Below, in pieces: positions 1 through 44,237 of a stretch of 44,237 nt of DNA (the stretch's first letter is position 1; each line of letters starts with the position of its first letter). The stretch is from Atribacterota bacterium (GTDB lineage Bacteria; Atribacterota; Phoenicimicrobiia; Phoenicimicrobiales; Stramentimicrobiaceae). The position numbers were made by a program, and so were the translations under genes. The stretch lies in assembly GCA_028717805.1 (NCBI GenBank), contig JAQUNC010000017.1, positions 1 to 44,237 of the forward strand, given 5' to 3'. Under the pieces are notes generated by a model. It ran no database searches. It worked only from the letters and a program-made list of their open reading frames with translations, and was not told where the DNA came from.

Positions 1-126
1 GCCTGCTGCTACTAAGGCTGCGGCAATAGGTTCGTTGTCATACCCTTCCATCTTCTGGCCTTCGAAGGTGAAGGCGACCTTCTGGCCAGGCTGGAAGTGT
101 AAAATAGGGTGTTCTTTGATTCTCAT
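1..126 (-). CDS. 2Fe-2S ferredoxin-like oxidoreductase subunit, N-terminus only
   Basis: The first 42 codons of a minus-strand gene are visible; the rest lies beyond the window. The peptide begins MRIKEHPILHF and contains a YDNEPIAAAL stretch. This pattern is typical of the small 2Fe-2S subunit of HcnABC, opine-oxidase and D-amino-acid dehydrogenase type enzymes (the N-terminal domain of sarcosine oxidase alpha). The cluster cysteines would lie further downstream and cannot be seen. An AGAGGG ribosome binding site precedes the ATG. The gene follows the FAD oxidoreductase on the same strand, 109 bases away, which suggests the two subunits form one electron-transferring dehydrogenase. Substrate unknown. 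Confidence 0.72.
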   Translation of the reverse strand, partial: MRIKEHPILHFQPGQKVAFTFEGQKMEGYDNEPIAAALVAAG

Positions 127-235
127 ATAATACCCTCTTCAAAAAAATAAAGCTAATAGTTTAAATTTCTATAAAATTAGAGTAGATTTAATATATTTCT
201 TTATCTATTAATCTAATCACTGATCACTGAAAATT

Positions 236-1423
236 TTAAATATACCTTTCCGCTAATAATTCCTTACATTTTGTCTTAAATCTGGACAATTGAAAAGATT
301 CTAAAGACATGCTACTTTTGCCTTCAATAACTAACTCTGAAATTAATTTACCAGTAATAGGAGAAAGTGCTATTCCGTCACCTTCATGTCCTGCTGCCAT
401 TATAAAACCATCAATTCCTTCTACTTCTCCTAAAATAGGTAAACCATCCTCAGTATAAGGTCTTAATCCGGCAAAACATCTTATGATGGCAATATTCTTA
501 AATGCTGGAATTAAACACACAATATTCTTGGCGATACATTCAATTCCACTATAAGTTACCTGGGAATTAAATCCTACAAATTCTCTGGTGGCACCAACTA
601 AATAATTACCACTAGCAGTTGATTCAACAGTAAGGCCTGCACCATCATCATTTTTAATTTCAGGATTATATTTACAAGCAATATAATTGGAAGTACAAAG
701 AACTCCATTCACTATATCCGGAATTTCTTCTGTGACTAACAGTTGCCCTCTTCTTGGTCTGATAGGAATGTCTAGATTCACCATTGCTCCAATTTGTGGT
801 GCATAAATCCCTGCTGCATTAACTACCAGATTGGTATTAATTCTTCCCCTATCAGTTACAATGCTTTCAATCTTGTTATCTCTTATTTTTATCCCTTGAA
901 CTTTAGTATGATTGTATATTCTGGCATTTTTATACCTTTGTCCTGCTTCTGCAAATCCATAAGCTAGCCTAATTGGATTAACCTGCCCATCGGCAGAACA
1001 ATAAGTAGCTCCAGCAATTGAATTAGACAATTCAGGTTGCTTATTTCTTGCTTCTCTGGAATTCAATAATTTTACATCTAATCCATTGTTGGATTGCTCT
1101 CGTACAAACTTTTTCATTGTATCATATTGAACTTGATCAGGTATCACCACCATCGCTCCATTAGAGATATATTCAATATCATAGTCCAGCTCTTCTTTTA
1201 AATGTTTAAATATCTCAGCACTTTTTATCGCCATTTTAAGATGGATTCCGGGTTTTTTGGTTTGAAGAAAAATAATACCTTCACATGCTCCAGAAGTACC
1301 ACTGGCAATAGTTTCTTTTTCTAGAAGAACTGCATTCATATTATTTTTTGCCAGATGGTAAAATATTGAAGTTCCAATTACCCCGCCACCAATAATAACA
1401 ACATCTGCTTTTGAAATAAACAT
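236..1423 (-). CDS. FAD-dependent oxidoreductase, DAO family (amino/imino acid dehydrogenase)
   Basis: This 395-residue flavoprotein has an N-terminal dinucleotide-binding motif (IIGGGVIG, residues 10-17) and an acidic residue closing the second strand near residue 35. The C-terminal GHEGDGIALSP segment is typical of the DAO family (glycine oxidase, sarcosine oxidase beta, HcnC, D-hydroxyproline dehydrogenase). It probably oxidises a secondary or primary amino acid to an imine and passes electrons to the adjacent 2Fe-2S subunit rather than to oxygen. A GGGAG site lies about 10 bases before the ATG. A racemase and a TRAP transporter lie upstream in the same orientation, and a RidA protein and a DapA-like lyase are nearby, so an amino-acid catabolic route is likely. 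The substrate cannot be read from sequence. Confidence 0.85.
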   Translation of the reverse strand: MFISKADVVIIGGGVIGTSIFYHLAKNNMNAVLLEKETIASGTSGACEGIIFLQTKKPGIHLKMAIKSAEIFKHLKEELDYDIEYISNGAMVVIPDQVQYDTMKKFVREQSNNGLDVKLLNSREARNKQPELSNSIAGATYCSADGQVNPIRLAYGFAEAGQRYKNARIYNHTKVQGIKIRDNKIESIVTDRGRINTNLVVNAAGIYAPQIGAMVNLDIPIRPRRGQLLVTEEIPDIVNGVLCTSNYIACKYNPEIKNDDGAGLTVESTASGNYLVGATREFVGFNSQVTYSGIECIAKNIVCLIPAFKNIAIIRCFAGLRPYTEDGLPILGEVEGIDGFIMAAGHEGDGIALSPITGKLISELVIEGKSSMSLESFQLSRFKTKCKELLAERYI

Positions 1424-1451
1424 ATAAATTCAAGCTCCCTATACAAATTAC

Positions 1452-2180
1452 TTATTCTATCTCGTTAAATTTTTGTTTAACCAAACCATTATACATCCAC
1501 TGCATTAATGAACACATATCAAACACTGGCAAGTCAATATATTTTTGCATATCATAGGCATAAGGCGACATATTGGTACACTCTAAGACTACCGCACCAA
1601 GCTCATCACAAGAATCCCTTAAATCAATTGCTGCATCTATAATTTCAGTTTTTACTCTTTCTCTATTAAAATTTGCCAGTTGATCTTTCACAAATACCCT
1701 TTGAAAATACTTATAATCATCCATGCCTTTTATTACTAGAGGTATGTTTTTTATACCACTACCAACCAGATGCTCTTTAGTTAAAGATTTATAATTTGCA
1801 GTTAAAACTCCTATTTTTCTATCTTTATTTAAGAGATTATATATCAAGGGTATTTGTAATAAACTGGAAGTGAAAACGGGTATTTGAACACTATTACTTA
1901 TTTCCTTTTGAAATTTTCCTAAAAAGCCACAGCTAGTGGTAATCCCATTAACACCTTTTTTTTCTAGTATTTTAGCAGTTTCTATTGCTTTTACTAATAG
2001 TTCAGAATCAGTGTAATAAACTGCTCTTTCCGGAAAAATTCCCTCCATTATCTGATATATAACCGGAAAATTCCAGGTTCTTGGATTACCAATATCACCC
2101 TGTATACGCCGGAATTTAGTATCCAATTTAATTACACCAATAATCGTCTTCTTCTTACCTTCAGATAAATTGGCTTCCAT
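1452..2180 (-). CDS. Asp/Glu/hydantoin racemase-superfamily protein
   Basis: This 242-residue protein belongs to the aspartate/glutamate racemase superfamily. The two expected catalytic cysteines are present, Cys84 in a TTSCGFLG motif and Cys201 in an LECTNMSPYA motif. Each domain of the fold supplies one acid/base cysteine. The family includes amino-acid racemases, hydantoin racemases and maleate isomerases, so the exact substrate is open. It sits between the TRAP permease and the FAD oxidoreductase with short gaps on the same strand. The simplest reading is that it converts an imported L-amino acid derivative to the D-form used by the oxidoreductase, or the reverse. That role is inferred from context only. 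Confidence 0.75.
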   Translation of the reverse strand: MEANLSEGKKKTIIGVIKLDTKFRRIQGDIGNPRTWNFPVIYQIMEGIFPERAVYYTDSELLVKAIETAKILEKKGVNGITTSCGFLGKFQKEISNSVQIPVFTSSLLQIPLIYNLLNKDRKIGVLTANYKSLTKEHLVGSGIKNIPLVIKGMDDYKYFQRVFVKDQLANFNRERVKTEIIDAAIDLRDSCDELGAVVLECTNMSPYAYDMQKYIDLPVFDMCSLMQWMYNGLVKQKFNEIE

Positions 2181-2192
2181 AAATCTATATCC

Positions 2193-4103
2193 TTAAGAAC
2201 TGGGTTCTAAAAAAGTTTTTTTCTTCTCTTTTATAATATTTAGCCGTTTGAAAACCAAATATATCAAAAACATGATTGCTAGTACGCCAGCCAAAACCGT
2301 ATCATAGAACGAAGGGACAATATTTATAAAAAATAAAAAGAGACCAATTAAAAAAATAAGAGCTCTCTGCCAATATTTTAACTTTTGAAAGAAAAAATTA
2401 GATAAACTGGAAGCTAGAAAATAAGTTGATATCAGTAATAATAAAAATACTGTTATTATTTCCACCACTGTTCCCTGCATCAAAAGAGCTGGATTATAAA
2501 TAAAAACATAGGGAATAAAAAATCCAACCAGAGCTAATTTTAAAGCTTCCCAACCAGTTCTTAAAGGTTCAGATTCAGCAATTGCCGCTCCACAATATGC
2601 TGCAATACATACGGGTGGTGTAACACTGGCAAGAATGGCAAAATAAAATACAAATAAGTGAGAAGCCAATAAATCACACCCTAAAGCAGATAACGCCGGT
2701 CCACCAATAGTAATGGCAATAATATATGCCGGAGTACATGGTAACCCCATACCCAGGATAAGAGAAGTAAGCATAATCAGCAATAATGCTGGAAACAATA
2801 TTCCTTTAGACCAATTAGTAATAACAGCAGCAATACCTAGTCCTAAGCCAGTGTGAGTAACAATAGAAACTACCATTCCTGCTCCAGCACAAGCAAGTGC
2901 AATCATAACCATATTTTTACCTGCTAATTTTAGGGTACTCCAGAGTCGATGAGGATTCATCATGGTTTCTTTCTTACAAAAGCTAATAGCAAAAGAGGTC
3001 AATATAGCTATAGCTGCTGCCATAAACGGAGAGTATCCAGTCAACAGCATATAAACCAAGCCAACTAATGGAATTAACAGATAAGAATCTCTTATTAAAT
3101 CTTTAACTGACAGCACCTGATCTTTGCTTAAACCCTTAAGATTATCGCGAACCGCAATAAAATGTACCCGCATACCTATGCTAATATAATAAAGAATGGC
3201 TCCCAATGCTGCTGCTACAATAATTTTTACATAAGAGATACCGGTAATTTCAGCCATTACAAAGGCGCCAGCACCCATTACCGGCGGCATAAGCATACCT
3301 CCAGTAGACGCAGCTGCTTCTACTGCTCCGGCAAACTGTTTCCGGTATCCCATCCTCTTCATTAAAGGAATCGTGAAGGTGCCGGTAGCATAAACATTAG
3401 CAGCGGCAACTCCGCTTATAGAGCCAAACAATCCACTACTTATAACGGCAATCTTAGCAGGTCCTCCAGGGCTTGTACCGGCAACCCTACAAGCAAGATT
3501 GGTAAAAAATTCACCAGTGCGGGTATGTTCCATAAAGGCTCCAAATATAACAAAAAGTGCCACAAAAGTAGCAGAAACTCCTGTAATTGAACCATATATT
3601 CCTTCCTCGGTCATTAAATATTGCATTTCAATTACTTCTGTTAATGGCACCACTTTATTATAAAAAACTCCCGGAAGAGATGGGGATATAAATAAATAAA
3701 TAAAAAATAATCCAATAAGTACTGACATAGCAGGAACTACTGCCCTACGAATTGCTTCTAACAACAAAATAATGTTTATAACTCCTAAAACCAATTCAAT
3801 AGTTAACACAGGCTCTATAAATTGTAAGCGATAGGTTAATCTTTGATCCGAAATCATAAGGAATAATGGAGGTAGAATGGCCAGAACTGCAAATAAACCA
3901 TCAAAAAATGTTATTCGATCTTTTGGAGATTTTGATGTTGCTGGAAATAAAATAAAGGCAATAGGTAAAAGGAATAATAAATGAATGCCTCTTTGGAAAC
4001 GAGGTTGCATAATACCAAAAAAAGCTGTGTATAGTTGAAAAATAGAAATCGTGACCAACCATCCTCCAATGAGCCAATTTTGCCATCCTTTAAATTCTCT
4101 CAT
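2193..4103 (-). CDS. TRAP transporter fused permease (4TM/12TM type)
   Basis: This 636-residue, very hydrophobic protein combines the small (DctQ-like) and large (DctM-like) TRAP subunits in one chain, as is usual for TAXI-type TRAP systems. The long C-terminal part carries repeated glycine-rich helices such as GMGLPCTPAYI. It would sit in the inner membrane and import an organic or amino acid using an ion gradient. The start was set at MREFKGW because AGAAGG lies 7 bases upstream. An ATG 54 bases earlier lies inside a perfect hairpin and lacks a usable ribosome site. The matching periplasmic binding protein is encoded just upstream. Family assignment is firm; substrate unknown. Confidence 0.9.
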   Translation of the reverse strand: MREFKGWQNWLIGGWLVTISIFQLYTAFFGIMQPRFQRGIHLLFLLPIAFILFPATSKSPKDRITFFDGLFAVLAILPPLFLMISDQRLTYRLQFIEPVLTIELVLGVINIILLLEAIRRAVVPAMSVLIGLFFIYLFISPSLPGVFYNKVVPLTEVIEMQYLMTEEGIYGSITGVSATFVALFVIFGAFMEHTRTGEFFTNLACRVAGTSPGGPAKIAVISSGLFGSISGVAAANVYATGTFTIPLMKRMGYRKQFAGAVEAAASTGGMLMPPVMGAGAFVMAEITGISYVKIIVAAALGAILYYISIGMRVHFIAVRDNLKGLSKDQVLSVKDLIRDSYLLIPLVGLVYMLLTGYSPFMAAAIAILTSFAISFCKKETMMNPHRLWSTLKLAGKNMVMIALACAGAGMVVSIVTHTGLGLGIAAVITNWSKGILFPALLLIMLTSLILGMGLPCTPAYIIAITIGGPALSALGCDLLASHLFVFYFAILASVTPPVCIAAYCGAAIAESEPLRTGWEALKLALVGFFIPYVFIYNPALLMQGTVVEIITVFLLLLISTYFLASSLSNFFFQKLKYWQRALIFLIGLFLFFINIVPSFYDTVLAGVLAIMFLIYLVFKRLNIIKEKKKTFLEPSS

Positions 4104-4138
4104 TTTTACCCTTCTTTCTGTATTGATTGATATATGTT

Positions 4139-4184
4139 CATGATACATGGCTTTCATTTAAGATTATGAAAGCCATGTATCATG
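4139..4184 (-). repeat. Perfect 19-bp inverted repeat between TRAP binding protein and permease
   Basis: Arms 4139-4157 and 4166-4184 are exact reverse complements around an 8-base loop. On the minus-strand mRNA this forms a long hairpin after the binding-protein stop and about 35 bases before the permease start. No U-tract follows, so it is not a classic terminator. In transporter operons such hairpins often protect the upstream binding-protein message from 3' decay, giving more binding protein than permease. That role is inferred. Confidence 0.8.
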
Positions 4185-4228
4185 CATGATTAAAAAGTCA
4201 ATTTTCTCTCATATCGAACTATTTGATC

Positions 4229-5260
4229 TTAATCCATATATCCTGCATCTTTGTAGAACTTTTCAGCACCAGAATGCAATGGAACTGCTACATTCTTCCA
4301 GCCATCTTCAGGAATAAAATATTTATTTGTCTTATCAATTTGATATACCTGCTCAATATTTTCATCAAATATCTTCAATATAGTGTACACAATTGCATCT
4401 GCTACATCTTTATTAACCAACAGTTCTCCAGCGGAAACCACAACAGGAACATCAATCTCCTGACCTTTATAAGTATTTGCAGGAATAACACATAGACCAC
4501 TTTCTCTGGCAACTGTTCCCAGTGTTTCATTGCAATAATCAATTAAGTCATTAGAGGCAGCAAGTATTATGGAATCCCTGCTTACTGTCATCTCGGTAAC
4601 TGCAGCAGCAGGAATAGATAAATGCGTAAAGACATAATCTACATGTTGATCCTTATACAGACTAATCATATCTGCATATACAGCATGAAAGACCTTTCCT
4701 CCTGCTTTTTCAACATCTTCTAAAGAAAGACCATAAAAATCAAAAATAGTCTCAATTATTGGTAAATCTGAGGTTCCCTTCATAGGAGCAGCAACCTTAA
4801 CAGCTTTTCCGTCTTTAACCATTTGCATCAATGCTTCAATAGTTTCAATACCCTCATTGACTGCTGCAACAAAATGAATATTATATATTCCAAAAATAGC
4901 TCCCATTGCTCGAACATCAGGATAAGCCTCTTCGTATAAGGGTGGTGTGCCATCATAAGCTGCTTTATCAACAAAAGTAATACCCCATCCTAAATCATCC
5001 TTGTGTGTGGCAACTCTAACCGGATTTACCAAGCCACCTCCAGGTACTACTTTAATCGTAATTTTTGGTTCTACTCCATTTATAAGTTGGGCTAGTCCTC
5101 CTGCTTGAATATACCATCCACCTCCGACACCACCGGCAACCCAGGTCATGGTAATTGGATCAAATTCCGGATTTGACTTTTCCGCCCAAGCAACAGAGCT
5201 AATACAAAAACTAAGAATAAAAATCAACAGTATTGTTTTCAAGAAATATTTTCTAAACAT
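4229..5260 (-). CDS. TAXI family TRAP transporter solute-binding protein
   Basis: This 343-residue secreted protein has a classical signal peptide: a basic N-terminus, a hydrophobic core at residues 8-22 and a likely cleavage after AWA near residue 26. The mature part starts with an MTWVAGGVGGGWY segment and continues with a VVPGGGLVNPVRV segment, both characteristic of TAXI (TRAP-associated extracytoplasmic immunogenic) binding proteins. It captures the substrate outside the membrane and delivers it to the fused permease encoded immediately downstream. The family is linked to glutamate and similar acids, but ligand specificity cannot be deduced here. The hairpin at 4139-4184 follows this gene. 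Confidence 0.9.
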   Translation of the reverse strand: MFRKYFLKTILLIFILSFCISSVAWAEKSNPEFDPITMTWVAGGVGGGWYIQAGGLAQLINGVEPKITIKVVPGGGLVNPVRVATHKDDLGWGITFVDKAAYDGTPPLYEEAYPDVRAMGAIFGIYNIHFVAAVNEGIETIEALMQMVKDGKAVKVAAPMKGTSDLPIIETIFDFYGLSLEDVEKAGGKVFHAVYADMISLYKDQHVDYVFTHLSIPAAAVTEMTVSRDSIILAASNDLIDYCNETLGTVARESGLCVIPANTYKGQEIDVPVVVSAGELLVNKDVADAIVYTILKIFDENIEQVYQIDKTNKYFIPEDGWKNVAVPLHSGAEKFYKDAGYMD

Positions 5261-5438
5261 AATTATTTTCCTCCTTTTTTTTAATAATATAAAATGAATT
5301 GATAATTATTTTTCTTTTACTCACCTCCTTCAGTAACTAAACCAGTTAATCATTTTTTTACTATTTATGGTTATGAAAGGATGTATAAATAGCCAGTAGA
5401 GAGCCTACTAGCAAATCAGTTCTTTGTATTTTTCTCAA

Positions 5439-6902
5439 TTATAGGAGACCAGAGTATTTACAGGTAATTTCAATTAATCTAACCATTCCCTGAACAGCCC
5501 AGCGAGCTCTCTCCTCAATGAGATTACCATCATTATCAGTAGTACCCAATCCAGGAGATACAAAAATATTACCGTCATAGGCAATAGTAGGAATAATTCC
5601 CATTTGTGCAGTACCTGATTGGAAGATATTTGTTCCAGAATACATATCTTCAATTGAAAAAATAGGTATTCCCAAACTGTTTTTCTGCCAGCTATTTTCA
5701 TAATTAATCTCAACAGCACTTGAATTATACGATTTTGAAATTATAAAGTCGTCTCTAATCTTTTTATTAATTTTAGTAAACTCTTCCCTGGTAATCTGAT
5801 AAAGCTGATCTACAGGATCCTTCAACCTTTTTGGATTATCTCTCAATACCTTAAGAGAAGCTATAACTCCAACCAAAGCCTCTTTACCAGGATCAACCGT
5901 AACATAAGCAGCTTTACCATGAGAAGATCCAGTTCCCCATCGATCTCCATGAACTCCTAGTGCTCTTCTAATATCTACCAAGAGATCTTCTTTGCCAATT
6001 ATTAAACCTGCTGTTACAGAAGAAGATGCTTTATCCATACTGTAACAAATCAGATCAGCATTATTCATTCTTATATCAGTACCTACAAAAGGTGCACCCC
6101 AGGCATTGTCTACAATATAAGGTACATTATAATCTTGAGCAAGCTCACCGAGCATTTTCTGTAAAAGTGGTGTTCCTTCCTTATCCTTAACTCCATAACC
6201 ATATCCAGGTGTGTCATATCCCAAGGAAGTAAAAGCAGTTAAATATGGGGCATGCCGCTCAGCGTTCTTTTTAAATAGCTTAATAGAAGCTTCTGGATCT
6301 ATATTACTCAGCTGAACACAGGGATGATACTTAATCCCATGACAATCGTAATTGGCTCCCTCTAAAGGTACAATTACACAATCTAAATTATTTTGCCTTT
6401 TTCCATAAAAACCTAATTCTCCTGGAGTTGTTCCACGATCGGCTAATAAATCCTTGTACTTTCCCGGAAATGGACGGCCATAGCCACCATGATGGTGTAA
6501 ATGCTTCTCATAAGGAATAATATACCTGGAACGATAATTATCCCCTCTGCCTTGCATGGGTGGTGTAGCCAGCACATCAAATGCAACCCAGAGAGCACCT
6601 TCACATGTATTTACTGCTACACCATCATATTTATCACCATAAACATCTTTAACTATTTCTCTAATTTCTTCATCAAATATTTTGTTGGGGATAATCTTTT
6701 CACTATAATATGACTCAGCTTCCCTTACTTCCTTAAAGGGTAATCCATGACAGCCAGAAATAGCTCCAGTAAGCCCAAATTTCCCTCTGATATCCTTTGG
6801 AATACCAATTTCATCTGCTGCTTTTCTGGCTTCAGCATAAATATTGGGAATGTTTTCTTGTAAATGACGATACATTTGAAATTTGTACTTGAAATCTGAC
6901 AT
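5439..6902 (-). CDS. PLP-dependent fold-type I enzyme, function unassigned
   Basis: This 487-residue protein looks like a fold-type I pyridoxal phosphate enzyme. The likely cofactor aspartate is Asp265 in PYIVDNAWGA, and the likely Schiff-base lysine is Lys291 in CYSMDKASSS. The layout resembles the SelA, SepSecS and cysteine-desulfurase-like lyase branch more than classical aminotransferases. An unusual histidine run (HLHHHGGYG, residues 134-142) precedes the cofactor domain. It lies between the TAXI binding protein and the DapA-like lyase on the same strand, so it probably acts on the transported amino acid or its breakdown product by elimination, racemisation or cleavage. I do not recognise the specific family, and the function stays open. 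Confidence 0.65.
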   Translation of the reverse strand: MSDFKYKFQMYRHLQENIPNIYAEARKAADEIGIPKDIRGKFGLTGAISGCHGLPFKEVREAESYYSEKIIPNKIFDEEIREIVKDVYGDKYDGVAVNTCEGALWVAFDVLATPPMQGRGDNYRSRYIIPYEKHLHHHGGYGRPFPGKYKDLLADRGTTPGELGFYGKRQNNLDCVIVPLEGANYDCHGIKYHPCVQLSNIDPEASIKLFKKNAERHAPYLTAFTSLGYDTPGYGYGVKDKEGTPLLQKMLGELAQDYNVPYIVDNAWGAPFVGTDIRMNNADLICYSMDKASSSVTAGLIIGKEDLLVDIRRALGVHGDRWGTGSSHGKAAYVTVDPGKEALVGVIASLKVLRDNPKRLKDPVDQLYQITREEFTKINKKIRDDFIISKSYNSSAVEINYENSWQKNSLGIPIFSIEDMYSGTNIFQSGTAQMGIIPTIAYDGNIFVSPGLGTTDNDGNLIEERARWAVQGMVRLIEITCKYSGLL

Positions 6903-7217
6903 TGTAATTTCTCCTTTTTACCTAAATAATTCCGTAATTTACATATATTTTATAGCACTCTTACCAATTTCATGCACATATATGATGTGCAAGAGAAAGC
7001 CTTCTTCTGGAAAACTTTTCAAATTAACATTAATTTCAATATTCTATATTCCCTCAAAGTAGCTTCAGGAGATACCTCTCTTAATCATTTTGTCATTATT
7101 ATTTTATTTAATATAGTCTTCTTGCTTTTATACTTTATCTCAAAATCTAACTGCATAATATTTTTTAGAATAGAATTGTTATATTTTAAAAATTCCAATA
7201 CCCAATACTATAAAATA
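6903..7217. other. Intergenic region with a 7-bp-arm palindrome
   Basis: No gene is supported in this AT-rich gap between the DapA-like gene and the PLP enzyme gene. The one structured element is TGCACAT-5-ATGTGCA at 6973-6991, about 70 bases upstream of the PLP-enzyme start. It is a possible operator for the PLP enzyme and TRAP genes. No second copy was noticed elsewhere, so the regulatory reading is weak. Confidence 0.4.
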
Positions 7218-8126
7218 TTACACTTTATACTTTTTGATTACACCAAGCTTTTCCATTATCTCCTTTAATTGTTTTAATTTATCTCCATCAAGAGGACGCA
7301 AGGGAAGCCTGGGGTTTCCTCCTGGCAGTCCCAATATGTTTAATCCCGCTTTAATTACTACTGGATTTGTAACTGAATAACAAATTTCCATCAGAGGGAA
7401 ATATTTGAACACTAATTCCCTTGAATTTATCATATCTTCATATTTTTGCCAGGGGCGGGATAACTGAGCAAATTCTTCCGGAATTAGATTTCCGGTAATA
7501 TTGGTAGTCCCTGATCCGCCTAAAGCCAGATTCGGTAAAATGATGGAATAAGGTGGTGCATCACAGGTCAAAACATCTATTTTCCTTGCCATACCCATCT
7601 GTACTTTAATCAACTGACTTACATCCGGCATTGCTTCTTTTAAAGCAACAATATTTTTTATATTACTAGTCATTTTTAAGGCAGTTTCTGGCTTGATATT
7701 TACCCCTACTCTGGTTGGATTATTGTAAACTACTATAGGAATATCAACCTGATCAGATACTGTCTTTAAAAAAAAATATAGGTCATCCTGAGGTGGTTTA
7801 ACATAAGAAGGCATTGCTATTAAAGCACCATCAGCTCCAATCATCCGGGCATATTTAGTCATTTCAATTGTATCCTGAGTATTTGAACCGGTGGTCCCTA
7901 CCAATACAGGTATTTTATTACGAGTATATCCAACAACAAATTGTATAATCTGTTTTTTCTCTTCTTTTGATAACATTGATGATTCACCTGCAGAGCCTAA
8001 AACTAACAAACCATTAGTTCCATAATTATGCTGAAAATCAATAATTGGCTTAAATTTTTCCATATCAATTTGCCCATTTTCCTGAAAAGGAGTAGGAATT
8101 GCTACCCATGAGCCTGTTATTCTCAT
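7218..8126 (-). CDS. DapA/NanA-superfamily aldolase or dehydratase (second paralog)
   Basis: This 302-residue class I aldolase-fold protein has the family's catalytic tyrosine (Tyr134 in VVYNNP) and Schiff-base lysine (Lys163 in VALKEA). A LVGTTGSNT segment replaces the usual GTGSN loop. A true lysine-pathway dapA is present at 11370-12254, so this copy probably serves the catabolic cluster, as DapA-like enzymes do in hydroxyproline, sialic acid and sugar-acid breakdown. The start at MRITGSW is chosen because AAGGAAAT precedes it at normal spacing; the longer reading frame would overlap the upstream gene. One base separates it from the preceding gene's stop, indicating translational coupling. 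Substrate unknown. Confidence 0.85.
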   Translation of the reverse strand: MRITGSWVAIPTPFQENGQIDMEKFKPIIDFQHNYGTNGLLVLGSAGESSMLSKEEKKQIIQFVVGYTRNKIPVLVGTTGSNTQDTIEMTKYARMIGADGALIAMPSYVKPPQDDLYFFLKTVSDQVDIPIVVYNNPTRVGVNIKPETALKMTSNIKNIVALKEAMPDVSQLIKVQMGMARKIDVLTCDAPPYSIILPNLALGGSGTTNITGNLIPEEFAQLSRPWQKYEDMINSRELVFKYFPLMEICYSVTNPVVIKAGLNILGLPGGNPRLPLRPLDGDKLKQLKEIMEKLGVIKKYKV

Positions 8127-8127
8127 A

Positions 8128-8568
8128 TTAATTATTTCCTTTTTTGGCTTGAATAATAATGGGATCCTCCACATTAATATTGAGATCTTTACCGGTTACT
8201 ATTTTTGGTGAATATAAAACAATATTTTGATGATTGGGCATATGAGTATCGTCAAAGCCAGCCACAGTTCCCAATAAATGATTATTCCAGTAGACTTCAT
8301 CGCCAACAAGCATGACTCCTCCTTTATTTATTTCAATAAATGCAATATAGGCAACCTGATAGACAACCGCTCCAGGCACAGCATCTACTTCATCAGTTAT
8401 AATCAATTCATGAATTTCATTTTTCTTTAATGCCCTTGATTTTGTTTGTATCAGTTGCAAGCCACGATCTTTCATCTCTAATTGTAAAATTGCTACTACT
8501 GAAGATTGAATGGTTCTTTTCAGACTATAGGGATTTTTAGTAATTAATCCACCAGTATAAGGATCCAT
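8128..8568 (-). CDS. Small conserved protein of unknown function (possibly DUF6917)
   Basis: This 146-residue soluble protein begins MDPYTGGLITKN after an AAGGAAG ribosome site at good spacing. The body alternates short strands with hydrophobic residues (for example AVVYQVAYIAFIEI and GVMLVGDEVYWN), which suggests a compact beta-rich domain. There is no signal peptide and no obvious catalytic motif. Its stop is one base before the start of the DapA-like gene, so the two are almost certainly co-translated and functionally linked. The overall look recalls DUF6917 proteins found beside DapA-like enzymes, but I could not confirm that. It may be an accessory or metabolite-binding subunit. Confidence 0.6.
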   Translation of the reverse strand: MDPYTGGLITKNPYSLKRTIQSSVVAILQLEMKDRGLQLIQTKSRALKKNEIHELIITDEVDAVPGAVVYQVAYIAFIEINKGGVMLVGDEVYWNNHLLGTVAGFDDTHMPNHQNIVLYSPKIVTGKDLNINVEDPIIIQAKKGNN

Positions 8569-8641
8569 ATTTTCACTTCCTTTATACTTTATTTTAATTT
8601 TAAAATAATACAAAATAGGGTAGAAATTATTAAAGTTTATA

Positions 8642-8707
8642 GTAATCCTAATACTTAAATTATATTTAAAACCTGGGTAACTATTGATAAATCAATACTA
8701 AAGAGAG
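8642..8707 (+). mobile_element. Decayed end of an insertion sequence
   Basis: This stretch aligns with 44121-44185 at roughly three quarters identity. The shared landmarks, in order, are GTAATCC, ATACTTAA, TTGATAAATCA and AAAGAGAG. In the other copy AGAGAG is followed at once by a transposase start codon. Here the corresponding coding start and the zinc-ribbon cysteines are missing, and weak similarity resumes near a GTCTCTT. This looks like a dead remnant of the same element. The rest of the 8569-9212 gap holds a CTCCCT-7-AGGGAG hairpin near 8813-8831 and a 37-codon ORF. Confidence 0.6.
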
Positions 8708-8936
8708 CAGGTAACGGTAAGCATTTTAGTCTCTTCCTAATGGAAATCAAATTAATGTATTTGTTGTCCAAAAGAGAATAATCTCTAGGAATCTCTGGAA
8801 GAGAGATGTATTCCTCCCTCTGGCCAAGGGAGATTACTGGCTATCTAGAAATGTTTTAGAATGTGTAGAAATGCTATCTATAAGTATCATTAAAAACCAT
8901 AAAACACCATTTGGGGAGGTCGAAAGAGACCAAACC

Positions 8937-9050
8937 ATGAAAGACGAAAAACAAGATTGGAAAATAGTGGTTAAGAATATCGTCATTATACTCATGATTG
9001 GTTTGTTTATGCCGTCCTACCTACTCGTGGGAATTGTATGGTCGTATTAA
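8937..9050 (+). CDS. Possible 37-residue single-span membrane peptide
   Basis: A short plus-strand ORF starts with MKDEKQDWK and continues into a strongly hydrophobic stretch (about residues 13-35, VKNIVIILMIGLFMPSYLL), ending in WSY. The charged N-terminus and one helix-length hydrophobic segment are typical of small membrane proteins. A GGGGAGG lies about 15 bases upstream, partly enclosed by a GGTC-6-GACC stem, so the spacing is longer than ideal. It lies next to the IS remnant in a stretch of slightly different composition from its neighbours. It could be a real small protein, part of the mobile element, or chance. Confidence 0.35.
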   Translation: MKDEKQDWKIVVKNIVIILMIGLFMPSYLLVGIVWSY

Positions 9051-9212
9051 AGGAGAAAGACATGCCACAAAAACTGGACCAGTAGGGTGTGCATTGAACT
9101 ATTGAAACGAGAACCTGGTTATCCTATGAAGGGAGGAACCAAATTAACAGATTTCTATTGTCAAAGAACAACTTTAGTATTTCTCTGGTATTCATTAACA
9201 AATTCTAATTGA

Positions 9213-9593
9213 TTAGCAGATAGCAATGGCTTCCATTTCAATTTTTGCTCCCTTTGGTAAATTAGGTACTTCAACACATACTCGCGCCGGTAAACTGGTA
9301 TTAAAATATTCCGAATAAATCTTATTTATGCTATCAAAATCTTTCATATCTGTAATAAAAATAGTAACCTTTAAAACATTTTGCAAAGAACTTCCAGCAG
9401 CCTCTAAAATTGCTTTGATATTCTCAATCACTTGCTTTGTTTGGCTGGTAATATTGCCGTTCACGAACTCATTGCTATCCGGATTAATAGCGATTTGTCC
9501 AGAAACAAAAACCAAATTATTAAATTTAATTGCTTGTGAATAAGGACCAATAGCGGATGGAGCCTTTTTGGTATTTATAATCTTTCGACTTAT
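9213..9593 (-). CDS. ridA: RidA/YjgF family enamine/imine deaminase, apparent ATA start
   Basis: Read from an ATA codon at 9591-9593, the frame gives 126 residues beginning (M)SRKIINTKKAPSAIGPYSQ, the exact N-terminal pattern of RidA proteins and the family's normal length. The C-terminal part keeps the conserved arginine (PARVCVEV) and the KIEMEAIA end. RidA hydrolyses reactive enamines and imines released by PLP enzymes and amino-acid oxidases, which fits this cluster. An in-frame TAA abuts the ATA, and no ATG, GTG or TTG occurs in frame before the family N-terminus. The first canonical codon is a TTG at 9513-9515, which would delete 26 conserved residues. GGAAGG lies about 11 bases before the ATA. 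It is either a non-canonical start or a start-codon mutation. Confidence 0.8.
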   Translation of the reverse strand: MSRKIINTKKAPSAIGPYSQAIKFNNLVFVSGQIAINPDSNEFVNGNITSQTKQVIENIKAILEAAGSSLQNVLKVTIFITDMKDFDSINKIYSEYFNTSLPARVCVEVPNLPKGAKIEMEAIAIC

Positions 9594-9619
9594 TTAAAAC
9601 ACATCCTTCCATTTTTTGA

Positions 9620-10303
9620 TTAAAGTAATTTTTTCTCACTATCATGTTCTGGTTTTATTTCAGCAAGATAATTATAGATTGTAAAACGGGAAACATTTAA
9701 TTTTTCAGCCAATCGATCAATGGCATCTTTTACTAAAAATATTCCATGTTTCTGTAAATATCGAACCATTTCTATTTTATCTTCTTTTTGCATTTTATTT
9801 ATTTCTTTTCCTATCCTCTGTTGAGCTTTAGAAAATAATCGTTCCATCAAATCATCCAGGGAATGGGAAAAGGATTCTTCTCTTTCTTCCTTTATAATAT
9901 TTTCTACACTATTCAAATTATTATTGACATTACAAAATTCATCTATTTCCCTGGAAATATTTATCATTGGTTCTATATTAAAATTAATGCATAAAAAACC
10001 AACAATTTTTCTATTGTTATCACGAATAAAAATACTTGTGGATTTTAACTTTTTTCCATCTTTACTTTCTGTTTGATAACTAGCTACATAATCAATGTCA
10101 TTAAAGAGATCTGAGGTTAGAAAATATAAACCTAAATCAGTCATGGGTGCTCCAACTTGTCGTCCGGTTATATGTCCATTTTCAATTAATACTATGGAAT
10201 GCTCAAGATCTTGTACATCATGAAGGATAACTTCACAATTTTTTCCAAAAGCCCGGGCAATACCCTTGGCTACTGGAACAAATTTTTCCAGGATAGGATT
10301 CAT
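9620..10303 (-). CDS. YheO/DauR-like transcriptional regulator
   Basis: This 227-residue protein has an N-terminal YheO-like PAS domain (about residues 1-115; note CEVILHDVQDLEHSIV and SIFIRDNNRKIVGFLCINF) followed by a linker and a C-terminal helix-turn-helix (about residues 170-215, with VKDAIDRLAEKLNVSRFTIY). In the founding examples, such as DauR, these regulators control D-amino-acid catabolism, and RidA genes are often next to them. Here it lies 26 bases upstream of ridA on the same strand and heads the amino-acid cluster, so it is the likely regulator of it. A good promoter is visible at 10447-10475. The inducing ligand is unknown. Confidence 0.82.
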   Translation of the reverse strand: MNPILEKFVPVAKGIARAFGKNCEVILHDVQDLEHSIVLIENGHITGRQVGAPMTDLGLYFLTSDLFNDIDYVASYQTESKDGKKLKSTSIFIRDNNRKIVGFLCINFNIEPMINISREIDEFCNVNNNLNSVENIIKEEREESFSHSLDDLMERLFSKAQQRIGKEINKMQKEDKIEMVRYLQKHGIFLVKDAIDRLAEKLNVSRFTIYNYLAEIKPEHDSEKKLL

Positions 10304-10446
10304 TTTTTAATAACCATCTTAGTCAATATTTTAATAACTAAATATGTCTTTTCAATTATTGGAATATAAAAACAAATACTTTATAGAAAGTTTTTTGATG
10401 AAATGGAAAAAGAGCCACTTTTTAACTTAAAGCTACACTCTTTTCA

Positions 10447-10475
10447 AAAATAACATAACATTACATAAATGTCAA
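10447..10475 (-). promoter_or_regulatory. Sigma-70-type promoter for the YheO-like regulator
   Basis: On the minus strand TTGACA (10470-10475), a 17-base spacer and TATTTT (10447-10452) form a near-consensus vegetative promoter. Transcription would begin near 10440, giving a leader of about 135 bases before the regulator ATG. The start of the gap, next to the dapB stop, shows no clear terminator. Confidence 0.65.
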
Positions 10476-10565
10476 TATTTTATTAAAAAAATTTTGTAAA
10501 ATACCAATAATCTTTTAATATAATTAAAAATAATAGTTTATTAGAATTAGTAAATCTGGGGTGAT

Positions 10566-11366
10566 TTATAAATTTAATACTTCTTTCATTGAAAACAATC
10601 CTCTTTGCTTATTTAAAATAAAATGAATTGCCTTCAATGTTCCTTGAGCAAAGGCTTCCCTGCCATAGGCTTTATGGCATAGCTCTAATCTTTCACCACT
10701 AGAATTAAAGATAATGGTATGTTCTCCATTTATATTGCCGGCTCTAATGGAGTGAATACCAATTTCTCCTTCTCTTCTCTGTCCAATATTTCCAAATCTC
10801 CCATATATTGCCTTCTCTTCTAAGTTAATCTTTCTCTCTTGAGCAATAATCTCAGCTACTTTTTTAGCAGTCCCACTGGGAGCATCTTTTTTATAGCGAT
10901 GGTGAGTTTCAACAATCTCAATGTCATAACTTTCATCTAACAAAGAAGAAACTTTTCTTACCAGCTCAAATAATAAATTCACACCCAGTGCCATATTAGG
11001 TGAAAGTACAATTGGAATTGACTTTGCAGAATGCTTAATCCTATTAATCTGATTTTCAGTAAAACCGGTTGTACCGATAACCATCGCTTTTTTATAAGCC
11101 TCACAGATCGATAGATGAGTTAAACTTACTTCTGGATTAGTGAAATCAACCACTGCTTCACTTCTATCAATCACCCTTTCCAGATTACTCTCCACCATGA
11201 TATTGTTTTTCTTCTTACCCATTACCTCTCCCCAATCTTTTCCACAAGCAGGATGAGATGGTGATTCGATAATCCCAACTAACTGCAGCGACTGATCATC
11301 ATAAATATAGCTGCCTGCCAGAGAAGCCATTTTACCACATCCCCCACATACCACAATCCGATTCAT
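10566..11366 (-). CDS. dapB: 4-hydroxy-tetrahydrodipicolinate reductase
   Basis: This 266-residue enzyme reduces the cyclic product of DapA to tetrahydrodipicolinate with NAD(P)H. It shows the N-terminal nucleotide-binding loop (VVCGGCGKMAS, residues 5-15), the GTTGF loop and the catalytic signature ETHHRYKKDAPSGTA in the middle. Length is normal for the family. GGAGGAATAGAAG precedes the ATG at good spacing, and dapA ends 3 bases upstream. It is the last gene of the lysine operon controlled by the riboswitch at 17270-17456. No terminator is obvious after its stop. Confidence 0.95.
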   Translation of the reverse strand: MNRIVVCGGCGKMASLAGSYIYDDQSLQLVGIIESPSHPACGKDWGEVMGKKKNNIMVESNLERVIDRSEAVVDFTNPEVSLTHLSICEAYKKAMVIGTTGFTENQINRIKHSAKSIPIVLSPNMALGVNLLFELVRKVSSLLDESYDIEIVETHHRYKKDAPSGTAKKVAEIIAQERKINLEEKAIYGRFGNIGQRREGEIGIHSIRAGNINGEHTIIFNSSGERLELCHKAYGREAFAQGTLKAIHFILNKQRGLFSMKEVLNL

Positions 11367-11369
11367 CTT

Positions 11370-12254
11370 CTATTCCTCCAGTAATCCAAATCTCTTCAAA
11401 TCTTCTTTTAATTTTTTAAAATTATTCTCCTCCATATCTACTAAAGGAAGGCGCAGGTCTCCTGCTGGTAATCCTATTAAGCGGGCTGCAGTTTTTACCG
11501 GAATAGGATTAGTTTCATAAAACATGACACGACTTAAGGGGTAAACTACTTTCTGGAATATTTCCAGTGCCTCTTGAGAATTTCCTTCCAGATATGCCTT
11601 AATCATAGAGGAAACCTTATCCGGTATGATATTGGCTACTACTGAAATAACACCTTTCCCTCCAATAGACATTACTGGAGGAATAATCTTATCATCTCCA
11701 GATAATAGAGTTATCTTATCTCCACAAAGGTACATTATTTCAGCCATCTGCTCCAGATTACCGCTAGCTTCTTTTACAGCTACAATATTTTTAAGCTCAG
11801 CTAATTCAGCCAGGGTAGAGGGTAATAGATTTACACCGGCACGAGAAGGTATATTATAGATAATCGCCGGAATATCAATCTGTTCTACAATAGTCTTAAA
11901 ATGTATATAAAGACCTCTCTGAGTTGGTTTATTGTAATAAGGCACCACCAACAACACTCCGTTAGAGCCCATATCCCGAGCACTAGCAGTGAGGTCTAGG
12001 GTCTCAGCAGTAGAATTAGAACCAGTGCCTGCAATTACCGGTACCCTGCCTGCAACTGCTTTAATAGTTAATTCAATTACCTTCTTATGCTCCTCATGTG
12101 TAAGAGTGGGGGATTCACCCGTTGTCCCACATGGTACAATAGCATTAGTCCCATTATTAATGTGAAACTCTACTAATTTTTTAATCCCCTTCTCATCAAT
12201 TTGATTGTGCTCATCAAAGGGAGTAATCAGAGCCACAATCGAACCACTAAACAT
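11370..12254 (-). CDS. dapA: 4-hydroxy-tetrahydrodipicolinate synthase
   Basis: This 294-residue enzyme condenses aspartate semialdehyde with pyruvate, the first committed step to diaminopimelate and lysine. The catalytic tyrosine is Tyr133 in IIYNIPSRAG and the Schiff-base lysine is Lys161 in VAVKEASGN. The GTTGES loop (residues 43-48) supplies the threonine pair of the catalytic triad. AAGGAGG stands before the ATG. It follows lysC and precedes dapB on the same strand with very short gaps. The DapA-like protein at 7218-8126 lacks this operon context and is probably catabolic. Confidence 0.95.
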   Translation of the reverse strand: MFSGSIVALITPFDEHNQIDEKGIKKLVEFHINNGTNAIVPCGTTGESPTLTHEEHKKVIELTIKAVAGRVPVIAGTGSNSTAETLDLTASARDMGSNGVLLVVPYYNKPTQRGLYIHFKTIVEQIDIPAIIYNIPSRAGVNLLPSTLAELAELKNIVAVKEASGNLEQMAEIMYLCGDKITLLSGDDKIIPPVMSIGGKGVISVVANIIPDKVSSMIKAYLEGNSQEALEIFQKVVYPLSRVMFYETNPIPVKTAARLIGLPAGDLRLPLVDMEENNFKKLKEDLKRFGLLEE

Positions 12255-12297
12255 ATTAAAACCTCCTTAATATACTTAATATGAAATTATTTAATAT

Positions 12298-13563
12298 TCA
12301 CTTAGATAATTTACTCTCACCCCTTTCTCTATCATCAATAGTGTCCATTTGCATCAGAGAACTACTGATTAGCTTATAGACAATATCTTTATTTTGCCAA
12401 TCAACAAACAACAGGATATCAGTTTTCATAGTTGATATTTCCAGGATGTTAATATAATTTTGCGCTAAGGGTCTGGTTATTCTTTCAATAATTCCAGGTG
12501 TTTCAATAAAATTTCTACTACTCAATATTAATAAGACAATATCTTTTTTTAATGAGACCGATTTTAATAAATCATTTTTTAAAATAATGGGATGTACTAA
12601 ATCGTAAGCTTTCTTAGCATATTGCTCCAGCAAATATATACCAATGTAGCTTCTGCCAGTGGCAATTCCCTGTATGCTGATTCTATGCTTTGCCAGAGGA
12701 GTTATAATTTCTTTTAGCAGACCAGGAGTTTCCAGAATTTGAGTTCCAATAACTGTAAGCAAACAAAGTTTATCCGAGAAAATTTTAATTATACTGGTAA
12801 AGCTACCCTCTATTTCAGTGCCATTAGAATCCAGGTCTCCATTCTGAAAATTAATTATCTTCGCTTTCATCTTTCCTTCCTTAAAATATAATGCTCTGGG
12901 ATGGAGAACTTTTGCGCCACCTTCTGCCAGTATTCCCATCTCTTCTACGCTTATTCTGGGTAAGGTTTTAACCTTTTTTATCAAACGAGGATCGGCAGAA
13001 GCAACTCCTGATGTATCTGTGACAATAATAACCTCATCGGCATTGACAAAACTACCTAAGGCAAAAGCAGTAATATCACTTCCTCCTCTACCCAGACAGG
13101 TGATGCTTCCGCCATCGATGCTACGGCCTAAAAAACCACATATCACAGGAACAATTCCCTCTCTTAATAATGGCTCCATATATTTTTGACATTGCTCTTT
13201 ACTTTTTTCTGGTATAATATTTGCCTCCATTAAATTTTCTGCATCAGTAATGAGAGGAAAATCAGCTCTGATAGGATCAAAAACAAAAGTCTTTATCCCA
13301 TTTGCTTTTAAAGCGGTAAACATTAGTCTGGCACTCATTCTCTCCCCAAAGGAGACAAATTCGCTATAATCCTGTCTATCGTAACCAGACTTGGTAACTC
13401 CACTCAGTAAAGATATCAGGTAATCTGTAGTATCGCCCATAGCAGAGACAACGACCAATACTTCATTTCCATTTCTCAATTTTTTAATAACTGATTGAGT
13501 GGCTTTTTCTATTCTTTCTGTATTTTGAATACTTGTTCCTCCGAATTTTACAACAACTCTTAT
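12298..13563 (-). CDS. lysC: Aspartate kinase, apparent ATA start
   Basis: This enzyme phosphorylates aspartate at the entry to the lysine pathway. Read from ATA at 13561-13563 the product is 421 residues starting (M)RVVVKFGGTSIQNTE, which matches the normal aspartokinase N-terminus. The kinase domain continues through CLGRGGSDITAFALG and VTDTSGVASADPR. Two C-terminal ACT domains begin near TVIGTQILETPG and would bind the feedback inhibitor. Between the in-frame TAA (13588-13590) and the KFGGTS motif no ATG, GTG or TTG exists. The frame reads ATA ATA AGA GAG GCG ATT ATT ATA AGA. The first canonical codon is a TTG near 13479 that would remove the ATP-binding motif. GAGAGG sits 8 bases before the third ATA. 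A non-canonical start is the simplest reading. Confidence 0.88.
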   Translation of the reverse strand: MRVVVKFGGTSIQNTERIEKATQSVIKKLRNGNEVLVVVSAMGDTTDYLISLLSGVTKSGYDRQDYSEFVSFGERMSARLMFTALKANGIKTFVFDPIRADFPLITDAENLMEANIIPEKSKEQCQKYMEPLLREGIVPVICGFLGRSIDGGSITCLGRGGSDITAFALGSFVNADEVIIVTDTSGVASADPRLIKKVKTLPRISVEEMGILAEGGAKVLHPRALYFKEGKMKAKIINFQNGDLDSNGTEIEGSFTSIIKIFSDKLCLLTVIGTQILETPGLLKEIITPLAKHRISIQGIATGRSYIGIYLLEQYAKKAYDLVHPIILKNDLLKSVSLKKDIVLLILSSRNFIETPGIIERITRPLAQNYINILEISTMKTDILLFVDWQNKDIVYKLISSSLMQMDTIDDRERGESKLSK

Positions 13564-13631
13564 AATAATCGCCTCTCTTATTATTTTTTAAACTATTAGC
13601 TATTTATTTATTACTAAAATGGGAAGGTATT

Positions 13632-14801
13632 CTAAATATATGATATATTTGCTTCTTCTAATCTCTTGATTGCCTCTTTAAGTCTCGGCACCCCTACCGT
13701 TAGAGCAATTCTGATATGACCCTCACCATATTGTCCATATCCCACACCAGGAGCAACAATAATTCCAGTCTTTTCTAAAACATAATTGGCAAAATCGATA
13801 GAATTCATTCCTGGAGGTGTTGGAATCCAAACATAAAAAGTAGCTTTGGGAGGTTCCAATTGCCAACCTAACTTGTTAAAACCTTCTACAATAACATCTC
13901 TTCTTTCTGTATACATTTCAATTAATGGAGGAATGTGTTCCTGAGGACCGGTTAAAGCAGTAATTCCAGCTTCCTGAATCGCTTTAAATATACCAGAATC
14001 AATATTAGTTTTAATAATGGCAAGAGCAGAAATAGCCTTCTGGTTACCCACCGCAAAGCCAATTCGCCAACCTGTCATATTATAAGTCTTAGAAAGGGAA
14101 TGAAACTCCAAACATACCTCTTTAGCACCATCAACCTCTAAAAAACTGGGAGCCTGGTAACCATCATAAGCCAATTCTGAATAGGCAAAATCATGACATA
14201 CTAATAAATCATATTTTAGAGCAAAATCTACTACTTCAGCAAAAAAATCACGACTAGCAACAGCTCCAGTAGGATTATTAGGATAATTTAGTAGTATTAA
14301 TTTTGCCTTTTTGGCTACTTCTTCATCTATCTTATCCAGATCAGGAAGGTAACTATTCTCTTTGAGCAAAGGCATGAGATAAGGTTCACCATTAGCAAAC
14401 AGTGTTCCAATCTTATACACTGGATAAGCTGGATCAGGAATCAAACTTATATCACCTGGATCAATAAAGGCTAGAAAAACGTGAGCAATTCCCTCTTTGG
14501 AGCCTATTAAGGAAATTATCTCATTCTGAGGATCAAGTTTCACTCTAAACCGCTTCAGATACCATTCAGCAACAGCATTTCTAAATTCCCTGGTACCTTC
14601 ATAAGGTGGATAATGATGCGTTTTAGGATCACGAGAACTTTGTGCTAACTGATCAATAATGTGAACAGGAGTGGATTGATCCGGGTCACCAATTCCCAGA
14701 TTAATTACATCAATACCTCTTTTTATGGCTGCTTCTCTTTTTTTATCTATTTCTGCAAAAAGATAGGGCGGTACTTTCTCAATTCTTTTAGCAATCCTCA
14801 T
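13632..14801 (-). CDS. dapL: LL-diaminopimelate aminotransferase
   Basis: This 389-residue class I/II aminotransferase uses PLP on Lys238 (HSLSKTYNMTGWRIG) and has the NNPTG motif at residues 175-179 and a DFAYSELAYDG segment. The overall pattern matches the DapL family, which converts tetrahydrodipicolinate directly to LL-diaminopimelate with glutamate, bypassing the acylated intermediates. Its place between dapF and lysC supports this over a generic aspartate aminotransferase. AAAGGAG precedes the ATG at good spacing. No dapC, dapD or dapE genes occur in the operon, consistent with the DapL route. Confidence 0.9.
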   Translation of the reverse strand: MRIAKRIEKVPPYLFAEIDKKREAAIKRGIDVINLGIGDPDQSTPVHIIDQLAQSSRDPKTHHYPPYEGTREFRNAVAEWYLKRFRVKLDPQNEIISLIGSKEGIAHVFLAFIDPGDISLIPDPAYPVYKIGTLFANGEPYLMPLLKENSYLPDLDKIDEEVAKKAKLILLNYPNNPTGAVASRDFFAEVVDFALKYDLLVCHDFAYSELAYDGYQAPSFLEVDGAKEVCLEFHSLSKTYNMTGWRIGFAVGNQKAISALAIIKTNIDSGIFKAIQEAGITALTGPQEHIPPLIEMYTERRDVIVEGFNKLGWQLEPPKATFYVWIPTPPGMNSIDFANYVLEKTGIIVAPGVGYGQYGEGHIRIALTVGVPRLKEAIKRLEEANISYI

Positions 14802-14898
14802 TATTAATTTCTCCTTTCTATTTACTGCAATTCATTACCTATTGAATAAATTAGATAATGCTCTTTTTTGATTAATTTTACTTATAAATCTTAATTCC

Positions 14899-15765
14899 TT
14901 ATATTGAAATGATACCGGAAAATACGGCCTCGGCTGGTCCTGTCATATATACATGTTCATCATTGGTCCACTCAATTTTCAAATTTCCGCCCTTTAAATA
15001 AACAACTGCCCTATTTTTTATTCTTTTATTGAGTACCCCTGCTACTACAGCAGCACTGGCTCCTGTTCCACAAGCCATGGTTTCACCAACCCCCCTTTCC
15101 CATACTCTAAGCTTAATTTCATGATCATTTAAAGGTTGAACAAATTCTACATTTGTTTTTTCAGGAAAAAGATGGTGATTTTCCATAACAGGTCCAATTT
15201 CAGTTACCGGAAAAATTTCCACATCTTCAGTGAAAATAATACAATGAGGATTTCCCATAGAAACACAGCTTACCCTAAAATATTGGCCATTTTCTAAAGA
15301 AATAGTTTCATTAATAACCTGCCGATCTGGATTTCCAATCATGGGAATATCTTTTTTCATTAAATGAGGTTTCCCCATATCGACCCTAACACCTTTCACT
15401 GTTCCTGTTTTTTGCTCATCAAAGATTAGTTCAGGAATAATTTCGCCGGCTAAGGTTTCCACTGAAAATTTGTTTTTCCTGGTTAGTGTATTTTCATAGG
15501 CAAATTTAGCAAAACAGCGAATCCCGTTTCCGCACATCTGAGCTTCACTTCCATCCGAATTAAATATTCTCATCCTCAAATCATATATCTCTGAGGGAAG
15601 TATTACAATTAATCCATCAGCTCCTATGCCAAAATGACGATCACATAGTTTTTTTGCCACTTCACCAAAATTTAATCCTTCAGGAAGCGCTCTGGAATAA
15701 AAATCCATTATAATAAAGTCATTGCCAATTCCATGCATTTTTATAAAACTAACTTCCATAGTCAT
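14899..15765 (-). CDS. dapF: Diaminopimelate epimerase
   Basis: This 288-residue enzyme interconverts LL- and meso-diaminopimelate without a cofactor, using two cysteines. Both are visible: Cys78 in QMCGNGIRC and Cys232 in ETMACGTGAS. The N-terminal FIKMHGIGNDF signature is also intact. The ATG at 15765 follows an AAGGAGATGAC ribosome site. Another in-frame ATG two codons later (MEVSF) is equally possible. The gene lies 27 bases after lysA and before dapL, on the lysine operon. Confidence 0.95.
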   Translation of the reverse strand: MTMEVSFIKMHGIGNDFIIMDFYSRALPEGLNFGEVAKKLCDRHFGIGADGLIVILPSEIYDLRMRIFNSDGSEAQMCGNGIRCFAKFAYENTLTRKNKFSVETLAGEIIPELIFDEQKTGTVKGVRVDMGKPHLMKKDIPMIGNPDRQVINETISLENGQYFRVSCVSMGNPHCIIFTEDVEIFPVTEIGPVMENHHLFPEKTNVEFVQPLNDHEIKLRVWERGVGETMACGTGASAAVVAGVLNKRIKNRAVVYLKGGNLKIEWTNDEHVYMTGPAEAVFSGIISI

Positions 15766-15792
15766 CTCCTTCCTTCTACTGTTTACCTTATT

Positions 15793-17148
15793 TCATCTTG
15801 TATCATTTATTCTGTTCTGATTTAGCCATTGTGGTAAAACATGATTTTGATTCAGATACTGATATGTTTCGCCTTTGACCATAAACCCATTTTCCCCATT
15901 ATTAACAAGAATAACTGGTGGTCGAGGGAAGCCATTATAATTGCTGGACATAGCGTAATGATATGCCCCTGTAGTAAAGAATACTATTAAATCACCACAT
16001 TCTGCTTGGGGTAATCTAATATTCTGAATTAGAATATCACCTGACTCACAATATTTACCAGCAATCGTAACGGTTTCCACTGGCTTATTCCTAAATTTAT
16101 TGACAATTAAAGCCTCATATTGGGCATCATAAAGGCTGGGGCGTGGATTATCGGCCATACCTCCATCAACTATTAAATATTTTCTCAATCCTTTTATCTC
16201 TTTAATTGCTCCAATACGATAAATAGTTATTCCTGCTTCAGCAATGATTGATCTTCCGGGTTCAATGAGAATCTTGGGAACAGCTAATTTATTTAGACAA
16301 CAAATTTCTTTTACCTTATTTACTAATTGAGGAACATAGTCACTAATATTAAGCGGTGTATCTTTTTGGGTGTATCTTACTCCCAATCCTCCACCCAGAT
16401 TAAGTATATTTGTTTTTACCTTATAATTTTGCTCAATAGACTTAATCGTTTCAATCATTTCTTGAGTAGCTAAATGATAAAACCGAATATTAAAGAGTTG
16501 TGATCCTATATGACAATGAATTCCCTGGTAGATCAGATGATTTTTGGCCATTATGTCCGGAAAAACATCCAGAAAATCACGAATAGTCATTCCAAATTTT
16601 GAATCAACCTGACCGGTTTTAATTTTTTTATGGGTATGAGTGTCAACTCCTGGAATAATCCTAATTATAATATTTACTTTCTTATTTAATCTTTTAGCAA
16701 TCTGATCAACTAATTCTAGTTCATAAAGGTTATCAATTATAATTGTTCCCACATTCCTCTCAACAGCAAAATTTAATTCTTCTTCTGATTTGTTATTTCC
16801 ATGAAAATAAATCCTCTCAGCGGGGAAACCCCCTTCTAATGCCATATAGATTTCTCCACCTGAAGAAGCATCAAGGCCCAAGCCTTCTTCACTTATAATA
16901 CGTGCTAAAGCCTGAACTAAAAAAGCTTTACCAGCATAAAGCACTTCATAATCAATGTTACATCTTTCAAAGGCTTTTAGATATTCTCGACAATTTTCTC
17001 TAATAATGTTTTCTGAAAAAATATAACTGGGAGTACTATATTTTAATGCCAAATCCTCTAAACGGCATCCATCAAAGGTTAATTTACCCTCATCATTAAT
17101 ATTGATACCTTTTCTATTAATTATTTCTCTTTCCAACGTTAGAGTCAT
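15793..17148 (-). CDS. lysA: Diaminopimelate decarboxylase
   Basis: This 451-residue alanine-racemase-fold enzyme decarboxylates meso-diaminopimelate to lysine. The PLP lysine is Lys74 in YAGKAFLVQ. The conserved glycine-rich phosphate loop (NLGGGLGVRY) and the substrate-binding CESGDI motif are both present. It is the first gene of the operon, with AGGAGG just before the ATG. A lysine riboswitch terminator ends 35 bases upstream, so lysine directly controls this and the five downstream genes. Confidence 0.95.
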   Translation of the reverse strand: MTLTLEREIINRKGININDEGKLTFDGCRLEDLALKYSTPSYIFSENIIRENCREYLKAFERCNIDYEVLYAGKAFLVQALARIISEEGLGLDASSGGEIYMALEGGFPAERIYFHGNNKSEEELNFAVERNVGTIIIDNLYELELVDQIAKRLNKKVNIIIRIIPGVDTHTHKKIKTGQVDSKFGMTIRDFLDVFPDIMAKNHLIYQGIHCHIGSQLFNIRFYHLATQEMIETIKSIEQNYKVKTNILNLGGGLGVRYTQKDTPLNISDYVPQLVNKVKEICCLNKLAVPKILIEPGRSIIAEAGITIYRIGAIKEIKGLRKYLIVDGGMADNPRPSLYDAQYEALIVNKFRNKPVETVTIAGKYCESGDILIQNIRLPQAECGDLIVFFTTGAYHYAMSSNYNGFPRPPVILVNNGENGFMVKGETYQYLNQNHVLPQWLNQNRINDTR

Positions 17149-17183
17149 TATTTCCTCCTGAAAAAATTTATTAATTATAAATT

Positions 17184-17224
17184 AAAAAAGGGCAATCCAT
17201 AAGCGCCAGGCTCATCGATTGCCC
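17184..17224 (-). terminator. Lysine-riboswitch intrinsic terminator
   Basis: On the minus strand GGGCAATC (17217-17224) pairs with GATTGCCC (17190-17197), followed by six T residues (17184-17189). The ascending arm also contains TCGATGAG, which is the exact complement of CTCATCGA at the 3' side of aptamer stem P1. Without lysine those segments can pair as an antiterminator. With lysine, P1 forms and this terminator folds. Confidence 0.9.
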
Positions 17225-17269
17225 TAAATAAATAGCAAGCGTTCTTTTTACCTCCCTTTTATCTCTCCT

Positions 17270-17456
17270 CGATGAGATAGCGCACCACCTAAGAACGGGA
17301 GTTTTCTTAGGTGACAGTGCTATGGTTGTTAACCATAGTCCCAGCCTGGGGCTTAGAGCATCGGCTCCAGACTTCGGCGAAGATCCCTTTTCTGATAGTT
17401 CATCACTGCTCAGGCTACCTATCAGTACTCTTGATCGTTCGCGCCTCTACCTCACT
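17270..17456 (-). promoter_or_regulatory. Lysine riboswitch (L-box) aptamer
   Basis: The minus-strand RNA contains the hallmark L-box segments in the correct order: GTGAGGTAGAGGCGCGAA, then CAAGAGTA, then AAGGG with TCGCCGAAG, then CCAGGCTGGG, then closing CTATCTCATCG. Stem P1 is TGAGGTAG with CTATCTCA, allowing one G-T pair. This is the same architecture as the Bacillus subtilis lysC leader. A terminator follows at 17184-17224 and lysA after it. High lysine should stop transcription of the whole lysA-dapFL-lysC-dapAB operon. Confidence 0.95.
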
Positions 17457-17500
17457 TCAGATAAAAAGTGAGGCAAACCATTATTTAATTATTATTAACC

Positions 17501-17528
17501 ATTTTAACAATAAATTTTAAAATGTCAA
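17501..17528 (-). promoter_or_regulatory. Promoter of the lysine operon
   Basis: TTGACA (17523-17528), a 16-base spacer and TAAAAT (17501-17506) on the minus strand lie about 45 bases upstream of the lysine aptamer. The element is near consensus and correctly placed to produce the riboswitch transcript. Confidence 0.7.
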
Positions 17529-17605
17529 ATATAATTATATTATAATTCTTAGGAAAACTTGATTATTAAAAGATAATTAATAAGTTTAGTAATTTTTCTA
17601 TCTAT

Positions 17606-19609
17606 TCAAAGAATGTTCTTTTTCTTTTTTTTCTCAGATAGGTATCTTTCCAGGACTAATCTGGCGATTTTTTCCGGCTCAAAGCCGAGTAGCGCTGCTA
17701 CTTGTTCACCAGGTCCGCTTTCTCCAAATCGCCTGATAAAGATACCAACAGAAAGATCCGGAATAACTTCATACCATCCCTGCCCGGTTGCTGCTTCTAT
17801 TGCAACCTGAAAGGAATATTCCCTGTTCAGAATTCTCTCTCGATATTCCAAATCCTGCCTAGCAAATGCCTCACGATCCGGAACAGAAATTACCCGGCAG
17901 TAAATATGCTCTCTTTCTAAAATATCCTTCACCTGAAGTGCAGTTTGTACTTCACTTCCGCTAGCAGAAATTACCACCTCCGGATTTTTATCACCTTCAT
18001 AGATGATATAACCTCCCCGCGAAAATTCACTTATACCATGTAATCTTTGCAGCAGAGGAAGTTTTTGCCTGCTTAATATTAAAACAGAGGGACCTTCTTT
18101 TTTTTCTAAAATGCTTCGCCAGGCAGCCTTTACTTCCTCACTATCAGCTGGACGAATAACCTGTAAACCTGGAATAAGCCTTAAAGATTCCAGCTGTTCT
18201 ATGGGTTGATGGGTAGGACCATCTTCTCCTACATAAACTGAGTCATGAGTAAAGATAAAAATTACTGGCAATTTCATAATAGCTGCTAATCTAATTGTTG
18301 GTCTCATATAATCTGAAAAAACTAAAAAGGTGGAACAATAAGGTCTTATTCCTTTATGAAGAGCTAATCCGTTACATATTGCTCCCATAGCGTGTTCTCT
18401 TACTCCAAAACGAATATTGCGGGCATCATAATAATTCTTTTGCACCTCAGGGAATTTTTCCAGATAGGTCATAGTAGATGGGCTTAAATCTGCTGATCCA
18501 CCTGCAATATAAGGAAGCTCTTCGGCAATTTTATTCAAAATTACTCCAGAAACACCTCTGGTGGCAATTTTCTCAGTCCAATCCATTTCACAAAATTTCA
18601 TTTTTTCCAGGATTTCTAAATTAATTGCTCTATCCAGTCGCTTTCTTTTTTCTGGGAACTTTTCTGACCAACAAGAAAACTTTTCTTCCCATTGTTTACT
18701 CGAATACTTGAGTTCTATTCTTCTATTTTGAAAATATCCTTTGACTTCAGTGCTGATATAAAAATTCTTATCAACAGGTAAGCCAAGTTTCCTCTTTAAT
18801 CCTGCTACTTCTTCCGAACCAAGGGGGGCTCCATGTGCTGAATGACTATCCTGTTTGGTGGGCGCTCCATAACCGATGTGAGTTTGAACTATTATAAGAA
18901 TAGGTTTTCCGTTTTTCTCTCTGGCTTTCATCAATGATGATCTTACCTCATCAAGATCATGACCATTAACATTTTCAATTACCCGCCAGTTATAAGCACG
19001 GTAACGATCAGCGACTGATTCAGTAAAAGTTAAATCAGTCCTACCAGCTAAAGATATCTGGTTTTGATCATAAATTACAATCAACTTCTCTAATCCCCAA
19101 TGGCCAGCCAGGGAAGCTGCCTCTGAAGTAATACCCTCCATCATACAGCCATCACTAGCTAAAACATAGGTATAATGATTTATGATGTCATATCCTTCTT
19201 CATTAAATTTTTGAGCTAAAATCTTTTCAGCCAGAGCCATTCCTACCCCATTAGCTAATCCCTGTCCCAGCGGTCCTGAGGTAACTTCCACTCCAGGGGT
19301 AAGTCCATATTCCGGATGCCCAGGGGTTATAGAACCTATTTGTCTAAAATTAATTATGTCCTCTAAAGTAATGGCATAACCAGATAAATGCAGCAACACA
19401 TATAACAGAATTGATCCGTGACCAGCAGATAGAATAAACCTATCCCGATCAAACCAATCTGGCTTTTCAGGATCATATTTTAGTATTTCACCAAACAGTA
19501 CTGCACCGATGTCAGCACATCCCAGTGGTAAACCAGGGTGTCCAGAATTTGCCTTTTCTATAGCATCTACAGATAAACCTCGTATTATTTTAGCAACTTC
19601 TGCTAACAT
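17606..19609 (-). CDS. tkt: Transketolase (full length)
   Basis: This 667-residue thiamine diphosphate enzyme transfers two-carbon units in the pentose phosphate pathway. All three regions are present: the N-terminal ThDP domain with NSGHPGLPLGCADIG and TPGHPEYG, a middle pyrimidine domain with the GVREHAMGAICNG glutamate motif, and a C-terminal domain. It is a single chain, unlike the split two-gene transketolases common in many anaerobes. The C-terminus ends in a lysine run encoded by a poly-A tract. AGGAGG precedes the ATG. It appears to be transcribed alone, from an extended -10 promoter about 85 bases upstream. Confidence 0.95.
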   Translation of the reverse strand: MLAEVAKIIRGLSVDAIEKANSGHPGLPLGCADIGAVLFGEILKYDPEKPDWFDRDRFILSAGHGSILLYVLLHLSGYAITLEDIINFRQIGSITPGHPEYGLTPGVEVTSGPLGQGLANGVGMALAEKILAQKFNEEGYDIINHYTYVLASDGCMMEGITSEAASLAGHWGLEKLIVIYDQNQISLAGRTDLTFTESVADRYRAYNWRVIENVNGHDLDEVRSSLMKAREKNGKPILIIVQTHIGYGAPTKQDSHSAHGAPLGSEEVAGLKRKLGLPVDKNFYISTEVKGYFQNRRIELKYSSKQWEEKFSCWSEKFPEKRKRLDRAINLEILEKMKFCEMDWTEKIATRGVSGVILNKIAEELPYIAGGSADLSPSTMTYLEKFPEVQKNYYDARNIRFGVREHAMGAICNGLALHKGIRPYCSTFLVFSDYMRPTIRLAAIMKLPVIFIFTHDSVYVGEDGPTHQPIEQLESLRLIPGLQVIRPADSEEVKAAWRSILEKKEGPSVLILSRQKLPLLQRLHGISEFSRGGYIIYEGDKNPEVVISASGSEVQTALQVKDILEREHIYCRVISVPDREAFARQDLEYRERILNREYSFQVAIEAATGQGWYEVIPDLSVGIFIRRFGESGPGEQVAALLGFEPEKIARLVLERYLSEKKKKKNIL

Positions 19610-19895
19610 TTTTCCCTCCTATTTATTTCCTTGAAAATATATCTTCTTTTTATTTTAAATTATTTCTTACGACAATAGCAATATAACTTCAATATTATAA
19701 CACCTTTCTTTCCTTTCCCATAAACCTGATCCAGTATACTCAGTACTGCTGATAGTCTCATCCTGCAGGATAGCTCTGAGATTATGGTGTTATATTCTTG
19801 ATGTTTAGTACAATACTGTTGGTAACATTTTCTTCCTATAATATAAATTTAAATTGTTATTAAATATAATTCCAAAATAAAAAATATCTTTACCA
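19610..19895 (-). promoter_or_regulatory. Intergenic region with candidate transketolase promoter
   Basis: An extended -10 element, TGTTATAAT on the minus strand (19694-19702), is placed to serve transketolase but has no good -35. Further out, the perfect palindrome ATCCTGCAGGAT (about 19769-19780) lies within a TCTCA/TGAGA inverted repeat. It may be an operator or the end of the decaying upstream genes. No coding sequence is supported here. Confidence 0.4.
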
Positions 19896-20507
19896 TCAGC
19901 TGGAAATTTCTTTCGGGGTAAATTCTTCCGGATTCTTTCCCAAAGATTTAATTCCTATTATCACTTTACAGGAATTTTCTAATACACTATTATAGAAAAG
20001 TGCCTCCTCTAGAGTCTCTCCAATAGCAATAGCGCCATGTCCTTTTATCACTACAATCTTGTTATCCTTTAAATACTTAGGAATTTCTTCTTCCATTTCC
20101 TGAGAACCGCTACCAAATTCAAAACTTATCACCGGTATTTTTCTGATGATATAAGAGCCTTCTACATCTATCGGAACAATCTCATTTTATATCAGGGAAA
20201 GAATCACAGCATTAATCAAATGGGTATGAACAATAGCTAACCCATTTGTTTCTCTATAAATAGCTCTATGTACTCCTGTTTCACTGGAAGCAAGACTAAT
20301 TCCACAGTCATTCTTTTCTAAGCCTACCTCAATAATATCATAATCATTTAAAAAACCAAGCATAGAACCTCTCCTGGTAATTAGCATGTGATTACCAATG
20401 CACATGCTCATCATATTTCCACTATGAGTGTCTTGTAATCCTGCGACATAGGAAGCCCATCCTATTTTCTGAAAATATTGTATGATATTTTGCTCTACCT
20501 TTTTCAT
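19896..20507 (-). pseudogene. Class II aldolase/adducin-family protein broken by an in-frame stop
   Basis: Two pieces in the same frame together make a normal class II (fuculose-phosphate type) aldolase. Residues 1-106 contain the GNMMSM loop and the zinc-site IVHTHL motif. After a single TAA at 20187-20189 the frame continues NEIVPIDVEGSY through the second metal region, VVIKGHGAIAIGE. The stop falls where the family normally reads LSL..-EIVPID, so one base change explains the break. The N-terminal piece alone would lack part of the metal site. It follows the deleted aldehyde:ferredoxin oxidoreductase gene with a 4-base overlap, so both belong to one degrading operon. Stop-codon readthrough is a less likely alternative. 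Confidence 0.85.
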
Positions 20508-21414
20508 AGGATACCCTCCAGCTCTAATTCACGTAATTTTTCTTTGGTAGGAATACCATCGCTATCCCAATCCCTGAATTCATAATACTCATTTAACATG
20601 GCATCTAATTCTATCTTCTCTTCTCCTAATACTTCTTGCATTAATTTAGGGGGTAGCGAATCATCCTTTCTGGTGAATCCCAGCTTTAGATTAATCATTC
20701 TTTCCAGATTGTGGATTCGTTCTCCTATCTGGCTTAATGTTTTTGCAGAATAATTTTTGCCAGTTACTGCTGATAATATTCTGGACCAATTTTCTAAAGA
20801 AATACCCATACTGGCAAAGCGACACACAACCAAACTATCCTCTGCGGCTGAATCGTTCTGTCTTTTAGCAACCAAGGTCCCCTTACCAATCTGCATCTTA
20901 GGATTAATCCTACGAGGTAGTCCAAATATCTCTGAACCAGCAGGATATCCTGCATGTAAATGACAGGCACCGCGATTAGAGGTAACATAACCTATTGCCA
21001 TACCTTTGATAATCAGTGGATCATAGGCAGCTAATTCCATTCCTTTGACATTAATAGCAAAATACTCTGCCTCTTTTCCCATTTTTTCCGCTAAATTGCG
21101 AGTACCTATTTTTAATTCACGTCCTACTCCTTTATTCTTAACTATCTTTTTAATCAGATCCACTATTTTTTCTTTTTCTCCAAATCTTATTCTAAAATTC
21201 CTTATCCCTTTTTCTGTTGCTTCCATGGCAAAAGCAATTACTCCACCCAGGGAAATAGTATCCAGACCGTACTCATTACATAATCTAATAGATATACTCC
21301 TAAACCACGACCACCCAGAAATTTATTATAAATATCTTCTGATAGCTCTAATACTTTCGATATTTTTTTGTTTATATCAATCTCTACTATCCTTCCCCAG
21401 TTACCATAGCGCAT
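20504..21414 (-). pseudogene. Aldehyde:ferredoxin oxidoreductase with large internal deletion
   Basis: The gene starts well: GGAGG precedes ATG at 21414, and about 40 residues (MRYGNWGRIVEIDINKK, then LGGRGLGVYLLDY) match the tungstopterin-enzyme N-terminus. Near 21281-21300 the sequence jumps, in another frame, to LCNEYGLDTISLGGVIAFAME, which normally lies several hundred residues further on. The rest is a normal C-terminal part, including the final cluster cysteine region SLVVCRFASMG. The missing part would include the CxxCxxxC 4Fe-4S ligands and much of the pterin site. The product cannot be functional. The intact enzyme would oxidise aldehydes with ferredoxin in a tungsten-dependent reaction. 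Confidence 0.9.
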
Positions 21415-21608
21415 ATTAGCCTCCGGAAAAATTTTCTAAATTACTATCTTAATAAATATTATAGTTCTCATTTTTAGAAATAAATCATATTTATAGTGGA
21501 TTCCTTAAAAAAGTCTTTGTTTGGAACTATTAAAAGGGTAAAGTTTTTGGATTTTAGGTAAAAGTAATAATAAATTTGAACTAGTTAATCTTTATGATTA
21601 AATAAAAT

Positions 21609-22331
<723 letters not shown>

Positions 22332-22361
22332 TTAATATAGAATATTATAATACACATAATG

Positions 22362-23060
22362 TTAATTCATAATTTTTTGTAGTTTTAATTGTACCTCTTC
22401 TCCTCCTGGTTTACATCTGTTTGTTTTTTCATTTCTACTCAAAATAGCTTTAGCATATAAAATACAGCTATCATACCCACATGAACCACAATTATAACCA
22501 GGCAATAATTCCCTGATTTTTTCAATCTCCTTTTGCTGATTCTTCCGGGTAACTGTATTAATCTCACTCCTACTTAGGATTTTTTCGCAAACAATCCCCA
22601 GTATAATAATACCCGGTACTGTTAATAAATATCTTGTAGCAGCAAAACTTATTCCAAGGAATTTACTTTCTACAATTAGCATGGGAATTTTTACTACTGC
22701 CCAGGCGCTTATTATTATTATTGTATTCCCGATACTGGCACCTTTAATTAATAACGATTGAGCCAAAGGAAATGCAGCATAAATAGGTCCTGCTGATACA
22801 GACCCTACTAACAGGGATGCTATTTTCCCTTTTACACCCGATTCTCTGCCAAAGTTTTTGATTACAATTTCAGTAGGTACCCATGAATTGATTAGTCCGT
22901 TTAATATAAAAACTGCCGGTAGTATTTCTAACATTTCCTTTAGAAACATTAACGTATTACCCAGGGCTTCCTGAAAAATAGCTGAGTCAAAAAAAGCAGT
23001 TAAAATATACAATAATCCTACTATAAATATTATTTTAAATTCTTTCAATGTATTTATCAT
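22362..23060 (-). CDS. Permease half with C-terminal Fe-S cluster domain
   Basis: This 232-residue protein has about five hydrophobic helices in residues 10-165, including the SLLVGSVSAGPIYAAFPLAQ segment. That segment resembles one half of DUF318/ArsP-type permeases. It is followed by a soluble tail with PGYNCGSCGYDSCILYAKAI and a later NRCKPGG (residues 190-225). Four cysteines in this arrangement resemble the 4Fe-4S domain of RnfB and corrinoid/CODH-type proteins. It overlaps the preceding permease-half gene by 4 bases (ATGA), so the two are co-translated and probably form one transporter. The Fe-S tail suggests metal or redox sensing, or electron transfer. Substrate unknown. Confidence 0.75.
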   Translation of the reverse strand: MINTLKEFKIIFIVGLLYILTAFFDSAIFQEALGNTLMFLKEMLEILPAVFILNGLINSWVPTEIVIKNFGRESGVKGKIASLLVGSVSAGPIYAAFPLAQSLLIKGASIGNTIIIISAWAVVKIPMLIVESKFLGISFAATRYLLTVPGIIILGIVCEKILSRSEINTVTRKNQQKEIEKIRELLPGYNCGSCGYDSCILYAKAILSRNEKTNRCKPGGEEVQLKLQKIMN

Positions 23061-23542
23061 CTTAACAAAGCTCCCATTCCTAAAGAAATAAAGATGGCTA
23101 ATATAAAGCTCAGTAAATTCCTGGTAAAAGTAAATTTTTTACCAAAATGCTCAATCTCAATGGGCATTGTCGCAAAGCCCACCATGGTTAATGTAGTAAT
23201 AAATGCCGCTACTGCTACTAAATATGCTCCCCCTTTTACCAGAGAAGATGATAGCGGAAAAGCAATAAAGGCGGGTATAATAGTGACAGTACCGATAATT
23301 GCTCCATACAGTGTACTTAGCCCGATACTGCTTCCTCCCAAGACAGATTTAATATAGCTTTCAGGAACAATTGCCAGAAATAAGCCAATTAATGATAAAA
23401 TACCTATAACCTGAGTAGCTGTTTCAATAAACCTGCCTTTTGCTGATATCAGGCTTTCAATTGTTCTTTTCCTGTCTTTTAAGAACGATATAGCCAATGC
23501 CATTATTGTTAACAGGATAAGTAAAATAGTGCTTATATTCAT
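23057..23542 (-). CDS. Permease half (partner of the Fe-S permease)
   Basis: This 161-residue membrane protein has about four to five helices and an IIPAFIAFPLSSSLVKGGAY segment. That parallels the YAAFPLAQSLLIKGAS stretch in the next gene, which suggests the two are homologous halves of one duplicated permease fold (DUF318/ArsP-like). AAGGAG precedes the ATG. A palindromic operator lies 53 bases upstream and the TetR-family regulator gene just beyond it, so expression is probably inducible. Substrate not deducible; metalloid or small-molecule export is possible for this superfamily. Confidence 0.72.
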   Translation of the reverse strand: MNISTILLILLTIMALAISFLKDRKRTIESLISAKGRFIETATQVIGILSLIGLFLAIVPESYIKSVLGGSSIGLSTLYGAIIGTVTIIPAFIAFPLSSSLVKGGAYLVAVAAFITTLTMVGFATMPIEIEHFGKKFTFTRNLLSFILAIFISLGMGALLR

Positions 23543-23594
23543 TACTGTAACTCCTTCCTAATCATCAATTATGTATAAATAATGCTATAATATT

Positions 23595-23608
23595 AGTTAA
23601 CGTTAACT
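23595..23608. promoter_or_regulatory. TetR-family operator, copy 1 (permease promoter)
   Basis: AGTTAACGTTAACT is a perfect 14-bp palindrome. On the minus strand it sits directly upstream of a TATTAT box, in the position of a -10/-35 spacer for the permease pair. The same core occurs once more, at the promoter of the TetR gene. Confidence 0.8.
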
Positions 23609-23681
23609 TTTTTTAAAATAGTAGAAAACCATTAATTTTTTTATGTTATGATCAAAAGTGATAAAATCCTGATAGTTATTC

Positions 23682-24269
23682 TTACCGGATACTGATAAAA
23701 TCCAGGAGTTGTTTCAATACTTGTTTAGCCTCTTCATCCATTGGATAAGAAAAATTACTCTCCCGCCATTTTAATACTAAAATCCTGATACTTCCCATGT
23801 AGAGTATAGCAAAAACAGAAGGATTTATTTTAGGGGATATTTTAAAATTCTTCTGTCCCTCATTAATAATATCTTTTAGAATATTTTCATTTCTATTTCT
23901 GTGCTGGTTTATTTTTATTTTTATTTTGGGATATTCAGTAAAAATATCCTCTTGAAATAATATTGCGCTAAGATAGGGATTTTCAATTAAAATCTTTAAC
24001 TGATTTAACATAATATCCTGTAATAATTTCTGAGGATTTTTGATAGAGGTTTTTTTGCACCAAAATTTGTTTTTGGCAAATACCAGATTGCATAATTCTG
24101 AAATAATTTCTTCTTTATTTTTAAAGTGCCGATAAATAGCAGCCTCTGAAATACCTATTTTATCAGCAATATTTCTTATGGTTAAATTAAAATAACCTTT
24201 TCGATGTATTATTTCTAATGCAACAGATAGTATTTCATTCCAGCGTTTTGATGGATTAAGACTTTTCAA
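23682..24269 (-). CDS. TetR-family transcriptional regulator
   Basis: This 195-residue regulator has the usual N-terminal DNA-binding domain: residues 10-55 contain ALEIIHRKGYFNLTIRNIAD and ISEAAIYRHFKNKEEI, the TetR helix-turn-helix. The C-terminal two thirds is the variable ligand-binding part, with no match I recognise. It probably represses both itself and the downstream permease pair, because the same GTTAACGTTAA palindrome lies at both promoters. The inducer would be the permease's substrate or a related molecule. Confidence 0.88.
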   Translation of the reverse strand: MKSLNPSKRWNEILSVALEIIHRKGYFNLTIRNIADKIGISEAAIYRHFKNKEEIISELCNLVFAKNKFWCKKTSIKNPQKLLQDIMLNQLKILIENPYLSAILFQEDIFTEYPKIKIKINQHRNRNENILKDIINEGQKNFKISPKINPSVFAILYMGSIRILVLKWRESNFSYPMDEEAKQVLKQLLDFISIR

Positions 24270-24307
24270 TATTTTATCCCGTTGTTCAAATATAGTAATT
24301 ATGTTAA

Positions 24308-24317
24308 TTAACGTTAA
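24308..24317. promoter_or_regulatory. TetR-family operator, copy 2 (autoregulation)
   Basis: TTAACGTTAA is a perfect palindrome. The extended form differs from copy 1 at one of 14 bases. It begins about 18 bases downstream of the regulator's -10 box, around the start of transcription, where a bound repressor would block initiation or early elongation. Confidence 0.8.
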
Positions 24318-24334
24318 CTAATATTCCAAAAACA

Positions 24335-24363
24335 ATTATAAGCTATTAATGCATTCCTGTCAA
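24335..24363 (-). promoter_or_regulatory. Consensus promoter of the TetR gene
   Basis: On the minus strand TTGACA (24358-24363), a 17-base spacer and TATAAT (24335-24340) make an exact sigma-70 consensus, just downstream of the aminotransferase stop. Such a strong promoter makes sense if it is normally repressed by its own product at the adjacent operator. Confidence 0.85.
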
Positions 24364-24378
24364 GTATTTCAAATATAC

Positions 24379-25686
24379 TTAATTAATTACAGAAAAAGCT
24401 TCTTCTAAAACATCCATAGCTTCTTCTAATTGTTCCTCAGTAATAACAAAAGAAACCAGAATTCTTAATACATTTTTGTTTATCCCGGCAGTAGGAATTA
24501 AAACACCATTCTGGATACAATACTGCACAATTTTTTCTGTCTCTTCAGTTGCTGGCTCCTTAGTCATCCTATCTTTAACTAACTCCATCGCTACCATAGC
24601 TCCTAATCCGCGAACATCTCCGATAATATTATACTTCTTTTCCATATTTTTGAATCTTTGTTTTATTATCTCTCCAATCTTGACTGCCCTATTCAGGAGA
24701 TTCTCCTGTTCCATGATACGGATTACCTCTAATGCTACCTGACAGGCGATAGGATTACCAGCATAGGTTCCTCCAATACAACCAGCAGGCAAAGCATCGC
24801 CAATCTCTTTTCTGGCAATTACTGCAGAAAGAGGTAATCCGGATGCAAGAGATTTTGCTAAACATGCAATATCTGGTGCAATTTTCCAGTTTTCAATAGC
24901 GAAAAACTTTCCAGTTCTTCCCATCCCACACTGTATTTCATCAGTTACCATAAGTATCTCGTACTTATTACACAATTTTCGAATATGCTCTAAAAATCCT
25001 TCTATCGGGATATTAAATCCCCCTTCTCCCTGAATAGGCTCAATAACAATTGCTGCAATCGTTTCCGGATTGACTAGACCTTTCATGATATTCTCAAATT
25101 CTGAAATTTCAATAGAATGACGGTAGGAATTTGGATAGGGAAGACGGTATACCTCAGGGGCAAAAGGTCCGAATTTATACTTATAGGGAAAGGCCTTGTG
25201 GGTCATCGTTAGAGTAAGCAATGTTCTTCCATGAAAACAGTTTTCAAAGACAATAATTCCCGATCTTCCAGTAAATCCCCTGGCAACTTTTACTGCATTT
25301 TCAATAGCTTCTGCCCCGCTGTTAAACAAGGCAACGCTCTTTGGTTCACTGCCAGGGGCAAGCTGGCTTAGTCTTTGGCACAACAGGACAAAAGATTCAT
25401 ATGGAACAGCAGTAAAATCTGTATGAATAAAATGATTAACCTGTTCTTTAATGGCAGAGATGATGGCGGGATGAGAATGACCTAAAGCTAAACAACCCCA
25501 TCCCCCGGTCAAGTCTATAAAAGTATTACCATCTACATCGGTAACCAGTGCTCCTTCTCCAAAATCTATATAACCCGGAGACAGGGAATCTCCCATTGGC
25601 TTAAAAACATATCTTTCTCTTATTGCAGCAAGCTCTCTTGATTTCGGTCCAGGTATGTCAGTCTTTATAGAGATGAATTTTTTCAT
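24379..25686 (-). CDS. Class III aminotransferase (4-aminobutyrate/acetylornithine type)
   Basis: This 435-residue PLP enzyme has the class III features FNSGAEAIENAVKVAR (phosphate-binding), FENCFHGRT, VTDEIQCGMGRTG and the lysine-bearing AKSLASGLPLSAV. Among relatives it reads closest to 4-aminobutyrate aminotransferases, but such annotations often cover ornithine and other omega-aminotransferases. It follows ornithine carbamoyltransferase on the same strand with a 73-base gap, so an ornithine or arginine-related role is as plausible as GABA use. No arginine deiminase genes are in the window. Starts at an ATG after AAGGAGATG. Confidence 0.82.
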   Translation of the reverse strand: MKKFISIKTDIPGPKSRELAAIRERYVFKPMGDSLSPGYIDFGEGALVTDVDGNTFIDLTGGWGCLALGHSHPAIISAIKEQVNHFIHTDFTAVPYESFVLLCQRLSQLAPGSEPKSVALFNSGAEAIENAVKVARGFTGRSGIIVFENCFHGRTLLTLTMTHKAFPYKYKFGPFAPEVYRLPYPNSYRHSIEISEFENIMKGLVNPETIAAIVIEPIQGEGGFNIPIEGFLEHIRKLCNKYEILMVTDEIQCGMGRTGKFFAIENWKIAPDIACLAKSLASGLPLSAVIARKEIGDALPAGCIGGTYAGNPIACQVALEVIRIMEQENLLNRAVKIGEIIKQRFKNMEKKYNIIGDVRGLGAMVAMELVKDRMTKEPATEETEKIVQYCIQNGVLIPTAGINKNVLRILVSFVITEEQLEEAMDVLEEAFSVIN

Positions 25687-25759
25687 TTTTGCATCTCCTT
25701 TAATTATATATTATTTTTGTAACCTTATCCCGAATTCAGATTAGAACTTGTATTATATT

Positions 25760-26758
25760 TTAACTACCTAATGTTGCAACCATTACAGCTTTGATAGTAT
25801 GCAGCCTGTTTTCAGCTTCATCAAAAACAACAGAATGTTTACTGCGAAATACTTCATCAGTTACTTCCAAAGATTTTAATCCAAATTTTTCAAAAACCTC
25901 CTTTCCTATTTTAGTATTAGTATCATGATAAGAAGGTAAGCAGTGCATAAATATCACATCTGGATTCTCGGTAGTTTTAATAACGTCCATATTTATCTGA
26001 TAATCTTTTAATAATTCTATTCTTTGAACAATTTTATCCTCTTCTCCCATAGATACCCAAACATCAGTATAAATAACATCAACTCCCTTTACGCCCTGTG
26101 AAATATTGTCAGTTATATTAATAATTGCTCCTGATTTTTCCGATATTTTTTTGGTCTCATATAATATATCTTCATTAGGAAATAAAGATCGGGGGGAAAC
26201 AATACGAATTTCCATTCCCATAATGGCAGAAGCTATAAGCAGGGAGTTAGCCATATTATTTCTTCCATCTCCTATATAAACCAGAATTACCTCCTCTAAA
26301 GGTTTGCTCACTTTTTCTTTGATAGTCATCAAATCAGCTAAAACTTGAGTAGGGTGATAAAGATCAGTTAAGCCATTCCATATTACCGCACCGGAATATT
26401 TTGCCAGGGTCTCTACTGATTCCTGCTTAAAACCACGAAACTCAATTCCATCATAATAACGTCCCAGCACTCTGGCAGTATCTTCCATTGATTCCTTAAT
26501 ACCCATTTGAGAACCTGTTGGCCCAAGGTAAGTGATATTAGCCCCCTGGTCAAAAGCGGCTACTTCAAAGGCACATCTGGTTCTGGTAGAAGTCTTTTCA
26601 AATATCAAAGCTATATTCTTCCCTTTTAATTTTTGTTGTTCTGTCCCGTCATATTTAGACTTTTTTAGCTCAATAGCTAAATCCAGTAAAAAAGAAATTT
26701 CCTCTTTACTGAAGTCCTTGAGAGTTAATAAATGACGATTTCTTAGATTGACTGGCAT
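25760..26758 (-). CDS. argF: Ornithine carbamoyltransferase
   Basis: This 332-residue enzyme makes citrulline from ornithine and carbamoyl phosphate, or runs in reverse in arginine fermentation. The carbamoyl-phosphate motif [12 protein letters not shown], the ornithine-side [11 protein letters not shown] and the HCLPSYHD catalytic cysteine loop are all intact. The last is usually HCLPAFHD, a mild variation. AAGGAAA lies upstream of the ATG at good spacing. It has a near-consensus promoter at 26868-26896. Whether it is biosynthetic or catabolic cannot be settled here. Confidence 0.93.
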
Positions 26759-27160
26759 AAAATTTCCTTTCCTTCATCTTTTTTATATTTCATGAAATTT
26801 TAAGTTTTATCATTTTTTCTTTAGGTTCCGTTTTAAGCAAAAATTAAAAATTTCTTTTTCTGCCTAAAGAATAGAATAAATACTTCTCAATGTCAATTAG
26901 AGCACCTTAGGATAATATTAATATAAAGATTAAAATATCTTGGGGGAATCTTTAGCACTGGAAATTGCTTAAATTAAATTCAGTATTTAACATTCCCTAC
27001 TAAAGTCCAAAGTGAATAATTATTACTTTGGGTAATATTCATTTAAAAGACAGATAAAAATTCAAGAAAAAAGTATGGCAAAAAACTACTCATAAGAATT
27101 CTAACTACTTTCAGGAGTTCTTTAAGCCACCTGCTCTAAGGGTGCAAGATTACTAATTTT
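26759..27160 (-). promoter_or_regulatory. Intergenic region with the argF promoter
   Basis: TTGACA (26891-26896), a 17-base spacer and TATTCT (26868-26873) form a good minus-strand promoter about 110 bases before argF. Further right, CCAAAGT and ACTTTGG (27007-27013 and 27025-27031) make an inverted repeat after the DUF1015 operon, without a U-tract. No gene is visible in the rest. Confidence 0.6.
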
Positions 27161-28426
27161 TTAATCAAAAAGATGAACAAAGATGCCGCTTCTCACTTTA
27201 GGTTCAAACCAGGTTGATTTGGGTGGCATAATCTGCTGCATTTCGGAAATTTCAATAACTTCATTTACGGAAGTAGGATACAGTGTAAAAGCAATAATGG
27301 ATCCCTGTTTAACTCTTTCTTCTATCTGAAGTAAGGAAATTTCTCCTCCTAAAAATTCTATCCTGTTACTTTTTGGGGGATTTCCAATGCCTAATAAGGG
27401 ATTTAGTATTAGATCCTGTAAAATAGATACGTCAAGCTGATTTATAATATTCATATCTTGTTTACTAAGAATATCTCTTCTATATAATAATCGATACCAC
27501 TGCCCGGAAAGATTCATCCCAAATTCATGTTTCCTGGTTGGCAAAAAGGGATCATTGGGAATAACCTTTTGTACTTGAAACATCTGTTCTAAGTCTCTAA
27601 GAAAAACATCGTTATCAAACTTCGGGGAAATCGTTACTTCCCGGTGATAAGCTAAAAGGTGAACTTGATTGTCTGGTATTAACACCGCTGGAAAATACAT
27701 ATACTCTTTAACTTCATTTTCTTCCTTCTCTTCGTCTTCCTTCTGCCGGGATTCCAACAATTGCACCACTATCGCTGCTGCAGCTGCCCGGTGATGACCA
27801 TCAGCTATATAGAGACTGGGTATATTTTGAAAAGCTTTGATGAGCGATACAATAATCTCCTTTTCTTTAATTTTCCAGCAACTGTTCTTTATTCCGTCGT
27901 CAGATTCAAAATCATAGATAGCCTTTTTACAGCTGGTTTCTCGATTTAATAACTCCTCTATCTGTTGATTATTCTTATAAATAATTAAAACACAACCAGT
28001 ATGCGCCCTAGTAACCTTAATATGATTAATTCTCGCATCGCAAGTCTCCATATTAATATTTTCATGTTTCTTTATAATCCCTCTCAGGTAATCTTTAGCT
28101 GACAAACAAGCAACTAGTCCTGTTCTCTGGTAAAGATTTTTACTCTGTCGATAAAGATAGAAGCAGTCCTCTTCGTCTCTAAGCAAGATCTTCTTTCTAA
28201 TGAATTCCTGCAGGTTTTCTGCTGCTATCTCAGCTAACTGCTGAGAATTGTATTTTTCTCTTCTTAAGGTCGCATCTGGTTTAATAACCTTTAAAAAAGA
28301 ATAGGGATTACTCCTAATAATCTTCCTTGCTTCTTCCTTACTTATGACATCATAAGGAAGAGAGCTAACTCTTGATACCAGTTCTTCCCTTGGTCGTAGT
28401 GCCTTAAATGGCTTAATATATACCAT
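27161..28426 (-). CDS. DUF1015 family protein
   Basis: This 421-residue soluble protein has the DUF1015 family features: an N-terminal IKPFKALRPREELV segment with VSSLPYDVIS, and a central YIADGHHRAAAA motif with paired histidines. Its biochemical role is not established. The gene repeatedly occurs with serA and a phosphoserine-type aminotransferase in anaerobes, as here, where it is third in the T-box operon and starts 3 bases after the serA stop. A link to serine metabolism is therefore likely but inferred. The ATG follows an AGGAG site. Confidence 0.88.
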   Translation of the reverse strand: MVYIKPFKALRPREELVSRVSSLPYDVISKEEARKIIRSNPYSFLKVIKPDATLRREKYNSQQLAEIAAENLQEFIRKKILLRDEEDCFYLYRQSKNLYQRTGLVACLSAKDYLRGIIKKHENINMETCDARINHIKVTRAHTGCVLIIYKNNQQIEELLNRETSCKKAIYDFESDDGIKNSCWKIKEKEIIVSLIKAFQNIPSLYIADGHHRAAAAAIVVQLLESRQKEDEEKEENEVKEYMYFPAVLIPDNQVHLLAYHREVTISPKFDNDVFLRDLEQMFQVQKVIPNDPFLPTRKHEFGMNLSGQWYRLLYRRDILSKQDMNIINQLDVSILQDLILNPLLGIGNPPKSNRIEFLGGEISLLQIEERVKQGSIIAFTLYPTSVNEVIEISEMQQIMPPKSTWFEPKVRSGIFVHLFD

Positions 28427-28429
28427 TTC

Positions 28430-29365
28430 TTACTCCTGCTCTTTACAATTTTTACTTTTTTGATACTCTTCAATTAATCGAATAATCTCCTGACCAATTT
28501 TAAATTGGGCTTCACGAGTAGATGCACCAATATGAGGAGTAACAGAAATCCGCTCATGTTGTAGTAAAGCAATGTTTTTACACGGTTCCTCACAATATAC
28601 ATCAATACCTGCTCCTGCTATCTCTCCTTTTTCCAATGCATCCAGCAAAGCTTCCTCATTTACTAGTTTTCCTCGAGCTGTATTAATTATAAAAGCACTT
28701 TTCTTCATTATTTTAAACTGTGGTTCATCAATTAAATAGCCATCATTCCCCTCGGCTGAGACGTGAATTGAAATAATATCTGCCTGTCTTAGCACTTCCT
28801 GTAAAGAAAGATATTGCCAGCTACCGTCTATTCCCTCATGATTCATAATATCACAATAGATTATACGCATACCTAGGGCACCGGCTTTTTGACCTAAAAC
28901 TTGGCCAATACGCCCCATACCTATAATACCCAATGTTTTACCAGATAATTCCACGCCTAAAAATTTATTTTTATTCCATTCTCCCTGCCGCATCGTAAAA
29001 TTTGCGGGAACCATCTTTCTGGCTAGTACAAACATATGTGCCAGCGCAAGTTCTGCTACTGATAGACTGCTTGCTTCTGGTGTATTAAAAACTTTTATTC
29101 CCTTAGCACGAGCATAATTTACTTCAATATTATCCACTCCTACCCCTGCTCTGATTATTACCTTAAGTAAACCTGTTTGCAGTGCAGCATCTATCACTTC
29201 TTTAGTCACGCGGGTAGCTGAACGAACTATAAGTATTTCATTCTGCTGTACTTCCTGAAAAATAGACTCCAGTCTATTATCTCCTTCCTGGACTAAAAAT
29301 CCCCCTTTTTTTAATTCTTCAGCTACCAGTGAATCAATCTTATCTTTAATAAGGATTTTAAGCAT
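28430..29365 (-). CDS. serA: D-3-phosphoglycerate dehydrogenase-like (short form)
   Basis: This 311-residue D-isomer-specific 2-hydroxyacid dehydrogenase has the NAD loop GIIGMGRIGQ, the catalytic arginine NTARGKLV and the catalytic histidine PHIGAST. It lacks the C-terminal ACT domain of long SerA proteins, so serine feedback by that route is absent, and control at the T-box may take its place. The ATG at 29365 (MLKILIKD) is preferred over a GTG 12 bases earlier because GGGGGTG is well spaced from it. It overlaps the aminotransferase stop by 8 bases. Pathway: first step of serine synthesis. Confidence 0.87.
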   Translation of the reverse strand: MLKILIKDKIDSLVAEELKKGGFLVQEGDNRLESIFQEVQQNEILIVRSATRVTKEVIDAALQTGLLKVIIRAGVGVDNIEVNYARAKGIKVFNTPEASSLSVAELALAHMFVLARKMVPANFTMRQGEWNKNKFLGVELSGKTLGIIGMGRIGQVLGQKAGALGMRIIYCDIMNHEGIDGSWQYLSLQEVLRQADIISIHVSAEGNDGYLIDEPQFKIMKKSAFIINTARGKLVNEEALLDALEKGEIAGAGIDVYCEEPCKNIALLQHERISVTPHIGASTREAQFKIGQEIIRLIEEYQKSKNCKEQE

Positions 29366-30449
29366 AAATTTGTTCACCCCCAGAAATTAATATGGAATCA
29401 ATTGCAGATAATAATTCTTCTATCTCCTTTAAAGTTAGATCACCCATATGAGCAATACGAAAAGTTTTATCCTTTAATTTACCATAGCCATTAGAAATAA
29501 CAAAGCCTGCTTCACCAAGTTTATTATTTAACTCAGCTACATTAAGTTTACGAGTATTTTTAATACAAGTGACAGTATGAGAAGCAAATTGCTCCGGAGG
29601 GAATAGTGCAAACTTGTCTTTTACCCATTGTTGAACTTGCTTTGCCATTGTCTTATGTCTTTGAAAACGATTTTCCAAACCTTCTTGCATTATAGAGTCC
29701 AGCTGGCTATCTAAGGCAAACATATGTGAGAGCGAAGGAGTAAAAGGATATTGAAAATCCTTTTTTATTTTATACTCATATAAACCCAATAAATCAAAGT
29801 AAACACCTCTATATTTAACTCCCCTGGCTGCCTCAAGTGCCTTCTGAGAAATAGAACAAAAAGAAAAACCAGGCGGTAAGCCTATACATTTTTGACTGGA
29901 AGTAAGACAAATATCGATACCCAATTCATCAACCGCAATTTTAACACCTCCCAGTGAACTTACTGCATCAACACAGAATACTATTTCCGGATATTCTTTT
30001 ACCACCCCTGCAATCTCTGGCAATGGATTCATTACTCCAGTAGATGTTTCATTATGGGTAACAGTAACTAAATCATACTTGCCTGTATCTAAAATATTTT
30101 TCACCATTTCCCCCCTTATCGGTTTACCATACTCCACTGCAAAGAGTTCAGCATTAACCTGATTGGCTATAGCCATCTGATACCATCTTTCCCCAAAAGC
30201 TCCACAGGCTAATATAGCAGCACATTTACGGGTACAGGAACGAACAGCCCCTTCCATCAAGCCACTACCGGAGGAAGTGGAAAGCAATATATCATTTTGA
30301 GTAAACATTAACCTTTGTAATTTGTTACTAATAGTCTTCTGTAAACCAGAAGCTTCCTTGCCGCGATGCCCAATCAAGGGTTTGGACATCTCTTTCAGAA
30401 CCTCTGCTTTAACCTCAATAGGTCCTGGAATAAATAATTTTTTCCTCAT
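29358..30449 (-). CDS. Class V aminotransferase (alanine-glyoxylate / phosphoserine type)
   Basis: This 363-residue PLP enzyme begins MRKKLFIPGPIEV, a pattern typical of the alanine-glyoxylate and serine-pyruvate aminotransferase branch. The probable cofactor lysine lies in SSQKCIGLPPG, with VDAVSSLGG providing the cofactor aspartate. In anaerobes this type, paired with serA, often replaces SerC as the phosphoserine or serine transaminase. The overlap with serA and the shared T-box leader support that. An ATG 12 bases earlier is possible, but GGATGG is better placed for this one. The exact amino donor and keto acid are not determined. Confidence 0.85.
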   Translation of the reverse strand: MRKKLFIPGPIEVKAEVLKEMSKPLIGHRGKEASGLQKTISNKLQRLMFTQNDILLSTSSGSGLMEGAVRSCTRKCAAILACGAFGERWYQMAIANQVNAELFAVEYGKPIRGEMVKNILDTGKYDLVTVTHNETSTGVMNPLPEIAGVVKEYPEIVFCVDAVSSLGGVKIAVDELGIDICLTSSQKCIGLPPGFSFCSISQKALEAARGVKYRGVYFDLLGLYEYKIKKDFQYPFTPSLSHMFALDSQLDSIMQEGLENRFQRHKTMAKQVQQWVKDKFALFPPEQFASHTVTCIKNTRKLNVAELNNKLGEAGFVISNGYGKLKDKTFRIAHMGDLTLKEIEELLSAIDSILISGGEQIYA

Positions 30450-30481
30450 TTTATCTACCATCCTTCAATTAGTTAGTTAAT

Positions 30482-30517
30482 AACAAAATCCCCGGTAGTT
30501 ATTTCTAACTACCGGGG
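30482..30517 (-). terminator. T-box intrinsic terminator
   Basis: A perfect 12-bp stem (30490-30501 with 30506-30517) around a 4-base TTTC loop is followed by a TTTT stretch on the minus strand. It sits between the T-box sequence and the aminotransferase gene. The alternative antiterminator would use the T-box at 30532-30547. Confidence 0.9.
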
Positions 30518-30778
30518 ACGAATAAATACTCCGTGGTACCACCCCTATTTAGCTACCATTAAAAATAGTTTAATGGAAAAACTATTAATTATACAAAGCT
30601 CTTCTTTTCTATTAACGCCTTATGCGATCCAGGATAATCGATTTTTCTTTCTCCTGGATATTATTCAGATGGACTTCAGTCCAATCTTTGCTGATTTCTC
30701 ACCACTACTCAGCTCTCTAAAAAAGAATTGAAACCTACTCTTCTGAAACTTTTTAAATTACCTTATTTAAATTAATTT
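30518..30778 (-). promoter_or_regulatory. T-box riboswitch leader (serine-type operon)
   Basis: The signature T-box AGGGGTGGTACCACGG is read on the minus strand at 30532-30547 before a terminator. Upstream, stem I shows AGAGAG and the GGTGAGAAA distal loop typical of tRNA-sensing leaders, and GAGTAGG on the 5' side of the specifier loop. The 3' side reads GAA-T-AAT-ATCC at 30656-30666. By the usual register the codon would be AAT (Asn), while TCC (Ser) lies two bases past it. The operon content suggests serine. Uncharged tRNA would switch the operon on. Confidence 0.93.
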
Positions 30779-30784
30779 CTTCAT

Positions 30785-30813
30785 AAATTATCACTTTCTT
30801 AATGTCCTGTCAA
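30785..30813 (-). promoter_or_regulatory. Promoter of the T-box operon
   Basis: On the minus strand TTGACA (30808-30813), a 17-base spacer and TAATTT (30785-30790) lie just after the purH stop. It places the start of the T-box leader near 30778. Confidence 0.75.
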
Positions 30814-30837
30814 CATCTATTTCTAATTTTTTTATTT

Positions 30838-32397
30838 TTAGTGTTTAAAACAACGATAACCAGTAAAGACCATAATCATTCCCATACTATTTGCCGCAGC
30901 AATAACCTCTCCGTCGCGTTTGGAACCTCCAGGCTGAATAATAGCTTTTACCCCTGCCTTGCCGGCTACTTCAACCCCATCAGCAAAAGGGAAATAGGCA
31001 TCAGAGGCCAGATAACTTCCTTTGCTGCATTCTCCTGCTTTCCGTATGGCAATCTGTGCTGAATCTACCCGACTCATTTGACCTGCACCAACTCCTATTA
31101 ATTGTTTATTACGAGATAAGACAATGGCATTTGATTTAACATGCTTAACCATTTTCCAAGCTAATAATAATTCTTCAATATCTTCTTTATTGGGTTGCTT
31201 TTTAGTTACTACCACCAGATCATCGGGGGAAATATTTTTAAAATCTCGATCCTGTATTAAAAATCCTCCTGAAATTCTTTTTAACTCCTTAATATGACGG
31301 TCTTGGGTACGCAGATCGCCAACCTCTGTTATCCGTCGATTCTCTTTCTGTCTTAGAAGAGAAAGGGCATCCTGACTATAAGATGGAGCTATAATGGCTT
31401 CAACAAAAGGGGTTTCATGAATTAAACAGGCTAACTTTTCCTCAACTCTTCTATTTATACCAATGATACTTCCATAAGCCGATAGAGGATCACCTTGGTA
31501 GGCTTTCTCATAGGCAGTTTCAATGCTTTCAGCAGTAGCCAGCCCACAAGGATTGGTATGCTTGATGAAAACAACAGTAGGTTCATCAAACTCTTTAACA
31601 ATTCCTAAGGCGGCTTCCAGATCAACCAGATTATTGTAGGATAATTCCTTTCCACTCAATAAACGGGCGGAACCCAGATTAGCTTCTTCCACTAAATTTT
31701 CACGATAGAAAGCAGCTTTTTGGTGAGGATTTTCCCCATAACGTAAAACACCAACTTTTTTTGCTCCAATTACTAAATAATTAGGACAAGAATCTTCATT
31801 AGGAACCATTTTTTTTGTTAAATAACGGTAAATAATACTATCATAATAGGAAGTATATGGAAATATTTTCACAGCTAATTTCTTTTTGGTGGAAAGAGAT
31901 ATATCTCCACCGGAACTGGATAATTCTTCTAATATTACTGGGTAGTCGGCAGGGTCAACAACTACAGTTACATCCCGATAATTTTTAGCAGCCGCTCTCA
32001 ACAGAGAAGGGCCACCAATGTCAATGTTTTCAATAGCTTCTTCCAGTGATACATCTTCTTGAGATATGGTTTGCTCAAAGGGATAAAGATTGACCACCAC
32101 TACTTCTATCGGTAAGATATGTTGTTCCTTTAATTGATTTTGGTGTTCAAGGCTGTCGCTACGTGCTAGTAACCCACCAAAAATTGCCGGGTGCAGTGTT
32201 TTCACCCTTCCATCTAAAATCTCCGGAAAACCGGTTACTTCTGATATTAAGGTAACATCTACTCCTGCTTCCTGCAAAATCCTGGCTGTACCTCCGGTAG
32301 AAATAATCTGATAACCAGCCTTTGTTAATCCACTGGCAAACTCAATAATACCCGACTTATCGGAAACACTAATAATTGCTCTCTTTGTTTTTTCCAC
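30838..32397 (-). CDS. purH: Bifunctional AICAR transformylase / IMP cyclohydrolase
   Basis: This 519-residue enzyme catalyses the last two steps to IMP. The N-terminal MGS-like cyclohydrolase domain contains ISVSDKSGIIEFA and TLHPAIFGGLLARS. The C-terminal transformylase domain carries the KHTNPCG catalytic motif and ends with the usual IQPGGSKRDGEVI and MVFTGYRCFKH. Length is normal. AAAGGAAAGAAAAG lies upstream of the ATG. It follows purD by 38 bases on the same strand, as in many purine operons. Confidence 0.95.
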   Translation of the reverse strand: MEKTKRAIISVSDKSGIIEFASGLTKAGYQIISTGGTARILQEAGVDVTLISEVTGFPEILDGRVKTLHPAIFGGLLARSDSLEHQNQLKEQHILPIEVVVVNLYPFEQTISQEDVSLEEAIENIDIGGPSLLRAAAKNYRDVTVVVDPADYPVILEELSSSGGDISLSTKKKLAVKIFPYTSYYDSIIYRYLTKKMVPNEDSCPNYLVIGAKKVGVLRYGENPHQKAAFYRENLVEEANLGSARLLSGKELSYNNLVDLEAALGIVKEFDEPTVVFIKHTNPCGLATAESIETAYEKAYQGDPLSAYGSIIGINRRVEEKLACLIHETPFVEAIIAPSYSQDALSLLRQKENRRITEVGDLRTQDRHIKELKRISGGFLIQDRDFKNISPDDLVVVTKKQPNKEDIEELLLAWKMVKHVKSNAIVLSRNKQLIGVGAGQMSRVDSAQIAIRKAGECSKGSYLASDAYFPFADGVEVAGKAGVKAIIQPGGSKRDGEVIAAANSMGMIMVFTGYRCFKH

Positions 32398-32435
32398 TTT
32401 TCTTTCCTTTCCCTTTTCAAAAATTCATTATATAA

Positions 32436-33722
32436 TCAATTAGTAACTGTTAAAAAATACAGTCCTTTTTTTCCAATATCTTTCCGGTAATAATTATGAT
32501 CAAAATGTATTATCTTTACTCCCTGATAGACTTTATCAATTGATTCTTTTAAAGTGTCTGCCCAAGCAGTTACTCCTAATACCCTACCTCCTGCACTAAC
32601 AATTTTACCGTCCTTTACCCTGGAGCCAGCATGAAATACTACTATATCATCTCTATCTTTTAATTTTTCTAAACCGATAATTGTTTTCTCTTGCTCATAC
32701 GTTCCGGGATAGCCTTGAGAAGCCATTACCACACAAACAGTTGACTGACTGTTCCAGCCAATTTCAATCTGGTTTAGATAACCACCTATAGTGGCCTGAA
32801 TAATTTCCATTAAATCGGTCTTCAATCCAGGAAGGATTACCTGCGTTTCCGGATCTCCAAAGCGAGCATTAAATTCCAATACCCTGGGCCCTTCTCCAGT
32901 CAAAATTAAACCAGCGTAAAGAACTCCTTTAAAAATTCTTCCTTCTAGTGCTAAGCCTGATATAATTGGTTGAAATATTTCAGTGAGAACCAGTTTCTGC
33001 TGTTCCTCACTGAAAAAAGGAACCGGACTGTAAGCTCCCATGCCCCCTGTATTTAATCCCTCATCATTATCACCAATCTTTTTATGATCCTGAGATGATA
33101 TCATGGGTAAAATATGTTTACCATCACTGAAGACCAGCATAGATACTTCCTCTCCAGTAAGAAATTCTTCAATTACTACCCTTCTCCCAGCCTCACCAAA
33201 TCTCTTCTCTTTCATGATTTGAGCAAGAGATTGTTCAGCTTCCGATCTACTATTTACAATAAGAACACCTTTCCCACCAGCTAATCCATCTACCTTAAGT
33301 ACCAGAGGGAAAGGTTGTTTTTTTATATAAGAAAGCGCCTTATAGTAATCATCAAAAATCTGAAAGCGAGCAGTGGGAATATTATATTTACTCATTATTT
33401 GCTTGGCAAAAACCTTGCTTGATTCAATTTCAGCAGCTTTACGTTGAGGCCCAAAGATGGGATAGTTGTATTTTTCAAATAGATCAACAATACCCAGCGA
33501 AAGAGGTACTTCAGGTCCTACTATAGTACAGTCTATCTTTTTATTGCGAGCAATTTCTAATATACCAGCAAGATCATCTGTTTTTACTTCCAAACATTCT
33601 GCCTGTTCAGCAATACCAGCATTGCCAGGTGTACAATAAATTCTATCTACTAACGGACTCTGTGCTAACTTCCAAACAATAGTGTGTTCTCTGCCACCAC
33701 TACCAATAACTAAAATATTCAA
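32436..33722 (-). CDS. purD: Phosphoribosylamine-glycine ligase
   Basis: This 428-residue ATP-grasp enzyme makes glycinamide ribonucleotide. It starts MNILVIGSGGREHTIVWKL, the standard PurD N-terminus. The ATP-grasp part contains KVDGLAGGKGVLI, and the metal-binding region reads LEFNARFGDPETQVIL. Length is normal for the family. It is followed by purH in the same direction; no other pur genes are in the window, so the pathway is dispersed. No purine riboswitch was seen upstream. Confidence 0.95.
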   Translation of the reverse strand: MNILVIGSGGREHTIVWKLAQSPLVDRIYCTPGNAGIAEQAECLEVKTDDLAGILEIARNKKIDCTIVGPEVPLSLGIVDLFEKYNYPIFGPQRKAAEIESSKVFAKQIMSKYNIPTARFQIFDDYYKALSYIKKQPFPLVLKVDGLAGGKGVLIVNSRSEAEQSLAQIMKEKRFGEAGRRVVIEEFLTGEEVSMLVFSDGKHILPMISSQDHKKIGDNDEGLNTGGMGAYSPVPFFSEEQQKLVLTEIFQPIISGLALEGRIFKGVLYAGLILTGEGPRVLEFNARFGDPETQVILPGLKTDLMEIIQATIGGYLNQIEIGWNSQSTVCVVMASQGYPGTYEQEKTIIGLEKLKDRDDIVVFHAGSRVKDGKIVSAGGRVLGVTAWADTLKESIDKVYQGVKIIHFDHNYYRKDIGKKGLYFLTVTN

Positions 33723-33829
33723 ATATAAATCCTCACAATCTATTATTAGCTTTATAGAAATACTTAAAGGAATTTGTTCCCTTAAAAGTCCCTCTATATT
33801 ATTGGTTCAGTATTTGTTAATCACTAATA

Positions 33830-34465
33830 TTAAAATGTTTCATAGCTTAAAAAACGTAATAAACTGTTTATGGAACCGGCAGGATAAAGATAAAGATTAT
33901 CAGGAATTTTAATCCGTTCTTCAAAGGTTGCACCAGCTTTTTTTAGCTCCAGTACTGTCTTTTTATTTTTAAACATCTGCACTAATACTGATTCTCTAGC
34001 AAAAAACAAAGCGCTATACTGTAAAGAACGGGGTTTATTTTTAGTACTACCTATGTAACTAAAGATAAGCATATTGGGAGTTGTAGCATATCTTGCTTTT
34101 TGAATTATGGTAATCATTTGTGGTCTAATTTCTCCCTTTACCAGATTGATGGGTATTTTTTTCAAACGATGATGGTAATCAAGATAAGTCTGAGGGCTAT
34201 TTATAATATCAATATCCACTCCGATATCCTGGGAAGAACGATCTTGTAGAAACTTTATTATATCTGAACCCTCATCCATTCGACCGCCAATAGCAGAAAA
34301 AAATGCCTTTCTTTCACCGTATTCCTCAATCCATTCCTTACTATCTTTTAAACCAAATACAAATTGATGCTCATACTTTAAAAAAAGAGAAACAAATATT
34401 TCAAAATTTCCTTCTATACTGGTTAATCTCTCCACAAAATCATTTATCCACTCTTTGCCATTCAC
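33830..34465 (-). CDS. Divergent Nudix-like protein, catalytic residues degraded
   Basis: This 211-residue protein has FFSAIGGRMDEGSDI followed by RSSQDIGVDIDII. The layout is similar to a Nudix box, but the key glutamates are replaced (serine at the first position and no REUxEE), so hydrolase activity is doubtful. The remaining strands fit a Nudix-type beta-sandwich. It lies 34 bases after the glucan phosphorylase and upstream of purD, all on the same strand, and may be co-transcribed with the phosphorylase. The function is unknown; sensing a sugar nucleotide is only a possibility. Confidence 0.5.
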   Translation of the reverse strand: MNGKEWINDFVERLTSIEGNFEIFVSLFLKYEHQFVFGLKDSKEWIEEYGERKAFFSAIGGRMDEGSDIIKFLQDRSSQDIGVDIDIINSPQTYLDYHHRLKKIPINLVKGEIRPQMITIIQKARYATTPNMLIFSYIGSTKNKPRSLQYSALFFARESVLVQMFKNKKTVLELKKAGATFEERIKIPDNLYLYPAGSINSLLRFLSYETF

Positions 34466-34499
34466 TTTCTTACATCCTTCCTCATTTAACTATTTTCTA

Positions 34500-36224
34500 T
34501 TAACTGTAAAGATAGGCATTAGAAACATATTGTAACACCATACGATGGGTATTAAAGAAAGAGGCATTAATGGCAATACAATGCCTCATCATATTGATCC
34601 ATTGATTTCGTTTATGATAATAGGTTGGTATTATTTCTATTTCCAACTTTTTGTACAGAGAATCGGCCTCTTCCTGTTCAATGCTTTCCATATTTGCTGC
34701 TGATCCTATAGACCATCCGGTAATACCCTCAATACATCCTTCCACCCACCATCCATCCAGGATACTAAAACTGGGAATTCCATTATGAGCAGCTTTCATC
34801 CCTGAAGTCCCAGATGCTTCCTGAGGCTTTCTGGGAGTATTCAACCATAAATCTACTCCAGAGGTTAATATTTTCCCTAAATTCATATTATAGTTTTTCA
34901 GATAGACAATTTTGATATTCTCCTGGCATGGTAATTGCAGTGAGGTATTGATAATCTTTTGAATTAATTCTTTCCCCCTCTGATCCCTGGGATGTGCCTT
35001 ACCAGCAAAAACCAGCTGAATATTCCCCTTCCTGCTGGCAATATCAATTAACTGGTTCAAATTGTAAAAAATTAAATCAGCCCGTTTATAAGCAGTAGCT
35101 CTTCTGGCAAACCCTATGGTAAATACTTCTTTCTCAAACTTTAAATTGGTAAGTTTATTAATGTAAGCAATCAATTCTTCTTTCTCTTTCTGATGGGCTT
35201 TCCAAACCTCCATATCAGGAATATTCAGGGCATAACGTAAACTGAAGGGATCAGATTTCCAACCGGGAATATATTGATCGTATAGTTCCGTAAAATATTT
35301 CCCGGTCCAAGTAGCGGAATGAACACCATTGGTAATAGAATCAATATGATATCCTGGAAACATTTCACGGGATACCAAGCCATGTCTTTTAGCAACTCCA
35401 TTAACATAATGGCTAAGATTGAGGGCTAATTGGGTCATATTCAGTTTTTCTTCACCAGCCAGGCTTTTTAATAGGTCATAGGGAATTATATTACCTAGGA
35501 CCTGCTCAACTAATTGATAGGGGAATTGGTCCATTCCTGCCAGTACTGGGGTATGTGTGGTAAAAACACACATTTTTTTAACTTGATCAATATCCCAGTT
35601 ATCTCTCTCTAAATTATTAAATTGACATAATAATTCCAGAGCAAGCAAACTGGCATGGCCTTCATTCATATGATATCTTGAGATGTTTTTATATCCCAGT
35701 TCCTTTAGCATTTTCACGCCACCAATTCCTAATACTATCTCCTGTGCCAGACGGTATCGTTCATCACCACCATATAAATAATAAGAGAGGCTACGATCAT
35801 ATTCACTATTTTCGGGTAGATCAGTATCTAAAAAATAAACAGGTACATTATCACCATCAACACCTTTTATCATATACATCCAGGACTGAACAATAACGTT
35901 TCTCTTCTCAATTTCTACTTGAATACGGGCTGGTAGTTGAATCAGTTTATCCTGAGGATTCCATTCTTCCGGTAATTCCTGCTGATATCCCTGTTCATCA
36001 ATATCTTGTCTAAGATAACCCTTTTTATAAAGCAAGGTTATACCAACCAGGGGGACACCTAAATCTGCTGATGATCGAATCGTATCACCAGCTAAAATTC
36101 CTAATCCACCACTATAGGTAGGTATTTTAGTATCAACGCAAATCTCCATTGAAAAATAGGCAATTTTATTCTCTCCCTTAATACATTCTTCATGTTCATA
36201 AAGCAAACTTTTCCTGGCCTCCAT
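34500..36224 (-). CDS. glgP: Alpha-glucan phosphorylase (short GT35 form)
   Basis: This 574-residue phosphorylase degrades glycogen or maltodextrin to glucose 1-phosphate. The N-terminus has IAYFSMEICVDTKIPTYSGG and GILAGD, typical of the shorter bacterial/archaeal type. The C-terminal half has the PLP site EASGTSGMKAAHNGIPSFS followed by DGWWVEG. It is shorter than the classical 800-residue enzymes, as expected for this subfamily. GGGGAGG precedes the ATG. It is the first gene of a minus-strand set divergent from the two-component system. Confidence 0.93.
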   Translation of the reverse strand: MEARKSLLYEHEECIKGENKIAYFSMEICVDTKIPTYSGGLGILAGDTIRSSADLGVPLVGITLLYKKGYLRQDIDEQGYQQELPEEWNPQDKLIQLPARIQVEIEKRNVIVQSWMYMIKGVDGDNVPVYFLDTDLPENSEYDRSLSYYLYGGDERYRLAQEIVLGIGGVKMLKELGYKNISRYHMNEGHASLLALELLCQFNNLERDNWDIDQVKKMCVFTTHTPVLAGMDQFPYQLVEQVLGNIIPYDLLKSLAGEEKLNMTQLALNLSHYVNGVAKRHGLVSREMFPGYHIDSITNGVHSATWTGKYFTELYDQYIPGWKSDPFSLRYALNIPDMEVWKAHQKEKEELIAYINKLTNLKFEKEVFTIGFARRATAYKRADLIFYNLNQLIDIASRKGNIQLVFAGKAHPRDQRGKELIQKIINTSLQLPCQENIKIVYLKNYNMNLGKILTSGVDLWLNTPRKPQEASGTSGMKAAHNGIPSFSILDGWWVEGCIEGITGWSIGSAANMESIEQEEADSLYKKLEIEIIPTYYHKRNQWINMMRHCIAINASFFNTHRMVLQYVSNAYLYS

Positions 36225-36564
36225 CTTGCCTCCCCTTTATTATCTTTTTATCATAAATAAGTTAAAACTCTTAGTATCTATAGCCAAAATAGATATAAAT
36301 ATGAAAAGTATTATAAATTTAGTTCTACAAATAAAAAACGATATGGCTGATTTATTCTATATTTAGCTTATCTGATTTTATCATATTTGGTCAATTTCTT
36401 ATAATACTCCATTAACTTTTATCGGGATCAGGAGCAATATTTTATAAAGTTTTAATAAATATTTTATGAGTATTTTAAAATAATATCATATAATAAAATA
36501 AGAAAGAATATATAGTAAGAAACGATACTAATCTGTTTAAATAAAGATTAGCAGGCCATAGAAA
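36225..36564. other. Divergent intergenic region, phosphorylase / two-component system
   Basis: Very AT-rich and without coding potential. Two elements stand out. TATAAT at 36489-36494 on the plus strand lies about 70 bases before the kinase but has no clear -35. CTAATCT and AGATTAG (36528-36534, 36545-36551) form an inverted repeat just before the kinase ribosome site. The latter could be an operator or a leader hairpin. Confidence 0.4.
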
Positions 36565-38088
36565 ATGATGACCATTCAAAAACGTTTATGGATATCCAAT
36601 TTAATACTAATATTAATTACTATACTATTATTGATTGGTGTAAGTCTAATAATAACAGAAAATTTCCGTGAATTTATAGGATTCCCTCCTCAGGATGACC
36701 AAAGGCAGCCTCCTATTCTAAATAGAGCTCTTCTCCGGGCAGATCGAATAGTAATGAAAACAATTGAATCAGAACCGGATCAATTTTTAAATAATGATTT
36801 TCTAGATCAGATAGATGATTTTTTAAATTCTTTTAATACCAATATAATTGTGAAAAAAGAAGATAAAGTAGTTTATTTTTCACCATTTCTTGCTGAAATT
36901 GATACTAATCACCAGCTTCTTTTGCAACAAAAAATAAATACACCTACTCCAAAAGCAGATTATGCCATTAGAATTTCAGATACTATGTTTATGAAAACTA
37001 TCCATTTACGCTTTGGCGACTACACTGCCGGAACCCTATTCTTAATCAATGATGCAACTTCTATCTATCATGAATTAAATTCTTTTAAGAATTCTGTTAT
37101 TTATACTTTAGTACTATTTTTGCTTATAATGATAATTATTAATACCCTGATTACTTACTTTTTATCTAAACAGATTGTCAGTCCAATTATTCGTCTGAAA
37201 AATGCAGCCCAAAAAATTCAAAAGGGTAATTATGATTTTCAGCTACAGCCGCCTACTAAAGATGAAATTGGAGCATTGTTTCAGAGTTTTGAAGAAGCTC
37301 GAAAACAGTTACTGAAATCGAAGGAGACGCAAAAGAAATACGAGCAAAATCGCAATGAGCTCATCACTAACATTTCTCATGACTTAAAAACTCCAATTAC
37401 CACTATCAAAGGTTATATTGAAGGTATAATGGATGGTGTGCCCAAATCAAAAGAAAAACAGGATAAATATTTGAGAACAATCTATCAAAATGCTGTACAT
37501 ATGGAATCATTAATTGAAGATTTATTTTTGCTTTCTAAATTTGATTTAAATCAATCCTTTTATCAATTTGAGAGTATAAATATTAAAAACTACCTAGCAG
37601 ATTCTTATGAAGAATTACAATTCGATCTACAGGAAAAGGGCATTAAACTGGAATATAAGGCAGATTATGCAGAACAAAATCTGGTTAAAGCAGACAGGCA
37701 ACAGCTGAAAAGAGTAATTCTGAATATTATTAACAATGCAATTAATTATAGCAATGCCAATAATCCCAAGATTGAAATTATACTAACAGAACAAGAACAG
37801 GAAGCTCAAATTGAAATCAGAGATAATGGTAGGGGTGTCTCAGAAGATATACTGGATAAAATATTTGACCGATTTTATAAAGAAGATAAAGCCCGTTCCA
37901 ACAGTTCGCCAGGCACCGGATTGGGTCTTTATATTGCTCGAAAAATCATTCTTGAACATGGTGGTCGCATCTGGGCAAGAAGTCAGGCTGGCTCTGGTAC
38001 CAGTATATTTTTTACCCTATCTAAGATAAGGGAAAAGGACAGTAATATAAATAAGGAAATAGAAAATGAAAAAAATTCTAATTATTGA
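36565..38088 (+). CDS. Membrane sensor histidine kinase
   Basis: This 507-residue kinase has membrane helix 1 (about residues 9-31), an extracytoplasmic sensor region (32-177) without a domain I recognise, helix 2 (178-200) and a HAMP linker (about 200-253). The dimerisation domain has its phosphorylated His272 in NISHDLKTPITT. The C-terminal ATPase domain has NIINNAINYS (N box), IRDNGRGVS (G1), FDRFYKEDKA (F) and GTGLGLYIAR (G2). It overlaps the response regulator gene by 23 bases, so the two are a pair. The start is the first ATG or the next codon, also ATG. The signal sensed is unknown. Confidence 0.93.
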   Translation: MMTIQKRLWISNLILILITILLLIGVSLIITENFREFIGFPPQDDQRQPPILNRALLRADRIVMKTIESEPDQFLNNDFLDQIDDFLNSFNTNIIVKKEDKVVYFSPFLAEIDTNHQLLLQQKINTPTPKADYAIRISDTMFMKTIHLRFGDYTAGTLFLINDATSIYHELNSFKNSVIYTLVLFLLIMIIINTLITYFLSKQIVSPIIRLKNAAQKIQKGNYDFQLQPPTKDEIGALFQSFEEARKQLLKSKETQKKYEQNRNELITNISHDLKTPITTIKGYIEGIMDGVPKSKEKQDKYLRTIYQNAVHMESLIEDLFLLSKFDLNQSFYQFESINIKNYLADSYEELQFDLQEKGIKLEYKADYAEQNLVKADRQQLKRVILNIINNAINYSNANNPKIEIILTEQEQEAQIEIRDNGRGVSEDILDKIFDRFYKEDKARSNSSPGTGLGLYIARKIILEHGGRIWARSQAGSGTSIFFTLSKIREKDSNINKEIENEKNSNY

Positions 38089-38755
38089 GGATCAGCAAAG
38101 TATTGCTGAACTGGTAAAAGATTATCTGGAAATTAATAACTTTCAAGTCGATATAAGAATCAATGGACTGGAAGGTTTAGAAGATGCTCTTCATAAAGAC
38201 TATGATTTAATACTATTAGACCTTATGTTACCAGACATTGATGGTTTCGAAATCTGCAAAAAAATAAGAAAAGATAAGAATATACCCATTCTTATTATTT
38301 CAGCTCGGGGAGAAGATATTGATAAGATTCGTGGACTGGGATTGGGGGCAGATGATTATATTAGCAAACCCTTCAGCCCAAATGAATTAGTAGCCAGGGT
38401 TAAGGCACATCTAAGTCGTTTTGATCGTTTAACCAGGAAAACTGAGAAGGTAAAACATGAGATTCAAATAAAAAATTTGACTATAAATCAGGTATCAAGA
38501 CGAGTTTTCCTGGATAATAAGGAAATAATCTTTACTACTAAAGAATTTGAAATATTAAATTTTTTAGCTTCTCATCCTAATATAGTCTTCAGCAAGGAAC
38601 GGCTCTACGAACATATCTGGGGGGACGATTCTTATGGAGATATTGCCACTATTGCTGTTCATATAAAAAAGATAAGAGACAAAATTGAAAAAGATCCCCA
38701 AAAACCCCGTTTCATTGATACACTCTGGGGATCTGGCTACCGATTTAACGCTTAA
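38066..38755 (+). CDS. OmpR/PhoB-family response regulator
   Basis: This 229-residue regulator has a receiver domain with acidic Glu8-Asp9, phospho-acceptor Asp52 (LLDLMLPDIDG) and conserved Lys near 102 (DYISKPFSP). The C-terminal winged-helix domain has FTTKEFEILNFLASHPN and DKIEKDPQKPRFIDTLWGSGYRF. The reading frame starts inside the kinase gene, after an AAGGA. It is the partner of the kinase upstream. Targets are not known; the divergent gap at 36225-36564 or the neighbouring minus-strand genes are candidates. Confidence 0.95.
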   Translation: MKKILIIEDQQSIAELVKDYLEINNFQVDIRINGLEGLEDALHKDYDLILLDLMLPDIDGFEICKKIRKDKNIPILIISARGEDIDKIRGLGLGADDYISKPFSPNELVARVKAHLSRFDRLTRKTEKVKHEIQIKNLTINQVSRRVFLDNKEIIFTTKEFEILNFLASHPNIVFSKERLYEHIWGDDSYGDIATIAVHIKKIRDKIEKDPQKPRFIDTLWGSGYRFNA

Positions 38756-38768
38756 TGCTAATAGGCCA

Positions 38769-39452
38769 CTACAGGTATTTTTCCCAGTTAAATAAGGTAT
38801 AAAGGCATTCCTGATACATCTGTAGGCGATAGCAAAAACCAGCCCAATAACCCAATTTACTCTCTTTAGTATGATGAGTTAAGCCAGACAATACCGGGTG
38901 AACTATCTTAATCCCATGATATAGAGCCAATTTAGTTAAAAATATCTCGACTCCAAATTTAGCCCAGGAAAGGTCTGGAAGAATCTGGACAAATTGCCCG
39001 GAAAGAGCTCTTTGACCATTAAGAATACTGAAGTACTTCTGTGCCAAATCAACACCGATCTGGCCACCTTTTTGAAAAATTCCTACTGTCATACCCGTAT
39101 CAGGATTGTTTTTCAGGGGATCAAGCAAAGCCTCCATATGTATTTCATTTAAATTGACAAGGTCAGCATCCAAAAACAGCCAGTAATCGGCATCACCGAT
39201 ATGAACGATACCAGTTCGCAATGCTGCCCCTTTCCCCATATTATGATCATGTCTTAATACTTCAACTGAATAACGTTCAGCACAATTGGCAGTTCCATCA
39301 GAGGAGCCATCGTCTATGACAATGATTCTCTTTGCTCTCTTATACTGACAAACTACCTCTAAAACACTGCCAATTCTGGGCTCTTCATTAAAAGCTGGTA
39401 TAAGAATAACAAGATTTTCCTTTTTCCCTTCATCTCCCTTTTTAATAATTAT
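38769..39452 (-). CDS. Family 2 glycosyltransferase with non-canonical start
   Basis: The frame opened by the TGA at 39453-39455 reads ATA ATT ATT AAA AAG, then NLVILIPAFNEEPRIG, IIVIDDGSSDGTA and LFLDADLVN. This is the N-terminal half of a GT-A fold with the nucleotide-sugar and DxD motifs. The first ATG (39237-39239) comes only after DDGSSDGT, so it would give a dead protein. No GTG or TTG occurs earlier in frame. AAAGGA lies 4 to 10 bases before the ATA/ATT codons. A start at ATA or ATT gives 225-227 residues. The C-terminal part has no membrane anchor. It may act on a lipid or polysaccharide and follows the SDR gene. Confidence 0.78.
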   Translation of the reverse strand: MIIKKGDEGKKENLVILIPAFNEEPRIGSVLEVVCQYKRAKRIIVIDDGSSDGTANCAERYSVEVLRHDHNMGKGAALRTGIVHIGDADYWLFLDADLVNLNEIHMEALLDPLKNNPDTGMTVGIFQKGGQIGVDLAQKYFSILNGQRALSGQFVQILPDLSWAKFGVEIFLTKLALYHGIKIVHPVLSGLTHHTKESKLGYWAGFCYRLQMYQECLYTLFNWEKYL

Positions 39453-39554
39453 TCAATCCTTTCTTTATTCATGATTCACTGCTTATCGCATTATTATTAG
39501 ATAAAATTATCCTTGCCCTATGAAAATTATATTAATGATTCCTCTATATTGAGT

Positions 39555-40289
39555 TTAATCGCCTTTATAAATCCAGTTATAATCATTATGATATACCATC
39601 AACCTACTCATACCGCCATCAACTACTAAATTCTCGCCAGTGATGAATCCGCTTTTCTCATTACATAAAAATGGTACAGCGTGAGCAATGTCTTCTACCT
39701 TGCCTATTCTTTTTACTGGATGTTGCTTCCTATCAGCATCAGTCCAATTATTGTTATCTTTAGAAGTATCTATCCAGCCTGGATAAACTGAATTTACTCT
39801 TACTTTGCCCGCAAGGCTTACAGCCATAGCATGAGTTAAGGCAACAATCCCTCCTTTTGCTGTTGAATAACTTTCCGTGTCCGGTTGAGACATAAAAGCT
39901 CTTGTGGATGAGATGTTTATAATAGCAGCACCTCTATTAAAAAAAGGGAGGAATAATTTTGTTAAAATATAAGGGGCGGCAACATCTACCTTTAAAACAT
40001 AATTAAAATCAGTAAAACTACAATTGGAAAGTAATCCATTTTTGCTTAAACAGGCATTGTTAATCAAATAATCAATCTTCTTAAATTGTTCTCTGACTAC
40101 TCTGGTAAACTTTATTAAATCTTTTTCATCTGCTATATCTCCCTGGTAAAATATCTCCCAATCTGTTTGCGTATCCTCTTTGTCAATAACAGCCACCCTG
40201 GCTCCTTCTTTTTTAAACTCTCTTCCTATAGCTTCTCCTATTCCCCTTGAACCACCAGTTATAACTACTTTTTTATTATTAAATTTCAT
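39555..40289 (-). CDS. SDR-family oxidoreductase
   Basis: This 244-residue Rossmann protein has the TGGSRGIGEA cofactor loop (from residue 10), an NNAC motif and the catalytic set with NISSTRAF (serine) and SYSTAK (tyrosine/lysine). The PGWIDTSK and TGENLVVDGG segments are typical of classical SDRs. The start at MKFNNKK is set by AAGGAG at good spacing; a longer frame adds 13 basic residues. It lies upstream of the glycosyltransferase on the same strand, 102 bases away. Substrate unknown. Confidence 0.88.
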   Translation of the reverse strand: MKFNNKKVVITGGSRGIGEAIGREFKKEGARVAVIDKEDTQTDWEIFYQGDIADEKDLIKFTRVVREQFKKIDYLINNACLSKNGLLSNCSFTDFNYVLKVDVAAPYILTKLFLPFFNRGAAIINISSTRAFMSQPDTESYSTAKGGIVALTHAMAVSLAGKVRVNSVYPGWIDTSKDNNNWTDADRKQHPVKRIGKVEDIAHAVPFLCNEKSGFITGENLVVDGGMSRLMVYHNDYNWIYKGD

Positions 40290-40573
40290 TATCTTTCTCC
40301 TTGTTCTGTTCTTACTCAAAGCCCTCAATGCCTAACTTATTTTAAGCTTAAAAAATTTGTTAGTATTTTCGATGAAAAAAACAGTTCTCTACTTTCAACG
40401 GTATAAACAAAAACCAATTTTATTATACTTCATGAAGCTAATGTTTTTAAAGTATATTAATCATAGTCCTCTCCTATAATTTAAATCAGTTTACATTTAA
40501 TAATAAAAATGATAAGTTAATATTAATCTTACTAATGCCAATGCCCAGGAAAATATCCCAGGAGGTTCAAATT

Positions 40574-41299
40574 ATGAATATAAAAAATGGTTTTTTTAGC
40601 CTTTTCTATCTACTGCTAATTTTAGTATTTCTCAGTATGACAGCTAATGCTGCTACTGAAGAGCAAGGAATTATTCAGACTTATGGAGAAGCAGAAATAA
40701 CTGCTCAGCCTGATCTGGCAAAGATAAGTCTCTCCATTGAAACCCGTAGCCAATCGGCGAAAGAGGCAGTTGAGGAAAATGCTAAACTAGCTAATACCGT
40801 TTTAAAGGCTTTGATAGATTTTGGTCTTTCAGATGAAGACATAACAACCTCTTTCTATAGATTAAACAGTTACCGTGAATGGGGGAAGGTTGAATCTCAA
40901 AACGAACCGGAAAAGATTTATTATCAAGCAACCAATGAAATTCTAGTTCTGACCAATCAGCTGGATACAGTAGGCCAGATAATTGACCTGGCAGTAGAAG
41001 CAGGTATTAATAATATTCAATATATTAATTTCGAAATAAGAAATCCCCAACAATTAATGTTACAGGCATTAACCATGGCCACTGAACAGGCACAACGTAA
41101 GGCTGAGGCAATTGCCAAAGGTGCAGGAGTAATCATTAAACAATTATATAATATAAAAGAAGAAAGAACCTTCTATGCTCCCTTCCGTTTACAGGATACC
41201 ATGTTGCAAACAGAAATGGCAAAAAGTGCTGCCCCAACACCAATAGCTCCTGATTCGGTTATCATAAGAGCAACAGTCATTGCGGAATTTTCTTTTTAA
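40574..41299 (+). CDS. SIMPL domain (DUF541) secreted protein
   Basis: This 241-residue protein has a signal peptide (basic NIKN, a hydrophobic core of about 17 residues and likely cleavage after ANA) and then IIQTYGEAEITAQPDLAKIS, the usual start of SIMPL/DUF541 domains. Further repeats of the fold follow (ATNEILVLTNQLDTVGQI, KAEAIAKGAGV). It is probably periplasmic or surface-exposed. The biochemical role of the family is not firmly known, though some members are linked to stress tolerance. AGGAGG lies 8 bases before the ATG; the longer frame adds 13 residues with no ribosome site. It is convergent with the methyltransferase gene. Confidence 0.9.
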   Translation: MNIKNGFFSLFYLLLILVFLSMTANAATEEQGIIQTYGEAEITAQPDLAKISLSIETRSQSAKEAVEENAKLANTVLKALIDFGLSDEDITTSFYRLNSYREWGKVESQNEPEKIYYQATNEILVLTNQLDTVGQIIDLAVEAGINNIQYINFEIRNPQQLMLQALTMATEQAQRKAEAIAKGAGVIIKQLYNIKEERTFYAPFRLQDTMLQTEMAKSAAPTPIAPDSVIIRATVIAEFSF

Positions 41300-41304
41300 G
41301 GATA

Positions 41305-42551
41305 TTAATCTTTTTGTAGCAAAGCAATATTTTCTATGTTTCCGGTTTGTGGAAACATATCAAGTGGCTGAACTTCCATCAATTGACAATGATGAGCAAC
41401 AAATTGTTTAATATCTCTCGCTAAAGTGGCTGGATTACATGATACATATAATATTAATTCTGACGTAATGGGTAAAATTCTGGTAATGAATTCCTTCTCC
41501 AATCCAGCCCTTGGTGGATCTACTATTACCCGACTAAACTTTTTTTCTAAGGTTAGTAAAATCTTCTCGCAAAAACCAGTAATAAATTGACAGTTGGTCA
41601 AGCCATTTAGTATAGCATTTCTTCTGGCATTTTTTATTGACGAAAGATTGGAATCTACTCCTGTCACCAGGCAGGCATCCTGAGCTATATTCATAGAAAA
41701 CATTCCTACACCGCAATAGGCATCCATTATATTCCCTGAATCTGATAAATTCAGATACTGGCAAACAATTTCAATTAGTCTTTCACTTTGCTCTGAATTA
41801 GTCTGAAAAAAATCATGAGGACCTATAGTAAATAAGCAATGACCAGCCTTCTGGGCAATCTCCTTCTTACCGAATAATAATCTTAATTTTCCCTGTTGTT
41901 GAACATAAATGGATTGAACTTTTTTGCTCAGTTCTTGCAATAATATTTTCTTAGGTAAGCAATTGATAAATTCAATCATAACTTCATTCTGCTGATTAGA
42001 TTGACGTATTACAATAGAGCTTTTTTCTTTAATTTCGAGCTCAGGAAGCATCTCTCTTATGATTAAACTTACTTCATTTAATCCAGGCAATAGGGGCATT
42101 GGTATATATCAACAAGTTCGTTACTCCGAAATTTATAAAATCCCATTATTTTTCCGTTATCACTTTGAACAAGATGCCATATTACCTTATTACGATAGTT
42201 CCAAGGTTCTGGCATACCTATTAGGGGCTTTACTACTGCACTTACTCCAGCAATGTGTTTGAAGGTATCTTCAACAATTCTTTGTTTGAGTAGCAATTGC
42301 TGCTGATAATCAACATGTTGATAGGAACAACCACCGCAATGATAATAATAAGGACAATTAGCCTGCGCCCGATAAGGTGATTTTAAAATAATATCTTTCA
42401 GTATTCCCCGGGAATATTGTTTCTTATCTTCACTAATAATAGCCTGTACGATCTCTCCGGGAATGGTATAGGGAATAAAAATAACCTTACCAGCATTTCG
42501 AGCAATCCCTTCACCATTATGACTAATCCCTTCAATAAATAGATCTATCAT
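41305..42551 (-). pseudogene. 23S rRNA (uracil-5-)-methyltransferase family, frameshifted
   Basis: The first part (42078-42551) has a TRAM domain start (MIDLFIEGISHNGEG) and the Fe-S cysteines in CPYYYHCGGCSYQH. It ends early at CPYCLD. The second part (41305-42099) continues the family in another frame as PLLPGLNEVS, with the SAM motif DAYCGVGMFS, DPPRAGL and catalytic SCNPATLARD. Adding one base in the CCCC run (42093-42096 on the plus strand, as GGGG) would restore QCPLLPGLNEV. This looks like one RlmD/RlmCD/TrmA-type gene with a one-base deletion, or a sequencing or assembly error in a homopolymer. Programmed frameshifting is possible but unsupported. Confidence 0.85.
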
Positions 42552-42776
42552 ATTGTTTTTTATTTCCAAAATCCAACATATTTTTACAATTCCCTTTTAA
42601 TATTTTTCTCAATTTTATCCCAAAAATTATTAATACCAATCACTTTTAAATTATCAAAAAAATAAAAAGGTTTTTGAAATAAATACATATACTATTTCTA
42701 TTTTATATTGGAACCATTGCAGTAAAAAACCAATTTATCTAATTCTGCCTTAAGAATATCTTTTAGAAATATCGAC

Positions 42777-43436
42777 CTATTCATTCAGTAGATTCAAGGT
42801 AAATGGTTGACCATGACCTGGATAAACGGTTTTGATGTCTAAGCTTTTAAGTTTCTTTATGTAAGCTTTTGCCTCTGTAATATCATCCATAATATCAAAT
42901 ACAGCTGGTTTTTTGATATTTCCCATCAAATCGCCACAAAAGAGATGGCCTTCAGCAGTAAGGATAGCAATGGATCCTCTGGTATGGCAGGGTATATATA
43001 TGGCTTTTGCTTCCAATCCAAATTCAGAAAAATTGTATTCACCATCAATAGTTATATCAGGTATAAATCTATCGTTCTTTTTCAGACCTAAAAACAAGTT
43101 AGCTAATGTTTTAATCAACATATTTGGATTCTTTCTGCTAAAAAACATATCCCCGTATTCTACCATGCCTATATCACTGGGATGCATGGCAATTTTACTG
43201 GCAAATTTGGTATGAAAATAAGCAGCATTGCCGGCATGGTCCAAATCTCCATGGGTTAATATAATGAGTTTAAGTTGACCAATGCCACATCCAGACTTCT
43301 CTATCTCTTTTTCAATTACTGAACGATAGCGAGGAAAACCGGTATCTATAAGAAAATAATTATCACCTGTCTTGATAAGGTAACAATTGACATAATTGTT
43401 CAATATAAAATGATGAGTGAATGTTTTAATTTCCAT
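42777..43436 (-). CDS. MBL-fold metallo-hydrolase
   Basis: This 219-residue protein begins MEIKTFTHHFILNNYVNCYLI and has the metal loop ILTHGDLDHAG, in which the usual second histidine of HxHxDH is aspartate (HGDLDH), a known variant in this family. Later metal ligands appear in IYIPCHTRGSIAI, LFCGDLMG and VYPGHGQP. It hydrolyses an unknown substrate (glyoxalase II-like, lactonase or similar). The start is the ATG one base after the stop of the preceding DUF4342 gene, so they are translationally coupled. Confidence 0.85.
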   Translation of the reverse strand: MEIKTFTHHFILNNYVNCYLIKTGDNYFLIDTGFPRYRSVIEKEIEKSGCGIGQLKLIILTHGDLDHAGNAAYFHTKFASKIAMHPSDIGMVEYGDMFFSRKNPNMLIKTLANLFLGLKKNDRFIPDITIDGEYNFSEFGLEAKAIYIPCHTRGSIAILTAEGHLFCGDLMGNIKKPAVFDIMDDITEAKAYIKKLKSLDIKTVYPGHGQPFTLNLLNE

Positions 43437-43437
43437 G

Positions 43438-43704
43438 TTAATTATCGTCCATATCTCTATCTTTCTTTTCAACCACCACAGTACATTTAGTAACCAAAGC
43501 TGCAATAGCCCCTAAAGCAGCCAGGGCAGGCGCCAGTAAAGCGCCAACAGCTCCAGCCGTAAGTGGAAACTCAGCGATGGTCTCCTCTTTTTCATTTTTA
43601 ATGATTATCCTGCGAGCATTTCCTTCCTGAATGATTTCTCTCACTTTTTCAACAATTTTTTCACCAGAAACAACAAAAGACTCTTTATTCTTTTGATTTG
43701 TCAT
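43438..43704 (-). CDS. DUF4342 domain protein
   Basis: This 88-residue protein has an N-terminal helical segment (FVVSGEKIVEKVREIIQEGN), a strand pair (ARRIIIKNEKEETIAEFPL), a small-residue hydrophobic stretch (TAGAVGALLAPALAALGAIA) and a charged tail. This is the DUF4342 pattern: a UBA-like helical start followed by a possible membrane-inserting segment. Function is unknown. AAGGTGAGGG precedes the ATG. The MBL gene begins one base after its stop. Confidence 0.8.
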   Translation of the reverse strand: MTNQKNKESFVVSGEKIVEKVREIIQEGNARRIIIKNEKEETIAEFPLTAGAVGALLAPALAALGAIAALVTKCTVVVEKKDRDMDDN

Positions 43705-44120
43705 GATAATTCCCTCACCTTCTTAAGATTTATACTATAATATTTCATATAGCCTGTTTATATTATATAATAATTTTTTAAATTCTTTGCAATATAAGAG
43801 GGAATTATTTTTTTCTCAAATAAGGTTAACCTCTGAAGAAATTAGTAATAATTTTTCTAAAAAATATTTATGCATGTGTAAACCTCTCATAAATAATGAC
43901 ACCAGGAATCCTGGCCAAAAGCCCACTAACCTTTTTATTAATCTATCCAGACTATAATTATATAATTTAATATTAATCTCGAAAATCACATTTTGCCATT
44001 GATCTAATATCAGTTAGAAAAGAAATTATAATAAGTTATACCATAAAATAGAGAGCAGAGATGTTGGTTTAATTATGAAATATAGATAGATATAAGTAAT
44101 AAAACAAATAAAAAAATTAG
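43705..44120. other. AT-rich gap before the insertion sequence
   Basis: No gene is supported. A small CCAGG-AAT-CCTGG hairpin lies near 43902-43914. The region separates the DUF4342 gene from the IS that begins near 44121. Confidence 0.5.
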
Positions 44121-44237
44121 GTAATCCCATACTTAAGTTGCACTTAGAACCTTGAAAAACTGTTGATAAATCAGTATAAAGAGAGTATGAAAACATGTCC
44201 TCGCTGCGGCAGTAAAAAATTCTGGTCTCTTTCTACC
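44121..44237 (+). mobile_element. Insertion sequence, left end, cut by the window
   Basis: From GTAATCCCATACTTAAG on, this stretch matches the decayed copy at 8642-8707 and leads directly into a transposase start. TTGATAAATCA can form a small hairpin in both copies. The left boundary is estimated from where similarity begins. The right end and target-site duplication lie outside the window. Confidence 0.6.
44187..44237 (+). CDS. Transposase N-terminus (zinc ribbon), partial
   Basis: Seventeen codons are visible, starting MKTCPRCGSKKFWSLS. The CPRCGSKK knuckle is the N-terminal half of a zinc ribbon typical of IS1, IS1595 and similar DDE transposases. AAAGAGAG precedes the ATG. The family cannot be fixed from this fragment. 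Confidence 0.6.
   Translation, partial: MKTCPRCGSKKFWSLST

What the first reader, a model, noticed from the sequence alone, without database searches (positions are those of the whole stretch)
13479..13590. lysC has no ATG, GTG or TTG before its KFGGTS motif; ATA is at the expected start
Seen: between the in-frame TAA (13588-13590) and the ATP-binding KFGGTS motif the codons are AAA ATA ATA AGA GAG GCG ATT ATT ATA AGA GTT GTT GTA. The ATA at 13561-13563 falls exactly where aspartokinases have Met (MRVVVKFGGTS), 8 bases after GAGAGG. The gene is otherwise intact and sits in a regulated, complete operon, so it should be functional. AUA initiation is very rare in bacteria; infC uses AUU as a known exception. 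Two further genes in this window show the same feature.
Basis: partly seen in the sequence, partly recalled or inferred. Interest (0 to 1): 0.65.

Follow-up and report, generated by a model that had tools for sequence, protein, structure and literature searches.

The report
Aspartokinase gene starting with AUA
In this uncultured Atribacteria bacterium the gene for aspartokinase, the first enzyme of lysine synthesis, begins with the rare start codon AUA instead of AUG, and relatives of its family use AUA or AUU at the same place, so this is a real inherited feature and probably a brake on how much enzyme is made.

Summary
No ATG, GTG or TTG lies between the in-frame TAA (13590-13588) and KFGGTS; ATA at 13563-13561 sits 8 nt after GAGAGG. 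It is not a sequencing error: at the homologous codon, five of six orthologues in family f1 (Candidatus Atribacteria; window included) have ATA (3) or ATT (2), one has ATG. The sister family f2 always has ATG there, with a like-placed Shine-Dalgarno (SD). Codons 2-35, upstream of the first canonical codon, are under purifying selection. A survey with control codons found few such genes, so the genetic code is not altered. Conserved AUA/AUU/AUC starts appeared in infC (positive control), lysC, ridA (also in this window) and cvpA; a lacI-type gene and scpB are single-genome candidates. A glycosyltransferase (38769-39452) is better explained by a frameshift. Best explanation: lysC starts at AUA; the third-position mismatch, sensed by IF3, keeps its translation low, beneath the lysine riboswitch of the operon. 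Precedents: infC and pcnB (AUU), S. aureus ccpN (AUA), Streptomyces sigR (GUC). A new member of a known kind; the down-tuning is inferred, not measured.

The parts
13561..13563 (-). ATA start codon of lysC
   Evidence: homologous codon is ATA/ATA/ATT/ATT/ATG in five f1 relatives and ATG in f2
13572..13577 (-). Shine-Dalgarno GAGAGG of lysC, 8 nt before ATA; GAGGTGAT at this place in relatives
12298..13563 (-). lysC, aspartate kinase, 421 aa read from ATA
   Evidence: NF005159 above cut-off, AA_kinase and ACT domains
13477..13479 (-). first in-frame canonical codon (TTG), downstream of KFGGTS; not a plausible start
   Evidence: codons 2-35 under purifying selection
17270..17457 (-). lysine riboswitch at the head of the operon
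   Evidence: RF00168, 110.7 bits
15793..17148 (-). lysA, ATG start
   Evidence: TIGR01048
14899..15765 (-). dapF, ATG start
   Evidence: TIGR00652
13632..14801 (-). dapL (LL-diaminopimelate aminotransferase), ATG start; ends 68 nt before lysC
   Evidence: TIGR03540; gap
11370..12254 (-). dapA, ATG start
   Evidence: TIGR00674
10566..11366 (-). dapB, ATG start
   Evidence: TIGR00036
9213..9593 (-). ridA (Rid family hydrolase) with ATA start at 9593-9591, directly after an in-frame TAA
   Evidence: TIGR00004; relatives ATA/ATT/ATT at the same codon

Best explanation
lysC is translated from the AUA codon at 13563-13561. The initiator tRNA (anticodon CAU) pairs at the first two positions and mismatches at the third; the SD GAGAGG at optimal spacing positions the ribosome and compensates in part. 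IF3 rejects third-position mismatches, so initiation should be weak and should vary with IF3 level and growth state. Aspartokinase is thus made in lower amount than its operon neighbours, as a translational layer beneath the lysine riboswitch. Shown: the codon, its conservation as AUA/AUU within family f1, the SD, coding constraint upstream of any canonical codon, a CAU initiator tRNA. Inferred: that the codon is used, that expression is lowered, that IF3 mediates it, and that the lowering is selected. My probability that AUA is the start is about 0.9; that it serves to hold expression down, about 0.55.
For: Five of six f1 genomes lack ATG at the homologous codon and have AUA or AUU; SD spacing equals that of ATG orthologues; codons 2-35 dN 0.09-0.20 against dS 0.42-0.84 in f1 pairs (close pair G008/G009 aside); AUH-specific signal against control codons; infC, the textbook IF3-sensitive gene, is AUA in f1 and AUU in f2; CAU initiator tRNA; AUA/AUU starts give about 10% of AUG in S. 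aureus (PMC13009471) and IF3 disfavours weak third-position pairs such as AUU/CAU (PMC10158994).
Against: No expression or proteomic data. G002 has reverted to, or kept, ATG. The SD in this window has a mismatch (AGAGGCGAT) and is weaker than in relatives, so the codon is not obviously compensated here. Only one family of draft MAGs was available.
Confidence: 0.72

Rival explanations
1. The AUA/AUU start is used but neutral: near-cognate starts on some genes are tolerated by drift in this AT-rich lineage, with no regulatory role.
For: The codon flips between AUA, AUU and AUG within f1; other unrelated genes (ridA, cvpA, a lacI-type gene, scpB) also have AUH starts; the order's initiator tRNA has A29-U41.
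Against: Drift would be expected to hit many genes; 464 of 489 sampled G000 ORFs have a canonical start with an SD and AUH cases are about 1%. The state persists in lysC across at least three genera.
Confidence: 0.2
2. Translation starts at another codon: the GTG inside the SD of the relatives, an ATT just upstream, or TTG 13479.
For: Five f1 relatives have an in-frame GTG 3 codons upstream; ATT ATT precede the ATA.
Against: The GTG is GCG in the window and has no SD at normal spacing; the ATTs are 2 and 5 nt from the SD and vary (ATT ATT, ATT AAC, ATT GAC, ATT ATC); TTG 13479 would delete the conserved, selected KFGGTS segment.
Confidence: 0.06
3. Sequencing or assembly error, or a dying gene.
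For: Draft assembly of 92 contigs; reads were not available.
Against: Four other assemblies also lack ATG there and the ORF is intact and constrained.
Confidence: 0.02

Closest known systems
S. aureus ccpN (AUA, shared with B. subtilis), cvfC1 (AUU), citZ and infC (AUA) (PMC13009471)
   Same: Conserved AUA/AUU start, intact gene, SD that includes the start-proximal GGTGAT part (in the f1 relatives of lysC); infC in the same state
   Different: Those are mapped by ribosome profiling and measured with reporters; here comparison only. ccpN is a regulator; lysC is a biosynthetic enzyme in a riboswitch operon. The window's own SD has a mismatch (AGAGGCGAT).
E. coli infC and pcnB (AUU)
   Same: Third-position mismatch start codon; IF3-sensitive (infC) or translationally limited (pcnB), from general knowledge and the title cited in PMC13009471
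   Different: AUU not AUA; unrelated genes
Streptomyces sigR (GUC), repressed by IF3 (PMC5472188)
   Same: Rare start codon inside an operon sets the amount of one product relative to a neighbour
   Different: GUC, coupled to rsrA, proven by mutation; no riboswitch
Ordinary lysC of the sister family f2
   Same: Same protein, same SD position, same second codon in most
   Different: ATG start

Membership tests
Genes with a conserved non-canonical (AUA/AUU/AUC) start codon | No canonical start compatible with the conserved N-terminus | tested here: met
Genes with a conserved non-canonical (AUA/AUU/AUC) start codon | Non-canonical codon conserved in orthologues at the same position behind an SD | tested here: met
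   ATA/ATT in 5 of 6 f1 genomes
Genes with a conserved non-canonical (AUA/AUU/AUC) start codon | Initiation at that codon demonstrated (ribosome profiling, N-terminal peptide) | not testable with these tools
   no expression data held
IF3-regulated start codons (infC, sigR type) | Expression falls with IF3 and rises when the codon is made AUG | not testable with these tools
   inferred from codon type; IF3 itself present with a conserved sequence
Lineage with a reassigned or broadly relaxed start-codon rule | Non-canonical starts common genome-wide | tested here: not met
   about 1% of sampled G000 ORFs; nearly all others have canonical starts with an SD
Aspartate kinase (LysC) | Curated family model and intact catalytic domain | tested here: met
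   NF005159 420.6 bits over cut-off 379; AA_kinase, ACT domains

The most novel reading that the evidence does not exclude
Family f1 keeps a small set of AUA/AUU/AUC-initiated genes (infC, lysC, ridA, cvpA and others) whose translation is set jointly by IF3 level, helped by an initiator tRNA that lacks the usual G29-C41 pair: a start-codon regulon.
Probability: 0.15. Interest if true: 0.68.

Novelty: new member of a known kind. Interest (0 to 1): 0.42.

Why it matters
Gene finders limited to ATG/GTG/TTG would truncate this aspartokinase at TTG 13479, removing its ATP-binding motif, or extend its relatives to a GTG that belongs to the SD. A conserved AUA/AUU start on the first enzyme of the aspartate pathway would add a translational layer to riboswitch control of lysine synthesis, and it lengthens the short list of natural AUA starts with cases from Atribacteria.

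Tried and rejected
Sequencing error (rejected: relatives). GTG start (rejected: inside the SD; GCG here). Frameshift or other-frame start for lysC (no ATG in any frame in the 68-nt gap). Translational coupling to dapL (gap 66-154 nt in f1; unlikely). Structured leader (fold z-score -1.2; nothing unusual). Broadly relaxed start rule (rejected). Initiator tRNA with another anticodon (CAU in all read; the first pattern search, missed it because of A29-U41). A29-U41 initiator tRNA as sufficient cause (rejected: f2 shares it but uses ATG for lysC). Glycosyltransferase 38769-39452 as an AUA/AUU case: relative G001 starts with ATG, and the window has an ATG in another frame just upstream of the conserved part, so a frameshift is likelier. 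rho in G009/G006 (TTG start likely in G006; undecided).

Full report
Observation. Read on the minus strand, the sequence is exactly as described: TAA 13590-13588, then AAA ATA ATA AGA GAG GCG ATT ATT ATA AGA GTT GTT GTA AAA TTC GGA GGA ACA AGT. The ATA is 13563-13561, 8 nt after GAGAGG (13577-13572). The first in-frame ATG/GTG/TTG is TTG 13479, which would remove KFGGTS. The protein has an amino acid kinase domain and ACT domains and passes the NCBIfam aspartate kinase model NF005159. A lysine riboswitch (17270-17457) precedes lysA-dapF-dapL-lysC-dapA-dapB.

Relatives. The window lies in genome G000 (2.27 Mb, 92 contigs). Orthologues in the same family f1 (69-82% identical) have, at the homologous codon, ATA (G008, G009), ATT (G001, G006) and ATG (G002). 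All f2 orthologues read have ATG, and G024 (f3) has GTG. All of these sit behind an SD at about the same distance. In five f1 relatives an in-frame GTG lies inside the SD (GAGGTG or AGGTG); it has no SD of its own at normal spacing, and in the window it is GCG. Stop codons a few codons upstream in G008, G009 and G002 limit the N-terminus to this spot.

Constraint. Between f1 genomes codons 2-35, which precede any canonical codon in the window, show dN 0.09-0.20 and dS 0.42-0.84, like the remainder of the gene; the very close pair G008/G009 has too few changes to count. So this stretch is selected as protein. On the lysC tree the start codon has changed several times within f1, and the one ATG (G002) sits among ATA/ATT lineages.

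How widespread? Against about 240 f1 ORFs whose start matches a homologous ATG, only lysC and ridA showed AUA/AUU with an SD. A symmetric search for a conserved SD plus AUH codon without a canonical start of like strength found, over 156 G000 ORFs, exactly four genes: lysC, ridA, infC and cvpA. Across 400 f1 ORFs AUH codons gave 14 ORF hits (the same genes plus rho, which is doubtful), while five control codon sets gave 0-4, all neighbours of the same sites. cvpA has AUC/AUU/AUA in G000, G002, G003, G004, G006, G007, G008 and G009, where most f2 orthologues have ATG two or three codons upstream; G001 and G005 have a possible TTG. ridA is ATA, ATA, ATT, ATT in G000, G002, G009, G008; in the window a TAA directly before the ATA excludes any upstream start. 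infC is ATA in f1 and ATT in f2. A one-genome scan adds a lacI-type regulator in G000 (AUA, in-frame TGA three codons upstream) and scpB in G006 (AUU, in-frame TAG two codons upstream). Overall about 1% of sampled ORFs.

Machinery. The initiator tRNA carries anticodon CAU and IF3 is present with a conserved sequence. In f1 (except G005) and f2 the initiator tRNA has A29-U41 in place of the usual G29-C41, while those read from f4-f6 have the usual three G-C pairs. As f2 uses ATG for lysC, this cannot by itself explain the AUA. The anti-SD GGATCACCTCCTT is found in same-genus G002; the 16S gene of G000 is cut at a contig end.

Mechanism. AUA and AUU pair with CAU at two positions and mismatch at the third. 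IF3 disfavours weak third-position pairs (PMC10158994). In S. aureus AUA/AUU starts give roughly 10% of AUG, up to 30% for ccpN in rich medium (PMC13009471). In Streptomyces a GUC start on sigR is repressed by IF3 and sets stoichiometry in its operon (PMC5472188). The inferred role here is the same: low, IF3-sensitive output of aspartokinase relative to its neighbours. A neutral reading remains open.

Verdict. The finding is real and well supported by comparison. [quoted passage not shown] My searches of the held papers turned up none that describes it for aspartokinase or Atribacteria, but that library is incomplete.

Noticed in passing
9213-9593 (-): ridA also starts with ATA (9593-9591) immediately after an in-frame TAA; orthologues in G002, G008 and G009 have ATA or ATT there.
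   Followed up: yes
38769-39452 (-): Family 2 glycosyltransferase without a canonical start near its conserved N-terminus; relative G001 has ATG and the window has an ATG in another frame just upstream, so a frameshift (real or assembly) is likely.
   Followed up: partly
L054:7829-8410 (-) (G000 contig C13) and L356-L364: cvpA family gene with AUC/AUU/AUA start behind a strong SD in eight f1 genomes; most f2 orthologues have ATG 2-3 codons upstream.
   Followed up: partly
L046:6801-6877 (+) and L307-L355: The initiator tRNA of families f1 and f2 has A29-U41 instead of the highly conserved G29-C41 of the three G-C pairs; G005 (f1) and those read from f4-f6 have the usual triplet.
   Followed up: partly
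L064:3134-4153 (+): LacI-type regulator in G000 with AUA as the only plausible start (TGA three codons upstream, AGGAG SD, MREYTIKDIAE N-terminus).
   Followed up: no
L117:6195-6773 (-): scpB in G006 with AUU as the likely start, in-frame TGA TAG just upstream.
   Followed up: no
L054:13041-13577 (-): infC of G000 starts with AUA behind AAAGGAGG; an ATG directly followed by TGA (a start-stop pair) overlaps the spacer and is also seen in G002, G003, G004 but not in G006.
   Followed up: no
9620-10303 (-): YheO-like PAS plus HTH regulator gene between dapB and ridA.
   Followed up: no
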